NCBI RefSeq assembly: GCF_900156785.1
Contig: NZ_FTOP01000002.1
Location: 310,001 to 374,000, forward strand
DNA: 64,000 bases
Direction: 5' to 3'
Source: Belliella pelovolcani
GTDB taxonomy: Bacteria; Bacteroidota; Bacteroidia; Cytophagales; Cyclobacteriaceae
Shown here: piece by piece, positions 1 to 64,000 of the stretch
How the letters are laid out: every line of letters starts with the position of its first letter
Position numbering within the stretch: position 1 is the stretch's first letter
Program-made: the position numbers and the translations under genes
Notes under the pieces: generated by a model
The model's database searches: none
What the model saw: only the letters and a program-made list of their open reading frames with translations
Told to the model about the DNA's origin: nothing

Positions 1-1
1 C

Positions 2-649
2 AAGCCTGCTTATGCGACTTTGCCACTTCCAGGAATTCAGCTGTGTATTGTAGATGCAGAAGGGAAGGAATTGACAGGGAATTCAGTGGAGGGGAATCTT
101 TGCATCAAATTTCCATGGCCTGGGATGATCCGAACTACCTATGGTGATCACGAACGCTGCAAGCAAACGTATTTCTCTACCTACAAAAACATGTATTTTA
201 CAGGTGATGGCGTCAAGCGCGATCATGATGGCTATTATCGAATTCTCGGTAGAGTAGATGATGTGATCAATGTGTCAGGCCATAGAATGGGCACCGCAGA
301 AGTAGAAAACGCCATCAACGAGCATCCACTGGTAATCGAGTCTGCAGTAGTTGGCTATCCTCACGAAGTCAAAGGTCAGGGAATCTATGCCTATGTCATC
401 TGTGATATGAAAAATAGAACAGCTGAGAACCTTACCAATGAAATCAAGGATACCGTGTCCAAGATCATTGGGCCAATTGCCAAACCAGATAAGATTCAGA
501 TTGTATCAGGCCTTCCTAAAACCAGATCAGGCAAAATCATGCGTAGAATTCTGAGAAAAGTCGCAGAAGGAACTGTCGACAACCTCGGAGATACTTCTAC
601 CCTCCTCGATCCTGAAGTGGTGAAGGAGATTATCGAAGGCAGACTATAA
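2..649 (+). CDS. acs: Acetyl-CoA synthetase, C-terminal part (5' end outside window)
   Basis: AMP-forming acetate-CoA ligase, which activates acetate to acetyl-CoA. The frame is open from base 2 with no start inside the window, so about 215 residues of a normally ~630-650-residue enzyme are visible. Seen: the adenylate-forming hinge ([22 protein letters not shown]), the [15 protein letters not shown] motif that opens the C-terminal lid domain, and [11 protein letters not shown] with the lysine known in this family to be controlled by acetylation. It ends 241 bases before a co-directional DUF294 protein, a gene type often found near acs. An apparent start at base 20 is a TTG inside the domain and is not the real one. 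The family call is secure. Confidence 0.96.
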
Positions 650-684
650 ATATTTTGAAATAAGCTTCGCGAAATAAAGTTGAT

Positions 685-791
685 ATATGCCTTCGTCGAA
701 ATATTTTATGCGAAATAGATAAAATTGAAAAATATTTCTTCTTGTGTATAAAAGTGAGGTTATAGTTATGCTTTATTTCGTCGAGGCATAT
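685..791. repeat. Inverted repeat behind acs
   Basis: Arms 685-703 and 774-791 read almost the same in opposite directions (ATATGCCTTCGTCGAAATA against the complement of TATTTCGTCGAGGCATAT), separated by about 70 AT-rich bases. A second pair, CGAAATAAAG at 670-679 and its complement at 771-780, lies beside them. The transcript could fold into a branched hairpin. There is no T-run typical of a terminator, so it may be a processing structure or a degenerate repeat element. Confidence 0.5.
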
Positions 792-858
792 TTCTATAAT
801 ATTTCCACCTTATTTCAACCATATTTCCATCACATATCAAGTTCAAACTTCAATGTCT

Positions 859-866
859 TAATTTTG
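859..866 (+). promoter_or_regulatory. Candidate -7 element before the DUF294 gene
   Basis: TAATTTTG fits the Bacteroidota -7 consensus TAnnTTTG and lies 24 bases before the ATG at 891. I see no clear TTG about 20 bases upstream, so this is a tentative promoter assignment. Confidence 0.35.
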
Positions 867-890
867 GATTTCTCACATACCAAATAAAAC

Positions 891-2837
891 ATGTCAAACG
901 TCATCGTCAACCGAGTCAAGGAATTCCTCAACAGATTTCCTCCTTTTCATTTTTTGGATGAAAAGACACTTATGGCTGTGGCAAAGGCTGTTGAGGTCAG
1001 GTATTTTGGAGCAGGCGAATACTTGTTTCAAAAAGGAGATCCAGCACAGGACTTCTTTTTCGTGCTCCGAGAGGGCTCCATTCACCTGATAGATCAGGAA
1101 GATAAAGGAGAGAAAATCGTGGAAATCTGTGACGAGGGGGATGTTTTTGGGGTATTGGCCTTATTAGGTAAGCGACCTTATATTCTCAATGCTTTGGTGA
1201 AGGAGGATAGCTTAGTCTATGCCATTCCAGTGGCCATTTTCGAAAAAGTGCTTCAAGAAAATAGCCGAGTGAGTCTCTATTTTGCCGCAGGATTTGCTTC
1301 AGGACAGGTGGTAGTAAGAAGGGATCTTTCACAGGGCCAGAAGGCCAGAAGTGAGCTGAAGGAGAGCTCTCAGGATAACGGTTTGTTGATTTTCACGGGG
1401 CAGTCTGATATGAATTTCTCGAAGGATGTCCTCTGTGTTTGTCAAGGTACAAGTATCGGAGATGCCGCAAAGGCCATGGCCGAAAAGGGAGTAGGTTCGG
1501 TGGTGATAACAGACGATCGCAAATTCCCTGTTGGCATCATTACGGATAAAGACCTCCGCAATCGGGTGATGGCAAAAGGACTTTCCTATGAAGTCAAAGT
1601 GGAGGAGGTTATGACCTCGCCAGTTATTACCAAGCGGAAGGATGCTGGTTTTGCCCATCTCTATTTGACGATGATTAAAAACAGGCTGCATCACCTGATT
1701 TTCACCGAAGATGGAACTGTACAAAGTCCTGTCACGGGGATTTTATCGGATCATGATATCCTGCTTTCTCAAGGAAATAGCCCGGCGGTATTGATCAATG
1801 CGCTGATGAACACATGGGAGGTTAGCGAGATGGCCAAGGTAAGAGATAGAGCCGAATTGCTGCTCAAATATTATTTGGAGAATGAAGTAGCGATGGACTT
1901 TGTCGCCAATATCATCTCAGAAATCAATGACATCATCATACAGCGCGCTGTCCAGTTAGCAAAGCAAAAGCATGATGCTGATCACCCAGAAGCGGCTAAT
2001 GTGAAATTCTGTTTCCTTTCCTTGGGTAGTGAGGGTAGAGAAGAGCAACTGCTGCGGACAGACCTTGACAATGCCATAGTTTATGAAGATGTACCCGCCG
2101 AAAATGAGGCAGCCGTCAGGAAATATATGCTACTGATAGCTGAAGAGATTATTGAAATCTTGCTGGCTTGTGGATTTCAAGCATGTCCTGCCGATATGAT
2201 GGCTAATAATCCTGAATGGTGTCAGTCACTCACACAGTGGAAGCGGTATTTTTCTGATTGGATTTTGAGCCCCAATCAAAAGGCGCTAATGCATGCGACG
2301 ATTTTCTTTGACTTTCGTCCGGTGTTTGGTCATCGACCACTTTCAGATGCCATGACGGAGCATATCTATCAAGAAATATCGGGCAAGTCAGTTTTCTTAA
2401 ATTTTCTTGCCAAAAACGCCTTGCTAAATCCAGCTCCTTTGGGTTTCTTCAAAAACTTCATCGTAGAAAAAAGCGGGGAGCATCGCGACAAGTTTGACAT
2501 CAAGCTGCGTGCAATGATGCCCTTGACTGATATGGGCAGGTTGCTTGTACTCAGTCATCGCGTGGTGGGTATCAACAATACTTTCAAGCGTTTTGAAAAG
2601 ATCGCTGAACTGGAACCCAATCATCGTGAACTCATGCTTGAGGCTGGCAAAGCTTATGAAATCCTGATGCGAATGCGAGCCATTGAGGGCCTGCGCTCGG
2701 GTTCATCAGGCAGGTATATTCAACCCGAAGCTTTGGGTAAACTACAACGGCAACTGCTAAAAAATGCATTTGCTCCAATCGATGAATTGCAACAAGTTAT
2801 GCGGGTGCGGTTTCAATTAGACTATTTCAATAGCTGA
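891..2837 (+). CDS. cNMP-binding / CBS / DUF294 nucleotidyltransferase-like protein
   Basis: Cytoplasmic 648-residue protein with four parts: a cyclic-nucleotide-binding-like beta roll (about 15-130), a pair of CBS domains (about 178-300), a DUF294 nucleotidyltransferase-fold domain with GSEGREEQ near residue 380 followed by DLDN, and a helical DUF294 C-terminal domain (about 490-640). CBS and cNMP domains normally sense nucleotides; the G-S/D-x-D pattern suggests nucleotidyl transfer, as in GlnD-like signalling enzymes, but the substrate is unknown. The stop codon overlaps the next gene by one base (TGATG), so the two are translationally coupled. Position after acs suggests a role in acetate uptake or its control; that is inference. 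Confidence 0.9.
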   Translation: MSNVIVNRVKEFLNRFPPFHFLDEKTLMAVAKAVEVRYFGAGEYLFQKGDPAQDFFFVLREGSIHLIDQEDKGEKIVEICDEGDVFGVLALLGKRPYILNALVKEDSLVYAIPVAIFEKVLQENSRVSLYFAAGFASGQVVVRRDLSQGQKARSELKESSQDNGLLIFTGQSDMNFSKDVLCVCQGTSIGDAAKAMAEKGVGSVVITDDRKFPVGIITDKDLRNRVMAKGLSYEVKVEEVMTSPVITKRKDAGFAHLYLTMIKNRLHHLIFTEDGTVQSPVTGILSDHDILLSQGNSPAVLINALMNTWEVSEMAKVRDRAELLLKYYLENEVAMDFVANIISEINDIIIQRAVQLAKQKHDADHPEAANVKFCFLSLGSEGREEQLLRTDLDNAIVYEDVPAENEAAVRKYMLLIAEEIIEILLACGFQACPADMMANNPEWCQSLTQWKRYFSDWILSPNQKALMHATIFFDFRPVFGHRPLSDAMTEHIYQEISGKSVFLNFLAKNALLNPAPLGFFKNFIVEKSGEHRDKFDIKLRAMMPLTDMGRLLVLSHRVVGINNTFKRFEKIAELEPNHRELMLEAGKAYEILMRMRAIEGLRSGSSGRYIQPEALGKLQRQLLKNAFAPIDELQQVMRVRFQLDYFNS

Positions 2838-3511
2838 TGATGGGTTGGTTAGATTTTTTGTTCGGTAAAAAGGTTGCCAAAACTACTTTTGTGGAGGCTT
2901 ATGAAGCATTATTCGCTAAAAATATTCCAGATCAGCGACCTATTTCGCAATTGAACTTTACTGTTTTGGATACTGAGACCACAGGTTTTGATGTGAAGAA
3001 GGATTACATCGTTTCCTTTGGTGCGGTCAAAGTGATAGGTTATCGCCTGCAACTCAACCAAAGCAAAGAAGTCTATCTCAATACACCCATTCAGAAGGCA
3101 GATTCTCTCAAGGTGCACGAGATTCTTTATCCCATTGAGATTTCCCCATTGAGGGATTTTGCCGAAGATTTTTTACATTATGTAGGCAATGATATCATCG
3201 TGGGTCACCATATCTGCTTTGACTTAGGGATGCTAGAGAAGCTACTGAAGCAGTACGGCTTGCGGAACTTATTGAATCCCATCATTGATACCCAAGCCTT
3301 AGCGATGCGATTGGAAAAGGGTCCCCATTATGACCCAAGGATGGGTAAGCGGGGGGAGTATGCGCTAGACGCACTCTGTGAGCGCTATGGCATAGCCTTG
3401 GATGATAGGCATACAGCTGCTGGTGACGCCTTCCTCACAGCACAGTTGCTGATGAAGCTGCTGAAATTGGCTGAGCAGAAGGGGATCAGGACTTATGGAG
3501 AACTAATTTGA
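2837..3511 (+). CDS. DnaQ-like 3'-5' exonuclease
   Basis: 224-residue DEDDh exonuclease resembling the proofreading epsilon/PolC exonuclease domain. Visible motifs: FTVLDTETTGF (exo I, two acidic residues and the glutamate), IVGHHICFDLGML (exo II, aspartate) and HTAAGDAFLTAQLL (exo III, histidine and aspartate), so it should be active. A short N-terminal segment of about 40 residues precedes the domain. It starts on the last base of the DUF294 stop codon. Exonucleases of this kind commonly pair with DUF294 proteins, which suggests a shared nucleotide-signalling or RNA-trimming role rather than DNA replication. The exact substrate cannot be read from the sequence. Confidence 0.9.
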   Translation: MMGWLDFLFGKKVAKTTFVEAYEALFAKNIPDQRPISQLNFTVLDTETTGFDVKKDYIVSFGAVKVIGYRLQLNQSKEVYLNTPIQKADSLKVHEILYPIEISPLRDFAEDFLHYVGNDIIVGHHICFDLGMLEKLLKQYGLRNLLNPIIDTQALAMRLEKGPHYDPRMGKRGEYALDALCERYGIALDDRHTAAGDAFLTAQLLMKLLKLAEQKGIRTYGELI

Positions 3512-3670
3512 CTTCAGAATTTGAGGAAGAACTTTTCACTGAAGTAATTCAATGCTTCTAATAAAGAAATTAATGGATATTAGCTCGGATCAACACATAT
3601 ATTCACGAGCATTTGTTAATAGTACGATCACGTGTTTGGAATCAATTGATATCTTAATATTTAATATGAT

Positions 3671-3810
3671 TATCCGCAATTATACCACTAACCAAATTAA
3701 ATAAGTTCCTAGATTAATCCGATATTAATAGATATTAGATATTCATTGATATTGGCTTGAAATCATAGGCTTATACCACTTTATAGGTTCTACTGGTAAG
3801 AAAGCGGATA
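3671..3810. repeat. 140-bp repeat with inverted ends, copy 1
   Basis: Begins TATCCGCAATT and ends GCGGATA, so the ends are inverted copies of TATCCGC. It is closely similar along its length to 9242-9386: both share GCAATTA, ACTAACCAA, GATATTCATTGATATT, GCTTGAAATCATAGG, TAGGTTCTAC and the closing GCGGATA. It lies in non-coding DNA and has no reading frame of note. It resembles a miniature inverted-repeat element or a dispersed intergenic repeat of the genome. Confidence 0.65.
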
Positions 3811-3912
3811 TACATAATATTTAACATCCATTCGTATCAAAAACACTTATTCTAATAAATCAATATTTTCAATATTCCGGCTTCTTATCCTCACCATTCA
3901 TGTAAATTTTAG

Positions 3913-3941
3913 AATTAACATAAAAATAATTTATGTTAATT
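3913..3941. repeat. Perfect inverted repeat upstream of a lipoprotein gene
   Basis: AATTAACATAAA (3913-3924), five-base spacer, then its exact complement (3930-3941). It lies about 190 bases before the lipoprotein start at 4134, too far to be a classic operator for the element at 4070 but possible as an activator site, or a transcript hairpin. No T-run follows. Confidence 0.5.
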
Positions 3942-4054
3942 AATAGGCTATTTAATCTACCAAAAAGTCAATTTTTTTGAATTTAGTTTTGAGAAGCAAA
4001 AAGCAATGACTTTTTAAGCTTATAAAAACGCGACCCTTGTCAAATCAATAAAAA

Positions 4055-4077
4055 TGCATTTTATATACATAAATTTG
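4055..4077 (+). promoter_or_regulatory. Candidate promoter of the 4134 lipoprotein gene
   Basis: TAAATTTG at 4070-4077 fits TAnnTTTG. The stretch TTTTATATACATAAATTTGC around it is nearly repeated at 5486-5509 before the next lipoprotein gene, which suggests that the two genes share their promoter type. A TTG at the expected -33 spacing is not evident, as in activator-dependent promoters. Confidence 0.5.
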
Positions 4078-4133
4078 CTTTTAGAATCTTTTTATTTACT
4101 TTTCTGCTCAAATTATAACCAAAACTAATTTTA

Positions 4134-5231
4134 ATGATGAAAACCAATTTATTTAGTATGTTCCAAAACGGCATGGCTGTTTTGTTGAGCGCGGGGCTGC
4201 TTTTTTCATGTAGCCAAGTTGAGACATTTGAAACGCAGGACTTGAGCGTGGCTCAAGCAAAGATTCCAGTGAATTTTAAAAGTACTGATCCTAACGCAAG
4301 AGTAGGGAAAGATTACCTAGGCATGGAATGTGGGACTCCATTGACCGCGAGATTATTGGCAGGTCAAAAAACTCCTATTGGAGAGGTGACAGTATTTAAC
4401 ACTGAGGATGAATTTTATGTGACTGTAAGTATTGAAAAAGGAGAAGGATTTGACAATGGTGATTGGTTCCTTCAACATATTCAAATTTACGCAGGTCAAA
4501 CTTCTGTGGATTTTGTTGCCAAAGGAAAAAACAAAATAGTTAATCCTGCGCCAGGAAAATTTCCAATTAATGAAGTTGTGCCTGTAGATTTTAGCGTTGC
4601 AGATCAAGAGTATACCTATAAACTTACAATCAGTGAGGAGTTAAGGGGTATGGGTGAATTTGACGTAGCTGTTCACGCTAGTGTAATTAATGTCACTGAA
4701 TTTAATGAAGATAGAACTGAAGCTGTTTCCTATAAAACTGAAGGAGCTTGGGCTGAAGGTCAAGCATTCAATTCAGATGGAAAAGGTAACTGGGCAATGT
4801 TTATGTCTTATTCAATTCAAACATGTGCTGTATCTTGTACAGATACTTGGTTTAGAAGTGTTACGAGAAGTAACAATGGTGAAGCGAGTGAAGAATTCGA
4901 GTCAGATAAGTTTTTGCTAATGGATGGAACAAATGTTGTAGGTCAGGCAACCTATAAAAGAGATAGAGACGGAGGTACAGGTCAAAATCCAATATATAAA
5001 ATAGAAGTTAAATTTGAGGTTCTTGATGCTGCGTATTCATTTGACGAATGGGGTACTTTCTATAGTAGTTCTGCTATTAGTGGTTTAAATAGAGATAGCT
5101 TTAATGATATCCGTACAACTGAAACAGGCGGAACTGTAACATTTACAAATATTACAGAGGATTTATATTATTTAGGCCTTTATGCTAAAATAACTGGAAA
5201 ATGTAAGCCAGTAACCCAGCCTGAAAATTAA
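4134..5231 (+). CDS. Secreted lipoprotein, unknown function
   Basis: 365 residues (363 if the second ATG is used). A lipoprotein signal ends at AGLLFSC with the anchor cysteine at about residue 26, so the protein is exported and lipidated. The mature part has a beta-rich region around GEVTVFNTEDEFYVTVSIEK and DWFLQHIQIYAG, a pattern I know from extracellular surface proteins of Bacteroidota and other phyla whose function is not settled. It has several cysteines (MECGTP, TCAVSC) that could form disulfides outside the cell. The signal region LLFSCSQVE resembles that of the next gene (LLFSCSQLE). An efficient terminator follows. No enzyme motif is visible. Confidence 0.75.
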   Translation: MMKTNLFSMFQNGMAVLLSAGLLFSCSQVETFETQDLSVAQAKIPVNFKSTDPNARVGKDYLGMECGTPLTARLLAGQKTPIGEVTVFNTEDEFYVTVSIEKGEGFDNGDWFLQHIQIYAGQTSVDFVAKGKNKIVNPAPGKFPINEVVPVDFSVADQEYTYKLTISEELRGMGEFDVAVHASVINVTEFNEDRTEAVSYKTEGAWAEGQAFNSDGKGNWAMFMSYSIQTCAVSCTDTWFRSVTRSNNGEASEEFESDKFLLMDGTNVVGQATYKRDRDGGTGQNPIYKIEVKFEVLDAAYSFDEWGTFYSSSAISGLNRDSFNDIRTTETGGTVTFTNITEDLYYLGLYAKITGKCKPVTQPEN

Positions 5232-5251
5232 CTATATTTCACTTAAATAAT

Positions 5252-5287
5252 AAAGTCCACTCTTTAAATTGAGTGGACTTTTTTTTG
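5252..5287 (+). terminator. Terminator of the 4134 lipoprotein gene
   Basis: Stem AAAGTCCACTC / GAGTGGACTTT (11 base pairs) with an AT-rich loop, followed by eight or more T. Confidence 0.9.
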
Positions 5288-5434
5288 GTCATAATTTACA
5301 GGACTTTTTAAAGTATCATTCAACTCGATATTTATGCAGATTTGAAAAGTATGCCTCCTTGAAGGAAAAATTTTATAAATATTTCGATTAAATCTCAGAT
5401 GTGTTTATGAGTGAATATTTTATGCAAGTAATTC

Positions 5435-5466
5435 AAAAAGCTACCCACCTCGGGTAGCTTTTTTTA
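5435..5466. terminator. Second terminator between the lipoprotein genes
   Basis: Stem AAAAAGCTACCC / GGGTAGCTTTTT with a short loop and T-run; it could work in both directions. It lies 150 bases past the previous terminator with no reading frame between them, so it may end a small untranslated transcript. Confidence 0.85.
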
Positions 5467-5485
5467 TTTAATACAAACATAAAAA

Positions 5486-5508
5486 AGTTTTACATATACA
5501 TAAATTTG
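5486..5508 (+). promoter_or_regulatory. Candidate promoter of the 5568 lipoprotein gene
   Basis: TAAATTTG at 5501-5508, inside TTTTACATATACATAAATTT, matching the 4055-4077 segment before the first lipoprotein gene. The start codon is 60 bases on. Confidence 0.5.
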
Positions 5509-5567
5509 CTTTTTAAATTTTATTCTTTTTTCTTTGAGTCATTATTAACAAACAAAACCAAAATAAA

Positions 5568-6536
5568 ATGAAAAGATCTACTATGTTAGGGGGTAGATAT
5601 TCAGTAGTTGCTGTGATATCTGCTATGTTGCTTTTTTCTTGTAGTCAGCTTGAGGATATTCATCCGGATGCGATCCAAGACAATCAAATCGAAGCCACCG
5701 CTGATGGCTTCAAACTCACTCCACTAGGCGGTATAAATGCTGCTAACTTCAGAACTCACGAAGACGTTTCCTGCGATGATTACTGTATCAATCCTGAAGA
5801 TGCAAGTACCTTTATTGTTGAAAGCTATACAGCGTCTTTCCAAAATGGAAATGAGATTTTCGTAAACACCTACCAAAAAGGCGAGGTGATGGTATATGAA
5901 TTCAGAAGTAGTCAAGGGAATGATCTAAAAAAGATTACTTTCAATGGTTCAGATATTTATGCAAGCAATCAAGCAGCTGCTGAGCCTTTTATTTATGAAG
6001 TTGCTTTAGAATCAGTTGTTGCATGTACAGAAATCAAAGATGATATTGAAGTGAGAAGCACCAATAGCAATTCAAATGCTGGTGCAACTGGAAATACTGT
6101 GGTTTTTTCCACTTCCTATGCACTATTTGATATTTGTGTAATCGATACTTGTGAAGAATTCATGGTAGAAGCCATAGAGGGAATGGAGAACGCGTATAGA
6201 TTCACTTACATTTCTAATGAAGCTTTGGAAGATGTAACCATCCAAATGACTTTACCTCAAATTGCAGATTGGGAAGCTTTGGACGGTAAGTCATATGAAG
6301 AATTTGGTAACGGTGCCAATGGAGGAATCAGATGGACAGGTGACTTGGCTGCTTGTGGTGATGGTATCACGTTTGAATTGCAGTTTAAGCCAGCATGTGA
6401 AGTTTCTAATTCTAATAGCAAAGGAAATAAAAATACTACACCAAGCAGTGTTAACTTGATGACCAACTTCGTGGTTCAAGGTGGTGAGTTTGGCGGCAAT
6501 AAGTTGAAAAACAACATCACTGCTGCTTGTAATTGA
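5568..6536 (+). CDS. Secreted lipoprotein with a cysteine-rich domain
   Basis: 322 residues with a lipoprotein signal (MLLFSC, cysteine 25). Residues about 65-190 form a domain shared with the 174-residue lipoprotein at 6801: C-x3-C followed by I/L-N and AS, an ES..., a beta-rich middle, then CTEIKDDIEV and a closing STSYALFDIC that match CDAIEERFTV and DTSYKLFGTC there. About 145 further residues, with an Asn/Ser-rich linker (SNSNSKGNKNTTPSS) near the end, are unique to this protein. The conserved cysteines suggest disulfides in an exported protein. I do not recognise the family and assign no function. Confidence 0.75.
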   Translation: MKRSTMLGGRYSVVAVISAMLLFSCSQLEDIHPDAIQDNQIEATADGFKLTPLGGINAANFRTHEDVSCDDYCINPEDASTFIVESYTASFQNGNEIFVNTYQKGEVMVYEFRSSQGNDLKKITFNGSDIYASNQAAAEPFIYEVALESVVACTEIKDDIEVRSTNSNSNAGATGNTVVFSTSYALFDICVIDTCEEFMVEAIEGMENAYRFTYISNEALEDVTIQMTLPQIADWEALDGKSYEEFGNGANGGIRWTGDLAACGDGITFELQFKPACEVSNSNSKGNKNTTPSSVNLMTNFVVQGGEFGGNKLKNNITAACN

Positions 6537-6559
6537 ATTGATTAGCGCTTGAATAAACC

Positions 6560-6624
6560 AAACCTGCCAGGTTTCAAACGGTATTTTTAAATTTTAAGAA
6601 TACTTTCAAAAACCTGGCAGGTTT
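6560..6624. repeat. Paired palindromes AAACCTGCCAGGTTT / AAACCTGGCAGGTTT
   Basis: Two 15-base palindromes at 6560-6574 and 6610-6624. Each is self-complementary around its centre, and the second is the exact reverse complement of the first, so the pair can fold either as two small hairpins or one large one. The design resembles REP/BIME-type intergenic elements and is repeated with another sequence at 7359-7425. Confidence 0.7.
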
Positions 6625-6663
6625 TACACGCAGGATTTTCAATCTTCTAGCAAACAAAAAGTC

Positions 6664-6704
6664 AAAGCCCTAGTAGATCCATCGTGGTCTGCTGGGGCTT
6701 TTTG
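6664..6704 (+). terminator. Terminator of the 5568 lipoprotein gene
   Basis: Long stem AAAGCCCTAGTAGATC / GGTCTGCTGGGGCTTT with G-U pairs, followed by TTTTT. Confidence 0.85.
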
Positions 6705-6800
6705 ATGCCAAGAATTAAAAGTTGATTTTTACTTATAAAAATTTGACTTATTGTATAATTATCAGCTATTTAGTGAAGGTTTTCTCAAAATTGAATTCTA

Positions 6801-7325
6801 ATGAAAAGATATTCCTTTTATTTCTTGTCAGTAATAGCAGTTTTGATGTTCTTTTCCTGCTCCAAAAAGGAAGATATAGACCCAGATTTTGATGATCAAG
6901 ATCAGCAATCGGAGGCTGAGCGTATCATGTTGGAAAGCTTTACCCATGGGGAGTTTTTTGCTACTATGAAAAAATATGGAGATGAGGAATGTGAAAGCAG
7001 TTGTCTCAATTCGACGCCAGCGTCCTGGGTACTACAAGAAAGCATTCATCGCTTCAATGCACAATTTTTTATAGACCTGAAGATTTATAACACGCCCACA
7101 GACATCATCTACGCTTTTCAAATCAAGTCTTCCAACAATAGCCGACCATTTATTAGAAGCATCAATGGAGAAGCCATCAATGCTCCAGCTTATGAACTGA
7201 AAGTGCCCAAAGAATCAGACTGGAATACCTGTGATGCCATAGAAGAAAGGTTTACCGTAAGTAGAGGTGCAGGCCAACCCATATTGATCGATACATCCTA
7301 TAAGCTTTTTGGGACTTGTGATTGA
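6801..7325 (+). CDS. Small secreted lipoprotein, paralogue of the 5568 protein
   Basis: 174 residues. The lipoprotein signal ends MFFSC with cysteine 20, followed by an acidic linker (DPDFDDQDQQSEAE). The rest aligns with the N-terminal domain of the preceding lipoprotein: CESSCLNSTPAS, ESIHRF, AYELKVPKESDW, CDAIEERFTV and a terminal DTSYKLFGTC. All four conserved cysteines are kept. The two genes probably arose by tandem duplication, with this copy consisting of the domain alone. It lacks the promoter segment shared by the first two lipoprotein genes; the nearest match upstream is ATAAAAATTTG at about 6736. Function is unknown. Confidence 0.72.
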   Translation: MKRYSFYFLSVIAVLMFFSCSKKEDIDPDFDDQDQQSEAERIMLESFTHGEFFATMKKYGDEECESSCLNSTPASWVLQESIHRFNAQFFIDLKIYNTPTDIIYAFQIKSSNNSRPFIRSINGEAINAPAYELKVPKESDWNTCDAIEERFTVSRGAGQPILIDTSYKLFGTCD

Positions 7326-7358
7326 TGATTATCTAAAACTGTTTATCTCGTGATTTTT

Positions 7359-7425
7359 AACTTTTCCAAAGTTGGATAAAAACTTAAAATGATCATTGGT
7401 TTCAAATCTAAACTTTGGTAAAGTT
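7359..7425. repeat. Second paired-palindrome element (AACTTT-nnn-AAAGTT)
   Basis: AACTTTTCCAAAGTT at 7359-7373 and AACTTTGGTAAAGTT at 7411-7425. Each has six-base inverted arms, and the second is the reverse complement of the first but for one base. Spacing (about 37 bases) is like that of the 6560-6624 pair, although the sequence differs. Confidence 0.6.
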
Positions 7426-7511
7426 ACCCTAGCAAAAAAGCATAGAATCAACATTTTGACCTTCAACTCTTTTTCAATCTTGAAGTTTCCTATACTAGTG
7501 CCATAAACAAT

Positions 7512-7547
7512 AACAGCAAGTCGGTTTGACTTGCTGTTGTTGTTTTT
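7512..7547 (+). terminator. Terminator behind the lipoprotein cluster
   Basis: Perfect 11-base-pair stem AACAGCAAGTC / GACTTGCTGTT, loop GGTTT, followed by GTTGTTTTT. It lies between the lipoprotein gene and the convergent glyS. The A-rich 5' flank means it may also serve glyS on the minus strand. Confidence 0.8.
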
Positions 7548-7650
7548 ATAATCATCAAAGTTCCATTTAGAGCTTAGCGTATTGGAATCACAATCAATAA
7601 TCAAGCTTGAACTAATCTTTCAATTTTTAATTTTTCAATCTTTTAATCGT

Positions 7651-9117
7651 TCAAACCTTCTCAAAAATCCTCCTAAAGCTACAAGACTCAGCCAATCTTC
7701 CATGAAGCTCAGAGATAGCGACCCGCTCTTGTTCAGTGGTATCACGGTGACGGATGGTGACGGTATTGTCCTCCAATGTCTTGTGATCCACCGCAATACA
7801 GAAAGGTGTACCGATCAAATCTTGACGGGTGTAACGCTTGCCAATTGAAGCAGCATCTTCATAGATAATATTGAAATCATACTTTAAAGTATCGAAGATT
7901 TCTTTTCCTTTTTCAGGCAAGCCATCTTTTTTCGTGAGTGGTAGGATGGCAGCTTTGACAGGGGCAATTGCTGGGTGGAACTTGAGGTAAGTTCTTTGTT
8001 TGCCTTCTACTTCCTCGTCTACATAGGCATTGCACAGCGTCATCAAGAATAGACGATCTGCTCCAATTGAAGTCTCAATCACGTAAGGAATGTAGTTTTG
8101 GTTGATCTCAGGATCGAAGTATTGTTGCTTTTTCTTGGAGAACTCTTGGTGGCTCTTCAAGTCAAAATCTGTTCTAGAGTGAATACCCTCTACTTCTTTG
8201 AACCCAAATGGGAATTGGTATTCAATGTCCATGGCAGCATTGGCATAGTGAGCCAATTTCTCGTGGTCATGTCTTCTGAGTTTTTCTTCAGGGATGCCCA
8301 GCGCTTTGTGCCATTTCATACGAGTTTCTGCCCACTCTTTGTACCAGTCGAGTTCAGAGCCAGGTCTTACGAAGAATTGCATTTCCATTTGTTCAAATTC
8401 ACGCATTCTGAAGATAAACTGACGGGCTACGATTTCATTCCTGAAAGCCTTACCAATCTGCGCAATGCCAAAAGGAACCTTCATTCTGGCCGTTTTCTGC
8501 ACATTGAGGAAGTTTACAAAGATTCCTTGAGCAGTCTCGGGTCTCAAATAAATTGTGGAGGAGTCTTCTGCAACAGAACCTACTTGGGTAGAGAACATCA
8601 GGTTGAACTGACGTACATCTGTCCAATTTGAAGTGCCTGAAATTGGGCATTTGATTTCTTCGTTGATGATCAAGTCTCTCACCCCAGCAAGATCTTCTGC
8701 TTCCAAGAGTCTGCCCATGGCGTTAAGTAATTCTTGGGCTCTTTCCTTATTTCCAGCGTTTTCGTATGCCGCAGCTTTGTCTTCGATCAGGACATCAGCA
8801 CGGTATCTTTTTTTGGAGTCTTTGTTGTCGATCATGGGATCGTTGAAGCTGTCCACGTGACCGGAAGCCTTCCATGTAGTAGGATGCATAAAAATTGCCG
8901 CATCGATTCCGACGATATTGTCATTGAGACGGGTCATGGTTTCCCACCAAAGTCTCTTGAGGTTGTTTTTTAACTCTACTCCATAGGCTCCGTAATCATA
9001 GACAGCCTGTAAGCCATCATAGATTTCAGAAGAAGGGTAGACAAAGCCGTATTCCTTGGCGTGGGAAATTATATCTTTCAGTTGTGCGTTTTCCGCCGTT
9101 AGTTCATTTTTTGCCAT
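7651..9117 (-). CDS. glyS: Glycyl-tRNA synthetase (single-chain, class II)
   Basis: Charges tRNA-Gly with glycine; the dimeric alpha-2 type also found in eukaryotes and Firmicutes. About 488 residues. Visible: HPTTWKASGHVDSFNDPM near the N-terminus, class II motif 2 (FRNEIVARQFIFRMREFEQME), motif 3 near TSIGADRLFL, and the anticodon-binding domain at the C-terminus (from about HPAIAPVKAAILPL). I start it at the ATG at 9117 (MAKNELTAENAQ) rather than at an ATG 63 bases upstream, because the extra 21 residues are Phe-rich and unlike the family's N-terminus. It faces the lipoprotein cluster convergently. Confidence 0.97.
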   Translation of the reverse strand: MAKNELTAENAQLKDIISHAKEYGFVYPSSEIYDGLQAVYDYGAYGVELKNNLKRLWWETMTRLNDNIVGIDAAIFMHPTTWKASGHVDSFNDPMIDNKDSKKRYRADVLIEDKAAAYENAGNKERAQELLNAMGRLLEAEDLAGVRDLIINEEIKCPISGTSNWTDVRQFNLMFSTQVGSVAEDSSTIYLRPETAQGIFVNFLNVQKTARMKVPFGIAQIGKAFRNEIVARQFIFRMREFEQMEMQFFVRPGSELDWYKEWAETRMKWHKALGIPEEKLRRHDHEKLAHYANAAMDIEYQFPFGFKEVEGIHSRTDFDLKSHQEFSKKKQQYFDPEINQNYIPYVIETSIGADRLFLMTLCNAYVDEEVEGKQRTYLKFHPAIAPVKAAILPLTKKDGLPEKGKEIFDTLKYDFNIIYEDAASIGKRYTRQDLIGTPFCIAVDHKTLEDNTVTIRHRDTTEQERVAISELHGRLAESCSFRRIFEKV

Positions 9118-9187
9118 AGCTGCAAAATTAAAGAAATTCTTGAGAAAGGCGGTGAAAAATGAAGCTAGAAAAAATTGCATGTTTCTA

Positions 9188-9217
9188 GTACCAAGTACAA
9201 AGTACGATGTACCAAGA
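9188..9217 (+). repeat. GTACNAA heptamer repeat, copy 1
   Basis: Four head-to-tail heptamers GTACCAA, GTACAAA, GTACGAT, GTACCAA followed by GA. Two other copies lie at 33409-33438 (minus strand) and 62555-62584. All are intergenic. Confidence 0.7.
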
Positions 9218-9241
9218 TGCTATTGCAAAATATTTTATTTA

Positions 9242-9386
9242 TTTCCGCAATTAGACAACTAACCAATTGAAAATTAAGTCTTGGATCAACCCGATCCCGA
9301 GGCTTCGGGATTGGATATTCATTGATATTTGCTTGAAATCATAGGTTTATTCCGGTCTTTAGGTTCTACCAGCAAGATAGCGGATA
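9242..9386. repeat. 145-bp repeat with inverted ends, copy 2
   Basis: Begins TTCCGCAATTAG and ends GCGGATA; closely related to 3671-3810. It differs mainly by an inserted ATCCCGAGGCTTCGGGAT hairpin in the middle and by small substitutions. It lies between glyS and guaB. Confidence 0.65.
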
Positions 9387-9593
9387 ATCATGAAATATTT
9401 TTAAAGCTTATCAAGAGGTGAATTGTGATTAGACCACTCTCAACTTTACTCGATTAATCAGTTACTCAATAACTATTACAACTAATCCCCAATAACTTAA
9501 TCAACTATTCAACAGTTACCCGAATGCCTTCCGAATAATCTTCTCTTTTTTTCAGTATGTCAGCTTTAATTTGAAATTTATTTTACATCAGAG

Positions 9594-9625
9594 TTGATTG
9601 GCAATCAGAATTGTTTGTATCTTTG
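9594..9625 (+). promoter_or_regulatory. guaB promoter
   Basis: TTG at 9594-9596, 21-base spacer, TATCTTTG at 9618-9625: a textbook Bacteroidota promoter (TTG and TAnnTTTG). The guaB ATG is 33 bases further on. Confidence 0.75.
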
Positions 9626-9637
9626 ACGGGCAAATAG

Positions 9638-11137
<1,500 letters not shown>

Positions 11138-11157
11138 GATATTTGATTGAATATTTC

Positions 11158-11189
11158 AGCCCCATCGGATCATTTCGGTGGGGCTTTTT
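11158..11189 (+). terminator. guaB terminator, overlapping the 3' end of the convergent kinase gene
   Basis: AGCCCCATC... / GGTGGGGCT stem followed by TTTTT. The stop codon of the minus-strand kinase (11170-11172) is inside the hairpin and its last codons form the right arm. Confidence 0.85.
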
Positions 11190-14100
11190 CATATGGTATC
11201 AATAAAGTCACTTGGGTGCCTTTGTCAGGCTGACTGGTCATGGTGACAGGTTTGAGCTCAGGATTTTGAAGAACTAGGCTGACCCTTTCTTCAATCAACT
11301 GCACCCCTCGAGATTCATGTAGACTGGCTTTCTTCTTTTTCTGAATTCCCCTACCATTGTCAGTGATTTCACATTTTAGGATTCCCTCTTGATGGGTATA
11401 GTAGCTGATGGTTAATTCAGGGTTGGGATGTTGACGACTGAATGCATGTACAAAGACATTTTCAACAAAAGGCTGGGTCAACATCGGAGGTACAAGGTAA
11501 TTTTTCAAATTGATCAAGTCCTTTTCGTCCTTTATAAAATCAAAATTGATCTTCCAGTGAAGCCGATTTCCTATTCTTTCATTTTCGATTTCGATATAAG
11601 ATTGAATGAAAGTAATGTCATCTTGCAAGGGAATTAGCTTCTTAGAACTGATGTCCAAAGTTTGACGCATCAACTTGGAGAATTTTCCCAAAAACTCTAC
11701 AGCATCTTCTTCCTGATTGTTGAGTATGTAGTACTGAATGGAATTGATAGCATTGAAGATAAAATGTGGGTTCAATTGACTTCTCAGTGCTTCGATTTTG
11801 AGATCATTGATCCGATTTTGGATGGATATTCTTTTTTGCTCATTTTTTCTGTAGTTTTTGATTTTGTTTTGATAAATCCCGATCCCTACCAAGATCAACG
11901 CAAGCAAAGAAAAGCCGATAAGCCAAGGATTCAGATAGAAAGGTGGGTTGACTTGGATGGTAAGTAGACGGAAGCTATTAACGGAGCCTGTATGTGTATC
12001 CAGTACTTCGACTTCCAATATGTATTTCCCTGTCGGAAGATATGGGAATGCCAAACTTCTATCATAAGTATAAGGACTCCATGAGGCATCACTATTCAGT
12101 CTGTATCTGTATTGAAGTTGGTCTGGAAAAACACTTCCCTCAGGCTTCAAGTCAAGATAGATGGTGTTGTTTTGATGTGAAAGCGTGATGCTTTTCTTTT
12201 TGTATTTGAACCAAGAGTAATCACTCTCTGGCGCTGGGTCATGGTTGATAGTCAATCTGCCTATACCCAAATCAAATTGCCTAGGTTCTGGAGCCAAAAT
12301 TTTATTTAGAGAAAGGTGGTAGTACCCCTGGTTAACTGGTAAGTAAAGAGAGCTTCCTAGCAAACTTGGTTGATTGAAACTGGTTAGATTTATCCCATTT
12401 TCATCATTGATCAACCTTATGTTTCCTTCAAAGTAAATATTCACCCCCTTTTCAGTACCGATCAAAAGATGCCCTTCAAAGCTTTCTAAAAACAGTATAT
12501 TCTTACCAGAAATCTCGTCTCTTTTGATTTCCTGTACAATTCGAAATGAAGGTTTTGTTTCTACGATATAGATGGAACCAAATTCTGATGCCAATACCAA
12601 TTGGTCCTTTTGGTAGGGCTTGATATGTTTTAATTTAAGTTCAGGCCAGATTCCTTGGTCTAAGTATGAAATAAATTCTTTTCCATTCCATTCATATAAG
12701 CCGGTGAAGACAGAAGCGAAATATAGGCTGCCATTGCTCGCTGCTATACCTGTGATTTGAGTAGGTGTAGAAGGGAGGTCTTTTGAATAATACTGGTAGT
12801 GTAGCCTATCCAAATCTTCATATATCCTAACTCCTCCATATGGATTTGTCTCGACAAGCTTACCCTCTTCGGTAAATGAAAATTGAAAAGTATGAATAGG
12901 CAAGTATTTAAGGCAACCCCCTTGTTCATTAAATGCATATATACCGATACTGGTATTGACCCATGCGAGGTTTTGATGGATTTGCATTCCATAGAATTCA
13001 ATAGCTGAAGCTTTGATATCCGCTCTCAATTCAAAGAAATCATCTTCAAATTTGGGGACTTTCATGCCTGATCGATAGTCTCTTTTTTGGATTTCTTTGA
13101 ATACTTGATTGGATATCAATAAATCACTATTCTGGTCTTTTTTAGTGAATTTCAGGCCATTTTCTTGAAGGAGTAGTTGAGTAGTGCCGAGTTCTTGAAT
13201 GTTGATAATTTCATATTGATCAGATTCATGGTAGATCAAGCCATCATCGAGTCTAATTACAAACAATCCTTGATCTTTTGTCCCTATAAATAGCTTATTT
13301 CGCTTTGGGCTAAACTCAAGCTGTAAAACTTCCTTAGATGGAATTCCATAGCGTACTTCCATAGATGTGAGTTGACCATCCTTCAGGTGATATACTCCTC
13401 CATTTTTACTAAAAATCCCCCAAGCTGCACCGAGAATTTCACCGGAGGGGATTTTGATAAAATCCCAAAAAATGGTTGAACCATAAGTGTTTTCAGGATC
13501 TTCACCTTTTATGAAATTTTCTAATGAAAATTCATTTAACAATTCCTTGTCGCTGGTAAAGAGCTTATCATCGATCAAACCAATAGAATAAATCAATTTC
13601 TGGTCATTGATTTTTTTTGCAGAAACACGATTATCAGAAAAGATGATTTCGTGTAAGCCTACCCCGTAAGTAGTAAAAAATACCCTGTCTTCATATTCAA
13701 AAAAACCGGAAACATAACTCTGTGGACTATCAAAGATACTTTCAGGAATGATTGTTACTTCATGGGTAAGGATATTGATGATGGCTACGCCATTTTCAGT
13801 ACCAATGAATACATCGTCTTTGTAGGGGTAGATCGTCCTAATTCTCCCATCAAAAGCACCCTCAGCTGTTCCAAAAGCAGTAAACTTCTCTCCATCAAAG
13901 AAACTCAAACCTCCTCCATAGCTACCGAGCCAGATATTACCAAGAATATCTTCTGCAATAGCCCAGCAGCTGTTGAAAGCAAGGCCATCGGCTGTGGTGA
14001 AGTTTCTAAAAGCACCATTTTCTCTTATAGCTACACCATTCTCTGTGCCGATCCAAAGTAAGTCTCTCGAGTCATTGTAAAGTGCACGGATAGCATTATT

Positions 14101-14214
14101 AGGCAGGCCTTCTGATGTGGTATAATGCGCACTGGGATACTGTTGTGCCAAAAGGTTGCAGCTCAGAACCCATGTCAACAATAAGGAAGTGCATGCTTTG
14201 ATTTTAGAAACCAT
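11170..14214 (-). CDS. Reg_prop / Y_Y_Y sensor histidine kinase, LytS type
   Basis: 1014-residue membrane sensor. N-terminal signal (CTSLLLTWVLSCNLLAQQ), then an extracytoplasmic beta-propeller built of Reg_prop repeats (LWIGTENGVAI, IWLGSYGGGLSFFDGEKF, VFIGTENGVAI), a Y_Y_Y-type domain at about 690-755, one transmembrane segment at about 763-782, and a cytoplasmic His_kinase domain with LNPHFIFNAINSIQYYI (phospho-histidine near 813) and a HATPase with VENVFVHAF and DNGRG. The propeller normally senses a periplasmic ligand, but nothing here identifies it. Its start overlaps the regulator gene upstream by 11 bases, so the pair is one operon. It is not flanked by SusC/D or glycan genes, unlike polysaccharide-sensing hybrid systems. 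Confidence 0.92.
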   Translation of the reverse strand: MVSKIKACTSLLLTWVLSCNLLAQQYPSAHYTTSEGLPNNAIRALYNDSRDLLWIGTENGVAIRENGAFRNFTTADGLAFNSCWAIAEDILGNIWLGSYGGGLSFFDGEKFTAFGTAEGAFDGRIRTIYPYKDDVFIGTENGVAIINILTHEVTIIPESIFDSPQSYVSGFFEYEDRVFFTTYGVGLHEIIFSDNRVSAKKINDQKLIYSIGLIDDKLFTSDKELLNEFSLENFIKGEDPENTYGSTIFWDFIKIPSGEILGAAWGIFSKNGGVYHLKDGQLTSMEVRYGIPSKEVLQLEFSPKRNKLFIGTKDQGLFVIRLDDGLIYHESDQYEIINIQELGTTQLLLQENGLKFTKKDQNSDLLISNQVFKEIQKRDYRSGMKVPKFEDDFFELRADIKASAIEFYGMQIHQNLAWVNTSIGIYAFNEQGGCLKYLPIHTFQFSFTEEGKLVETNPYGGVRIYEDLDRLHYQYYSKDLPSTPTQITGIAASNGSLYFASVFTGLYEWNGKEFISYLDQGIWPELKLKHIKPYQKDQLVLASEFGSIYIVETKPSFRIVQEIKRDEISGKNILFLESFEGHLLIGTEKGVNIYFEGNIRLINDENGINLTSFNQPSLLGSSLYLPVNQGYYHLSLNKILAPEPRQFDLGIGRLTINHDPAPESDYSWFKYKKKSITLSHQNNTIYLDLKPEGSVFPDQLQYRYRLNSDASWSPYTYDRSLAFPYLPTGKYILEVEVLDTHTGSVNSFRLLTIQVNPPFYLNPWLIGFSLLALILVGIGIYQNKIKNYRKNEQKRISIQNRINDLKIEALRSQLNPHFIFNAINSIQYYILNNQEEDAVEFLGKFSKLMRQTLDISSKKLIPLQDDITFIQSYIEIENERIGNRLHWKINFDFIKDEKDLINLKNYLVPPMLTQPFVENVFVHAFSRQHPNPELTISYYTHQEGILKCEITDNGRGIQKKKKASLHESRGVQLIEERVSLVLQNPELKPVTMTSQPDKGTQVTLLIPYEKAPPK

Positions 14215-14938
14215 TGAAGATGTTGGACAATTTCCTCATGGAAACAGAAAGCTTTTCGCCGTTTTTGAGGTGCAGATTGAGCAATTTTTTGTCATAGCGA
14301 TCAATTTGTGATCGGTTGACTAAGATAGATTGATGAACCCTAATAAATTCATCAGCCGGGAGAATTTCTTCTATTTTTTTAAGGTTTTTGGAAACTAGGA
14401 TTTTATCGCCATTAGTCCTGATGATCTCGGTGTAATTACCTTCTCCTTTGCAGTAGATGATTTCATCAAAATTTACCACATAGTCTCCTTCTTGGGTGTT
14501 GAAGATCTCCATACGCTTTCCGTTGAGCTTAGATTCTAATTGATCCAACCTATCTAAAATGGCATCTTTATTTGTAGTGATTTCTGATTTTAACCTGTAG
14601 ATAGTATCTCGCAATTCTTGTAGGTCAATGGGCTTGAGTAGGTAGTCAAATGGCTGATGCTTGATTGCCTTGCGGGCATATTCCTCGTGAGCGGTTGTGA
14701 AAATCACTTTGAAGTCAATTTTGTCAAAAGCCTCAAATAGGTCAAAGCCATTTTGCTCAGGCATCTGAACGTCCAAAAATACCAGATCAGGGTTGAACTT
14801 ATTGATGGCCTTGATTCCTTCTACAACGGATGAAGCCTTGGCAACGACATCAAACTGACCTTCAAAATACTTATCCAATAATATATGAATGGACTCCCGA
14901 GCCATATGCTCATCATCAATGATTATCACTTTGATCAT
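14204..14938 (-). CDS. LytTR-family response regulator
   Basis: 244 residues: receiver domain at about 1-120 (acidic pocket IIDDEHMARE, phospho-acceptor in LVFLDVQMPEQNGF, lysine in YLLKPID) and a C-terminal LytTR DNA-binding domain (about 145-244, with GEGNYTEI and the closing RSQIDRYDKKLLNL). First gene of a two-gene operon with the kinase at 11170-14214. LytTR regulators usually bind paired direct repeats upstream of one or a few targets; the targets are not evident here. Confidence 0.94.
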   Translation of the reverse strand: MIKVIIIDDEHMARESIHILLDKYFEGQFDVVAKASSVVEGIKAINKFNPDLVFLDVQMPEQNGFDLFEAFDKIDFKVIFTTAHEEYARKAIKHQPFDYLLKPIDLQELRDTIYRLKSEITTNKDAILDRLDQLESKLNGKRMEIFNTQEGDYVVNFDEIIYCKGEGNYTEIIRTNGDKILVSKNLKKIEEILPADEFIRVHQSILVNRSQIDRYDKKLLNLHLKNGEKLSVSMRKLSNIFNGF

Positions 14939-15378
14939 AGCTTACTTTCTTCTTTTTTGGGAATGAAATTTTGAAAACTTGGGGTGATTATTTTCAATTG
15001 GATAAAATTACACCCTCGTACCTCAGCAAAAAATACCATGTTCAGGGTATTTTTGACCAAATCTTAAACATTTTAATCTCAAAACCTTATGCCATTGACC
15101 ATGCAGCATCCTGTTTTTTAAATGAGACCGATCCGCTGCAGCCAAGTTATTGATTGACATAAGGATACTTAGATATTGGTTTCTAGCGGTCGTTTGCTGG
15201 GAAATTAGTTTTATGGAATAAGATGAGCTATTCCATATATTTCTCACCCCAAACTTAAAGATTAAACTAAATGAAGAAGCTGAATTGACAGCGATTGACC
15301 CAAAAAAGAAAAGCAGCCTGAATCTTCTGATTCGGCTGCTTTTTATAATCATCATTCGATAATGTTGATTGCGATGAC
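14939..15378. other. Gene-poor intergenic stretch with a possible coding relic
   Basis: 440 bases between the LytTR operon and the M16 protease. At about 15259-15306 a plus-strand frame reads KLNEEAELTAIDPKKK, which looks like protein sequence, but it is closed by a stop just upstream and runs into a terminator. It may be the end of a decayed gene. No convincing gene remains; 60-110 residue frames here cross the terminator. Confidence 0.4.
15309..15345. terminator. Bidirectional terminator behind the M16 protease gene
   Basis: AAGCAGCC-TGAATC / GATTC-GGCTGCTT with a one-base bulge, loop TTCT and A/T runs on both sides, so it can stop the minus-strand protease transcript. Confidence 0.8.
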
Positions 15379-18177
15379 TTATTTCGCTGGGAATCTCTGA
15401 ATTTCTAGGAGATTTTCTTTTACCAAATAAGCTTTTGCTGCATTTTGGATTCTTTCAGGAGTGACGGAGTCGATAGATGCTCTACCTTCTAGGATTACTT
15501 CCCAAGGCAGATCATAAGTTCGTACAGCAGACATCTGTCCGTTCCAGTAATTGTTTCGCTTTAAGTTTTCCTCGTAGGCGATTCTTCGTTTTTCTTTGAC
15601 CTTGTTCAGATCATCTTCAGTAGGGCCATTTTCTTGGATTTTTTTCACCTCTGCCCAAGCGGCTTCCGTGAGCTTATCGACCATGTCAGGACTACAAGGG
15701 AAAGATATCGAAAAGCTGAAGTTACCTACAGGCTGAATACTCATATTGCCACTTGCTCCTACACCATATACACCACCAATCTCTTCTCGTAGGTTTTCGA
15801 TCAATTTGATCGTAAGGATTTCTCCCAAATAGCTGATGTCGGTTGATTTTTTTCTATCATAATCAGTCTCACCAGAGAAGAACATGATCACTTGAGATTT
15901 TTCATCTGTACCAACCTCTATTCTCTCTTTTTTACCTCTTGGTGTTCTGATACCTAAGTCTACAAAGCTATCCTTAGCGTTAGCATCTCCTGGTAAGCTT
16001 CCGATATATTGCTCAAGCAATGGAATAAATGTATCCATGTCAATATTGCCCGTGAAAAAGAACTCAAAATTGGCGGCATTGGAGAATCTATCAGCAAAGA
16101 TTTCAAGACCTCTGTCGATGTCTATTTTGTCATAATCTTCTGGATCAAGAATCCCCATAGCACGTGGATTTCCACCAGCCACTATTTTATTGACTGCTCT
16201 AGAAAATTGGTAATCAGGATTAGCTTGTGCTCCTGCTAACTGCGTCTTTTGGTTAGTTTTATATACTTCATATAGATCAGCATCTTTCCTTGGCTTGGTA
16301 AAATACAAATGCATCAACTGCATGGCAGTTTCCAAATCCTTTGGAGAGGTTATGCCAGAGATGTTTTGGGAATAAGTGCCAATATTTGGAGTCAAGGACA
16401 CAGTCTTGCCAGAAAGCACTTTTCTCAAATCTGTAGGAGAGAAATCTCCAACACCCATCACATTGACCATCACACCTGCATTGCTAGCAGTCAGATGGTC
16501 TTCATCTGAATAGAGTGAAGTACCACCTTTACCTGTGGCTGAAATCAGAATTTCATCATTTTTGAAATCAGTTTGCTTTACAAATACCTTTGCTCCATTC
16601 GAAAGGGTGATTTCTTGAATGTCCACTCCTGATATTTTATTCATTCCGCTTACTTTTCCAGCTGCAGGTAGATTAGTGATCAAGTCTTCTGCAAGGAGCT
16701 TTTCTTCGTATGGTGTCAGCTGCATATTGTCTACAGCAGTGAATAGCGCCAATACTTCTTGCTCTGTTGGAAGGGTTTCCTTGTCCTTTTCTGGGCCAGA
16801 GATCACCACTACTCTATTGTCATCCCTTACCAATTCTTTAGCTAAAGCATTGATTTCTTCCACAGTGATTTGGGGCATGACATCTTGATAGAATTCGTAT
16901 CTCCATTGCTGATCTTCGGCAAAACTTCCCTCAAGGTAATGCGATACATATTTGCCTACAAGTGAACCAGACTCTGCTTTGTCCATTTCTTTGGCAGCTC
17001 TTTCGGCTGAGTTAAGCAATGACCTTTTGACTCTTTCTAGCTCGCTTTCAGTAAAGCCAAACTGAGCAACTCTTTCATTCTCTTCGATCAATGCTTTGAT
17101 TGCAACTGCTGTTTTTCCTGGAGCCACTGCGCCAGAAGCTGAGAAATAATCCATATCTCTTACAAAATTGCCATAGCCAGTACCTGCGTAGATAAATGGA
17201 GCATCAGGTTTTTGTCTGATTTCATCCAAACGCTGATTTAGCATCCCGCTGTAAAGTCTTCTTTTGAGGATGTTTTTATAATCTTCTTTAGTACTGGTCG
17301 GTAATGCTTTGTGTTTGTAGTAAAGTTGGATTTGAATCCCTGGAGACTCAGGATCGGTCACTACTGTTACAAAAGTTTCTTTGTGCTCAGGAACAGGGAA
17401 ATGTTCACGAGGTTTTGCATTGGCAGGATTCTCCAAGCCGGAGAAATACTCCTTGATTAATGCTTCCAGCTTATCAGGATCTTCGTCCCCAACAGCTACT
17501 ACAGCCATCAAATCTGGTCTATACCAATCTCTGTAAAATCTTCTGATCGTTTCGTATTCGAAGTTTTCGACAACCTCCATCTTACCAATAGGCAATCTAT
17601 CTGCATATTTACTGTCATGAAGTAACACAGGCAGGAACTGATCTCTTACTCTTTGACTGTAACCTTGTCCTGTTCTCCACTCCTCTACGATGATACCACG
17701 CTCACCATCAATGTCTTCTTCATTCATCAATACACCACCTGCCCAATCGGCCAATACCAAAAAACCACTTTTCAGTTTTTCTTCATCATCAGAAGGAATA
17801 GGTAAAATGTAAACTGTCTCGTCGAAGCTGGTATAAGCATTTAAGTCTCCTCCAAAAGAAACACCGATCGATTGTAAGTAGCTTACGAGTTCATTTTTCT
17901 CAAAATTTTTGGTCCCATTGAAAGCCATGTGCTCTGTAAAGTGAGCTAAGCCTGCTTGGTCATCATCCTCTAGAATAGAGCCTGCATTGACAGCAAGCCT
18001 CAATTCTACCTTTTTCTCAGGTTTAGGGTTCTGTTGGACGTAGTAGGTAAGTCCATTGGCTAGTTTACCTGTTCTCACTCTGGAGTCTAAGGGGACTTTT
18101 TCTTGGCTTTGTGCCGTGAGGGCTAGAGTAGTTCCTAGCCAAAAAGCCATCAAAATGATGATTCTTGTATACTTCAT
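15379..18177 (-). CDS. M16 (pitrilysin-type) zinc metalloprotease, exported
   Basis: 932 residues with a signal peptide (IIILMAFWLGTTLALTAQS). Two M16 repeats. The first carries the inverted zinc motif HFTEH at 79-83 and the downstream glutamates in GERGIIVEEWR, so it is the catalytic half; the second (from about residue 520) lacks the motif and would close the chamber, as in other fused M16 enzymes. Expected to be periplasmic, degrading peptides. It stands alone on the minus strand between two intergenic gaps. Family call is firm; substrate unknown. Confidence 0.94.
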   Translation of the reverse strand: MKYTRIIILMAFWLGTTLALTAQSQEKVPLDSRVRTGKLANGLTYYVQQNPKPEKKVELRLAVNAGSILEDDDQAGLAHFTEHMAFNGTKNFEKNELVSYLQSIGVSFGGDLNAYTSFDETVYILPIPSDDEEKLKSGFLVLADWAGGVLMNEEDIDGERGIIVEEWRTGQGYSQRVRDQFLPVLLHDSKYADRLPIGKMEVVENFEYETIRRFYRDWYRPDLMAVVAVGDEDPDKLEALIKEYFSGLENPANAKPREHFPVPEHKETFVTVVTDPESPGIQIQLYYKHKALPTSTKEDYKNILKRRLYSGMLNQRLDEIRQKPDAPFIYAGTGYGNFVRDMDYFSASGAVAPGKTAVAIKALIEENERVAQFGFTESELERVKRSLLNSAERAAKEMDKAESGSLVGKYVSHYLEGSFAEDQQWRYEFYQDVMPQITVEEINALAKELVRDDNRVVVISGPEKDKETLPTEQEVLALFTAVDNMQLTPYEEKLLAEDLITNLPAAGKVSGMNKISGVDIQEITLSNGAKVFVKQTDFKNDEILISATGKGGTSLYSDEDHLTASNAGVMVNVMGVGDFSPTDLRKVLSGKTVSLTPNIGTYSQNISGITSPKDLETAMQLMHLYFTKPRKDADLYEVYKTNQKTQLAGAQANPDYQFSRAVNKIVAGGNPRAMGILDPEDYDKIDIDRGLEIFADRFSNAANFEFFFTGNIDMDTFIPLLEQYIGSLPGDANAKDSFVDLGIRTPRGKKERIEVGTDEKSQVIMFFSGETDYDRKKSTDISYLGEILTIKLIENLREEIGGVYGVGASGNMSIQPVGNFSFSISFPCSPDMVDKLTEAAWAEVKKIQENGPTEDDLNKVKEKRRIAYEENLKRNNYWNGQMSAVRTYDLPWEVILEGRASIDSVTPERIQNAAKAYLVKENLLEIQRFPAK

Positions 18178-18311
18178 ATGTTTTAATTTAAAATTGCATT
18201 GTAAACTAATAAAATTATCTTAGTTAGTTAGGATAAGTTGATGAAAAAATGTTAAAAAATACCGATTGTCGAATATACCTACCGCCTATCAGGATAAGAT
18301 GGCCAAAGTAC

Positions 18312-18785
18312 TTATTGGTGATGATAGGGTTCATTTCTTAGAATGGTGTATGCTCTATATACTTGTTCAATAAAAAACACACGAACCATCTGATGTGAAA
18401 AGGTCATTTTTGATAGGGAGATTTTTCCATTGGCACGCTGATAAATTGCTTCAGAAAAGCCATAAGGACCTCCAATCACGAACACCAGCTGCTTGAGCCC
18501 TGAGTTCATTTTCTTTTGTAAATAATCGGAGAAGTCTATAGAGGAGAATTGCTTGCCATTTTCATCAAGCAGGATAAGCTCATCTGAATTTTGAAGCTTT
18601 TTAAGAATAAGTTCTCCCTCTTTTTCTTTCTGACTAGACTCAGAGAGTGACTTGGTGTTTTTGAGATCTGGTATTATTTCAAATTCAAATTTGATATAAA
18701 ACCCCAATCTTTTGACATATTCATCAATCAGCTCCTGAATGGCACGGCTGTCAGTTTTTCCTACAGCGATAAGTTTGATCTGCAT
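18312..18785 (-). CDS. rlmH: 23S rRNA (pseudouridine1915-N3)-methyltransferase
   Basis: 157 residues, the standard length. SPOUT-fold enzyme that methylates pseudouridine 1915 in helix 69 of 23S rRNA. Seen: LDENGKQFSSIDFSDYL, the knot region VFVIGGPYGFSEAIYQRA (SAM-binding GGPYG), SLSKMTFSHQMVRVFFIEQVYRAYTI and the C-terminal NEPYHH that is conserved in the family. Stands alone. Confidence 0.97.
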   Translation of the reverse strand: MQIKLIAVGKTDSRAIQELIDEYVKRLGFYIKFEFEIIPDLKNTKSLSESSQKEKEGELILKKLQNSDELILLDENGKQFSSIDFSDYLQKKMNSGLKQLVFVIGGPYGFSEAIYQRANGKISLSKMTFSHQMVRVFFIEQVYRAYTILRNEPYHHQ

Positions 18786-18972
18786 CTCGCAAAGTTACAA
18801 GTACGAACCGTTTGTGTAAAAAAATCTTTGAAAAATACCTGAGTGGTTCATAATTAGTATTGAAGTGCGGGAAAATGTAAATCAATAGGTATTGCAAAAA
18901 GATCACATAATATTGATAAACAATCACATAGGTTTATGGATTTATTACACACAAACCAAAACTATTATTATT

Positions 18973-19473
18973 ATGAAAAAATTATTGTCTTTTGCGTTGA
19001 TGGTTGCTTTTTTTACAACCACCGCATTTACCCTAAACAATGACGCTAACAACAGTGTAGATAATGACATTGTAGATCTAGCTGCTCAAACAGAATTTTT
19101 GTCTACCCTAGTTGCAGCAGTACAAGCTGGCGATTTAGTAGATGTATTGAAAGGTGATGGACCTTTTACTGTATTCGCTCCTACCAATGATGCCTTTGCA
19201 AAATTGCCGGCAGGCACTGTAGAGAATCTTTTGAAGCCTGAGAATAAAGATAAGTTGGTACAAGTATTAACTTATCATGTGGTGCCAGGAAAAGTGTACT
19301 CTAAGGATCTATCTGATGGCATGACAGCTACAACTGCTCAAGGTAAGGATATCAAGATTTCATTGAAGGATGGAAAAGCCATGGTAAATGGTGCTACTGT
19401 AACGACCGCTGACATTGAAGCGTCAAATGGTGTAGTACACGTGATTGATTCCGTGATTCTTCCTCCAATGTAA
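18973..19473 (+). CDS. Secreted fasciclin-domain protein
   Basis: 166 residues. Signal peptide ([17 protein letters not shown]) and one fasciclin domain with the hallmark boxes [15 protein letters not shown] and the C-terminal [16 protein letters not shown]; also [10 protein letters not shown]. Fasciclin domains mediate adhesion or are of unclear function in bacterial envelopes. I start at 18973 (MKKLLSFAL) because an in-frame start 81 bases upstream would place a hydrophilic stretch before the signal peptide. Monocistronic with a strong terminator. Confidence 0.93.
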
Positions 19474-19519
19474 GATTGAGAGTAAATTTTCTCTCATCAA
19501 AAAGTGTGGCTTAAATGCT

Positions 19520-19557
19520 AAAAAGCCTTGCAGATGCTGTCTGCAAGGCTTTTTTTA
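19520..19557 (+). terminator. Terminator of the fasciclin gene
   Basis: AAAAGCCTTGCAGA / TCTGCAAGGCTTTT stem with short loop and seven T. Confidence 0.92.
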
Positions 19558-19715
19558 AATTTCGAGTGTAAGGGTTTTGACTTTAAACTATCATATTTCA
19601 TTTTATGGTAATCCGAAAGTATAGCTTAAAAACACATCTCTAAATGGAAATAATATTAATAAGTATCAATTTAAGGTTTATAATCCCTTCTTACATTTTG
19701 AAGATAAATAGGATA

Positions 19716-20192
19716 TTATTCACCAATATACCCTTTTCTTTTCAAGATGGTTTCGACGAACTTCTTGTCATTATCAGAATTGAAAATCTTGAAAGGGAGA
19801 TGGATAAATTGAGCTTTGGACATGACTAGTACAAAAGCATCTTTGGTCAGCTGTACACTTTTGATCATGTTCCAGTTGACAGGCATACCTTGCTTTGTAT
19901 TGATTTTCATCAGAATTTGTCTGCTATCGATCTCGTAGGCCATTTTTTCAAACATCACCTTGTTTTGCTCCATCTGAGTGACACCCGTAAACTGTATCAC
20001 CCAAAACAAAACATATAAAATATAAGCTAATATGGCCATGCTGATCCACCACCAAGAGGCAATCCAGAAATAGCCACATGCAATTGCTACTGCGATCAGG
20101 ATTACCCACCATTGTTGCTTAAGGACATTTACCAATCCCATTTTGATGTAGGTACCTGCTTCGAGTTTGTATTTTTTTGTTTTTACTATCAT
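19716..20192 (-). CDS. YcxB-like membrane protein
   Basis: 158 residues with two adjacent transmembrane segments at about 28-65 (WWVILIAVAIACGYFWIA, ISMAILAYILYVLFWVIQF) and a C-terminal PH-like region resembling YcxB (NWNMIKSVQLTKDAFVLVMSKAQFIHLPFKIF). The C-terminus faces the cytoplasm by the positive-inside pattern. Function is unknown. It is transcribed away from the small membrane protein at 20362. Confidence 0.75.
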   Translation of the reverse strand: MIVKTKKYKLEAGTYIKMGLVNVLKQQWWVILIAVAIACGYFWIASWWWISMAILAYILYVLFWVIQFTGVTQMEQNKVMFEKMAYEIDSRQILMKINTKQGMPVNWNMIKSVQLTKDAFVLVMSKAQFIHLPFKIFNSDNDKKFVETILKRKGYIGE

Positions 20193-20361
20193 TATGCTAA
20201 ATTTTCAGTCCGCAAATATCCGATGATATCGCTTATTTACCAAGCCAATCAAAAAACCTTTGAAATTTTTTAGCTTTTCTCTAATCATTATGAGATTGAG
20301 CTTGTTAATTAATTGATATATAAAACTATAAATCTTAACTTAAGGAAAAATTTTTCTGATT

Positions 20362-20595
20362 ATGAGTAGTCTACTAGTCGATTTGGTTCTCCTTGGTCTC
20401 ACTTATGTAGTGTTGATCTACTTCGTAGCTACCCTGACCAAAGCCCGACTCGACGGTGGAAGAAATAACAGTGGAGATGATGGTGATGGCGGGATAGAAG
20501 ATTATACACCACCCAAAATAGACCTGCCTCCAGGTGTAGTTTGGCCTTCTGATGTCGATAAAAGAAAAAAAGACAAAACGCCAGTCAATTTTTAA
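20362..20595 (+). CDS. Small single-pass membrane protein
   Basis: 77 residues: one hydrophobic segment at about 5-26 (VDLVLLGLTYVVLIYFVATL), then a Gly/Asp-rich linker (DGGRNNSGDDGDGGIED) and a Pro-rich tail (YTPPKIDLPPGVVWPSD). No known domain. Its coding nature is supported by the clean composition shift between membrane and tail parts and by the tail-to-tail arrangement with the Fur-type gene, with which it overlaps by four bases. The role is unknown. Confidence 0.6.
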   Translation: MSSLLVDLVLLGLTYVVLIYFVATLTKARLDGGRNNSGDDGDGGIEDYTPPKIDLPPGVVWPSDVDKRKKDKTPVNF

Positions 20596-21014
20596 TTACA
20601 CTTATCGCAGATACCCTGTACCAATAAACTCACTTCTTTATTCACAAAGCCATCTGGTAAATCGATTTTTGGAAGCACGGCTTCTTCTAAGCACATGGTT
20701 TTACCACATTTTTCACATTTGAAATGTACGTGTTCATGGTCATGATGATGGTGCTCTCCATCGTGATCATGTGAACAGAGCGCATATTTGGTAGCTCCGC
20801 TATCATCAAGTACTTTATGAATCAAGTCATTTTCCAAAAAGGTCTTTAAAGTCCTGTAAAGTGTCACTCGATCAAAATCGTTTTTGAGCACATCCTCTAG
20901 GTCAGCATGTGAAAGCGCAGAATCTTTTGATAAAAATGTCCTGAGCACCTCTTGTCTGCAATTGGTGATTCTGAGTTTGTGATCTTGAAGTATTTTTAAA
21001 GGAGTCAATGCCAT
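20592..21014 (-). CDS. Fur-family metal-dependent repressor
   Basis: 140 residues. N-terminal winged helix (ILQDHKLRITNCRQEVLRTFL, HADLEDVLKNDFDRVTLYRTLKTFLENDLI, with the family's TLYRTL recognition helix), then a dimerisation/metal domain with a His-rich stretch (HDHDGEHHHHDHEHVHF) and two CxxC pairs (CEKCGKTMC, CDKC) that hold structural zinc. The His-rich loop hints at zinc (Zur-like) rather than iron, but that is inference. It could be the repressor acting at the palindrome at 30601. Confidence 0.92.
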   Translation of the reverse strand: MALTPLKILQDHKLRITNCRQEVLRTFLSKDSALSHADLEDVLKNDFDRVTLYRTLKTFLENDLIHKVLDDSGATKYALCSHDHDGEHHHHDHEHVHFKCEKCGKTMCLEEAVLPKIDLPDGFVNKEVSLLVQGICDKCN

Positions 21015-21111
21015 GATTTGCTTATTTATTCCAATCTATCGTAAAAATAAAGATTATTTTTTGTTCTCTTGTATGATTACGGACTTGATTGATTCGCAGA
21101 TACTATTTGCT

Positions 21112-21150
21112 TAAAAAAAATGAAACTGCCCCCAATTTGGAGGCAGTTTT
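21112..21150 (-). terminator. Terminator of the metzincin gene
   Basis: AAACTGCC-CC / GG-GGCAGTTT stem (21123-21149) with nine A on the plus strand just before it, i.e. a T-run on the minus strand, 26 bases after the stop of the 21176-23698 gene. Confidence 0.85.
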
Positions 21151-21175
21151 GTATTCATTCATTCGAAATGAAATC

Positions 21176-23698
21176 CTATTTAGGATCTAAAACAGCTTTT
21201 ACTCTTTCTAGCGCATCTTCCAAATGGAGTTTAGATGCTCTATCAGAAGTCCTGCCGATAGCAGCAGTGATTTGCCTTTGAAGTGTTTTCAATTCACCTC
21301 TTACCATTGGTCTGATGTCTGACTGAGATGCATTGATTACCGCACCGAATCTTCTGGCTGCTGCTGGTTCGTCGTTGGTCATCAAGTATTCTAACCTTTC
21401 GATATGAGCTCGCTGTAGCGTTCTTCTGTGTACATCGATTGTTTTACCTGATGCCAATTCACCCCAGATTCCTGCTCTTAGGTCATCGAATAGTTCAGTC
21501 ATGCTGTAGGCATCTTTGCCATTCAAGGCTTCATTTTCGATGACTCTACCCAATCTTCCCCACTCAAGGATACCATTCAATGTACCCACTTGTACACCTC
21601 TCACTCTCTCAAGTGCACCAAAGTCACCGATTCTAGAGATGATTTCTTGATCCATCAACCAAGTTGGTGTGGTAAATAGCTCTTTATTCAAGAATTGTAC
21701 TGCCCTCTTCTGAGTAGCCTTGTCAGTATGTACGTAGACAGCCTCACCTTGCCCAGCAGATTTATACAATTCGTACACACCACCAACATTGGTTCTCACA
21801 TGACCCATGTATCTGTTGTATTGACCGATTACTTGGCCGTACATTTCATTGAGATCTGAGTAGTCTTTGAAAGGCTTATCTTCCTCAGCAGTCCACTCCA
21901 TCAAGTTTGGAAGGATTACCTTCAAGTTTTTGATACCATAGTCTGAGGCTTTCATGGCGTCATCACCCAAGTCTTCACTTTGTGTACTAGGGTCATAGCT
22001 ATTGCCTTGACGGCCAAATCTGTAGATTGGATCGTCTGCTTTTTCCAAGATCCACTGATCTAAGATCGGCTGTTCATCTTCTGGAGTTTTTGCATCCAAA
22101 ATTGGCTTATATCCCCACATGATGGAGTATTTGTCATAAGGACCTACATTAGGCATCAAGCTTACATCCTTGTCCCCTGGCTGAGCCACATAGTTGAATC
22201 TCGCGTAGTCCATGATAGATGGAGCAGTACTATACTCTGCTGTAAAAGTAGCTGATCTCAATGAATCTACCGGATAAGCATGCGAAGAGGCAAAGTTGTG
22301 AGGTAGACCTAGTGTGTGTCCTACTTCGTGAGAAGATACAAACTGAATCAATCTACCCATTACCTCTTCTCTGAATTTTACGCCTCTAGCTTCTGGATTT
22401 ACAGCAGCAGTTTGGATAAAGAACCAGTTTCTCAACAAGTTCATCACATTGTGGTACCATCCGATATCAGACTCGATGATCTCTCCAGATCTTGGATCAG
22501 ATACATGAGGACCGTATGCATTTTGGATATCAGAAGCAAAGTATCTGATGACAGAATATCTCGCATCTTCTGGACTCCAATCTGGATCTTCTTCTTTGCT
22601 AGGCGCATCTTTGGCAATGATGGCATTTTTGAAGCCCGCCATTTCAAAGGCAGCTTGCCAATCTTCTACCCCTTGCTTCAAGTAAGGCACCCACTGACTT
22701 GGTGTAGCTGGATCGATATAGAATACAATCGGCTGCTTTGGTTCTACCAATTCACCTCTTCTGTATTTGTCATAGTCTTCTTCTTTGACTTCCAATCTCC
22801 ATCTGTCAAGGAATCTTCTTGAAGTAGCTTTTTGCTCATCAAGTCCATAGTCCACTACAGATCTGCTGAACCAGCCCACTCTCCTATCAGCAAGACGCTT
22901 CATCATAGGTTCTTTTGGAAGCAATACCATAGAAGAGTTCATCTCTACAGTGATCAAGCCTGTGCTAGAATTTGAAGGGGGCTCAGTAGCGGCATAAGTC
23001 ATCACGTAGCGTGCCTCGATATTCATTGGATAAGGACTGATTCTTTCGATGTATGATCTGTCTGTATCCAGTCTCGAAACTTTAAATTCTGTTCTTCTAT
23101 TTCTAGGGAGTCCGATCGCCTGTACATCCTTAGCAAATAAGTCTGTCACTTCTATGACAACACCTTTTTCGTCTTTAGAAAGCGCTTTTACGTCAAATTT
23201 TTGGAGAATTGGCTCCAAGTTTGAGTTTTTCACAGCGATAGAGATAGGCAAGGAGTCAGCTGCTACATTGCTGTAGGAAACCACCCTCAAGAGTACATTA
23301 TCACGTTCTCTATCCCATCTTACTAGTAGGGTATTGGTACGCTCTCCACCATAGCCAATACCATCAGCGGTTCTAGCAATAGTCGTCACGATTAGCATTT
23401 CTCTTCCCAGCATTTCTTCTGGGATTTCGTAGAAATACTTCCCTTCGATCTCGTGCACATTGAAGAGACCTTCTTTGGTTTTAGCTTTTGAAGTGATTAC
23501 TTCCGAGAATGCTTTAGGACCTGGCTTGGCTTGTGGTTTTGGTGCTGCTGCTGGAGCAGCAGCTTTTGGATCTTCTTTCTTTTTCCTTTGAGACCATGCA
23601 TCATCAGTAAGAAGCATGGAGCCCAAGAAAAGAAGACCCATGATTCCATGACGGAAATTAATTTGGGAAAACTTCTTCATATAGATTGTAGTTGACAT
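21176..23698 (-). CDS. Large exported zinc metalloprotease (metzincin, DUF5117/DUF4953 type)
   Basis: 840 residues (834 if the ATG at 23680 is used, which gives a more normal signal peptide: MKKFSQINFRHGIMGLLFLGSMLL). After the signal comes a low-complexity Ala/Pro/Lys linker (DPKAAAPAAAPKPQAKPGPK). A long beta-rich region precedes the catalytic motif HEVGHTLGLPH (zinc histidines 457, 461, 467; catalytic glutamate 458), with a methionine turn candidate SIMDYARFN about 35 residues on. The architecture matches the DUF5117-peptidase-DUF5118-like proteins common in Bacteroidota. Probably periplasmic or surface; substrates are unknown. Monocistronic with its own terminator. Confidence 0.9.
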   Translation of the reverse strand: MSTTIYMKKFSQINFRHGIMGLLFLGSMLLTDDAWSQRKKKEDPKAAAPAAAPKPQAKPGPKAFSEVITSKAKTKEGLFNVHEIEGKYFYEIPEEMLGREMLIVTTIARTADGIGYGGERTNTLLVRWDRERDNVLLRVVSYSNVAADSLPISIAVKNSNLEPILQKFDVKALSKDEKGVVIEVTDLFAKDVQAIGLPRNRRTEFKVSRLDTDRSYIERISPYPMNIEARYVMTYAATEPPSNSSTGLITVEMNSSMVLLPKEPMMKRLADRRVGWFSRSVVDYGLDEQKATSRRFLDRWRLEVKEEDYDKYRRGELVEPKQPIVFYIDPATPSQWVPYLKQGVEDWQAAFEMAGFKNAIIAKDAPSKEEDPDWSPEDARYSVIRYFASDIQNAYGPHVSDPRSGEIIESDIGWYHNVMNLLRNWFFIQTAAVNPEARGVKFREEVMGRLIQFVSSHEVGHTLGLPHNFASSHAYPVDSLRSATFTAEYSTAPSIMDYARFNYVAQPGDKDVSLMPNVGPYDKYSIMWGYKPILDAKTPEDEQPILDQWILEKADDPIYRFGRQGNSYDPSTQSEDLGDDAMKASDYGIKNLKVILPNLMEWTAEEDKPFKDYSDLNEMYGQVIGQYNRYMGHVRTNVGGVYELYKSAGQGEAVYVHTDKATQKRAVQFLNKELFTTPTWLMDQEIISRIGDFGALERVRGVQVGTLNGILEWGRLGRVIENEALNGKDAYSMTELFDDLRAGIWGELASGKTIDVHRRTLQRAHIERLEYLMTNDEPAAARRFGAVINASQSDIRPMVRGELKTLQRQITAAIGRTSDRASKLHLEDALERVKAVLDPK

Positions 23699-23753
23699 TT
23701 AATAAGTTTTGAAATTAACCCTCAAAAAGGCTTTCTTCTTAATAGTCCTTGGC

Positions 23754-23761
23754 TAAATTTG
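23754..23761 (+). promoter_or_regulatory. Candidate -7 element of the flavoprotein gene
   Basis: TAAATTTG fits TAnnTTTG, 40 bases before the ATG at 23801. No clear TTG at the -33 position. Confidence 0.4.
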
Positions 23762-23800
23762 ATAAGCGGTAAATCATCCAAATAAAAGGTATATAAATCC

Positions 23801-24913
23801 ATGCAAGTACAAGATATTATAATTATTGGTGGAGGATTGGCAGGGTTGATTGCTGCTAACTTGCTTGGAAAAGCAGGTAAACGAGTTTTGGTGATTGAAA
23901 AAAAGGCTTATCCATTCCATCGTGTTTGTGGAGAATATATCAGTAATGAAGTGCGGGATTTTTTAATGAAGGAGGAACTATTTCCAAGCGACCTGGATAT
24001 TGGGGATATCCATACTTTTCAACTTACCTCAACCAAGGGCAAAAGTGTGAGTATGCCATTAGACCTAGGCGGATTTGGGGTCAGTAGGTATGCCTTGGAT
24101 AATTTTCTCTATCATAAGGCTAAGAAAAATGGAGCAGAGTTTTTGCTACAGCATCAAGTAGAAGAGGTGTTTTTCGATGATCAGGGAAAGAAATTTATCC
24201 TTACTCTGGGTGATAGTAGTCAGCTTTGTTGTAATCATTTGATAGGGGCTTATGGAAAACGTTCGAAAGTTGATAAGTTTTTGGGAAGAGGTTTTATGTC
24301 TCAGCGGAGTCCTTATATTGGAGTGAAGTACCATATCCAAATTGATTATGATCCAAACACAGTGGCACTTCATAACTTTGAAGGAGGCTACTGTGGAATC
24401 AATCGGGTAGAAGATGGCATCTTTAATTTGTGCTATCTAGGTTCTAGAGAACAACTCAGAGCTGCTGGCACTATTGAGCAAATGGAAGTAGATTTTCTGT
24501 GGAAAAACCCTTTCTTAAAAAGCATTTGGAAAAACAGTGAGTTTCTGTTTGAAAGACCTGAAGTGATCAATGAAATCAATTTTTCCCCTAAGCAACCTGT
24601 AGAAAACCATATCCTTATGGCGGGGGATGCAGCAGGTCTGATCACCCCTCTCTGTGGCAATGGGATGGCAATCGCTATCCATACAGGTAAGCTGGCAGCT
24701 GAGGCACTTATTAAGTTTAAAGAAAGAAATGAAATTGAGCGCTTTTATACCTCAAAGTGGAATGCCCATTTCAAGCAAAGGCTTTGGGTGGGTCGAAATG
24801 TTCAGAGGCTTTTTGGGGCAAAAGGAGTCTCAGAATTTTCCGTAAGCTTGATCAAGAGATCACCGTTTATAGCCAATCAAATCATGAAGCGAACTCATGG
24901 AGAGGCTGTCTGA
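23801..24913 (+). CDS. FAD-dependent oxidoreductase of the polyketide locus
   Basis: 370 residues. N-terminal FAD-binding IIIIGGGLAGLIAANLLGKAG, an ERK-like IEKK acceptor, RVCGEYIS, and the second FAD motif ILMAGDAAGLITPLCGNGMA at about 270-290. These place it in the group of aromatic-ring hydroxylases and geranylgeranyl reductases. In this setting it could hydroxylate the polyketide ring, as a flavoprotein does after the type III synthase and methyltransferase in the Streptomyces griseus srs operon, or reduce a prenyl chain. Its last base abuts the stop of the convergent UbiA gene with no gap. Reaction choice is inference. Confidence 0.85.
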   Translation: MQVQDIIIIGGGLAGLIAANLLGKAGKRVLVIEKKAYPFHRVCGEYISNEVRDFLMKEELFPSDLDIGDIHTFQLTSTKGKSVSMPLDLGGFGVSRYALDNFLYHKAKKNGAEFLLQHQVEEVFFDDQGKKFILTLGDSSQLCCNHLIGAYGKRSKVDKFLGRGFMSQRSPYIGVKYHIQIDYDPNTVALHNFEGGYCGINRVEDGIFNLCYLGSREQLRAAGTIEQMEVDFLWKNPFLKSIWKNSEFLFERPEVINEINFSPKQPVENHILMAGDAAGLITPLCGNGMAIAIHTGKLAAEALIKFKERNEIERFYTSKWNAHFKQRLWVGRNVQRLFGAKGVSEFSVSLIKRSPFIANQIMKRTHGEAV

Positions 24914-25804
24914 TCAGATTACTTGGAGGATTTGAGTGTTTTCTAAGAAATACCAAAAAAAGAAAACATTCAAAGCTATAGCGGATATTCTGTTCATCCA
25001 CATGGCCCAAGCGTAATTGGTATATTTTTCGGGATTTTTTTTCACGAATGAAAACCATAAGAGGAAGTATAATAGCACTGGAGTCATGGCTATCAAAAAG
25101 CCATAAAACGCCCAACTTTGATTTCTATCTAGAAAAAACCATGCAAAGGCTACACCTGCGACCAAAAACCAAATTGAAGCAAAAAGAAATGTGCCTTTGA
25201 TACCAAGTTTCAAGCTGAGGGTAATGTCTCCTCTTTTGGCATCTTCCTCGTGCTGATATACTTGCGTCAGTGGATAAGAACCCCATAGCATTAGGGAAGT
25301 CAGAAGTCCAGGAATCAACACATGTGATCTTGTCAATACCTCAAACCCAAAATCACTCAAACCCGCATAGGCCATGCAGAAAGTAAAGCACCCTTGAAAA
25401 AAACCAGCGACAAGCCAACTGATATAAGGCATTTTTTTGAGTCGGATGCTCGGGTGGCTGTAGGCCATAGATACTAGACCATACACGATGACCATACCAG
25501 CAAACGAGGGATTGATCAAAGCAGCTAAAACTATTGCAATAAGGAAAAAAGCCAAAGAGAGGTAGTATAGCCCTTTGTTCACCTTTGGAGGATTTTTTAG
25601 ACCCCCGATGCTACCCTCGTCTTTATCAAAATAGGAGTTGTAGCCATTGCTGGAGGGATATAGAAATAGATGGAGGCTGAGAAAAACCAAAAGCATCCTT
25701 TCTGGATTGTGATTGGGAGTAAAAGCCAAGGCAAAAATAAAAACAGGAAGGAGGTAAAAAGAAAAAGGGATCCTTAAATGCTTCCAACTAGATAGACTGA
25801 ACAT
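24914..25804 (-). CDS. UbiA-family prenyltransferase
   Basis: 296 residues, about eight to nine transmembrane helices. Both magnesium-diphosphate motifs are there: NGYNSYFDKDEGS (NxxxDxxxD-like, about residue 53-66) and YQHEEDAKRGDITLS (DxxxD, about 190-205), so it is expected to transfer a polyprenyl group to an aromatic or similar acceptor in the membrane. It differs from MenA and UbiA of respiratory quinone synthesis in context: it lies between a flavoprotein and a type III polyketide synthase, diverging from the latter with 90 bases between starts. A heme O or digeranylgeranyl-type role cannot be excluded. Confidence 0.88.
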   Translation of the reverse strand: MFSLSSWKHLRIPFSFYLLPVFIFALAFTPNHNPERMLLVFLSLHLFLYPSSNGYNSYFDKDEGSIGGLKNPPKVNKGLYYLSLAFFLIAIVLAALINPSFAGMVIVYGLVSMAYSHPSIRLKKMPYISWLVAGFFQGCFTFCMAYAGLSDFGFEVLTRSHVLIPGLLTSLMLWGSYPLTQVYQHEEDAKRGDITLSLKLGIKGTFLFASIWFLVAGVAFAWFFLDRNQSWAFYGFLIAMTPVLLYFLLWFSFVKKNPEKYTNYAWAMWMNRISAIALNVFFFWYFLENTQILQVI

Positions 25805-25894
25805 AAGATTATGAATTGTTTTTCTTAACTTTTGTGGAAAGTACTTGTTTCATTTTAGTCATCCAAATTTAATTTTAACAGCGATACCGTTTTG

Positions 25895-26974
25895 ATGGAA
25901 AACCATATTTTGAGTATAGGCACAGCCAACCCAGGAGCCCCAATTCCCCAGATGCAAATCAGTAAGTTTATGAAACTTGCGCATCAACTGGATGAAATAG
26001 AAGGCAGGAAGCTAAATTTTGTATACAAGGCTTCGGGAATTGACTTCAGGCATAGTGCATTGGAGGATTTCAAGTTTGATAACCCGGAGGATTTTCGATT
26101 TTTTCCTCCCAATGAAGCCCTAGAGCCATTTCCTTCTACAGACCAGCGTATGCAAGTATTCGAAAAGGAAGCGCTGGCATTGAGTATTGCCGCAGTAGGC
26201 AATTGTCTTGGTAAAGTAAATGTATTACCAAATGAAATTACCCATCTTATCTTGGTATCCTGTACTGGGATGTATGCCCCAGGCTTGGAGGTCGACTTGA
26301 TCCACGAGCTGGGGATTCCTAGTAATGTGGAGCGATATTGCATTCATTTTATGGGATGTTATGCTGCATTCAATGCTATCAAGCTAGCAGATAGAATTTG
26401 CGATGCTGATCCCCCTGCCAAAGTATTGATCTTGTCTATAGAGCTATGCACCATTCATTTTCAGAAGGAATACAATGAAGACAACCTGATTGCCAATGCG
26501 ATTTTTGGAGATGGAGCGGCAGCTGCATTGGTTACAAAAGCCAGCACGGGGTTGGCTATTAAAAATTACGGCAGTCAGATTATCAAAGAAGGGGTACAGG
26601 ATATGGCCTGGAGAATTGGTAACTTTGGTTTCGAAATGAAGCTGAGCAAATATGTCCCAGAGCTGTTACACAAGGGACTAGCAGAACTGTCTGATTATTT
26701 GGAGCAATTGCATCAACTTTCTAAAGTGGAACATTTTGCAGTGCATCCAGGCGGGAAGCAGATTTTACAAAAAGTGGAAGAAGCTTTTGGGATATCAACA
26801 CTTCAAAACAATCACTCACATGATGTATTGAAGCAATATGGCAACATGTCTTCGGTGACAATCCTTTTTGTACTTGAGCGGTGGCTCAAAGATGAAAATA
26901 GGAAGGGTAATATTTTAGCAATGGGCTTTGGGCCTGGCTTGACATTAGAAACACTTTTATTGGATAAGTCATGA
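25895..26974 (+). CDS. Type III polyketide synthase (chalcone/stilbene synthase family)
   Basis: 359 residues from the ATG at 25895 (a TTG just in front is not needed). The catalytic triad is intact: cysteine 155 in HFMGCYAAFNA, histidine 284 in HFAVHPGGKQ and asparagine 317 in QYGNMSS; GFGPGLTLE near the C-terminus is the family's GFGPG loop. It should extend an acyl starter with malonyl-CoA and cyclise the chain to a resorcinol, pyrone or phloroglucinol. The starter cannot be read from the sequence. The downstream methyltransferase overlaps by four bases (ATGA), so the two are coupled. Confidence 0.94.
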   Translation: MENHILSIGTANPGAPIPQMQISKFMKLAHQLDEIEGRKLNFVYKASGIDFRHSALEDFKFDNPEDFRFFPPNEALEPFPSTDQRMQVFEKEALALSIAAVGNCLGKVNVLPNEITHLILVSCTGMYAPGLEVDLIHELGIPSNVERYCIHFMGCYAAFNAIKLADRICDADPPAKVLILSIELCTIHFQKEYNEDNLIANAIFGDGAAAALVTKASTGLAIKNYGSQIIKEGVQDMAWRIGNFGFEMKLSKYVPELLHKGLAELSDYLEQLHQLSKVEHFAVHPGGKQILQKVEEAFGISTLQNNHSHDVLKQYGNMSSVTILFVLERWLKDENRKGNILAMGFGPGLTLETLLLDKS

Positions 26975-27678
26975 TAGATTTCAACCAACGCAGTTCAGAG
27001 AAAGAGATTATGGATGACCTCGCATGCGATGGGCCTGTGTTGGATCAGACTTTAAAAGAGCTCAAGTCTATCAATAAGCTCCTAGGTGGAAATCATGTCA
27101 CTACCGATGGGTTGGATAAAATCACAGCCAAATTTCCCCAAGCATCCTATACCATCGCAGATATTGGCTGTGGAGGAGGGGATATGATCAGGGTGATGGG
27201 AGATTGGGCAATAAAAAAGAACCTAAACCTGCATTTCATTGGAGTAGATGCCAATCCGAATACCATTGAATTTGCAAAAGAGCGATTAGCTGACCTGAAC
27301 AATGTAGAATTTTTAGTCAAAAATGTCTTTGAGGCAGGGTTTTTGGGGACAAAAGTAGATATCATCACCTGTACGCTCTTTACCCATCACTTTACGGATT
27401 CAGAACTACAAATGCTCTTGAAATCACTGCTCGATCAGGCAAAATTAGGTATAGTGATCAATGACCTACACAGGCATAGCGTAGCATATTACAGCATCAC
27501 GTTGCTGACGAGATTCTTTTCTAAGTCAGACATGGTCAAAAATGACGGGCCACTATCAGTATTGAGGGCTTTTTCTAGGGCAGATTGGAAAGAGCTTCTG
27601 AAGCATAGCCAAATCAAATCGTATGCGATAAAGTGGTTTTGGGCATTCAGATGGCAGGTAATTGTATGGAATTCTTAA
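26971..27678 (+). CDS. SAM-dependent methyltransferase of the polyketide locus
   Basis: 235 residues, class I methyltransferase with motif I IADIGCGGGDMIRVM at about 62-76, an acidic residue ending beta 2 (FIGVDANPN) and DIITCTLFTHHF as motif IV region. It most likely methylates the product of the overlapping polyketide synthase (O- or C-methylation). The N-terminal 50 residues resemble the UbiE/Coq5-like lid. It ends 35 bases before mscS, which may share the transcript. Confidence 0.85.
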   Translation: MIDFNQRSSEKEIMDDLACDGPVLDQTLKELKSINKLLGGNHVTTDGLDKITAKFPQASYTIADIGCGGGDMIRVMGDWAIKKNLNLHFIGVDANPNTIEFAKERLADLNNVEFLVKNVFEAGFLGTKVDIITCTLFTHHFTDSELQMLLKSLLDQAKLGIVINDLHRHSVAYYSITLLTRFFSKSDMVKNDGPLSVLRAFSRADWKELLKHSQIKSYAIKWFWAFRWQVIVWNS

Positions 27679-27713
27679 ATTTGTAAACTCATTTTAAACT
27701 TAAACTTTCAGAT

Positions 27714-28553
27714 ATGGAATTAGATTTAGAAACAGTAGAAAAGATTCAAGAAAGAGCGATTGATTTTGTCTTTCAGTACGGCCCAAGCTTACTTGGAGCA
27801 CTTATTACCTTTGTTATTGGGCGTTACATCATCAATTTATTGATGAAGGGTCTCAATAAGGTTTTTGATAAATATGAAATCGATGCTTCTTTATCCACAT
27901 TCTTAACAAGCTTTTCAAGGGCATTACTATTTGTACTCTTATTTATCTCTATTGCGACTCAAGTTGGAATGGAACTTACCTCATTTATCGCTATTCTCGG
28001 TGCGGCGGGTTTGGCTGTGGGTTTGGCCTTACAGGGTTCCTTGTCAAATTTTGCAGGAGGAGTTTTGATCTTGATTTTTAAACCATTCAAAGTAGGAGAT
28101 ACCATTGAAGCGCAAGGCACACTGGGAGCCGTAGAAAGTATAGATATCTTATATACCAAAGTGAGAAATTTTGACAATAGGGTAGTGACCATTCCAAACG
28201 GCGCCTTGGCAAATAATTCAATTGTAAATCTTTCTCAGAAACCTACCAGAAGGGTGGAGATGGCTATAGGTGTAGCTTATGGTACTGATCTGAAGAAAAC
28301 CAGACAGGTGATCTTGTCTACGTTAGGAAAAGACGAGAGAATTCATGCTGACCCAGAGCCTGTAGTGAAGTTTACTAGTTTTGGAGATAGTTCTTTGGAT
28401 TTGGTAGTAAGATGTTGGGCAGACGCAGGAGACCTTTGGCCAGTCTATTGGGATAATATGGAAGCGCTCAAAGAAGCATTTGAAGCCAATGACATCGAAA
28501 TTCCATTCCCTCAGAGAGATGTCAATCACTATTATCCAGAAGGCAAAAAATAA
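27714..28553 (+). CDS. Small-conductance mechanosensitive channel (MscS)
   Basis: 279 residues, close to the Escherichia coli MscS length. Three transmembrane helices: about 18-40, 58-80, 85-115. The pore helix is AILGAAGLAVGLALQGSLSNFAGG, followed by the beta domain (FKVGDTIEAQGTLGAVESIDILYT, VTIPNGALANNSIVN) and the cytoplasmic cage with PQRDVN near the C-terminus. Protects against hypo-osmotic shock. Probably co-transcribed with the methyltransferase or has its own promoter in the 35-base gap. Confidence 0.95.
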   Translation: MELDLETVEKIQERAIDFVFQYGPSLLGALITFVIGRYIINLLMKGLNKVFDKYEIDASLSTFLTSFSRALLFVLLFISIATQVGMELTSFIAILGAAGLAVGLALQGSLSNFAGGVLILIFKPFKVGDTIEAQGTLGAVESIDILYTKVRNFDNRVVTIPNGALANNSIVNLSQKPTRRVEMAIGVAYGTDLKKTRQVILSTLGKDERIHADPEPVVKFTSFGDSSLDLVVRCWADAGDLWPVYWDNMEALKEAFEANDIEIPFPQRDVNHYYPEGKK

Positions 28554-28567
28554 TCAGCCTTTTGTGA

Positions 28568-28614
28568 TTAAAACCAAAATAGCTACCCATTTGGGTAGCT
28601 ATTTTGGTTTTAAT
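28568..28614. terminator. Perfect bidirectional terminator
   Basis: A perfect 23-base-pair stem (28568-28590 against 28592-28614 in outline) around a two-base loop, core TAGCTACCCA / TGGGTAGCTA, flanked by A/T-rich arms. It serves both mscS and the minus-strand small gene whose stop codon (28610-28612) is in the right arm. Confidence 0.92.
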
Positions 28615-28792
28615 CTTGATTTTCTTTACCGCTTTCAGGTTGAGCAGAATTTTCTTTTTGCTTCTTTCTACTTCCTCCTCCAGTACAGCCGATGTTCTTG
28701 GTCAAATCCAAATCATCTGGAATCCCTCCAAAACCTTCGCTGAAATCCCAGTCTTCGGCTTCCTCTTCTGATTTTTTAGGTTTTTGATCCAT
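28610..28792 (-). CDS. Small acidic protein with DLTKNIGCTGG motif
   Basis: 60 residues: MDQKPKKSEEE, then DWDFSEGFGGIPDDLDLTKNIGC and a Lys/Gln-rich tail. The segment GGIP-x-D-x-DLTKNIGC-GG is one I recognise from small proteins widespread in Bacteroidota with no known function; the single cysteine in a Gly-rich turn could bind metal or be modified. Third gene of an operon after the CobW-type GTPase (35-base gap), which makes a role in metal handling plausible. Its stop lies in the shared terminator stem. Confidence 0.75.
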   Translation of the reverse strand: MDQKPKKSEEEAEDWDFSEGFGGIPDDLDLTKNIGCTGGGSRKKQKENSAQPESGKENQD

Positions 28793-28827
28793 AGTAGTAT
28801 AACGAAGCTAGCGGGAAAAAGTGCAAC

Positions 28828-30021
28828 TTAAATAGGCCAGTTGTCGGTAAACTTTTGCCCTTTCAGAAATGCTGCCACTTCACTGGGATTGAGCAAGCAC
28901 TTTTGTAATTCTCCCTGAATCAATTCCTGATCTAAGTCTTGACCGATGATCACCAGTTCATTTTTCCGATCACCAAAGTTCTTATCCCATTTGGCCTCTA
29001 TCAATATTTGATTGTCTAAGTAAGAAGCATATCGCGTCCTATCCTTGAATGGCATACTGGCCCACCATACACCAACAGGTTCTGCTTTGACAGATCCGCC
29101 TGCTTGTGACCAAGAGATGGCTTGGTCTTTTCTTGAAGCAATGTAGAATAGCCCTTTGCTCCTAATCACATTGCCTGGCCAGTTGAATGAAATAAAGTCC
29201 CAAAACCTCTGGGGGTGAAAAGGACGCTTATCTCTGAATACAAAAGAAGAAATACCGTATTCTTCCGTCTCAGGAGTGTGGTCTTTTTCAAGCTCCGCCT
29301 GCCACCCCGCAGAATTGGAGGCTTCTTCAAAGTCAAACATACCGGTGTTTAATATCTCAGAAGGGCTGACTTTGGAGTTTTCTGTGATGATGATTTTAGC
29401 TGCTGGATTGAGTTTGGCTATGATTGCTTTCAGTTCGGCCAAATGACTCGGTTCTACCAAATCAGCCTTATTTATCAGAATGACATTGGCAAATTCTATT
29501 TGATCAGTGAGTAAGTTGACAATGCTTCTTTGATCCTCTGGATCATCGTTGAGATTTTTAGAATAGACAGTATCTGCACTTCCAAAATCTTTGTAAAAAT
29601 TATAAGCATCGACTACAGTAACCAAGGTGTCCAATTGACTGAATCTTGAAAGGTCTATGCCTTTTTCTTCATCCACAAAGCTAAATGTCTGAGCAACTGG
29701 AAGAGGCTCTGAGATCCCTGTGCTTTCGATTAATAAATAATCAAAACGATTTTCCTTGGCCAATCGCTCTACTTCAATCATAAGATCCTCTCGGAGGGTG
29801 CAGCAGATACAGCCATTGCTCATTTCTACTAAGCGCTCTTCGGTACGCGATAAGGTGTTTTCCTGTCTGACCAGTTGTGCATCTACATTGACCTCACTCA
29901 TGTCATTGACGATGACAGCAATCTTGAGGCCTTCTTTATTGTGGAGAATGTGGTTGAGGAGGGTTGTTTTGCCAGCTCCTAAAAATCCGCTAAGAACAGT
30001 TACAGGAAGTTTTTTTTGCAT
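28828..30021 (-). CDS. CobW/ZNG-family GTP-binding metal chaperone
   Basis: 397 residues. Walker [16 protein letters not shown], the metal-binding CxCC motif CICC in [13 protein letters not shown], switch region [16 protein letters not shown] guanine motif, and a C-terminal CobW_C domain (from about [19 protein letters not shown]). Members of this family deliver zinc to client proteins under shortage. The palindrome over the promoter of its operon fits control by a zinc repressor. It follows the secreted CxxC protein with a one-base gap. Confidence 0.92.
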
Positions 30022-30022
30022 T

Positions 30023-30469
30023 TTAGTCTAAGATGATCTCGGCATCTTGGAGGATAAAATTCAGCTCTTCGATATCGTCTTCATTGAGCCTCAGTTTTCC
30101 TCTTATTTTGACGATTTCATCGGTTTTGATTTTGCGATTGGGTTTCTTTTTGAGATAGCCGACTACAATACTCTCTGGACCTGCCCCCCCACAAAAGAAA
30201 CATTCAGCTTGAGGGAACTTGGAGATCACTGCAATATTGGAAGCATTCATTTCCAGTGGGATATAAAACCCCGACACAGTCACTGTTGTTCCCTCTAGCG
30301 CTTTGAGTTCATCTGAAAATTTAGGATATAAAAAATACATCCCAAATTCCCTATTCAGTTTTTCTATAAAGCGGGTTTTGGAAAACATGGCCCACATATC
30401 TGGATCTGGGCTTACCATGCTGCTCAGGAGAAGCATTCCTCCAATAAGTGTCAAAGCTAACTTTTTCAT
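30023..30469 (-). CDS. Exported DUF3299-like protein
   Basis: 148 residues with a signal peptide ([17 protein letters not shown]). The mature part is a small beta-barrel-like (OB-type) domain with [11 protein letters not shown] and the CxxC-bearing [17 protein letters not shown], followed by IRGKLRLN. The CFFCGGAGP segment is the hallmark of a periplasmic family often seen with zinc-responsive genes. First gene of the CobW operon; its ATG is 107 bases after the candidate promoter. Function unknown; zinc binding by the cysteines is inference. Confidence 0.8.
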
Positions 30470-30575
30470 AGGTGTTCTTGATTTTTCTAATTAAAGACTG
30501 CAGCCCGAAGACTGGAGTCTAATTGTCAACCATCATCATTCAAATGAAGAGAACACTATATGAATGATTAGGTTC

Positions 30576-30617
30576 CAAAGGTATTCTGAATATTTTTAAT
30601 ATGCAACAGTGTTGCAT
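30576..30617 (-). promoter_or_regulatory. Promoter with overlapping repressor-type palindrome (CobW operon)
   Basis: On the minus strand TACCTTTG (30583-30576) fits TAnnTTTG, and a TTG (30606-30604) stands 20 bases upstream. That TTG is inside a perfect 17-base palindrome, ATGCAACA-G-TGTTGCAT (30601-30617). A dimeric Fur/Zur-type repressor on this site would cover the -33 element. The palindrome does not recur elsewhere in the window that I could find. Confidence 0.75.
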
Positions 30618-30797
30618 TTAATTTTCTTCTTGCTTCAAAATTAATTTTCTAATTGTGGAGATCATAATTTCAAAGTTAATTAAAACTGATTTGAATCCAT
30701 CCCCATCCATCATAAGGTTGAGTGCTTCATTTTTTATTTCGCTCCTAAACCGTATTTTTACGCACTATTTAAGAATCAGTAAAAAAGCAGTATATAT

Positions 30798-32051
30798 ATG
30801 CCATATTTATTTACCTCAGAGTCAGTTTCTGAGGGACATCCGGATAAGATTGCAGATCAGATTTCTGATGCATTGATTGATAATTTTTTGGCTTTTGATC
30901 CCCGATCAAAGGTAGCCTGCGAGACTTTGGTTACCACTGGGCAAGTAATCTTGGCAGGGGAAGTTAATTCTGATACCTATTTGGATGTACAGAAGATTGC
31001 CCGAGATGTAATCAATAGAATCGGTTATACCAAAGGAGAGTATATGTTTGACGGTAATTCTTGTGGTGTACTTTCGGCCATTCATGAGCAATCACCAGAC
31101 ATCAATCAAGGAGTAGACAGGAACAGTCCAGAAGAACAAGGAGCAGGAGATCAAGGGATGATGTTTGGCTATGCCACCAAAGAGACCGAAGATTACATGC
31201 CTTTGGCTTTGGACCTTTCGCATAGAATATTGAGAGAGTTGGCAGCATTGAGAAGAGAAAATGATCAAATCAAATACCTTAGACCAGATTCTAAATCTCA
31301 GGTGACGATCGAGTATTCTGATGATAATGTACCTCAGCGCATCGATGCCATTGTGATATCTACACAGCATGATGACTTTGCAGATGAGCCTACCATGCTT
31401 GCCAAAATTAAGGAAGACTTGATTGCTATCTTGATTCCAAGAGTAAAAGCTCAATTGAAACCAGAAATTCAAGCCTTATTCACTGAGGATATCACTTACC
31501 ACATCAACCCTACTGGCAAATTTGTCATTGGAGGGCCACATGGGGATACTGGATTGACTGGCAGGAAAATCATCGTTGATACTTATGGCGGCAAGGGCGC
31601 CCATGGTGGGGGAGCATTTTCTGGTAAAGATCCTTCCAAGGTGGATAGATCTGCTGCTTATGCGACTAGACATATCGCTAAAAATATGGTGGCTGCAGGT
31701 ATTGCAGACGAGATCTTGGTTCAGGTATCCTATGCCATCGGAGTGGCTAAGCCCATGGGGATCTATGTGAATACTTATGGGACTTCAAAATTGGGACTTT
31801 CCGATGGAGCAATTGCCAAGAAAGTAGAGGAAATATTTGATATGCGCCCTTATGCCATAGAACAGCGACTCAAGTTGAGGTATCCGATCTATGAAGAGAC
31901 AGCGGCTTATGGTCACATGGGTCGAAAAAATGAAGTAGTCAGCAAAACCTTCTTTACGCCCGATGGCAAGTCCATTGATTTGGATGTGGAGTTGTTTACC
32001 TGGGAAAAACTAGACTATGTAGATAAGATCAAAAAGGCTTTTGGGCTTTGA
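30798..32051 (+). CDS. metK: S-adenosylmethionine synthetase
   Basis: 417 residues. Makes SAM from methionine and ATP. Motifs: [18 protein letters not shown] at the N-terminus, [12 protein letters not shown] in the middle and [19 protein letters not shown] with the P-loop-like lysine. Diverges from the CobW operon; the 328-base gap upstream shows no recognisable SAM riboswitch to me. Provides the methyl donor for, among others, the methyltransferase at 26971 and several RNA methylases here. Confidence 0.98.
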
Positions 32052-32058
32052 TATAGAT

Positions 32059-32088
32059 AAAAAAAGCGGCTTGAAAGCCGCTTTTTTT
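32059..32088 (+). terminator. metK terminator
   Basis: AAAAAAAGCGGCTT / AAGCCGCTTTTTTT stem, two-base loop, T-run. Confidence 0.93.
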
Positions 32089-32116
32089 ATTTGTGCAAGC
32101 AATTAGAAAAAAATGA

Positions 32117-32230
32117 TTAGTCTCTTTTTTTCTTATCTTCTTGTTTGGCTTTTTTGTCAGCCCTTTTTTCCTTTAAACTCTTCTCAGGTTTTTTCTTTTC
32201 GGCTTTTTTTGCGGTGTGTTCTTTTGCCAT
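32117..32230 (-). CDS. 37-residue lysine-rich protein
   Basis: Reads MAKEHTAKKAEKKKPEKSL then KEKRADKKAKQEDKKKRD and a stop. About half the residues are Lys or Arg. Small basic proteins starting MAK-x-x-x-AKK and carrying SLKEKRA-x-KKAK occur widely in Bacteroidota and Proteobacteria, so I take this as a real gene in spite of its length. It might bind nucleic acid or ribosomes; there is no direct evidence. It faces metK, and the metK terminator T-run follows its stop by about 30 bases. Confidence 0.7.
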   Translation of the reverse strand: MAKEHTAKKAEKKKPEKSLKEKRADKKAKQEDKKKRD

Positions 32231-32315
32231 GATTTTAAGATTTGTAGGAAGATACCGCTTTTAGTTGATTGATTTTAGAAAGCACCTCAAAATATTCTTC
32301 TGAGATAATAAGTAA

Positions 32316-32350
32316 AATAAAAAGCCATCCAATTATATCTGGATGGCTTC
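32316..32350 (-). terminator. Terminator of the small lipoprotein gene
   Basis: AAGCCATCC / GGATGGCTT stem (32322-32349) with A-rich plus-strand flank, i.e. a T-run on the minus strand, just after the stop of 32356-32589. Confidence 0.82.
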
Positions 32351-32355
32351 CTTTT

Positions 32356-32589
32356 TTATTTTCCTTCTGGCTTGTAGATTGCACCTGTTGCAAAATCTAC
32401 AATGGCTCCCGGCCAGAAAAGAATGATATCGGCAATCAAAGCACCAACCCTCACCTTTCTTTGAGGCTCACCTGGCCCTGGCTTCGTTCTTTGATATTCT
32501 GTCACCGGTCCACCAAAGATGGTAGCGCAGCTTGACAATGATGCCATGATCAAAACCATGGAAAGCAATTTTGTGATTGTTTTTTTCAT
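32356..32589 (-). CDS. Small YceK/YidQ-like lipoprotein
   Basis: 77 residues. Lipoprotein signal with SLSSC at about residue 21, followed by ATIFGG, then YQRTKPGPGEPQRKVRV and a hydrophobic stretch ALIADIILFWPGAIVDFATGAIYKP. The CATIFGG start and the FWPG-x-x-VDF-x-TGAIYKP end are typical of a small Bacteroidota lipoprotein family related in pattern to YceK/YidQ. Outer-membrane anchored; function unknown. Confidence 0.8.
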   Translation of the reverse strand: MKKTITKLLSMVLIMASLSSCATIFGGPVTEYQRTKPGPGEPQRKVRVGALIADIILFWPGAIVDFATGAIYKPEGK

Positions 32590-32601
32590 TGGATTGAAAA
32601 T

Positions 32602-32958
32602 TTAGAATTTGATTAATATAGTTTGTGAAAAATGGTCATGAAGACCTTTTTCGGTAATGAAATAAGAAAGAAAATAGAAGGGGAGTCCCCTTAAGAATGT
32701 TCTAATCAAAATTTGATAGGCCTTTGCTTTTTCGCCAGTTCTTTTGTCTACAACTTTTGTTTTGGTAAGCATCTTACCGAGCGTTTGTCCAAAAACCAAT
32801 TCACTTGTAAAATAATAGAAAAAGTAAAATCCAATGAGGAAGTTTCTAACCGATTCTTTTTCAATAACCCCTTTGAAAACCCACAAGATTACTATTGAAA
32901 AAACCAAAAAGGCTGAAATATCAACAAGAAAATTTACAATTCTATATTTGAAATTCAT
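32602..32958 (-). CDS. RDD-family membrane protein
   Basis: 118 residues. An arginine and aspartate pattern in the first helix (YRIVNFLVDISAFLVFSIV), a second helix FLIGFYFFYYFTSEL, and GQTLGKMLTKTKVVDKRTGEKA, which is the RDD family's GxTLGK loop. Several membrane helices; some relatives transport ions, but most are unassigned. Only 12 bases before the lipoprotein gene, so they form a two-gene unit. Confidence 0.82.
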   Translation of the reverse strand: MNFKYRIVNFLVDISAFLVFSIVILWVFKGVIEKESVRNFLIGFYFFYYFTSELVFGQTLGKMLTKTKVVDKRTGEKAKAYQILIRTFLRGLPFYFLSYFITEKGLHDHFSQTILIKF

Positions 32959-33050
32959 TATAACTAAATTTCTGCTAACATATAAAAAGTTTATTAAAAG
33001 AAGAAATTTATTTATTAGTTTCTAGTATGGCTTTATAATCATATTTACTG

Positions 33051-33150
33051 TTATTGGGCCTTTTCAATCCGTCTGACGGTTTCACTTTGGTTAACCCTTC
33101 CACCTTCACTAAAAAGAATCTTCATGTGCGGCACAGATATCAGCTCAACA
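33051..33150 (-). pseudogene. Coding relic beside tRNA-Arg
   Basis: On the minus strand the frame ending at the TAA 33053-33051 reads LISVPHMKILFSEGG then RVNQSETVRRIEKAQ. It has the look of real protein sequence but has no start upstream before the tRNA terminator. Probably the 3' end of a gene lost by rearrangement next to the tRNA; a chance frame is possible. Confidence 0.3.
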
Positions 33151-33162
33151 ATTTCAAGGCAT

Positions 33163-33189
33163 AAAAAAACCAAGCACCTCTGCTTGGTT
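33163..33189 (-). terminator. tRNA-Arg terminator
   Basis: AACCAAGC / GCTTGGTT stem, loop ACCTCT, and a run of seven A on the plus strand (T on the minus strand), five bases behind the tRNA. Confidence 0.85.
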
Positions 33190-33193
33190 CTAG

Positions 33194-33265
33194 TAGCCGC
33201 GCTAGGAATCGAACCTAGATCTAACGTTTAGGAAACGCTTGTTCTATCCATTGAACTACGCAGCC
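33194..33265 (-). tRNA. tRNA-Arg (anticodon CCT)
   Basis: Minus strand: acceptor GGCTGCG pairs with CGCGGCT (two G-U pairs), D arm GTTC-AATGGAT-AGAAC, anticodon arm with loop TTCCTAA (anticodon CCT, reads AGG), T arm CTAGGTTCGATTCCTAG, discriminator A. CCA is not encoded. Confidence 0.93.
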
Positions 33266-33537
33266 ATATTATTTCAAACATTTCAGAAACTCCTTTTTTG
33301 CCCCTGATTTAAGAAAAATTTCTCGTGTGCCAATTTCTTCTCAATTATAACATACTTCAAGATGTTCAGTCTTTTTTTGATCGAGTATTACCAGAATTGT
33401 GCTCTATTTCTTTGTACATCATACTTCGTATTTTGTACATTTTCAAACCATCTCGACCATTATCTCCACCCTTCACCTTCGAAGAAATGCTAATTTAATT
33501 CAAAACCTTCGACCAAAGCAAATATATTTCTGACTAC
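33266..33537. other. Intergenic DNA before the rpsP promoter
   Basis: About 270 bases between tRNA-Arg and the rpsP promoter, with one copy of the GTACNAA heptamer repeat (33409-33438) and otherwise nothing I can assign. Confidence 0.6.
33409..33438 (-). repeat. GTACNAA heptamer repeat, copy 2
   Basis: On the minus strand GTACAAA, ATACGAA, GTATGAT, GTACAAA, GA: four heptamers aligned position by position with the copies at 9188 and 62555. Confidence 0.6.
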
Positions 33538-33569
33538 TTGTGACTTTCAATTTAAAAGCGCTATCTTTG
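33538..33569 (+). promoter_or_regulatory. Promoter of the rpsP-rimM-trmD-rplS operon
   Basis: TTG at 33538-33540, 21-base spacer, TATCTTTG at 33562-33569; the same layout and the same -7 sequence as the guaB promoter. Confidence 0.75.
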
Positions 33570-33624
33570 CAGTCCAAAAATCAAGATGGACGGGATCCAT
33601 CAATTCACTAAATATCAATATAAT

Positions 33625-34182
33625 ATGGCAGTAAAAATCAGATTAGCGCGTAGAGGTAGAAAAAGATTAGCCATCTATGACGTAGTAGTAGCTGATGCTA
33701 GAGCTCCACGTGATGGACGCTTTATCGAGAAATTGGGTACCTACAACCCAAACACTGACCCTGCATCAATCAACATCAACAATGAGCGTGCTCTTAAATG
33801 GTTGTTGAATGGTGCGCAGCCTACAGACACTGTAAAGGCAATGCTTTCTTACAGAGGTGTATTACTTCAGAAGCACCTTCAAATCGGTGTCTTGAAAGGA
33901 GCAATCTCTCAGGAAGAGGCTGACAAAAAATTCGAAGCTTGGAAAGCGAGCAAAGAAGAAGCAATCACTGGCAAAGTTGACAAATTGGCTAAAGCGAAAG
34001 CGGATGCTCGTCAGAAAGCACTCGATGCTGAAACAGCTAAAAACCAAGCTAGACTTGATGCTATCAAAGCTAAAGAAGACGAAGCGAAAGCTGCTGCTGC
34101 CGCTGAGGCTGCAGAAGCTGCTGATGCTCCTGCAGAAGAAGCTCCTGAAGCTTCTGCTGATGGTGAAGAAACTCAAGCCTAA
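33625..34182 (+). CDS. rpsP: 30S ribosomal protein S16, long Bacteroidota form
   Basis: 185 residues from [13 protein letters not shown]; an in-frame start at 33586 is rejected because it adds 13 residues before the universal N-terminus. The S16 core is the first 80 or so residues ([32 protein letters not shown]). The rest is an Ala/Glu/Lys-rich tail, typical of this phylum and absent from the E. coli protein (82 residues). First gene of the operon with rimM (14-base gap). Confidence 0.97.
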
Positions 34183-34196
34183 TATCCTACCTTGCC

Positions 34197-34727
34197 ATGA
34201 ACAAAGACAATTGTTTTCAATTGGGCTATATTGCTAAGGTTCATGGTCTTCATGGGGAAGTTACAATAGTATTGGATGTGGATTATCCAGAAGCGTATGA
34301 AGGCATAGAGCATGTCTTTATCGATCAAAAATCCAGACTCGTTCCTTTCTTTCTTGAGTATTTTGATCTTCAGCCAAACAATAAGGTGTTGGCAAAATTT
34401 GAAGATTACAATACCATGGACGATGCAGAAAAGTTAGTCGGTTCGGAATTATACCTACCGCTGACGGCACTGGAGGAATTGGGTGAAGACCAATATTATT
34501 TCCATGAACTGATAGGATTCGAAGTAGTAGATGCATCCCTCGGGTCAATCGGGGAAATCAAAATTATCTATGATCTTCAAACACAAGATTTATTGGGTGT
34601 AGACCATAAAGGAAAAGAAGTTCTGATTCCCATTCAAGACGGAATTATCCAAAAGGTAGACAAGACAGCTAAAAAAGTTTACTGTCAGCTCCCAGAAGGC
34701 TTACTTGAAATATATCTAGAGGAATAA
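34197..34727 (+). CDS. rimM: 16S rRNA processing protein RimM
   Basis: 176 residues. Assists 30S head maturation and binds S19. N-terminal beta-barrel [17 protein letters not shown] and the C-terminal PRC-barrel-like [13 protein letters not shown] ... [24 protein letters not shown]. The order rpsP-rimM-trmD-rplS is the conserved bacterial one. Its stop overlaps the trmD start by one base. Confidence 0.96.
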
Positions 34728-35416
34728 TGATGCGCATAGACATCATCACGGTAGTACCAGGCTTATTAGATGGTCCATTTTCACATTCTATTCTGAAAAG
34801 AGCAGAAGAAAAAGGTCTAGCGACAGTCAAAGTACATAACTTGAGAGATTATGCCACTGGCAAGCAGAAGCAAGTCGACGACTACGCTTTTGGTGGCGGA
34901 GCAGGCATGGTCATGATGATAGAACCTATCGCAAAATGTATTCAAGAGCTCCAAAGTGAGAGAGACTATGACGAAATCATCTATCTAACTCCCGATGGCA
35001 GTACATTCAACCAAAATATGGCGAATGAATTGTCTTTAAAAGGAAACTTGATGATGTTGTGTGGGCATTACAAAGGAGTAGATGAAAGGGTTAGACAGAG
35101 ATTCATCACCAAAGAAATCAGTATCGGTGACTTTGTACTTTCTGGAGGAGAATTGGCCGCCGCAGTTTTAGCTGATGCGATCATTCGCTTGATCCCAGGA
35201 GTGCTCAATGATGAAACTTCTGCACTGACTGATTCCTTTCAGGATGGATTACTCGCTCCTCCAGTATTTACTAGACCTGCAGAATATGAAGGAATGAAAG
35301 TTCCAGAAATCTTACTCTCAGGACACCAAGCCAAGATCGAGGATTGGAGATTTGAGCAATCGGTTCGCCGAACACAAGAAAGAAGACCTGACCTGATGGA
35401 TAGGAAAGATTTCTAA
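34727..35416 (+). CDS. trmD: tRNA (guanine37-N1)-methyltransferase
   Basis: 229 residues (228 from the second ATG at 34730). SPOUT knot methylase that makes m1G37 to prevent frameshifting. Seen: [49 protein letters not shown], and the SAM knot [15 protein letters not shown]. Third gene of the S16 operon. Confidence 0.97.
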
Positions 35417-35461
35417 GTGGCGATGACAGCAACAAGCGATAAATAAAAGAATTTAACAGAA

Positions 35462-35480
35462 AATCATCCCAAGGATGATT
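35462..35480 (+). promoter_or_regulatory. Hairpin between trmD and rplS
   Basis: AATCATCC-CAA-GGATGATT, a perfect 8-base-pair stem 26 bases before the L19 ATG, with no T-run. It could be a leader structure for L19 control or a processing signal. Confidence 0.45.
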
Positions 35481-35506
35481 GCTACAAGCACATAAAATAC
35501 AAAGCT

Positions 35507-35878
35507 ATGAGCGAACTAATCAAATTTGTAGAAGCGGAATACAATGAAGTAAGATCTTCATTCCCTTCTTTCAAGGCAGGAGATACTATCAATGTTCACG
35601 TAAGAATCAAAGAAGGTAACAAAGAGCGTATCCAGCAGTTCCAAGGTACTGTAATCCAGAGAAAAAATGTGAACACCAACGGTGAGACGTTCACAGTAAG
35701 AAAAATCTCTAACGGTATCGGGGTAGAAAGAATCTTCCCTATCCTTTCTCCATCAATCGAGAAAATCGAATTGCTAAGAGAAGGTAAAGTAAGAAGAGCG
35801 AGATTGTTCTACCTAAGAGGACGTCAAGGTAAAGCTGCAAGAATCAAGGAAAAAATCAGAGTGAGAAAAGACTCTTAA
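35507..35878 (+). CDS. rplS: 50S ribosomal protein L19
   Basis: 123 residues, standard length. [29 protein letters not shown] and the conserved [34 protein letters not shown]. Last gene of the operon, followed by a strong terminator. Lies at the 30S/50S interface. Confidence 0.98.
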
Positions 35879-35896
35879 GCTTTCTTGTTTCAAGAT

Positions 35897-35926
35897 AAAA
35901 AGGAAATCCATCTGGATTTCCTTTTT
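35897..35926 (+). terminator. rplS operon terminator
   Basis: Perfect 14-base-pair stem AAAAAGGAAATCCA / TGGATTTCCTTTTT, two-base loop, T-run. Confidence 0.93.
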
Positions 35927-36044
35927 GTGTTTTGTGATTATCAGTTTACTTTCACGTAGCCCAAAAATTAATACAAGAGTGTATGATTTCACCTTCAGTT
36001 GACTATGCCACGGCACACGAGCTGTGGGCTGCTGTCTGTGGACA

Positions 36045-36098
36045 AGTATCCGCATGATATAATGCCTCTTTTTCTTAACGTGTAAATTTGCGGATACT
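36045..36098. repeat. Inverted repeat AGTATCCGCA ... TGCGGATACT
   Basis: Perfect 10-base arms 36045-36054 and 36089-36098 around 34 bases, right behind the stop of the minus-strand gene at 36104. The ends TATCCGC / GCGGATA are the same as those of the 140-145 bp repeats at 3671 and 9242, so it may be a short relative of that element or a 3' hairpin. Confidence 0.5.
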
Positions 36099-36103
36099 CG
36101 TAT

Positions 36104-37003
36104 TTATAGATTATGTAAATGCTTTTTCTTTTCTTTTTTAGTCATTTCTAAAATAATCAATTCCTCGGGATGTTCTACCGTTATCTCAGTCATTTCCTTG
36201 ATTTGAATACCTTTACCCTCAGATCCCCTTAAAAGAACTTCAATGTTTTCACGAGTCACTTCCTCACCTGATTTCACCAACCTACTTTGTACCATCCTTA
36301 CGTGAGGTCCGGCTCCATAATTTTCACCTGCTGATTCTGCCAAAGGATCCCCAGGAAAAACAGTGTCACCAACCTTTACCATTGCACTTCCAGGTTTGAG
36401 CACCTTGATCCTTGTAAAGACACCATCTCCATGATAGAGTTCTATAAAATTGTCTATTGCATTGAAATACACATTATTTCCTTCAATCTTCTCATTTATT
36501 TTCATGTCTGAAACTATGCCTTTCCTTGGAGCCGAGATAATGGTAGGCTCCTCAAAAGTGATAGAAAGGCCTACGTAGCTATCATTGACTTCCTCACCTC
36601 GAAGGGCGTTTTCAATATGGGTCATTGGTGTAGCTTTAATCACCACCCCACTTTTGACAGGCGGTAGGTATATAATATTATCATCGGTTTTCGCTCTGTA
36701 GTCTCCTGGCCTAGAAATAAAACTGTAGTTTAGGTTTGTTGAAGATTGTGAAGGGTTGCTTTTTTTGAGTTTGCCAACCAGTGTTTGTCCTGGGGGTACG
36801 ACTTTGATTGTTGTCATTCCTCCATCAGGTATCAAGTTTTGAAGGTTTTTATAGTAGATTGTGACTGAATATGGTATAGGGGTGCTATTCTCTGCATACA
36901 TGATTACATTACCATCAGCATCTCTTTCTGATTTTAAAGCGATTTGTGGATAGGCATGAGAGAAAACTAAAAATAAAGTGAAAATTAATAAACGTAGTTT
37001 CAT
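36104..37003 (-). CDS. Exported M23-like protein lacking catalytic residues
   Basis: 299 residues with a signal peptide (LRLLIFTLFLVFSHAYPQ). A beta-rich N-terminal part of about 140 residues precedes a lysostaphin/LytM-like fold: DNFIELYHGDGVFTRI, then KVLKPGSAMVKVGDTVFPGDPLAESAGE and AGPHVRMV. In active M23 enzymes the last segment is HxH; here it reads HVR, and the first histidine/aspartate pair is also missing, so I expect no zinc site. Such degenerate domains regulate amidases or bind peptidoglycan. A basic tail (TKKEKKKHLHNL) ends it. Confidence 0.78.
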   Translation of the reverse strand: MKLRLLIFTLFLVFSHAYPQIALKSERDADGNVIMYAENSTPIPYSVTIYYKNLQNLIPDGGMTTIKVVPPGQTLVGKLKKSNPSQSSTNLNYSFISRPGDYRAKTDDNIIYLPPVKSGVVIKATPMTHIENALRGEEVNDSYVGLSITFEEPTIISAPRKGIVSDMKINEKIEGNNVYFNAIDNFIELYHGDGVFTRIKVLKPGSAMVKVGDTVFPGDPLAESAGENYGAGPHVRMVQSRLVKSGEEVTRENIEVLLRGSEGKGIQIKEMTEITVEHPEELIILEMTKKEKKKHLHNL

Positions 37004-37191
37004 AAAATTAAACGTGTATTTAGTTATGTGTAAAATGGAATTTCAAATAAAAAGAGTTTAGAATTAAAATTAAAGTTTAAATGTAAAAAATCAATTGGCA
37101 ATTTTTCACTCTAAAGGCCTTATCTCTTTTCCCCAATTTTCTTTTTTATCCCGATCCTGTGGAAAAATAAGGTTTCAACCTTTGATTTCCT

Positions 37192-37199
37192 TATCTTTG
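37192..37199 (+). promoter_or_regulatory. Candidate -7 element of gltX
   Basis: TATCTTTG, identical to the guaB and rpsP -7 elements, 69 bases before the gltX ATG. The -33 position has no good TTG. Confidence 0.5.
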
Positions 37200-37267
37200 T
37201 AGATTGATATTTGCAGTTTTACATACATGGAACATCAAATTTTCAATTAATCAGAAAATCACATCAA

Positions 37268-38806
37268 ATGAATAGAGAAGTACGCGTAAGATTTGCACCA
37301 TCTCCTACAGGGGCGCTTCATATTGGGGGTGTAAGAACAGCCCTTTACAATTACCTTTTTGCCCGTAAGATGGGGGGGAAATTTTTATTGAGAATAGAAG
37401 ATACTGATCAGACTCGTTTTGTACCGGGTGCTGAAGAATATATCAAAGAAGCTTTGGATTGGCTGGGGATAGCTCCTGATGAGAGTCCCTGGAATCCCGG
37501 AGCTTGTGGTCCATATAGACAATCAGAGCGAAAGCCAATGTACATGCAGTATGCGCTCGATTTGGTAGAAAAAGGGCATGCCTATTATGCTTTTGATACC
37601 TCTGAGGAGCTAGATGCTATGCGTGAGCGCTTGACTGCGGCAAGAGTAGTATCCCCACAGTACAATTCCATCACCAGAACGCAAATGAAAAATTCCCTTA
37701 CTTTACCAGAAGATGAGGTAAAGGCAAGACTTGCATCTGGGGAACCATATGTCATTCGAATCAAAATCCCTAGAAAGGAAGAAGTAAGGCTGAATGACAT
37801 GATTCGTGGCTGGGTTATGGTGCACTCCAATACCCTTGATGATAAAGTACTGATGAAATCTGACGGTATGCCTACTTATCACTTAGCTAATATTGTAGAT
37901 GACCATTTGATGGGTATCACCCACGTCATCAGAGGTGAAGAGTGGCTGCCATCTGCTCCCCTTCATGTGTTATTGTATAAGTATTTTGGCTGGGAAGACA
38001 CCATGCCACAGTTTGCACATTTACCATTGTTGTTGAAACCTGATGGTAATGGCAAGCTTTCTAAAAGAGATGCCGACAAGCACGGGTTTCCAGTATTCCC
38101 GATGGATTGGACTGATCCTAATTCTGGTGATAAAGCTATTGGTTTCAGAGAAGCAGGGTACTTACCAGATGCATTTTTGAACTTCCTTGCATTCTTAGGC
38201 TGGAACCCTGGTGACCATCGGGAGATTTTCAATTTGGATGAATTGATAGAAGCTTTTTCTATTGAGAGAATTGGTAAGTCAGGAACTAAGTTTGATATCA
38301 ATAAGGCCAAGTGGTACAATGAGCAATACCTTAGAAACAAGTCTGATGAAGAACTAGCGTCATATCTAATTGCTGACGTGGAAAAAGAAGGCTTGTCGGT
38401 GGCAGCAGATAAAGCAGCACAAATAGCTGCAATTATGAAAGAGAGGGCTACTTTCCCAGCTGACTTATGGAGAGAAGGCAGATTTATGCTGGTAGCACCA
38501 ACGCACTTTGACGAAACTGTGGCTTCTAAGAAATGGAATCAGGAGGCAGTAACAGTGCTGACGACTTATAAAAATAAGTTGGAAGTTAGCCAAGAAGTGT
38601 TGACACCAGAATCAGCAAAGGCCTTGCTTGAAGCTGCGGCGACTGAGAATGAAATCAAGTTTGGAAAAGTAATGCAAGCAGTAAGGTTAGCTGTCACAGG
38701 TGTGGGAGCTGGACCAGATTTGATGGCTGTGTTTGCGATCATTGGCAAAGATGAATTGATCAAAAGAATTGCTTTTGCGTTAGATACCTTACAGGTACAA
38801 TCATAA
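37268..38806 (+). CDS. gltX: Glutamyl-tRNA synthetase
   Basis: 512 residues from MNREVRVRFAPSPTG; an alternative start 57 bases earlier is rejected. Class I synthetase: HIGH-type motif PSPTGALHIGG, the KMSKS equivalent KLSKRDADKHG, and a C-terminal anticodon-binding bundle. Charges tRNA-Glu (and tRNA-Gln if the transamidation pathway is used). Confidence 0.97.
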   Translation: MNREVRVRFAPSPTGALHIGGVRTALYNYLFARKMGGKFLLRIEDTDQTRFVPGAEEYIKEALDWLGIAPDESPWNPGACGPYRQSERKPMYMQYALDLVEKGHAYYAFDTSEELDAMRERLTAARVVSPQYNSITRTQMKNSLTLPEDEVKARLASGEPYVIRIKIPRKEEVRLNDMIRGWVMVHSNTLDDKVLMKSDGMPTYHLANIVDDHLMGITHVIRGEEWLPSAPLHVLLYKYFGWEDTMPQFAHLPLLLKPDGNGKLSKRDADKHGFPVFPMDWTDPNSGDKAIGFREAGYLPDAFLNFLAFLGWNPGDHREIFNLDELIEAFSIERIGKSGTKFDINKAKWYNEQYLRNKSDEELASYLIADVEKEGLSVAADKAAQIAAIMKERATFPADLWREGRFMLVAPTHFDETVASKKWNQEAVTVLTTYKNKLEVSQEVLTPESAKALLEAAATENEIKFGKVMQAVRLAVTGVGAGPDLMAVFAIIGKDELIKRIAFALDTLQVQS

Positions 38807-38815
38807 ATTCACAAT

Positions 38816-38839
38816 AGGGAGAGGAAGCTCTCCCTTTTA
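38816..38839 (+). terminator. gltX terminator
   Basis: AGGGAGAG-GAAG-CTCTCCCT followed by TTT; ends 14 bases before the next start codon, so the next two genes probably rely on read-through or a promoter in the gltX end. Confidence 0.7.
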
Positions 38840-38852
38840 AATATCATTTCTA

Positions 38853-39059
38853 ATGGCTAAAAAGTCCAAAAAAAAGGAAGAAACACCCAAGGTACATAAA
38901 GACCTGGAGGGGTTTAAAATGAATATTGATTCTTTTGGGGAAATATCGAGTTCTTTTCCTATTGACAAGCTCAATGAATTTCTCAATAAAAATGTGGAGG
39001 ACAAAAAACTCAAAGACAGAGAAGACATTGATGACATCAAAAAAGGGAAAGACAAATAA
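38853..39059 (+). CDS. Small charged protein, conserved in Bacteroidota
   Basis: 68 residues: MAKKSKKKEETPKVHKDLEGF, then NIDSFGEISSSFPIDKLNEFLNKNVEDKKL and a Lys/Asp-rich end. The basic start followed by HKDLEGF and INxFGE...IDKxNEFLNKNV is a pattern I associate with a small conserved protein family of this phylum, without known function. Seven bases separate it from the beta-barrel gene, suggesting joint expression. Confidence 0.78.
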   Translation: MAKKSKKKEETPKVHKDLEGFKMNIDSFGEISSSFPIDKLNEFLNKNVEDKKLKDREDIDDIKKGKDK

Positions 39060-39066
39060 GTTTTTT

Positions 39067-39732
39067 ATGCGTAATACCCTTGTTCTCTTTTTCATTTTTA
39101 TTGCAAGTCTATTAAGCGAATCAGTCTATGCTCAAACGAGCGTAGGATTCCGTGGAGGTTATTCTGTCTCGAATTACAGCTATAGATTTACTCCTGGGGC
39201 TAGGACTACCAGATCCCCTGGAATCACAGCCCCAACATATAGCTTTGTCATAGAGCAATTTTTGGCCAAAAATGCAGGAGCTCAAATTGAGTTGCAGTAC
39301 ATACAGCTAGGGTATACACAGCGAGACACCTTGGATAGAACCAATCAGACTCGCTTGGATTACCTCAAAGTACCATTTATGTCCAATTTTTATTTTGGAA
39401 ATAAAGGGAGGTTTCATATCAAATTAGGGACACATTTTGGCTATCTACTCAATGCTTCAGATACGCAACGTGAGTACGAAGCAAGTGGGCTATTACCTAC
39501 CTATGGTGGAGTAGAGGATAGCCCTAGAAGATTGCTATATGGACTTTCCGCTGGAGCTGGATTATCAAAACTTTTTGGAAAAAGTACATTGGCTGGAGAA
39601 GTTCGGTTTTCGTATGATTTCAGTAGACCTGAGACTCAGGACAGGATTTTTGATATGACCAGTACCAATCTAGAATTTACATTATCTTATCTTTTTCAAA
39701 TCATCAAGCCTAAATGGCAAAACCAGAAATAA
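39067..39732 (+). CDS. Outer-membrane beta-barrel protein (PorT-like)
   Basis: 221 residues from the ATG at 39067, which begins a clear signal peptide (LVLFFIFIASLLSESVYAQ); the longer frame that overlaps the small gene upstream is rejected. Alternating hydrophobic strands and aromatic belts (TSVGFRGGYSVSNYSYRF, LDYLKVPFMSNFYFGN, FHIKLGTHFGYLLNA, STNLEFTLSYLF) fit a small outer-membrane barrel of the OMP_b-brl_2/PorT group. LDYLKVPF is typical of that family. Role unknown. Confidence 0.85.
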   Translation: MRNTLVLFFIFIASLLSESVYAQTSVGFRGGYSVSNYSYRFTPGARTTRSPGITAPTYSFVIEQFLAKNAGAQIELQYIQLGYTQRDTLDRTNQTRLDYLKVPFMSNFYFGNKGRFHIKLGTHFGYLLNASDTQREYEASGLLPTYGGVEDSPRRLLYGLSAGAGLSKLFGKSTLAGEVRFSYDFSRPETQDRIFDMTSTNLEFTLSYLFQIIKPKWQNQK

Positions 39733-39792
39733 AAGGAACTTAACAGCGCTTTTGCTGTTTATCTAAACATATTGACTAAGACAATTCATATC

Positions 39793-40374
39793 ATGTTACA
39801 AGCGCAAAAAAGACCTACCACAATTTATATGGAAGCCAACCCAAACCCAAACTCTTTGAAGTTTGTGGTGAACTTTATGTTGGTAGATGATGGCATTAGT
39901 TTCGATTACCCAGATGCAGCAAGTGCTGGAAATTCTCCATTGGCACTAGAGCTATTCAATTTTGCTGCGGTAGACAGAGTTTTCATTGCATCTAACTTTG
40001 TGACAGTGACCAAAAAAGAAGATGTAGACTGGATAGAAATTCAGGATATCGTAAGAAACCAAATAAAAACCTATTTAGAATCTGGCCAAGCTCCTGTAAA
40101 GGCGGAATTCGATCAAGATCCACTCTTTGATGAAAATGATTCTGAAGTAGTAAAGAAAATAAAAGGTATTCTTGATGAATATATCAGACCTGCGGTAGAA
40201 CAAGATGGTGGAGCCATTGTTTTTCATAGTTTTCAGGATGGGATAGTCAAGGTACTTCTACAAGGAAGCTGCTCAGGATGCCCATCTAGCACAGTGACTT
40301 TGAAAGCAGGAATAGAAAATCTATTGACGAGAATGCTTCCTGAAGTAAAGGAAGTTCAGGCACAAGGTGTTTAA
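39793..40374 (+). CDS. NifU-type iron-sulfur cluster carrier
   Basis: 193 residues from the ATG at 39793 (a TTG at 39772 is a weaker start). N-terminal Nfu_N domain (YMEANPNPNSLKFVVN) and C-terminal NifU domain with the cluster-binding CxxC in LLQGSCSGCPSSTVTLKAGIENLL. Carries Fe-S clusters to target enzymes. Followed six bases later by the DUF3810 gene. Confidence 0.94.
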   Translation: MLQAQKRPTTIYMEANPNPNSLKFVVNFMLVDDGISFDYPDAASAGNSPLALELFNFAAVDRVFIASNFVTVTKKEDVDWIEIQDIVRNQIKTYLESGQAPVKAEFDQDPLFDENDSEVVKKIKGILDEYIRPAVEQDGGAIVFHSFQDGIVKVLLQGSCSGCPSSTVTLKAGIENLLTRMLPEVKEVQAQGV

Positions 40375-40380
40375 TTCAGA

Positions 40381-41457
40381 ATGTTAAGAGGAAATTGGAC
40401 TTGGAGCATTTTAGGCCTGATCAGTTTGCTGATCAGGCATTTTGCTATTCAGTCACCTGAAAAAACAGAAGAGATATACTCTAGAAAGTTTTTTCCTGGA
40501 ATCCGGAATGTAATAGACCTGAGTATTTCCAAGTTGCCATTTCCTACAGTATATATTTTTATTGCATCCATTTTTCTATTTTTTGGGATTTTTGCCTATT
40601 ATTTTTCCAAGAAAGTTGGCTGGAAATCAAAACTAGGCTATACTATTCGCTCTCTGTTTAATTACCTAGGGGCTTTGATTTTCTTTTTTCTTGTACTTTG
40701 GGGCTATAATTACCAACGTATTCCCGTATTTGAGCAGATAGGGATGCAACCTCGACCTATGATCGAAGAAGAGTTGATCCCAGAATTGGAATTGACCAGA
40801 AATCTCTTGAATCAGCTTAGACCATTGATTTTAGATGATACTGTAGCGATAGATTCAATTATGCCCTACTCAGAGTTAGAGCGTATGGTACGTGGAAATA
40901 TGCGGGAGCATCTCTATTTGTTGGGGCTGAATTTTACAGGAGAGCCTCGAACGAAGGAGTTCTACCCTGCAGGGTTTATGCGTAAAATGGGTATTTTGGG
41001 AATCTATTTTCCATATACAGGCGAAAGCTATATTGATCCAACACTGCACCCCTTGGAGAAGCCATTTACCATTGCTCATGAAATGGCCCATAGCTATGGA
41101 GTCACAGATGAAGGTGAGGCTAATTTTATTGCTTGGGTAATCGGCTCCAATAGTGATGATATTTTATTACAGTATTCGGCTCAACTCAGACTACTTCGCT
41201 ATCAGATGAATGACCTCTATAGAATGTCTAAGGAATTGTACACTCATTTTTACAGAACCTTGCCTGTAGGCATTAGAAATGACCTGATAGCTATTAATAG
41301 AAATGCGGAAAAGTATAAACCAATTAATCTTGAAATCAGTAGAAAGTCCAATGACTTATTTTTGAAAACACAAGGAGTAAAAGCAGGGGTATTAAGCTAT
41401 CAACAATTGCCAATGCTGGCACATGCATGGAGAAAGCGATTGAAGTCTGAAGATTAA
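40381..41457 (+). CDS. DUF3810 membrane metalloprotease
   Basis: 358 residues, three or so transmembrane helices in the first 110 residues, then a soluble domain with the zinc signature HEMAHSYGVTDEGEANF: HExxH plus a downstream glutamate as third ligand, seen in DUF3810. The enzyme is probably a membrane-anchored peptidase whose substrates are unknown. Follows the NifU gene closely and may be co-transcribed. Confidence 0.87.
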   Translation: MLRGNWTWSILGLISLLIRHFAIQSPEKTEEIYSRKFFPGIRNVIDLSISKLPFPTVYIFIASIFLFFGIFAYYFSKKVGWKSKLGYTIRSLFNYLGALIFFFLVLWGYNYQRIPVFEQIGMQPRPMIEEELIPELELTRNLLNQLRPLILDDTVAIDSIMPYSELERMVRGNMREHLYLLGLNFTGEPRTKEFYPAGFMRKMGILGIYFPYTGESYIDPTLHPLEKPFTIAHEMAHSYGVTDEGEANFIAWVIGSNSDDILLQYSAQLRLLRYQMNDLYRMSKELYTHFYRTLPVGIRNDLIAINRNAEKYKPINLEISRKSNDLFLKTQGVKAGVLSYQQLPMLAHAWRKRLKSED

Positions 41458-41488
41458 TGTGTTATTCTGTGAAGTTGCTAATCGGAGT

Positions 41489-42388
41489 TTACCGTCTATT
41501 TCCTACCCAAACACCAAAGATCACAGCAGCAATACCCAAATAATGACCTAGCAATAAAACCTCACCGTCTAGAATTCCCCACATAATCGCTACAATTGGG
41601 ATCAAATAGGTGACTGAGCTTGCGAAAACGGGTGTGGCCACCTTCACCATGATGTTGAACAGTATTAATGCAAGGGCAGTACCAACTACACCTAAAATAG
41701 TAATATAGCCAGCAGCCAGTAGGCCTCCTTCTGCATGGGTAATCTTAAATGAAAAATCTGTAGCTGCAAATAAAAAGACCAAAGCGACAGGAAGCACCAT
41801 CAATAGGGAGATTGCTGTGATGGCTACAGGTTTCAGCTCCACAAACTTGTATTTGATGATATTCAAATTGATTCCATAGCAAACGCAAGCGAGTAAGACA
41901 TAGAATGCATAGGAATTGATCTCAGAAAATGTCCCAAAGCCTACACCCTCCTTTACGGTCAGTAGGATTACAACTCCCACAAACGCAATCAATAAACCTA
42001 TCGTATTTCTCCTTGTGATCCTTGCGCCAAAAAAAATTGCTCCAATGATAACCACAAAGAGTGGCGTCATAGCATTGAATACGCCAGTCAAAGAGCTACT
42101 GAGCTGGGTTTGAGCTTTGGCAAAAAGGAATGCGGGAATAAAACTCCCTACCAGTCCTACTATAATCAGGTTTTTAACCTGTCTTTTATTCAATGATTTC
42201 AACCTAGGCAAAGACAAAGGAAGTAGTACCATTCCAGCTGCTACAATTCTGAATGCCCCAACTTCTCCAGGTGAATAGACTTCAAGACCTCTTTTGATCA
42301 AAATAAATGAACTTCCCCAGATGAGTGCTAGGATGATAAGAAAGCCCCATGCCTTAAGAGTGCTTTCTGCTTGGATGTCTCGGGTCAT
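41489..42388 (-). CDS. EamA-family (DMT) transporter
   Basis: 299 residues, ten transmembrane helices arranged as two EamA repeats (first LIILALIWGSSFILIKRGL, second from about SYAFYVLLACVCYGINL). Exports or imports small metabolites such as amino acids; the substrate is not predictable. I start at 42388 (MTRDIQAESTLK) because the longer frame from 42442 would run through the terminator hairpin of dusB. Confidence 0.88.
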   Translation of the reverse strand: MTRDIQAESTLKAWGFLIILALIWGSSFILIKRGLEVYSPGEVGAFRIVAAGMVLLPLSLPRLKSLNKRQVKNLIIVGLVGSFIPAFLFAKAQTQLSSSLTGVFNAMTPLFVVIIGAIFFGARITRRNTIGLLIAFVGVVILLTVKEGVGFGTFSEINSYAFYVLLACVCYGINLNIIKYKFVELKPVAITAISLLMVLPVALVFLFAATDFSFKITHAEGGLLAAGYITILGVVGTALALILFNIMVKVATPVFASSVTYLIPIVAIMWGILDGEVLLLGHYLGIAAVIFGVWVGNRR

Positions 42389-42408
42389 TGATGGTTTTGG
42401 TGGGTTAA

Positions 42409-42440
42409 AATGAAGGAGCCAATACTGAGGTACTGACTCC
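42409..42440 (-). terminator. dusB terminator
   Basis: As minus-strand RNA, GGAGUCAGUAC-CUCA-GUAUUGGCUCC pairs fully with G-U pairs and is followed by UUCAUUUU. It starts 16 bases behind the dusB stop. Confidence 0.75.
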
Positions 42441-42455
42441 ATATTTCATCTTTAT

Positions 42456-43451
42456 TTATTTAGAAAATTCATAATCAGCATAAACTTCTGCGACTTGGTC
42501 CAAAAGTCCGAGTACTTGTTCATAGCCCTCAGCAGTAACCATCTCTGTTCTGAATGGTTTGAAGTTTGGCATACCCCTAAAATAATTGGTATAGTGTCTC
42601 CTCATTTCTAGGATGCCCTGCTTTTCACCTTTCCACTGAACTGAAAAGTCGAGGTGCTTCTTGGTGACATTGATCCTTTCTTGTAAACTAGGTGCTTCCA
42701 TCATTTCGCCTGTGGCAAAGTAATGCTTGATTTCATTGAAAATCCATGGGTATCCTATAGATGCCCTTCCGATCATCATACCGTCTACATTATATTTTTC
42801 CCGGTATTCTTTTGCTTTTTGAGGTGAATCAATGTCACCGTTACCGAATACGGGAATATGTAATCTTGGATTAGCTTTCACTTGATTGAGGTATGACCAG
42901 TCTGCTTCGCCTTTGTACATCTGTTGTCTGGTACGGGCGTGTATGCTGATAGCCTGTATACCCACATCTTGCAACCTTTCTGCCACTTCCACGATTCGAA
43001 TGGTGTCCTGAGACCAGCCTAATCTTGTTTTGACAGTGACAGGGATGTTGACGGCCTTTACGATCTCCGCAGTCATGGAAACCATTTTATCGATATCCAA
43101 TAAAATGCCTGCCCCAGCTCCTTTACAGGCTACTTTATTGACTGGGCAGCCATAGTTGATGTCCAGAATATCCGGTCCTGCCTCCGCTGCGATGGCAGCT
43201 GCTTCACGCATGGACTCGATTTCATTACCAAAAATCTGTATTCCTATCGGTCTTTCGTAATCGTATATATCCAGTTTTTGAACACTTTTGGCAGCATCTC
43301 GAATCAGCCCTTCTGAGCTGATGAATTCTGTATACATCAGATCAGCTCCATTTTCCTTGCATACAGCCCGGAAAGGTGGGTCACTGACATCTTCCATAGG
43401 TGCCAAAAGCAATGGAAATTCCCCTAATTCTAAGTTTCCTATCTTAACCAC
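42456..43451 (-). CDS. dusB: tRNA-dihydrouridine synthase
   Basis: 331 residues, FMN-dependent TIM barrel that reduces uridine in the tRNA D loop. LLLAPMEDVSDPPFRAVC, DINYGCPVNKVACKGAGAGIL with the catalytic cysteine of VACKGAG, GNGDIDSPQKAKE. The start is GTG (MVKIGNLELGEFP); no ATG gives the family N-terminus. A -7-like element lies only five bases upstream, see the promoter entry. The divergent CPBP gene begins 38 bases away. Confidence 0.95.
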   Translation of the reverse strand: MVKIGNLELGEFPLLLAPMEDVSDPPFRAVCKENGADLMYTEFISSEGLIRDAAKSVQKLDIYDYERPIGIQIFGNEIESMREAAAIAAEAGPDILDINYGCPVNKVACKGAGAGILLDIDKMVSMTAEIVKAVNIPVTVKTRLGWSQDTIRIVEVAERLQDVGIQAISIHARTRQQMYKGEADWSYLNQVKANPRLHIPVFGNGDIDSPQKAKEYREKYNVDGMMIGRASIGYPWIFNEIKHYFATGEMMEAPSLQERINVTKKHLDFSVQWKGEKQGILEMRRHYTNYFRGMPNFKPFRTEMVTAEGYEQVLGLLDQVAEVYADYEFSK

Positions 43452-43455
43452 TTCT

Positions 43456-43463
43456 CAAATCTA
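43456..43463 (-). promoter_or_regulatory. -7 element almost touching the dusB start
   Basis: On the minus strand TAGATTTG (TAnnTTTG) ends five bases before the GTG. If it is used, transcription would begin at or near the first codon, i.e. a leaderless mRNA. Confidence 0.45.
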
Positions 43464-43489
43464 TTTAATCGTGTAAATTTACCGCAATT

Positions 43490-44449
43490 ATGGAGATTTA
43501 TAAAACCCGATCCGCAATTGCCAGTAAAAGTAACTGGTTGTTGTCTCTAGTCGTTACTGTTTTGGTGAGTTTTGGAGTACTTGCCCTGCTTCAAGGACTA
43601 GCTGTACTTTTGGTTCACCCAATTTTTAATATCCCACTCGACGAGCTTGTCGCAGTATTGACTTCCCAAAGCGCCAACCCCAATGCCCGCATGGCCTTTT
43701 TGTTTGTGCAAGGACTTGGAGCAGGGTTTGGATTTATCGTGGCAGCTTTCCTGATAGCCAAGGTTATAGACAAAGCAGATATGGGCTTCAAACATCAAAT
43801 TGCTAACTTTAAGTTCATTCCTTTTATAATCATGTTGTTTTTACTTTTTGGAGGAATGATGTTCAATGCACTATTGATCGATTTGAATGGGAATGTACAG
43901 TTTCCAGCCTTTTTGTCAGAGCTAGAGAAAGTTTTGCGAGACAAGGAAGATGAGCTTATGGCTTTGACCAAATACCTGACAGATTTTGACTCTACTGCTG
44001 AATTGATGATGGGGATTTTGGTGATAGGTGTCTTGGCTGGCCTTGGTGAAGAGTTATTATTCAGGGGGGTATTGCAACCCAAGCTCCATCAGTATACTGG
44101 CAATGCACACCTTGGTGTGTGGATTACAGCATTTATCTTTTCCGCGATTCATTTCCAGTTTTATGGATTTTTTCCAAGAATGTTATTAGGAGGAATATTT
44201 GGTTACCTCTATCTTTATTCTGGAAGTTTGGTCTATCCGATCATCGCCCATATCTTGAACAATACCTTTACCGTAGTTTTAGTATATTTGAACAAATTGG
44301 GCAAAGTGGAATTTGATATAGAACAAACAGACACCGTTTCTTGGCCAATTGCTTTGGGAGGTTTGATAATATTATTGATCAGTCTGAGGCTTTTTAAAGA
44401 CAAATGTAAACCCATTATTACCGATGAAAAATTGGAGCAAAGTGTTTGA
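43490..44449 (+). CDS. CPBP-family intramembrane glutamic endopeptidase
   Basis: 319 residues, about eight helices. The CPBP/Abi motifs are complete: EELLFRG (motif 1), FSAIHFQFYGFFPRMLLG (motif 2 with histidine) and PIIAHILNN (motif 3). Related to Rce1 and bacteriocin self-immunity proteins, but here in a housekeeping context with DUF2007 and cdsA downstream. It overlaps the next gene by 26 bases. Confidence 0.9.
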   Translation: MEIYKTRSAIASKSNWLLSLVVTVLVSFGVLALLQGLAVLLVHPIFNIPLDELVAVLTSQSANPNARMAFLFVQGLGAGFGFIVAAFLIAKVIDKADMGFKHQIANFKFIPFIIMLFLLFGGMMFNALLIDLNGNVQFPAFLSELEKVLRDKEDELMALTKYLTDFDSTAELMMGILVIGVLAGLGEELLFRGVLQPKLHQYTGNAHLGVWITAFIFSAIHFQFYGFFPRMLLGGIFGYLYLYSGSLVYPIIAHILNNTFTVVLVYLNKLGKVEFDIEQTDTVSWPIALGGLIILLISLRLFKDKCKPIITDEKLEQSV

Positions 44450-44630
44450 GGACGGATCACCAGTCAGGGCTGAGATCGTCAAAGGTGTCTTGGAATCTCA
44501 TGGAATACCAGCCTTTATCCTCAACAAAAAAGAATCTGCCTACAAAATACACGGGTATTCAGAAGTGATGGTGCCAGAAAAAGACCATCAAGAAGCCTCA
44601 AAAATCATTCAGAATGAGATCACCTTTTAA
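44424..44630 (+). CDS. DUF2007 family small protein
   Basis: 68 residues: KVFEDGSPVRAEIVKGVLESHGIPAFI and VMVPEKDHQEASKII form the DUF2007 (putative signal-transducing) ferredoxin-like domain. Overlaps both neighbours (26 bases before, 17 after), a tightly packed operon leading to cdsA. Function unknown. Confidence 0.88.
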   Translation: MKNWSKVFEDGSPVRAEIVKGVLESHGIPAFILNKKESAYKIHGYSEVMVPEKDHQEASKIIQNEITF

Positions 44631-45471
44631 GCTCAGGTCAAGATTTAATATCAATAATTATAGTAATCTTGGACAACGTGTCATTACCGCATTGATTGGG
44701 GCGACTGTGATTGTCTTTGGTTCAGTGTATAGCGAATGGAGCTATTTCCTGATCTTCGGGACTATATTGGCTTTTTCCCAAATGGAGTTCTATAAATTAT
44801 CTGGACTTGACGGAATGTTGCCATTGAAAAGTTTTGGGACCCTTCTTGGTGTAATCATTTTCTCCCTCTCTTTTCTAATCGAGATGCAGCACTTGCAAGA
44901 CAAATATTACTTCTTGATCTTTCCATTGTCATCCTTGGTGTTTTTCATCAAGCTGTATAGAAAATCAGATAAAAAACCCTTCACTGGAGTGGCATTTACT
45001 TTCTTAGGAATATTTTATGTGGCAGTTCCTTTTGCCTTATTGAACCTTGCGGCATTTTCGGTAGATGGTACCTTCCACTATGAAGTGATCGTGGGTGCAT
45101 TATTTATATTATGGGCATCTGATACAGGGGCTTATTTTGCAGGGACTAAGTTTGGTAAGACTAAATTATTTGAGCGAGTATCTCCCAAGAAATCCTGGGA
45201 AGGCTTCCTTGGAGGCGCAATTTTAGCATATACAGTTGCCTATGTTTTGAGCAAATATTTCACTGCTTTACCAGAATGGCAGTGGTTTTGCATCACTACA
45301 ATCATCATCATAGCAGGTACTTATGGTGACCTCATTGAGTCCCTTTTCAAACGAAGTATTGAGATCAAAGACTCGGGAAGAATTCTCCCAGGACATGGTG
45401 GATTTATGGACCGTTTTGACGGATTGTTATTATCGGCACCATTTATCGCAGCCTTTTTGAAAATCTTTTAA
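44614..45471 (+). CDS. cdsA: Phosphatidate cytidylyltransferase
   Basis: 285 residues, multi-pass membrane enzyme that makes CDP-diacylglycerol for all phospholipids. The family signature is complete at the C-terminus: GTKFGKTKLFERVSPKKSWEG, GDLIESLFKRSIEIKDSG and LPGHGGFMDRFDGLL. The start at 44614 lies inside the DUF2007 gene; a later start is possible at 44640s but would shorten the soluble N-terminus. psd, two genes on, uses its pathway. Confidence 0.94.
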   Translation: MRSPFKLRSRFNINNYSNLGQRVITALIGATVIVFGSVYSEWSYFLIFGTILAFSQMEFYKLSGLDGMLPLKSFGTLLGVIIFSLSFLIEMQHLQDKYYFLIFPLSSLVFFIKLYRKSDKKPFTGVAFTFLGIFYVAVPFALLNLAAFSVDGTFHYEVIVGALFILWASDTGAYFAGTKFGKTKLFERVSPKKSWEGFLGGAILAYTVAYVLSKYFTALPEWQWFCITTIIIIAGTYGDLIESLFKRSIEIKDSGRILPGHGGFMDRFDGLLLSAPFIAAFLKIF

Positions 45472-45546
45472 AAATGCCTGTTCGATATTGAAAATACTCC
45501 TTAATATTGTATTGTAATTCAACAAGCTCAACTAAAAAAACCCAAT

Positions 45547-46824
45547 ATGGCTTACATTGAACCGGCTCCCATTAAGGATGCAGAGAATCCGTTGGAGTCA
45601 ATGATGGAAAGGTTTAACCTCGCAGCTGAAAAACTTGGACTTTCTGATGAAGTCTACAATGTTTTAAAAAATCCCGCCAAACAAGTTATCGTATCCCTAC
45701 CAATCACCATGGACAATGGGAAAATCCAGGTGTTTGAAGGAATCCGTGTAATTCACTCTAATATCTTGGGCCCTGCAAAGGGAGGGATTAGATTTGCTCC
45801 CGATGTTCACCTAGACGAAGTAAAAGCTTTGGCAGCTTGGATGACATGGAAATGCGCCGTAGTAGACATCCCTTATGGTGGAGGTAAAGGTGGCGTGAGA
45901 TGTAATCCACGTGAGATGTCCAAAGGAGAGATCGAAAGATTAATGAGAGCTTATACCCTAGCGATGCTAGACGTGTTTGGACCGGATAAGGATATTCCTG
46001 CTCCAGATATGGGTACTGGACCAAGAGAAATGGCTTGGTTGATGGATGAGTATTCTAAGGCAAAAGGAATGACTGTGAACTCTGTAGTGACAGGTAAGCC
46101 GCTCGTATTGGGTGGTTCGCTTGGCAGAACTGAGGCTACTGGTCGTGGCGTGATGGTGTCAGCACTTGCTGCTATGCAAAAGCTAAAAATCAACCCTTTC
46201 CAAGCTACTTGTGCAGTTCAAGGTTTTGGAAATGTGGGATCTTGGGCCTCCTTACTATTAGAGGAAAGAGGTCTGAAGATTGTAGCGATTTCTGATATTT
46301 CAGGAGCCTATCACAATGAAAATGGTATCAATATCCAAGAAGCTATCGCTTACAGAGATGGTAATAATGGAACTTTGGAAGGGTTCAAAGGAGCTGAAAA
46401 GCTTAATGATCCCATGGAGCTATTAGAGCTTGATGTAGACGTTTTGGTACCTGCGGCAGTGGAAGATGTGATCACCATTCATAATGTGGATAAAATCAAA
46501 GCCAAACTAATCGTAGAAGGTGCAAATGGTCCTACTTCAGCCAAAGCAGATGCGATCATCAATGAAAAAGGAATCATGGCTGTTCCAGATATCCTAGCTA
46601 ACGCTGGTGGTGTGACAGTTTCCTATTTCGAATGGGTACAGAATAGATTGGGCTACAAGTGGACTGCGGAGAGAGTCAATAGAAGATCTGATAGAATCAT
46701 GAAAGATGCTTTCGATCACGTCTATGAAGCTTCCATTAAGTATGATGTACCAATGAGAATTGCAGCTTATATTGTAGCTATTGACAAAGTCGCTAAGACT
46801 TACACTTTCAGAGGAGGCTTCTAA
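45547..46824 (+). CDS. Glutamate dehydrogenase (Glu/Leu/Phe/Val family)
   Basis: 425 residues. Reversible oxidative deamination of glutamate to 2-oxoglutarate. Motifs: VIHSNILGPAKGGIRF, the catalytic PYGGGKGGVRCNP lysine, DIPAPDMGTGPREMAW, and the nucleotide-binding GFGNVGSWA. The family also contains leucine dehydrogenases; length and the GGIRFAPDV context favour glutamate. Own terminator behind. Confidence 0.94.
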   Translation: MAYIEPAPIKDAENPLESMMERFNLAAEKLGLSDEVYNVLKNPAKQVIVSLPITMDNGKIQVFEGIRVIHSNILGPAKGGIRFAPDVHLDEVKALAAWMTWKCAVVDIPYGGGKGGVRCNPREMSKGEIERLMRAYTLAMLDVFGPDKDIPAPDMGTGPREMAWLMDEYSKAKGMTVNSVVTGKPLVLGGSLGRTEATGRGVMVSALAAMQKLKINPFQATCAVQGFGNVGSWASLLLEERGLKIVAISDISGAYHNENGINIQEAIAYRDGNNGTLEGFKGAEKLNDPMELLELDVDVLVPAAVEDVITIHNVDKIKAKLIVEGANGPTSAKADAIINEKGIMAVPDILANAGGVTVSYFEWVQNRLGYKWTAERVNRRSDRIMKDAFDHVYEASIKYDVPMRIAAYIVAIDKVAKTYTFRGGF

Positions 46825-46853
46825 TAGCAGGAATCTAAAGTTTATTATATTTG

Positions 46854-46884
46854 AGGTGTGGAAGTTTTGCTTTCACACCTTTTT
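46854..46884 (+). terminator. Terminator of the glutamate dehydrogenase gene
   Basis: AGGTGTGGAAG / CTTTCACACCT stem with one G-U pair, loop TTTTG, T-run. Confidence 0.85.
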
Positions 46885-47036
46885 CTATACCAATAAGATG
46901 AAAATTATAAGCATTGGTTGTAGAGAGCATATTCAAAAGTTCTACCATAAGTTCTAATGAGATATGTTACTCGGGACTTGAGATTGGTAAAAGGGTTTGA
47001 AAATAAAATTAATTGATAGACGAAATCTACACAATC

Positions 47037-47699
47037 ATGACGATACATAAAGAAGGAAGAAAGCTCTTGTTTTGGCTGCTGATTATTTTGACAGCCCTCA
47101 ATTATGCACTTTACTATTACTTCCCCTCTCAAGAAGTGCTTCTCAACGTTGTGCTTTTAGTTAGTGTGGTTTTTTATGTGATCATTTTACAGTTTTTTCG
47201 GAACCCCTTCGTGCCAGTCAGAAATGATGATGGAATGGTCTATGCTCCAGCAGATGGGAAGGTGGTTGTAATTGAAGAAGTTGTAGAAGATGAATTCTTT
47301 AAGGATAGAAGAAAGCAAGTTTCCATTTTCATGTCTCCTTTCAATGTCCATGTGAATAGATCTCCGATAACAGGCATTGTAGAATTTTTCAAGTACCATC
47401 CAGGAAAATACTTGGTGGCTTGGCATCCAAAGTCAAGTACTGAGAACGAAAGAACCACCATGGTTATCAAAGGTACTGATGGGACCAAGCTACTGGTAAG
47501 ACAGATTGCTGGTGCATTGGCAAGGAGAATCAAATGGTATGTAGATGCAGGATCACCCCTTCAGCAATGTGGAGAATATGGCTTTATCAAATTTGGTTCT
47601 AGGGTAGATGTATTTCTTCCTTTGGATGCTGAGGTTTTGGTTCACATGGATCAAAAAACCAAAGGTGGAAGAACCCCAATAGCCAGGCTGAAGAGCTGA
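47037..47699 (+). CDS. psd: Phosphatidylserine decarboxylase, short type
   Basis: 220 residues from the ATG at 47037 (a TTG at 47013 would add eight). Makes phosphatidylethanolamine. Two N-terminal hydrophobic segments (LLFWLLIILTALNYALYYY, VLLVSVVFYVIIL), VYAPADGKV, FMSPFNVHVNRSP and the self-cleavage site FGS in YGFIKFGSRVDVFLP, where the serine becomes the pyruvoyl cofactor. The short form without the E. coli-type extension is usual in this phylum. Confidence 0.94.
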   Translation: MTIHKEGRKLLFWLLIILTALNYALYYYFPSQEVLLNVVLLVSVVFYVIILQFFRNPFVPVRNDDGMVYAPADGKVVVIEEVVEDEFFKDRRKQVSIFMSPFNVHVNRSPITGIVEFFKYHPGKYLVAWHPKSSTENERTTMVIKGTDGTKLLVRQIAGALARRIKWYVDAGSPLQQCGEYGFIKFGSRVDVFLPLDAEVLVHMDQKTKGGRTPIARLKS

Positions 47700-47760
47700 T
47701 AAGCTCTTGGGAAATTTGATTTTTCCCTGTGGCCTTCATTGAATTTTTATATCTTTCATT

Positions 47761-48537
47761 ATGAAGTTCAAGATCGCAGTATTAGGCACTGGCAATGTTG
47801 CCTCCCACTTGGTCCCTGCTTTGGAAAATGCAGGACACACAGTGACCGAAGTTTATGGCAGGAATATAGCAGCAGCTGCTAAACTTTGCGATTCTGTATA
47901 TGTAGCTGAGCCAAAGGAGGACTTGGATTTCTCTGATAGTCAAGCGGAGATTTTTATTTTAGCTCTTAGTGATGCCGCAATATCAAATGTAGCAGATGAA
48001 ATCATCCTTCCTGAAGAAAGCATACTTGTACATACTTCTGGGACAGTTCCGCTAAGCATACTTGGATATAGTTCTGCTGCCTATACTGGGATCCTATATC
48101 CATTGCAGACTTTTACCAAAGGCAGGGAAGTAGATTTTGAAGATGTTCCTTTTTTGATAGAATCAGAAGATCAAGAGACTTTACAAAAAATTAAAAAACT
48201 TGCCAAAAGCCTTTCAAACCAGGTTTACCTAGTTAAGTCGAAGGATCGGTTGGCGCTACATGTGGCAGCTGTATTTGCTAGTAATTTCACCAATCATATG
48301 ATTCGACTCTCAGAGGAAATAATGGGCAGGCAAGGTTTGGATTTTGAAATGCTCAAGCCATTGATTATTGAATCCATCAGCAAAAGTCTCCAGCTAGGGG
48401 CAAAAAAAGCGCAGACAGGTCCTGCTGTCAGAGGAGATTATGACACCTTGGATAGCCATTATCAGTTTTTGAGTTACAATGAACAGGTTGCTGAAATCTA
48501 CAAGTTGATTTCACAGGATATCATTGATGTTAATTGA
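47761..48537 (+). CDS. Rossmann-like / DUF2520 protein
   Basis: 258 residues. N-terminal NAD(P)-type Rossmann fold (FKIAVLGTGNVASHLVPALENAG) and C-terminal DUF2520 helical domain (LALHVAAVFASNFTNHMI, QTGPAVRGDYDTLDSH). Related to F420-dependent oxidoreductases and ProC-like enzymes; some DUF2520 proteins act as oxidoreductases of unknown substrate. Follows psd by 61 bases with a fresh ATG. Confidence 0.88.
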   Translation: MKFKIAVLGTGNVASHLVPALENAGHTVTEVYGRNIAAAAKLCDSVYVAEPKEDLDFSDSQAEIFILALSDAAISNVADEIILPEESILVHTSGTVPLSILGYSSAAYTGILYPLQTFTKGREVDFEDVPFLIESEDQETLQKIKKLAKSLSNQVYLVKSKDRLALHVAAVFASNFTNHMIRLSEEIMGRQGLDFEMLKPLIIESISKSLQLGAKKAQTGPAVRGDYDTLDSHYQFLSYNEQVAEIYKLISQDIIDVN

Positions 48538-48601
48538 GGAGTAGATTATGAATTTTTAAGATTTGAAGATTGAAAAATTCTTAATTTTTAGGATTGCTGA
48601 T

Positions 48602-48659
48602 GACAAAAATAAAAAAACCACACAAACTCTTAGCAATTGAATATGTGTGGTTTTTGTCA
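48602..48659. terminator. Bidirectional terminator
   Basis: Stem AAAAACCACACA / TGTGTGGTTTTT, extended by TGACAAAAA / TTTTTGTCA on the outside, loop of about 20 bases. Serves the DUF2520 gene and the convergent pirin gene. Confidence 0.85.
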
Positions 48660-48670
48660 GCAGAATTTAA

Positions 48671-49525
48671 TTAATGATCCCAAGTCCCAAATTTTCCTGC
48701 TTGGTAATCTTGATAGGCTTGCATGATTTCTTGTTGCGTATTCATGACAAAAGGTCCTTGGGCAACCATAGGCTCGTTGAAAGGCTTGGCATGACCAAGA
48801 ATGATAATAGCATCCTCCGAAGCTTTCACTGTCAGACTTTCTCCATCATTGTTGAATTCGACTAGGTTACGAAAAGGAATAGTCTCTCCTTGTACCTGTA
48901 CTGCTCCTTTGACGATGTAAAAGAAGATGTTTTCTTCCTGAGGAATTTCCTTGGTGAGACTACTTCCTTCACTCATGTGAATAGTGCTCAGAGTTATCGG
49001 AGAGATGGTTTCAAATGAACCCTGATTACCATTCCATTCTCCAGCTATGAGTTGTACGTTGATTTTTCCATTATCTAGTTTGAAACTTGTGATTTCATCT
49101 TTTTGTAGACCAATGTATTTTGGTTTGGTCATTTTGTGTTTGGCAGGTAAGTTGACCCATAATTGAAGGATTTCAAGATCTCCTCCTTCTTTTTTGAATT
49201 TCTCAGAACTCACTTCAGCATGGATCAAACCACTTCCAGCAGTCATCCACTGGATTCCACCTGCTTCGATGACAGATTCATGGCCCCCAGAATCCATGTG
49301 CATGATGTCTCCTTCTAAAATGAAGGTGACCGTCTCCATTCCTCGATGAGGATGAGGGCCAAAAGGTAGACCATTATTATTTTTTGGGTAAGTCTGATGC
49401 CCATGGTGATTGAGGAAAATAAATGGATCTATCTGCCTTAGGTTATGTGAAGGCAGTGGATTGTATGTAATCAGATCAGCGATTGGATGATATGCAGCGG
49501 GGTGTATTCTCTTAATTGTTTTCAT
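48671..49525 (-). CDS. Pirin-family protein
   Basis: 284 residues, bicupin. The metal site of pirins is present: PHPHRGMETVTFILEG and GLIHAE, QWMTAGSG. Some bacterial pirins are quercetin dioxygenases, others regulate enzymes; the role here is undecided. A repeat-rich 600-base gap lies upstream. Confidence 0.92.
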   Translation of the reverse strand: MKTIKRIHPAAYHPIADLITYNPLPSHNLRQIDPFIFLNHHGHQTYPKNNNGLPFGPHPHRGMETVTFILEGDIMHMDSGGHESVIEAGGIQWMTAGSGLIHAEVSSEKFKKEGGDLEILQLWVNLPAKHKMTKPKYIGLQKDEITSFKLDNGKINVQLIAGEWNGNQGSFETISPITLSTIHMSEGSSLTKEIPQEENIFFYIVKGAVQVQGETIPFRNLVEFNNDGESLTVKASEDAIIILGHAKPFNEPMVAQGPFVMNTQQEIMQAYQDYQAGKFGTWDH

Positions 49526-49610
49526 AGTGGTATTTAATGTATATACATGAAATCGAGAAATTGTATATTTTGTTCCCTTTTCTTGAAAAATATTATAAGT
49601 TCTAATCTTG

Positions 49611-49870
49611 ATGGAACGCTGATGACGCTGATTTTAAAGATTATCGCAGATATATTTTGATTCTTTTCTCTGCGTATTCATTGTGTTTCTCCTTGGTTAG
49701 GGTATTCATAGCCACAAAGAGTATAATGATACACAAAGAGTGTGATAAAAAATCTGTGCAAATCTGCCAAATCTGTGTGCTACTATTATGGAACGCGGAT
49801 GGCGCTGATCTTACAGATTATCGCAGTTTTTTTAATGCTCTCCACTGCGTATTCGATGTGTTTTACTATG
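49611..49870. repeat. GGAACGC repeat pair, locus A
   Basis: Unit 1 at 49611-49690 begins ATGGAACGCTGATGACGCTG, continues GATTATCGCAG and CTGCGTATTC; unit 2 at 49788-49862 begins ATGGAACGCGGATGGCGCTG with the same later words. Between them stand ACACAAAGAG and ATCTGTGCAAATCTGCC words. Non-coding, although a 75-residue frame crosses it. Similar words recur at 62824-63024. Confidence 0.65.
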
Positions 49871-49923
49871 ATAGAAAAGGTTAGCTATAAGAATCAAAGA
49901 CCGGTTATGAAATAGTTGAGCAA

Positions 49924-49957
49924 GAAAAAAAGCACCGAGTCTTAGCTCAGTGCTTTT
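49924..49957 (-). terminator. Terminator of the desaturase transcript
   Basis: As minus-strand RNA AAAAGCACUGAG / CUCGGUGCUUUU pairs fully, loop CUAAGA, followed by a U-run. It is 180 bases past the stop of the acyl-ACP desaturase. Confidence 0.75.
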
Positions 49958-50136
49958 AATAATATCTCAAATTATGTGAATACTTTTAATTCACTTTAAT
50001 ACCAATAACCTCAGGTTCCAAAATTAACATTTGCATTTGGTCAATATCTATTAGTACCTAATATCAATCAATATCTAATTAAGATATATCAGGGTTTTAC
50101 TTTATTACTTTCCGAGTTTCGCTTATGAATAAATCA

Positions 50137-51150
50137 TTACTTCAACCAAGCGAGTTGAATTTCGTCTGGAGCTTTCATTCTATCAGCTACGCGCATGTAT
50201 CTGTCTGATAAGCCTGAGAGGTAATCCTGAGCTTTGGCAGCAGCATCTGATAGACCTGTAAGAGATTCGATTTTCCAAAGTTTCACCAAATGGTCGATGA
50301 TTCTAGCATAATCCCAACCTGTGTAAACACCGATTTTTTGGGTGATTGCAGAGAATTGATCAAATAGGCTAGGGTTAGCACTTCCTTTTCCCATCAGAAC
50401 TGCAGGCATGACGATTTGCTTGCGCATCATTTTTTCAAAAGCGAGAATTGCTCCATTTGGATCAATATTGAAGATCTCAGACATAAAAGATTTGTATGCT
50501 TTTTCATGTCTTGCCTCGTCACCAGCGATGGTTTTACAAATTCTTGAAAGCACATCGTCACCAGCTTTATCAGCTAGTTTTCCAGTATTCACGTGGGAGA
50601 TTTTGGTTGCTCTTTCTTGGAATGAAGTATAGATGATTGCCTGATATGGATCTTTTTCAGACTTAGGATCAAAACCATTGTAGATGAGTCTATGTATGGT
50701 CTGCTCCACTTTCTTCATATCAGCTCTACCTGATAGGTAAAGGTATTTGTTGAGCAGGTCACCGTGACGATTTTCTTCAGCTGTCCAGGCCTTAGACCAT
50801 CTTACCCAGCCAGATGGACTGAGAAGGTTGCCCTCTGGATTGATTCCCTCCAATAGATTGAAATAAGTCTGGTAACTCGGTAAGGCCTCTTCAGTGATCA
50901 TATTTCCAATCAAGGAAGTAATGATGGTATCTGGAATTCCAGCGGCTCTTTCTTGTAGCTGCTTGACTTGGTCAAAAGCATCTGGTTCTCCCATATCAGG
51001 GAGAAAATCTGTGGGTTGCCAGCAGTCATCTGGGTCTACCAATGTATTGTCTACTGCATAACCCACAAAGTCATCGAGTTGACTGATGACCTCAAGATTT
51101 TTTTCTAATTCGTAATTGATGTGTTCTGACTTATTCATAATTGCGTTCAC
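50137..51150 (-). CDS. Acyl-ACP desaturase (ferritin-like di-iron)
   Basis: 337 residues (333 if the ATG at 51138 is used). Soluble di-iron enzyme that introduces a double bond into acyl-ACP, as plant stearoyl-ACP desaturases do. Iron ligands: EENRHG at 125-130 and DEARHE near 211, with further glutamates in ITEEALPSY and FQERATKISH. Provides unsaturated fatty acids for membrane fluidity, fitting a cool or marine habitat, which is inference. A perfect match to the bacterial FAB2/DesA family length. Confidence 0.93.
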   Translation of the reverse strand: MNAIMNKSEHINYELEKNLEVISQLDDFVGYAVDNTLVDPDDCWQPTDFLPDMGEPDAFDQVKQLQERAAGIPDTIITSLIGNMITEEALPSYQTYFNLLEGINPEGNLLSPSGWVRWSKAWTAEENRHGDLLNKYLYLSGRADMKKVEQTIHRLIYNGFDPKSEKDPYQAIIYTSFQERATKISHVNTGKLADKAGDDVLSRICKTIAGDEARHEKAYKSFMSEIFNIDPNGAILAFEKMMRKQIVMPAVLMGKGSANPSLFDQFSAITQKIGVYTGWDYARIIDHLVKLWKIESLTGLSDAAAKAQDYLSGLSDRYMRVADRMKAPDEIQLAWLK

Positions 51151-51268
51151 TTTACCTCTTCGGAATATGCTTGGAGAGCATAATTTTTTAGAGGAAATCT
51201 ACCTTAAAGGTAAGGACATTCACTTGAATTCGTATAGAGAAAACCAGATTTCTAAATCGAGTATCCAA

Positions 51269-52144
51269 TTAATAGGACAAGCGGTATGCTGCTACTTTAT
51301 TTTTGAAGAACGTAGGCACAAGGACAATATTCTCGGAAGGAATAAAACTTATATCGGCAGTATTGGAATCTTCAGCTTTGGTGTCCAATAATAATGTTGC
51401 GATGCCATTCTGGATGAGGTAGATTTCACCTTGCCATCTGCTTGCTAAGAAAGTACTATCGTCTATGATGATCAGCCCATCTCCACCAGTGACTTCTTGG
51501 TTGATCATTTCAAAATTGCCTTTTTCATCGTACTTTTTTAAGCCTTCTGCATCCAAGCCATATAATGTACCATCTCCTCCAACTCTCAGCCCATTGATGT
51601 TATTTTGTCCTTCTGCAAAAAGGTAAATCTCACCAGCTAATAAAAAGTGGATCTTGCCAGTTGCCATGTCAGAGAAATAAACTCTATCATTGTGTACATC
51701 CACATCATTGAGGAAAGCAGCATCTTCTACCGCATATCTGTTGCTGATATTAGCTGTTTCAATGTCTATTTCAACCAGTTCATCAATATTGGTTACATAG
51801 AGTTTGCCATTGGTGATTCCCATACCTTTGGGCGCATCAATTCCCGTGACCCATTCTTGCTCTATAATATTACCTTCTTTGTCTATGATACTGATGGAAC
51901 CTTTGCCATCTTTTTCTGTGGGATTGCCATCGATGTTAGCAACATAGATGGTGCCTGTCGCTTCATCATACAGCACAGATTCATTGGTGATTAAAGTATC
52001 ATCAGTCTCCCATAAGAGCGTTAGGGTTGGTGTGATTTCGTCTTCATTTTCATCCTCAATGACTGTTTCATTAGAGCCGTTTCCGCAGGACACCAAAAGG
52101 AAAGTCGCTAACAGCGAGAGTTGAATAAATAATGAGTTTTTCAT
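51269..52144 (-). CDS. Lipoprotein with SMP-30/NHL-like beta-propeller
   Basis: 291 residues. Lipoprotein signal LATFLLVSC (cysteine 20), acidic linker (NETVIEDENEDE), then repeats with the pattern of six-bladed propellers (SVLYDEATGTIYVANIDG, GMGITNGKLYVTNIDELVEID, NDVDVHNDRVYFSDMATGKI). Similar to SMP-30/gluconolaconase and other exported propellers; no catalytic residues can be assigned confidently. Diverges from the M19 dipeptidase. Confidence 0.82.
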   Translation of the reverse strand: MKNSLFIQLSLLATFLLVSCGNGSNETVIEDENEDEITPTLTLLWETDDTLITNESVLYDEATGTIYVANIDGNPTEKDGKGSISIIDKEGNIIEQEWVTGIDAPKGMGITNGKLYVTNIDELVEIDIETANISNRYAVEDAAFLNDVDVHNDRVYFSDMATGKIHFLLAGEIYLFAEGQNNINGLRVGGDGTLYGLDAEGLKKYDEKGNFEMINQEVTGGDGLIIIDDSTFLASRWQGEIYLIQNGIATLLLDTKAEDSNTADISFIPSENIVLVPTFFKNKVAAYRLSY

Positions 52145-52276
52145 GTTTTTTGAATTAATAAATTGAAAATGAATAGTTTGTTAAGTTAATAATTTTTGTC
52201 CAAACCATTTTAAAAGTAGTGTTTTGACTTCCTTTACATAGGTTTAAACCCAAATAATAACCGTTTATAAATCTTA

Positions 52277-52284
52277 TAGTTTTG
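52277..52284 (+). promoter_or_regulatory. Candidate -7 element of the M19 dipeptidase gene
   Basis: TAGTTTTG fits TAnnTTTG, 44 bases before the ATG; no clear TTG in the -33 region. Confidence 0.4.
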
Positions 52285-52327
52285 GGTATTTGTGTATTAT
52301 TTAAATTGAAATCTAAACCTGTACTTT

Positions 52328-53569
52328 ATGAGAAAAATTTTATCACTTACACTTGGGGTAGCCATGGCTTTTGCTTGTAGCGAAAAGGCTGTAGAAGTGG
52401 ATTACACCCAACTCACTGATGAGGAAAGGCTGGAAATAGCCAAAGAAATCGCTAAAAATACCATCATTGTAGATGGCCACATGGATCTTCCATTTAGGAT
52501 GTACAACCAAGGCAACACCATGACAGGTGAAGTCTATGACTTCATCAATCGACAAGAGTCAGGAAACATAGATTATGTTCGAGCGATGGAAGGTGGAATG
52601 GATGCGCCGTTTATGGCGATCTATATTCCAGCAGGATATCAGGATAGAGGTGGGGCAAAAGATTTGGCTGATACCTTGATCATGATGGTCGAAAGGTTAG
52701 CAACTACTTGGCCCGATAAAATTGCTCTGGCCAAATCTCCAGAAGAGATTGAGGCTAATTTCAAAAAAGGTCTGCTTTCGCTTCCTATGGGAATAGAAAA
52801 TGCTGCTGCTATAGAAGATGACTTGAGTAATGTGGAATATTTTTACAACAAAGGCATTAGATATATGACGCTGACCCATGGTAAAGATAACTTGGTTGGG
52901 GATTCTTCTTATGATGATGCAGAAACGCACGGCGGGTTAAGTGAATTTGGAAAAGAGGTTGTGGCTGAGATGAACAGATTGGGTATGATCATCGATGTAT
53001 CTCACATTACTGACAAAACTTTCTTTGATGTAGCAGCGCTTAGCAAGGCACCGATCGTGGCTACTCACAGCTCAGCCAGGAAATTCACACCCGGCTTTGA
53101 AAGAAATGTGTCAGATGAAATCATCCAAAAAATAGCAGAGAAAGACGGAATGGTCATGATCACCTTCGGTGGTAGCTTTTTGGATCAAGCATACTCTGAG
53201 AAAAACAGTGCCAATAGAGCGCATATCGCAGCATGGCTAGAAGAAAATGGCCTAACAAGAAGAGATGAAGCTGCTCAGGAATACATCAATGAATACATGG
53301 AAGCTAATAAGCCTACTGTACATGTAAGTAAAGTAGCTGAGCATATAGATCATGTGGTCAAGTTAGTTGGTATAGATCATGTAGGTTTGGGGTCAGATTT
53401 TGATGGAGTAGGAGACTCCCTTCCTGAAGGATTAAAAGACGCTTCTATGTATCCTAACTTGATCGCTGAATTGTTGAAACTAGGGTATTCTAGAGCCGAC
53501 ATAGAGAAGATTTGTTATCAAAATTTCTTCCGTGTTTGGAAGGCTGTTGAAGCTGCGGCAGGAAAATAA
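52328..53569 (+). CDS. Membrane dipeptidase, M19 family
   Basis: 413 residues with a lipoprotein-type signal (SLTLGVAMAFAC, cysteine 17). M19 zinc enzyme: DGHMDLP (histidine 51, aspartate 53), a bridging glutamate in GIENAAAIEDD, IDVSHITDKTFFDV and IVATHSSARKF supplying histidines, and GLGSDFDGVGD near the C-terminus. Cleaves dipeptides, including those with D-residues or dehydro-residues, in the periplasm. Confidence 0.94.
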   Translation: MRKILSLTLGVAMAFACSEKAVEVDYTQLTDEERLEIAKEIAKNTIIVDGHMDLPFRMYNQGNTMTGEVYDFINRQESGNIDYVRAMEGGMDAPFMAIYIPAGYQDRGGAKDLADTLIMMVERLATTWPDKIALAKSPEEIEANFKKGLLSLPMGIENAAAIEDDLSNVEYFYNKGIRYMTLTHGKDNLVGDSSYDDAETHGGLSEFGKEVVAEMNRLGMIIDVSHITDKTFFDVAALSKAPIVATHSSARKFTPGFERNVSDEIIQKIAEKDGMVMITFGGSFLDQAYSEKNSANRAHIAAWLEENGLTRRDEAAQEYINEYMEANKPTVHVSKVAEHIDHVVKLVGIDHVGLGSDFDGVGDSLPEGLKDASMYPNLIAELLKLGYSRADIEKICYQNFFRVWKAVEAAAGK

Positions 53570-53600
53570 TTGTTATATATTCATAAACCATAAAACCATA

Positions 53601-53627
53601 AAAGGGAAGCAGCGCTTCCCTTTTTTT
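53601..53627 (+). terminator. Terminator of the M19 gene
   Basis: AAAGGGAAGC / GCTTCCCTTT stem, three-base loop, seven T. Convergent with the hybrid kinase gene. Confidence 0.92.
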
Positions 53628-53647
53628 ATCCATCCAATCATGAATGA

Positions 53648-56600
53648 TCATATTTCATTGATTTCCTTTTCAAGTTTATGAAGAATCTGATTGATTTCTT
53701 CTTCTAGCTGTTTGAAAAGCATCAGATTCTCTTCAACAGATAGCTCTTTAATTTTTTCTATTTCCCCTGCTATTTCAGACAGTTTTTTCAAATCAAGATT
53801 CAAAGCAATTCCTCTAATGGCATGAGCAGTTTGTTTAATCTTATTCAGGCTTTTTCCGGAAATATCAACAACGATCTGTTCTTGAAGCTTTATCAAATTT
53901 TCTTTGCTGACTACGATCAGTTCCTTGAAAAAATCAGGATCGGTTGATTTATACTCTTCAAATTTAGATTCAAATACCTTCTCTTCTACTTTATTATCTA
54001 GGTACTGAAAGAGTTTTTCAGAAATATCAGAAACCAAAATGGGCTTGCTCAAGTAATCATCCATACCTGCTTCTAAGCATCTTTCATACTCCCCTTTTAC
54101 TGTCCCAGCAGTGAGTGCGATGATTGGTGTTTTCTTCCCTATTTCAAATGCCCTGATGGCCTGTGTTGCTTCATAGCCACTCATTTCTGGCATTTGTATG
54201 TCCATAAAGACGATTTCTGGTTTGTAGATTTTGAATAACTCTACTGCTTCCAATCCATTTTTAGCCTCGTAAATTGCTGCTGAAGGAATCAGGTTTCTGA
54301 CGATTGTTTTGGCCAACAACATATTTACTGGATTGTCATCAACAAGGAGAATTTTTCGGTTTTTAACTGCCAATAAGTCTTCTTCAATAGGACTTTCTTC
54401 ATCAGGTTTTGAAGGTAATTCTAGTCCATCTGGGTTTTCAAAAGGTACAGTGATAGTAAAGTAGAATCTGCTTCCTTCTCCCATTTTGGTTTCCAGCTCT
54501 AGTTTACTATCCATCAGTTCTAAGAGTTTGTTACAGATGGTCAAACCTAAGCCTGTCCCTCCATACTTTCTTGTGGTAGAATTGTCCTCTTGAGCAAATG
54601 CCTCGAAAATGATTTTTTCTTTTTCCTTAGAAATGCCAATTCCAGTATCTTTCACAGCAAATGTCAAATCCGCATGTTGATTTTTATAATCGATAGATTT
54701 TGCTTGAATGGATAGTTCTATCTCCCCTTCTTTTGTGAATTTGACCGCATTACTAAGCAAGTTCATCAGGATCTGCTTGATCCGAGTTATATCTAACAAA
54801 ACTACTTGAGGAAGTTTGAGATCTAGGCTAAGTAATAGCTTCAGGTTTTTTTCTTCTACCAAAGGCTTGATGACTGTGAGAGTTTCCTCTGCCAATTCTT
54901 TCAAATTCAATTTGATGGGGCTGAGCTCAAGTTTCCCAGCTTCAATTTTGGAGAAATCTAGAATATCATTGATCAGGTCAAGCAACAGATTGCCTGACTG
55001 TGTAATGGATTTGAGGTAGTTTCTTTGTGTTTGGTCTAAGCTAGTACGCATCAATAGATCTGAAAATCCGATTACGCCATTGAGTGGTGTTCGAATCTCA
55101 TGACTCATATTGGCCAAAAATTCTGATTTTGCAATACTGGCTTCTTTAGCTTGTTGCATTGACTTGAAAAGGTTTTGTTCTAATGTTTTTCTTTCAATTG
55201 CATTAGAAATACTGTCTGCAAAGCTCAGCAACAAGGCTGCTTCTGCATCGCTCCAAACTTTTTCATTGGCACAATCGTCAAATCCCACGTAGCCCCAAAA
55301 ATCATCACCTACAAATATTGGAATGAGTAGTATAGACTTGATTTCTTGTCCTTCTAGTAAGCTTTTGAGCTCAATGTCTCTGAGTTGTGAGACAATTGTT
55401 TGGTAAGTCTTATTGATTTTGAGAAAATCTACAGCCTCTCCATATAGATCCATAGGTAAGCCTTGCAAATTCGGATTGTTGATTTCTGGTGGCACGCCTG
55501 ATGCACTCCATTCAAATCGCTGTGAACTATACAAGTTGCCCTCTTCATCTTGGCTATTCTCAAATAAATAAGCTCGATCTACCCCTGCCCCTTCTCCAAG
55601 AATAGTGATGGCTTTTTGTGTTGCAATTGCAAAATCTCGGTTTGATAGCAGTTCCTTAGTGGCCAAAGCTATAGACTTGAGCATACGTTCATTCCTCAGT
55701 AGGTTAGCATTTGCTTTTTGAAGCTTTTGTTCATTGGACTTGAGGATGATCTGTGTTTTTTTCTCCGCTGAAATATCCCTCAGCATGATGTAATGAATAG
55801 GATCATCACCATGACCCTGTTCTACCGCAGATTCCCTGCTGAGGAGGAGAGTTTGGCCATTATGTGGATGTAACTCAGATGGAGAAGCAGGGTTTTTGAT
55901 GTCTAAATAGCTACTAGTGCCAGGCCATTCAGCCAAAAGTTTTGATTTAGTTAAAGCTCCTTGGAGTTTAAGCAACCTCAATACTGTCTTATTATAGGTG
56001 ATGATTTCTCCTGTTTTGTCCAAAATAATAACCCCGTCACTGAGTTCATTAAAAATTTTCTCGAATGCTATGGGCATTGACTTAAGAAGCCCCAATTTGA
56101 ATAGTCCCCAATACATGAAGATGGCACTCAGTGCCAATGAGAAAGGAACTAGATCTAGAGGTGTCTCATAAAACTCAAATAAATCTAAAATATGTGTCAA
56201 CCAAGGAATCAATGTAGCCATCAGGATGATGACAACTTGCTTCGAAAATGCATCTGGAACAAATAATAGCATTCTGATTAACAGAATATTGGTGATAACC
56301 ACCAAAATGATATTGTAAATACCATACAACCAATGAACTATACCAGGCTCTAAGACGATGGAAGTGTAGAGTTCATGTGAAAGGGTTCCAAAGCTTTTAT
56401 AGAAGAGCTGATGAAAATTATTTGTAAAAAGCAATAGCAGAAAAATCACTGCGGAGCCAAAAAGGAAGGATTTGCCAAGTGTATTTAAGAACTTTCCATT
56501 TCCGCTGTATTTTAGAGTGAAAGCTAACAGTAATGGTGTGATAAAAACACCTCCTATGAACTCTAATTTATAAAAACCGACGATGTAAAATTCTGAGGTA

Positions 56601-56779
56601 GAAATGATTTCAAACCCATATAGCACTGCATATAAAAAGCATGAAATCAGAAGATAGGTAAAGTATTTTTCCCCATACTCATTGTTTTTTTTTCTACTTA
56701 GAATGATCAAAAAGAGAAAAAGGATACTTGTGGTAAATACAGGTATGGAAATCAAATTAAACTGAAACTGCTCAAACAT
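53648..56779 (-). CDS. 7TM hybrid histidine kinase with receiver and Hpt domains
   Basis: 1043 residues: seven-helix N-terminal region (about 1-225, HisKA_7TM type), PAS (about 235-345), GAF (about 390-535), HisKA with MSHEIRTPLNGVIGF (phospho-histidine near 561), HATPase (N, G1, G2 boxes to about 780), receiver with ILLVDDNPVNM and FMDIQMPEMSG (aspartate near 858), and a C-terminal Hpt with TAHAIRGIALNL (histidine near 985). The full relay His-Asp-His is in one chain, so only a separate output regulator is missing; none is adjacent. Alone on the minus strand. Confidence 0.93.
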   Translation of the reverse strand: MFEQFQFNLISIPVFTTSILFLFLIILSRKKNNEYGEKYFTYLLISCFLYAVLYGFEIISTSEFYIVGFYKLEFIGGVFITPLLLAFTLKYSGNGKFLNTLGKSFLFGSAVIFLLLLFTNNFHQLFYKSFGTLSHELYTSIVLEPGIVHWLYGIYNIILVVITNILLIRMLLFVPDAFSKQVVIILMATLIPWLTHILDLFEFYETPLDLVPFSLALSAIFMYWGLFKLGLLKSMPIAFEKIFNELSDGVIILDKTGEIITYNKTVLRLLKLQGALTKSKLLAEWPGTSSYLDIKNPASPSELHPHNGQTLLLSRESAVEQGHGDDPIHYIMLRDISAEKKTQIILKSNEQKLQKANANLLRNERMLKSIALATKELLSNRDFAIATQKAITILGEGAGVDRAYLFENSQDEEGNLYSSQRFEWSASGVPPEINNPNLQGLPMDLYGEAVDFLKINKTYQTIVSQLRDIELKSLLEGQEIKSILLIPIFVGDDFWGYVGFDDCANEKVWSDAEAALLLSFADSISNAIERKTLEQNLFKSMQQAKEASIAKSEFLANMSHEIRTPLNGVIGFSDLLMRTSLDQTQRNYLKSITQSGNLLLDLINDILDFSKIEAGKLELSPIKLNLKELAEETLTVIKPLVEEKNLKLLLSLDLKLPQVVLLDITRIKQILMNLLSNAVKFTKEGEIELSIQAKSIDYKNQHADLTFAVKDTGIGISKEKEKIIFEAFAQEDNSTTRKYGGTGLGLTICNKLLELMDSKLELETKMGEGSRFYFTITVPFENPDGLELPSKPDEESPIEEDLLAVKNRKILLVDDNPVNMLLAKTIVRNLIPSAAIYEAKNGLEAVELFKIYKPEIVFMDIQMPEMSGYEATQAIRAFEIGKKTPIIALTAGTVKGEYERCLEAGMDDYLSKPILVSDISEKLFQYLDNKVEEKVFESKFEEYKSTDPDFFKELIVVSKENLIKLQEQIVVDISGKSLNKIKQTAHAIRGIALNLDLKKLSEIAGEIEKIKELSVEENLMLFKQLEEEINQILHKLEKEINEI

Positions 56780-56936
56780 AATATGTCTTTAAAAGTTAAA
56801 CCTAAATTACAAAAAACACTCAATAATATACATTAAACAATATTTAATTGATAAATTTAAACTTCTTATGATTCCTTGGTATAGTTGTTGAACTACATAG
56901 CAGATTAAATAATGACATTCTAAAAACTGAACTCTT

Positions 56937-57416
56937 ATGAAAAATTTAACTTTAACTTTTGGCTTTCTATTTTGTATGCTTTTGTCCTCTGCTGGAGTGC
57001 AAGCTCAAGGAGCTGCTGAAAAGAAAGAAATGAGTAAGTCTGAGATAGCTGAAATGAAACAGGCTCAAAAGGAGGAAAAACAGCGATTGGCAAAGGAAAA
57101 GAAAGAACTTAAAGCGCAACAAGCCGAGGTAAAGCGAATGCAAGCTGCAGAAAAAGCAGAAGCAAAGCGAGTAAAAAACCTTGAAAAGGCGCAAAAAAAT
57201 TATGATAAAGCTGTGACAAAGCGGCAAAAAGCAGAAATCAAATTGGCTCAACAAAACTTGAAAATAGAGAAGGCTATTCAAAAAGGTACTACAAATGAAA
57301 AAGTAGCAAAAATGGAATTGAAACAAAAGCAACTAGAAATCAATGTAGAAAAGGCCAACTCTGAAATCTCCAAATTTGAAAGAGATCTTGAAAGATACAA
57401 GTCAAAGGAGAATTAA
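56937..57416 (+). CDS. Exported coiled-coil protein
   Basis: 159 residues. Signal peptide (LTLTFGFLFCMLLSSAGVQAQ) followed by one long, highly charged coiled coil of Lys, Glu, Gln and Ala (AQKEEKQRLAKEKKELKAQQ). Periplasmic. No recognisable domain; such proteins are often annotated by composition only. Its mirror on the minus strand is a Phe/Leu/Ser-rich frame that is not real. Confidence 0.75.
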   Translation: MKNLTLTFGFLFCMLLSSAGVQAQGAAEKKEMSKSEIAEMKQAQKEEKQRLAKEKKELKAQQAEVKRMQAAEKAEAKRVKNLEKAQKNYDKAVTKRQKAEIKLAQQNLKIEKAIQKGTTNEKVAKMELKQKQLEINVEKANSEISKFERDLERYKSKEN

Positions 57417-57442
57417 TTGACCTTATTCTAATCAAAATAATG

Positions 57443-57466
57443 AGCCCACATTCGTGGGTTTTTTTT
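57443..57466 (+). terminator. Terminator of the coiled-coil gene
   Basis: GCCCAC-ATTC-GTGGGT stem with eight T. Confidence 0.85.
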
Positions 57467-57713
57467 ATGTCCCAGTTATTTCACTTTGATCAGACTTCCT
57501 TACCTGATTTTGATGCTAGGCCTTCGAGAATTCTGCCAAATAGTCTTGAAATCGAGCGCTGTAAGTGATTTTTTCGGACATTTTTTCAGCAAAATCGCTC
57601 TGGTTGAGCATTTGATGAGTTGCTTGATGTGAGCTATACTGAAGGTTGGAAACACTAACATCATATCGATCTATATAGCTTAACTACCACAGCAACAGAA
57701 AAACTATCAAATA

Positions 57714-60326
57714 ATGGATTTCAAACAATTCACCATCAAGTCTCAAGAGGCTATTCAAAAGGCCGCAGAATTGACTTTGGCCGAGCAACAGCAGGTCATA
57801 GAGCCAGCACATCTTTTGAAAGGAATCTTTTCAGAAGATGAGAATGTCACTGATTTTATCTTTAAAAAATTATCAGTGAATAAAAATCTGATCGCCCAAA
57901 AATTGGAAGAGCTTATTAAAAGCTTCCCAAAAGTAAGTGGTCAGCAACCTTATCTATCCAATTCAGCCAATCAAGTACTTACCAAAGCCAAGGATTACCT
58001 CAAGACCTTTGGGGATGAGTTTGTGGCTATTGAACATTTGCTTCTGGCAGTACTGAATGGATCAGACAAGGCAGCACAATTATTAAAAGATCAAGGGCTC
58101 AATGAAAAGAACTTGATCGAAGCCATCAAGGAACTAAGACAAGGAAATAAAGTGACAGACCAAAATGCAGAATCTAAATATAGGGCATTGGAGAAATACT
58201 CCAAGAACCTGAATGAAATGGCCAAAAAAGGGAAAATAGACCCTGTCATTGGCCGTGACGAAGAGATTAGGAGAGTATTACAGATTTTAGCTAGGAGGAC
58301 CAAAAATAACCCTATTCTTCTCGGGGAACCGGGGGTTGGTAAAACAGCTATCGTGGAAGGTCTCGCTCAGCGAATCGTCAGTGGTGATGTCCCAGAGAAT
58401 CTCAAATCAAAAACATTGATCTCCTTGGATATGGGTTTGCTCGTAGCTGGTGCCAAATACAAAGGAGAATTTGAAGAAAGACTCAAAGCAGTCATCAAAG
58501 AGGTGACAGATTCAGATGGGGAGATTATCATATTCATTGATGAAATCCACACCCTTATTGGAGCAGGTGGAGGAGGAGAAGGCGCAATGGATGCTGCAAA
58601 CCTGCTCAAGCCTGCATTGGCTCGGGGAGAATTGCATGCCATCGGTGCTACCACGCTGAAAGAATATCAGAAATACATCGAGAAAGATAAAGCCCTTGAA
58701 AGAAGGTTTCAGTCAGTGATAGTGGACGAACCTGATGCCGCTGATGCCATATCAATCTTGAGAGGGATCAAAGATAAATACGAGCTCCACCATGGTGTAA
58801 GAATCAAGGACGATGCGGTGATTTCAGCAGTAGAACTTTCACAAAGGTATATTTCTGATCGTTTTCTACCTGATAAAGCAATTGATTTGATGGATGAAGC
58901 TGCAGCCAAATTGAGAATGGAAATCGATTCACTTCCACAGGAATTGGACGAGCTCAATAGGAGGATCATGCAGCTAGAAATCGAGCGAGAAGCAATCAGA
59001 AGAGAAAACAACAAGGATAAAGAAGCAATTCTAAGTAAGGAAATTGCAGAATTATCTGAGAAGAGACAGAGTGTCAAAGCCAAGTGGGAAAGTGAAAAAG
59101 CTGTCATCACTGGTATCAGAAGAGAAAAGGAGAATATCGATAAATTCAAGCTGGAGGCAGAGCAAGCAGAAAGAGCAGGCGATTTTGGTAAAGTAGCCGA
59201 GATCAGATATGGTAAAATCGTGGAAGCGGAGAAAAAACTAGAGTCCTTCAAAAGTCAATTAGAAGAAATGCAACAAGGCTCTCCGCTACTCAAAGAGGAG
59301 GTAGACAATGAAGATATTGCCGCTGTGGTTTCCAAATGGACGGGTATCCCATTGAGCAAAATGATTCAAAGTGAGCGCGAAAAACTGCTCCACTTAGAAG
59401 AAGAATTGGGGAAAAGAGTAGCTGGGCAGCGAGAAGCAATCGTAGCATTGTCAGATGCAGTCCGAAGAAGCCGGGCTGGACTTCAGGATCCCAAGCGTCC
59501 TATTGGTTCATTCATATTCATGGGTACCACGGGAGTTGGAAAAACAGAATTGGCGAAAGCCCTTGCAGAATACCTCTTCAATGATGACAATGCTATGGTC
59601 AGGATAGACATGTCAGAATACCAAGAGAGACATGCCGTATCCAGACTGGTAGGAGCACCTCCAGGCTATGTAGGGTATGATGAAGGCGGTCAACTTACAG
59701 AAGCTGTGCGAAGAAAACCCTATTCTGTTGTCTTACTTGATGAGATTGAAAAAGCCCATCCTGATGTGTTCAACATCCTACTTCAAGTATTAGATGATGG
59801 TCGGTTGACAGATAATAAGGGTAGGATTGCCAATTTCAAAAACACCATCATCATCCTTACTACAAATATTGGGTCAGCATTGATTCAAGAGCGATTTGCC
59901 GAGATGGAGGAGTGGAACAAGGAGGAGATACTGGAGAAAACAAAGGCAGAGGTCTATGATCTTTTGAAGAAATCGGTAAGACCAGAATTTCTGAATAGGA
60001 TTGACGAGACGATCATGTTCGAACCACTTCACAAAGGAGTAATTAGGAAAATCGTGGATATCCAATGGAGAGAGATTCAAAAGCGTCTTGAAGAATCCAA
60101 CATTGAGATAGAGGCTACGCCAGAGGTTTTGGATTACTTGGGAGAAGTTGGTTTTGATCCGCAGTTTGGAGCGAGACCTCTCAAGCGAACCATGCAGCGA
60201 TTGATCTTGAATGAACTCTCTAAGCAAATCTTATCAGGATACATCAAGAATGATTCAGCAGTATTGGTGGACTTGGATGCTGACAATCAAGTATACTTCA
60301 AAAACATCGAGTCGGTGGAAGTTTGA
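57714..60326 (+). CDS. clpB: ClpB disaggregase
   Basis: 870 residues. Hsp100 chaperone that threads aggregated proteins with DnaK help. N domain (MDFKQFTIKSQEAIQKA), AAA1 with GEPGVGKTAIVEGL (Walker A at 204-211) and IIFIDEIHTLIGAGGG, the middle coiled coil (about 405-530), AAA2 with GTTGVGKTELAKAL near 603-612 and VVLLDEIEKAHPD. Normal length. A CTTGAAA word at 57545 upstream resembles a heat-shock -35 box, but no matching -10 was found. Confidence 0.97.
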   Translation: MDFKQFTIKSQEAIQKAAELTLAEQQQVIEPAHLLKGIFSEDENVTDFIFKKLSVNKNLIAQKLEELIKSFPKVSGQQPYLSNSANQVLTKAKDYLKTFGDEFVAIEHLLLAVLNGSDKAAQLLKDQGLNEKNLIEAIKELRQGNKVTDQNAESKYRALEKYSKNLNEMAKKGKIDPVIGRDEEIRRVLQILARRTKNNPILLGEPGVGKTAIVEGLAQRIVSGDVPENLKSKTLISLDMGLLVAGAKYKGEFEERLKAVIKEVTDSDGEIIIFIDEIHTLIGAGGGGEGAMDAANLLKPALARGELHAIGATTLKEYQKYIEKDKALERRFQSVIVDEPDAADAISILRGIKDKYELHHGVRIKDDAVISAVELSQRYISDRFLPDKAIDLMDEAAAKLRMEIDSLPQELDELNRRIMQLEIEREAIRRENNKDKEAILSKEIAELSEKRQSVKAKWESEKAVITGIRREKENIDKFKLEAEQAERAGDFGKVAEIRYGKIVEAEKKLESFKSQLEEMQQGSPLLKEEVDNEDIAAVVSKWTGIPLSKMIQSEREKLLHLEEELGKRVAGQREAIVALSDAVRRSRAGLQDPKRPIGSFIFMGTTGVGKTELAKALAEYLFNDDNAMVRIDMSEYQERHAVSRLVGAPPGYVGYDEGGQLTEAVRRKPYSVVLLDEIEKAHPDVFNILLQVLDDGRLTDNKGRIANFKNTIIILTTNIGSALIQERFAEMEEWNKEEILEKTKAEVYDLLKKSVRPEFLNRIDETIMFEPLHKGVIRKIVDIQWREIQKRLEESNIEIEATPEVLDYLGEVGFDPQFGARPLKRTMQRLILNELSKQILSGYIKNDSAVLVDLDADNQVYFKNIESVEV

Positions 60327-60375
60327 AAGTAAAATGATGGTGGTTTAGATAAAATTTTTGGTGTAGATTGGTTAT

Positions 60376-60407
60376 GGCCTCAGGGGAATTCTCTTGGGGC
60401 CTTTTTT
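60376..60407 (+). terminator. clpB terminator, touching the endonuclease stop codon
   Basis: GGCCTCAGGGG / CTCTTGGGGCC type stem with G-U pairs and GAATTC-like loop, then six T. The stop codon of the convergent endonuclease (60406-60408) uses the end of the T-run. Confidence 0.85.
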
Positions 60408-61254
60408 AATTCCCAAACCAATAAGTCAAGTCAAATCGGCCTTCTGCTTGGGCTTCCTCTGCGGTATTGAGAAGGGGGAAGAAATTGATTCCAGTCAGTA
60501 CTTCTACACTATCTATGCTCACCGCGTAATGGCTGAGGTCACCACTTGCTGCTTCATTTTTCATGACAAATGCAATCCCTTGTGGATTGTTGACAGATTT
60601 TCTGAGCAAAACTTTGTAATAATATGTCGGGATCCTGATAGGACTATTTCCTAGAGTAGGAAGCGAATCATGTAAGATGGGGCCTGTGGCGATATAGATG
60701 CTGTCTTTTTCTGAAGCAAAACGTCTGACTTGATCTTCAAGTCTTTTCCAAATTCCACGATTGAACCCAGGAACTTGCGGACTTGCATTGGTCAAGAAAA
60801 AGCTATCATACATGCTCTCGGCGCTATAACTCATATCTGCTGCTGGTGCTAAATGTCCTCTATCATAGCCAGAGTTGCGGTAGGCTGCGTCACGAGGACT
60901 CAGTTCACCCAGTCTTCTTTCCATTCTAAAATTACTCGATCGCTCTTCGCCCGAGCCTAGATGTGCTCTGCATAGCAAGTAACTTACCCATTTGGCATGT
61001 CTGGTCAACGTATCAAACTCTAGAACAAAGCCATTATAATCCAAAAAGTAGTCTTTAGAAATAACTTCAGGTACAAAATTTCTATAAGCTTCTTTGACAA
61101 ATGAGAGATCTATAGTAGGGATTATTTCAATTTCACTTAATGCTGGCTCAATAGATGGATAAGCTGGTGAAGGGCTACTTTTTGAGCCTTGCTCCAGTGT
61201 TTTGCAATTGGTGACCAATACAAATAGCAAAACAACAAGCAATATCCTTTTCAT
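60406..61254 (-). CDS. DNA/RNA non-specific endonuclease, lipoprotein
   Basis: 282 residues. Signal with lipobox VTNC, then a beta-beta-alpha-metal nuclease domain: YDRGHLAPAADM (DRGH with the general-base histidine, around residue 130-140) and the magnesium asparagine in LTNASPQVPGFNRGIWKRLE. Anchored in the envelope; likely degrades extracellular nucleic acid for nutrients. No immunity partner beside it, so it does not look like a toxin. Confidence 0.93.
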   Translation of the reverse strand: MKRILLVVLLFVLVTNCKTLEQGSKSSPSPAYPSIEPALSEIEIIPTIDLSFVKEAYRNFVPEVISKDYFLDYNGFVLEFDTLTRHAKWVSYLLCRAHLGSGEERSSNFRMERRLGELSPRDAAYRNSGYDRGHLAPAADMSYSAESMYDSFFLTNASPQVPGFNRGIWKRLEDQVRRFASEKDSIYIATGPILHDSLPTLGNSPIRIPTYYYKVLLRKSVNNPQGIAFVMKNEAASGDLSHYAVSIDSVEVLTGINFFPLLNTAEEAQAEGRFDLTYWFGN

Positions 61255-61301
61255 TTTTTGTAATTATTTTAAGGTTTGGTTTCCAAAGTAAAGATAAATT
61301 C

Positions 61302-62546
61302 TCAAAACCTCCCCACCCCAAATCCATCAATCAGAATCCCAGTGGCTTCTTTTTGGTGGATTTGGGTGAGGATTTTCCCTGTGGCTGGAGCCATGGAAAT
61401 CCCCATCATGCCATGACCAGAGCCGACTAATACATTTTCCATACCAGGTGCCTTACCTATGTATGGAAGACCATCTGGTGAGCAAGGTCTAAGTCCTTTC
61501 CAGATCTCTTCTGGTTCAGGAAATTTTGATTGAAAATCAGGATAAAAGCGGTTGATGGATTCAAAAATCCCTCTGACCCGATTCATATTTATTTTTTCAT
61601 TGGTACCTGCTATTTCCATCGTTCCGCCAAATCTCACTTGATTACCATAAGGACTTACGGCCACCTTCATCTCAGTCAGGATGGATGCCTGCTTGATCTC
61701 TGGTTGATTTTCTTGAACGAAACTGTAGCCCTTTCCTCCCATCATGGGCAGTTTGAATCCTAAAATTTTGGCCAACTCACCTGACCAAGCTCCTCCACAG
61801 AGGATAAATTGATCACCCTCTATTGCCCATTCAGGAGTAACGACTGCGCTGACTTTAGCTCCTTTTTTCTCAAAACCCAAAACCGATAAATTAGATTTGA
61901 ATGTAACGCCTTTTGATTTGAGGTAAGTCTTTAGATAATTGTATAATGCGGAAGGAGATAAATGCGCATCACCGGGAAACAATATTGCTCCACGCGCTTT
62001 TACTTCCAGATTAGGTTCTAGGTTTGCAATGTCATCTGGGCTAAGAATTTCAGCTTCCAAGCCATGCTTTCTCGCCAAGTGGGCAAATTCAATTTCCTCC
62101 TTTTCCACTTCTGGAGTTTGATAAAGCATCATCAATCCCTTTTCTACTAAGCCTAAGTCTGCATCAGTATGTTTTGATTTGAATTCTTGATAAAGTGATT
62201 TGCTCAACAAACTGATATTTTTCAAAAAAGGGATACTTTTTTCCACGTGTTGTGGATTGGCAGCACGATAAAATAACCAGGACCACTCAAGCAGTTTCCT
62301 ATCCAATCGTGGATGAATGTAAAAAGGACTTTTAGAAGAAAACATCCAACTGATTCCCTTGGAAATCATCCCTGGAGCAGCCAAAGGAATAATATGACTC
62401 GGCACAATCATGCCTGCATTTCCGGTAGAAGTAGTCACCTGCATGTCACCTTTATCTACAATCACAACTTCCACTCCTGCTTCTACCAAATAGTAAGCAG
62501 TAAAAAGTCCAATAATGCCTCCGCCGATGATGATGGTTGGTTTCAT
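61302..62546 (-). CDS. FAD-dependent D-amino-acid dehydrogenase (DadA / D-hydroxyproline type)
   Basis: 414 residues, DAO fold: N-terminal PTIIIGGGIIGLFTAYYL, an arginine-rich substrate side (SPFYIHPRL), and the C-terminal GMENVLVGSGHGMMGISMAPATG. Because a hydroxyproline-type epimerase lies upstream on the same strand, the likely substrate is cis-4-hydroxy-D-proline, oxidised to a pyrroline carboxylate. Other D-amino acids are possible. The gene is separated from the epimerase by 479 bases of repeat DNA, so co-transcription is uncertain. Confidence 0.85.
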   Translation of the reverse strand: MKPTIIIGGGIIGLFTAYYLVEAGVEVVIVDKGDMQVTTSTGNAGMIVPSHIIPLAAPGMISKGISWMFSSKSPFYIHPRLDRKLLEWSWLFYRAANPQHVEKSIPFLKNISLLSKSLYQEFKSKHTDADLGLVEKGLMMLYQTPEVEKEEIEFAHLARKHGLEAEILSPDDIANLEPNLEVKARGAILFPGDAHLSPSALYNYLKTYLKSKGVTFKSNLSVLGFEKKGAKVSAVVTPEWAIEGDQFILCGGAWSGELAKILGFKLPMMGGKGYSFVQENQPEIKQASILTEMKVAVSPYGNQVRFGGTMEIAGTNEKINMNRVRGIFESINRFYPDFQSKFPEPEEIWKGLRPCSPDGLPYIGKAPGMENVLVGSGHGMMGISMAPATGKILTQIHQKEATGILIDGFGVGRF

Positions 62547-62554
62547 ATTTTATT

Positions 62555-62584
62555 GTACAATGTATGAAGTACCATGTACCAAGA
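62555..62584 (+). repeat. GTACNAA heptamer repeat, copy 3
   Basis: GTACAAT, GTATGAA, GTACCAT, GTACCAA, GA; same frame as the copies at 9188 and 33409. Confidence 0.65.
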
Positions 62585-62823
62585 CATGGATTTCATTTAA
62601 AGAAAGTTAAGGGTTTTGGCTCTTTGCATTAACATTCTTTTCTTCAAGAAAGATAATGTTTTTTGGAAAAATAGAGTCAGAAAAAATTATTGAAGGGTAA
62701 TATTTGGTTTGATAAAGTTTAAGGATTGGTCATAAACTCTTGATGATTTTCAGATGGCCATTTTTATTAATAATAAAAAAATATCGGATAATTTACCTAA
62801 TAGAAAAATAATCCTGTCTTAAG

Positions 62824-63024
62824 ATGGAACACTGATGACACGGATTGAGCAGATAGTCGCAGATCAAAAATGTGTAGAATAAGAAAATCTGATTTATGAA
62901 AAAATTCTGGGTTGGACGGAACGCAGAACCTGTCCCGAGTATCGTGATGACGCGGATTATGCGGATGATCGCTGATAAAAAATCCGTGTTCATCCGCCAA
63001 ATCAGCGTCTTCCGAGTTCCATTC
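62824..63024. repeat. GGAACGC repeat pair, locus B
   Basis: First unit at 62824-62867 (ATGGAACACTGATGACACGG ... AGTCGCAGAT), second at 62917-63024 (GGAACGCAGAACC ... GACGCGGATTATGCGGATGA). The second contains a long inverted repeat, GACGCGGATTATGCGGATGA against TCATCCGCCAAATCAGCGTC, and ends GAGTTCCATT. 66-67-residue frames across it are not genes. Confidence 0.65.
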
Positions 63025-63025
63025 T

Positions 63026-64000
63026 CTATATCACTTGAAATCCATGCACATAAGGATCATCATCATCCAGTATGATCGTATTGTAGCCATAGACTTTTGC
63101 CCAACCTTCTATGCTTGGGATGATAGCTGGTCTGCCCGCAATTTCAGTGACTTCTTCAATTCTTCCGGTAAATTTAGATCCAATAAAACTCTCGTGGATG
63201 AATTCATCACCAGGCTTCAGCCAACCCTTGGCAAACCACTGTGCCATTCTTGCCGAGGTTCCAGTTCCGCATGGAGAGCGGTCTATGGCTTTTTCACCAT
63301 AAAAAACTGCATTTCTGGCAGTACTTGAGGCATCTATGGTCTCACCTGTCCACAGCACATGTGTCAAGCCTTTGATCTGAGGATGTTCGGGATGCACAAA
63401 CTCATACTTTTCATTCATCTTTTGACGAAGATTTCTTGCCATAGAGATCAGCTGTTCTGCTTTGAAATGCTGAAGCCCGGCAAAATTTTCCTGAGGATCT
63501 ACAATACAATAGAAATTGCCCCCATAGGCCACATCTACCGTAAGCTTACCCAGTTCATCAGTTTCAATCTCCAATCCTTCCGCTGCAAGGAAGCTCTTTA
63601 CATTTGTCAGTTTTACCGAAGTTACTTTTTTACCTTCCTGCTTGTATTTCACCAAAACCAACCCTGCGGGGGCTTCCATTCTCAGGAAACCTGGTGTTTT
63701 GGGCTGGATCAATCCCTCCTCTATGGCTACAGTGATTGTTCCGATAGTTCCATGTCCACACATAGGCAAGCAACCTGATGTTTCTATAAAAAGGACTGCA
63801 AAATCATTTTCAGGATCATGTGGAGGAAAAAGCATAGATCCGGACATCATATCGTGTCCCCTAGGTTCAAACATCAGCCCTGTCCGGATCCAATCTAGGT
63901 TTTCCAGGAAGAACTTCCTTTTTTCCAACATAGTATCACCTTGTAGAAACGGAACTCCGCCGGCTACTACTCTCACCGGATTGCCACAAGTATGGGCATC
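63026..64000 (-). CDS. 4-hydroxyproline 2-epimerase-type protein (5' end outside window)
   Basis: Proline-racemase family. The frame is open to base 64000 and reads DAHTCGNPVRVVAGGVPF at its visible start, so only a few N-terminal residues are missing (about 325 of ~333 visible). Both catalytic cysteines are present: CGHGTIGT near visible residue 81 and SPCGTGTSARMAQ near 243, which separates epimerases from the dehydratases that have Ser or Thr. Converts trans-4-hydroxy-L-proline to the cis-D form, the first step of collagen-derived hydroxyproline use. Proline racemase is an alternative. The ATG/GTG at 63976 is internal. Confidence 0.9.
   Translation of the reverse strand, partial: DAHTCGNPVRVVAGGVPFLQGDTMLEKRKFFLENLDWIRTGLMFEPRGHDMMSGSMLFPPHDPENDFAVLFIETSGCLPMCGHGTIGTITVAIEEGLIQPKTPGFLRMEAPAGLVLVKYKQEGKKVTSVKLTNVKSFLAAEGLEIETDELGKLTVDVAYGGNFYCIVDPQENFAGLQHFKAEQLISMARNLRQKMNEKYEFVHPEHPQIKGLTHVLWTGETIDASSTARNAVFYGEKAIDRSPCGTGTSARMAQWFAKGWLKPGDEFIHESFIGSKFTGRIEEVTEIAGRPAIIPSIEGWAKVYGYNTIILDDDDPYVHGFQVI

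Follow-up and report, generated by a model that had tools for sequence, protein, structure and literature searches.

A conserved Bacteroidota locus links a type III polyketide synthase to an atypical UbiA prenyltransferase and may produce a prenylated phenolic lipid or quinone

What would a type III polyketide synthase (PKS), a methyltransferase (MT), an FAD-dependent flavoprotein and a UbiA-type prenyltransferase make together? The four genes lie side by side in the window, which is the whole 64,000-nucleotide stretch of Belliella pelovolcani DNA that was analysed (Table 1). Gene calls place the genes and their junctions where an earlier, sequence-only reading had put them. Specifically, the PKS gene starts with the ATG at 25895, preceded by an in-frame TTG at 25892, and overlaps the MT gene by four bases (ATGA); 90 bases separate its ATG from the start of UbiA, and the stop codons of the FAD and UbiA genes touch at 24913/24914. 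We consider it probable from the gene content that this unit makes an alkylresorcinol that is methylated, oxygenated and prenylated to give a membrane phenolic lipid or quinone. The PKS would add malonyl units to a long fatty acyl starter, probably a branched one, and cyclise the chain to an alkylresorcinol. The MT would place a methyl group on the ring or on a hydroxyl, and ring hydroxylation by the flavoprotein would open the way to a hydroquinone or quinone. The membrane-bound UbiA would add an isoprenoid from a prenyl diphosphate, and the final product, a phenolic lipid or quinone with both methyl and prenyl groups, would be embedded in the membrane. The substrates, the order of steps, the regiochemistry, the prenyl length and the biological role in this scheme are what we infer.

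Table 1. Features of the four-gene locus, in window positions.
Feature	Position	Strand	Remarks
FAD-dependent oxygenase-like flavoprotein	23801..24913	+	370 aa; Pfam FAD-binding domain above cut-off
UbiA-superfamily membrane prenyltransferase	24914..25804	-	296 aa; PF01040 70.6 bits, above cut-off
UbiA/PKS divergent intergenic region	25805..25894	no strand	90 bases; candidate shared promoter region
Type III PKS	25895..26974	+	359 aa from ATG; Pfam Chal_sti_synt N and C domains above cut-offs
Class I SAM-dependent methyltransferase	26971..27678	+	235 aa; Pfam class I methyltransferase above cut-off

The enzyme at the head of the scheme is assigned to the type III PKSs by its Chal_sti_synt domains together with the Cys-His-Asn triad. 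The triad (C155, H284 and N317, numbered from the ATG) is intact, as had been noted before, and invariant in 16 diverse relatives. The nearest PDB sequences (phmmer, 1e-39 to 1e-41) are 7cb3, PKS18 (1ted), an alkylpyrone synthase, and 4b0n, a phloroglucinol synthase. These relatives would fit a PKS that makes an alkylpyrone or an acylphloroglucinol instead of a resorcinol, with the other enzymes decorating that scaffold; MMAR_2474 yields both resorcinols and acylphloroglucinols from one pocket. However, both PKS18 and 4b0n have a Leu at the position of W239. This Trp is kept in all checked PKS-MT-FAD triads of this PKS class, and it corresponds to the putative position of ArsB W281, as placed by residue spacing in an alignment that holds no ArsB sequence. 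The spacing of pocket residues near W239 fits the published residue set, whose Trp is reported to be conserved in the resorcinol-forming ArsB, SrsA, FtpA, PKS10 and PKS11 (PMC5916927). The related planctomycete triad yields alkylresorcinols and a methylated derivative upon heterologous expression (PMC10896814), and the co-conserved tailoring genes are of quinone type. A pyrone or phloroglucinol scaffold is hence unlikely. On the best reading, the PKS retains the Trp linked to resorcinol formation, and its product would be an alkylresorcinol.

The flavoprotein belongs to the geranylgeranyl (GG)-reductase/halogenase-like superfamily. Its best NCBIfam match is TIGR02032, a GG-reductase superfamily model, at 130.3 bits and under the cut-off of 158.8 bits. 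The nearest folds to its structure model (pLDDT 88) are halogenases, PqsL and UbiI, then the GGR-like 3oz2. All 14 sequences have GYCG where we take the aromatic motif usual in GG-reductases and halogenases to lie, for which reason a halogenase is disfavoured even though halogenases are among the nearest folds. In Flavobacteriaceae-like clusters that lack this UbiA, proteins of the same family are encoded beside an MT and a different type III PKS; members scoring at least 400 bits occur in 35 genomes without this UbiA, and the flavoproteins of the UbiA genomes and the Flavobacteriaceae-like ones are sister groups. In these clusters (L203-L206) the flavoprotein and MT are related to those described here, but the PKS is of another clade, no UbiA is linked, and there are extra genes for KAS, dehydratase, SDR, ACP and phosphopantetheinyl transferase-like proteins. 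As the flavoprotein-MT pair exists without this UbiA, the flavoprotein probably tailors the phenol ring, and we regard it as a probable hydroxylase of the resorcinol core.

As an alternative, the sequence-only reading had proposed that the flavoprotein reduces the double bonds of the prenyl chain. It would then be a geranylgeranyl-type prenyl reductase acting on the UbiA-attached chain, and the ring would not be hydroxylated. That the top NCBIfam match is a GG-reductase model, albeit below cut-off, is in keeping with this, and so is the dihydrogeranyl group of the Actinoplanes product discussed below, as given in the papers that cite it. Yet the idea is weakened by the occurrence of the family beside an MT and a type III PKS in the UbiA-free clusters and by the sister-group relationship. 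The invariant GYCG, with the motif defined as assumed above, also speaks against it, as do the halogenases and hydroxylases that come first among folds and profiles, with 3oz2 close behind. Taken together, we find a prenyl reductase rather unlikely.

The UbiA has two motif sites for diphosphate binding, as the sequence-only reading had stated, but in altered instead of canonical form. Motif 1 is N56-S57-x-x-D60-x-D62 (NSxxDxD) in place of NDxxDxxxD, and motif 2 is Q184-H185-x-x-D188 (QHxxD) in place of DxxxD; the usually acidic residues are replaced by S57 and Q184. Both altered motifs are invariant across the PKS-linked UbiA family. In a profile alignment, the residue facing Q184 is the first Asp in archaeal DGGGP synthase and a Ser in chlorophyll synthase, which likewise does without the first Asp of motif 2. 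The protein is placed in the UbiA superfamily because of its profile match and its all-helical membrane fold and not by the canonical motif set. Its structure model (pLDDT 93) best matches archaeal DGGGPS 7bpu and AfUbiA 4tq4/4tq3, all of which are true prenyltransferases. Among NCBIfam equivalogs, none matches above 33.3 bits (PRK12882, cut-off 296); menA reaches 20.3 bits (cut-off 102), and no heme O synthase model matches. Family cut-offs and a tree, in which the deep branches are long and weakly placed, thus rule out MenA, CtaB and DGGGPS. Separate UbiA-type genes of the same genome reach the cut-offs of CtaB, MenA and PRK12872 (DGGGPS-like), which leaves this UbiA free for another role. 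A firm place among the MenA or heme O synthases, which would have spoken for a chance neighbourhood, is accordingly not what was found. By sequence, this UbiA represents an uncharacterised subfamily with altered motifs and a defined genetic partner, and it would prenylate the PKS product. The subfamily has been met so far in Bacteroidota only, and a tblastn search of plasmids gave no match. A Balneolaceae-like UbiA (120-163 bits) was rejected as a partner of the same PKS because it never adjoins a PKS in the loci read, forms a separate subfamily and is absent in 10 of 47 PKS-bearing genomes there.

We surveyed 393 genomes of the phylum for the PKS clade (PKS-I) and the UbiA subfamily (UbiA-I) of this locus. 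The two are found in exactly the same 26 genomes and in no others (Fisher p ~3e-41, uncorrected for shared ancestry). They are adjacent in 20 of these, in several gene orders, and apart in the other six; in five more genomes the PKS is isolated and the UbiA lies elsewhere. Their joint presence or absence varies within at least four families (f3, f4, f5 and f8). The flavoprotein is present in all 26 PKS-I genomes and the MT in 24, being missing in two. The divergent order of UbiA and PKS occurs in 84 of 98 locus entries that have both genes, some genomes being counted in two loci; it is the order in Cyclobacteriaceae, and another family has a tight co-directional UbiA-PKS-MT-FAD operon. The linkage across Bacteroidota is thus conserved, and from this distribution we conclude that the four genes are one predicted biosynthetic unit and that their linkage is not accidental.

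The UbiA might nevertheless act elsewhere, on another lipid or in terpene cyclisation, its link to the PKS reflecting regulation or inheritance. The six genomes with non-adjacent genes, the Hymenobacter-like genomes in which the UbiA adjoins another methyltransferase-like gene, and the atypical motifs would agree with such a role. Against these stand the strict joint occurrence with its five additional genomes, the covariation inside four families and the co-directional operons, which make it improbable. Accidental clustering, suggested by the metalloprotease and MscS flanking genes that are likewise syntenic across Cyclobacteriaceae, has next to no probability, as the flanks differ beyond close relatives while PKS, UbiA, MT and FAD genes stay together in new orders, and PKS-UbiA joint occurrence independent of gene order rules it out.

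The locus is best read, by analogy, as a cassette of the srs/pkq/hid kind to which a prenyltransferase is linked, as in Actinoplanes agq. It has the PKS-methyltransferase-oxidoreductase cassette in common with Streptomyces griseus srsABC, Mycobacterium pkqABC and cyanobacterial hidABC: the PKS and MT genes overlap, the FAD gene is in the same locus, and the triad recurs in relatives. The gene content and conserved linkage thereby support the srs-like cassette proposed earlier. Products of these three systems and of planctomycete mtr-fdo-t3pks are methylated alkylresorcinols or quinones; unlike the locus here, none of the four has a linked UbiA. The agq cluster of Actinoplanes missouriensis gives alkyl-O-dihydrogeranyl-methoxyhydroquinones (Awakawa 2011, cited in PMC10896814, PMC7587189 and PMC4044012). 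As described in those citing papers, a type III PKS alkylresorcinol is then prenylated and hydroxylated, a likeness at the level of function; agq is actinobacterial, whereas the present locus has a UbiA of a subfamily met so far in Bacteroidota only and a GG-reductase/halogenase-like flavoprotein. In the los region of Micromonospora endolithica, a UbiA family prenyltransferase, three genes away, and a methyltransferase lie near the T3PKS gene losA, but an acyl-CoA dehydrogenase gene takes the place of the FAD enzyme; the loseolamycins, obtained by heterologous expression of the cloned region, are reported to be alkylresorcinols. Given agq and los, the combination of a T3PKS with a UbiA is not new in bacteria. 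The prenylated, methylated resorcinol or quinone envisaged by the sequence-only reading is therefore made likely by gene linkage and enzyme families, with bacterial precedents for the combination. A search of the open literature found no characterised Bacteroidota product of such a cluster, in line with that reading; such prenylated phenols and quinones are known from actinobacteria and probably none has been described from Bacteroidota.

If the proposed pathway is right, a whole group of Bacteroidota, comprising Cyclobacteriaceae and, putatively, judging by GC content and genome size, Chitinophagaceae-, Saprospiraceae- and Hymenobacter-like families, would have a conserved route to an isoprenoid-bearing phenolic lipid or quinone not seen before. 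It would account for the common 'T3PKS' antiSMASH hit that has no product and would give a new UbiA subfamily a defined genetic partner. A bolder and quite tentative thought is that many Bacteroidota use a prenylated polyketide quinone as a second electron carrier in the membrane, independent of menaquinone, and that the prenyltransferase which builds it belongs to an undescribed aromatic class whose metal-binding motifs are altered. In actinobacteria, polyketide quinones act as carriers in respiration (PMC9927152), so that a function alongside menaquinone could be tested directly.

The PKS-MT-FAD triad without UbiA recurs in Psychrobacter, Deinococcus, Sphingobium, Paludisphaera and Methylobacterium. 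In two of the wider triads (Deinococcus L103, and L132) the flavoprotein is UbiH/rifampin-monooxygenase-like, i.e. class A hydroxylase-like, in contrast to the GG-reductase/halogenase-like protein here. The MT of the present locus is PRK06202-like, with 151 bits to NF004851 against a cut-off of 243, and the methyltransferases of those two triads exceed that cut-off.

The four-gene locus is a real, conserved pathway, and the class of its product can be inferred with moderate confidence. Open reading frames and sequence reading reproduced all coordinates of the sequence-only reading.

Genes of the locus, from ORF and sequence reading with Pfam family support
Gene	Position	Strand
Flavoprotein	23801-24913	+
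UbiA prenyltransferase	24914-25804	-
Type III polyketide synthase (PKS)	ATG 25895 to 26974	+
Methyltransferase	26971-27678	+

The stop codons of the flavoprotein and UbiA genes abut, and 90 bases separate the UbiA start from the PKS ATG, which has an in-frame TTG just before it at 25892. The methyltransferase and PKS genes overlap by ATGA. On either side lie a Fur-type regulator (20592-21014) and a CobW/G3E-type GTPase (28828-30021), possibly a metal (zinc) regulon with no relation to the cluster.

The closest named relative is Belliella buryatensis, the four proteins of which are 79-90% identical to those of the window. Most of 65 named relatives retain the flavoprotein-UbiA-PKS-methyltransferase set, and in Cyclobacterium the flavoprotein gene is relocated outside the locus. 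In a sample of 393 genomes of the phylum, matches to the PKS clade (427 bits or more) and to the UbiA subfamily (338 bits or more) fall in an identical set of 26 (Fisher p = 3e-41, ignoring shared ancestry of the genomes). The linkage is conserved across Bacteroidota, with the two genes at most 550 bases apart in 20 of the 26 and separate in six. Five more named genomes, including Flexithrix, Shiella, and Bernardetiaceae, have the PKS without an adjoining UbiA and carry the UbiA elsewhere. Inside at least four genome families (f3, f4, f5, and f8) the two genes are present or absent together, so that the pattern does not go back to a single inherited event. UbiA and PKS are divergent in Cyclobacteriaceae, and others have a compact co-directional UbiA-PKS-methyltransferase-flavoprotein operon. 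In the PKS tree, every UbiA-bearing row falls in a single clade (support 98). This Bacteroidota clade includes a PKS from the Psychrobacter urativorans plasmid NZ_CP012711.1 (locus L102), where it accompanies flavoprotein and methyltransferase genes; the plasmid record contains no UbiA of the PKS-linked subfamily, and the placement of the sequence suggests horizontal transfer. In Hymenobacter-like loci (L218-L220, taxon by inference, GC 55-64%), the UbiA away from the PKS adjoins a different conserved methyltransferase-like gene, possibly an extra tailoring enzyme.

Operons of PKS, methyltransferase, and oxidoreductase are found across bacteria. Those of planctomycetes make alkylresorcinols, with a methylated product where tailoring genes are present (PMC10896814), and those of mycobacteria and Streptomyces make polyketide quinones serving as alternative electron carriers (PMC9927152); the product here might conceivably be a respiratory quinone. 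Prenylated counterparts exist among actinobacteria: Actinoplanes missouriensis, which resembles the window locus at the level of function and is described in citing papers as making alkyl-O-dihydrogeranyl-methoxyhydroquinones (cited in PMC10896814, PMC7587189, PMC4044012), and Micromonospora endolithica, with a UbiA gene near its type III PKS. One Raphidiopsis cluster also contains a prenyltransferase (PMC8086630). The combination previously read as a possible route to a prenylated, methylated resorcinol or quinone thus has functional precedent elsewhere in bacteria, and what is new is the wide and, as it appears, obligate PKS-UbiA partnership in Bacteroidota, along with the undescribed UbiA subfamily and a flavoprotein of another family.

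The PKS residues Cys155, His284, and Asn317, noted earlier as an intact triad, are invariant across 16 diverse relatives. The enzyme belongs to the bacterial alkylpyrone/alkylresorcinol type, the class of PKS18. Trp239 is kept in triad enzymes of this class, and its position holds Leu in PKS18 and 4b0n and Phe in the diverged Flavobacteriaceae-like PKS. Counted from this Trp, pocket position +8 holds Gln or Glu and position +15 holds Leu, Ile, or Val. A Trp is reported to be conserved in the resorcinol-forming ArsB, SrsA, FtpA, PKS10, and PKS11 (PMC5916927), and, judged by residue spacing, Trp239 and its neighbours would correspond to the published pocket positions around it.

The flavoprotein and methyltransferase occur together in 83 genomes, and just one of the two in only four. 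The pair partners the PKS of the window's clade, and in Flavobacteriaceae-like genomes without this UbiA it partners another type III PKS that is accompanied by genes for KAS, ACP, and dehydratase. Flavoproteins from these two settings form sister groups. Tailoring of the phenolic core is therefore the most likely task of the pair, with prenylation as an added step. The flavoprotein scores below the GG-reductase family cut-off. Fold comparison of its model places halogenases, PqsL, and UbiI nearest, closely followed by a GG-reductase-like structure, so that fold alone does not settle the reaction. In loci L203-L206 (family f7, Flavobacteriaceae-like by inference), which have no linked UbiA, the clusters of flavoprotein, methyltransferase, and type III PKS genes also include an SDR, a hotdog dehydratase, KAS, ACP, and a phosphopantetheinyl transferase-like gene; they may be an ACP-fed version of the pathway.

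The UbiA subfamily is undescribed. The two diphosphate motifs of the sequence-only reading need amending: both are altered, to NSxxDxD (first) and QHxxD (second), and these changes do not vary within the PKS-linked family. In a profile alignment, Gln184 aligns with Asp in archaeal DGGGP synthase and with Ser in chlorophyll synthase, and the latter makes the change compatible with prenyl transfer. The protein reached none of the curated families, and other genes of its genome pass the cut-offs for heme O synthase, MenA, and DGGGP synthase-like (PRK12872) enzymes. In the tree, its family is separate from references of these three kinds, with deep branches so long that the detail is unreliable. 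Among solved structures, the confident model (pLDDT 93) is closest to archaeal DGGGP synthase and to the UbiA homologue of Archaeoglobus in complex with GPP or DMAPP. The Belliella genome that holds the window encodes a further, distant UbiA-like protein of the LA_0991 type (C39:32752-33300, locus L005; 119.5 bits, cut-off 300). A second UbiA subfamily, represented by loci L207-L216 (for the most part from family f24, by inference Balneolaceae-like), scores 120-163 bits to the window UbiA and has the motif NSxWDKD. It occurs in 37 f24 genomes, with one match partial and containing a stop. A type III PKS is present in all 37, but never next to this UbiA in the loci that were read, where the UbiA gene is placed within a small recurrent gene set.
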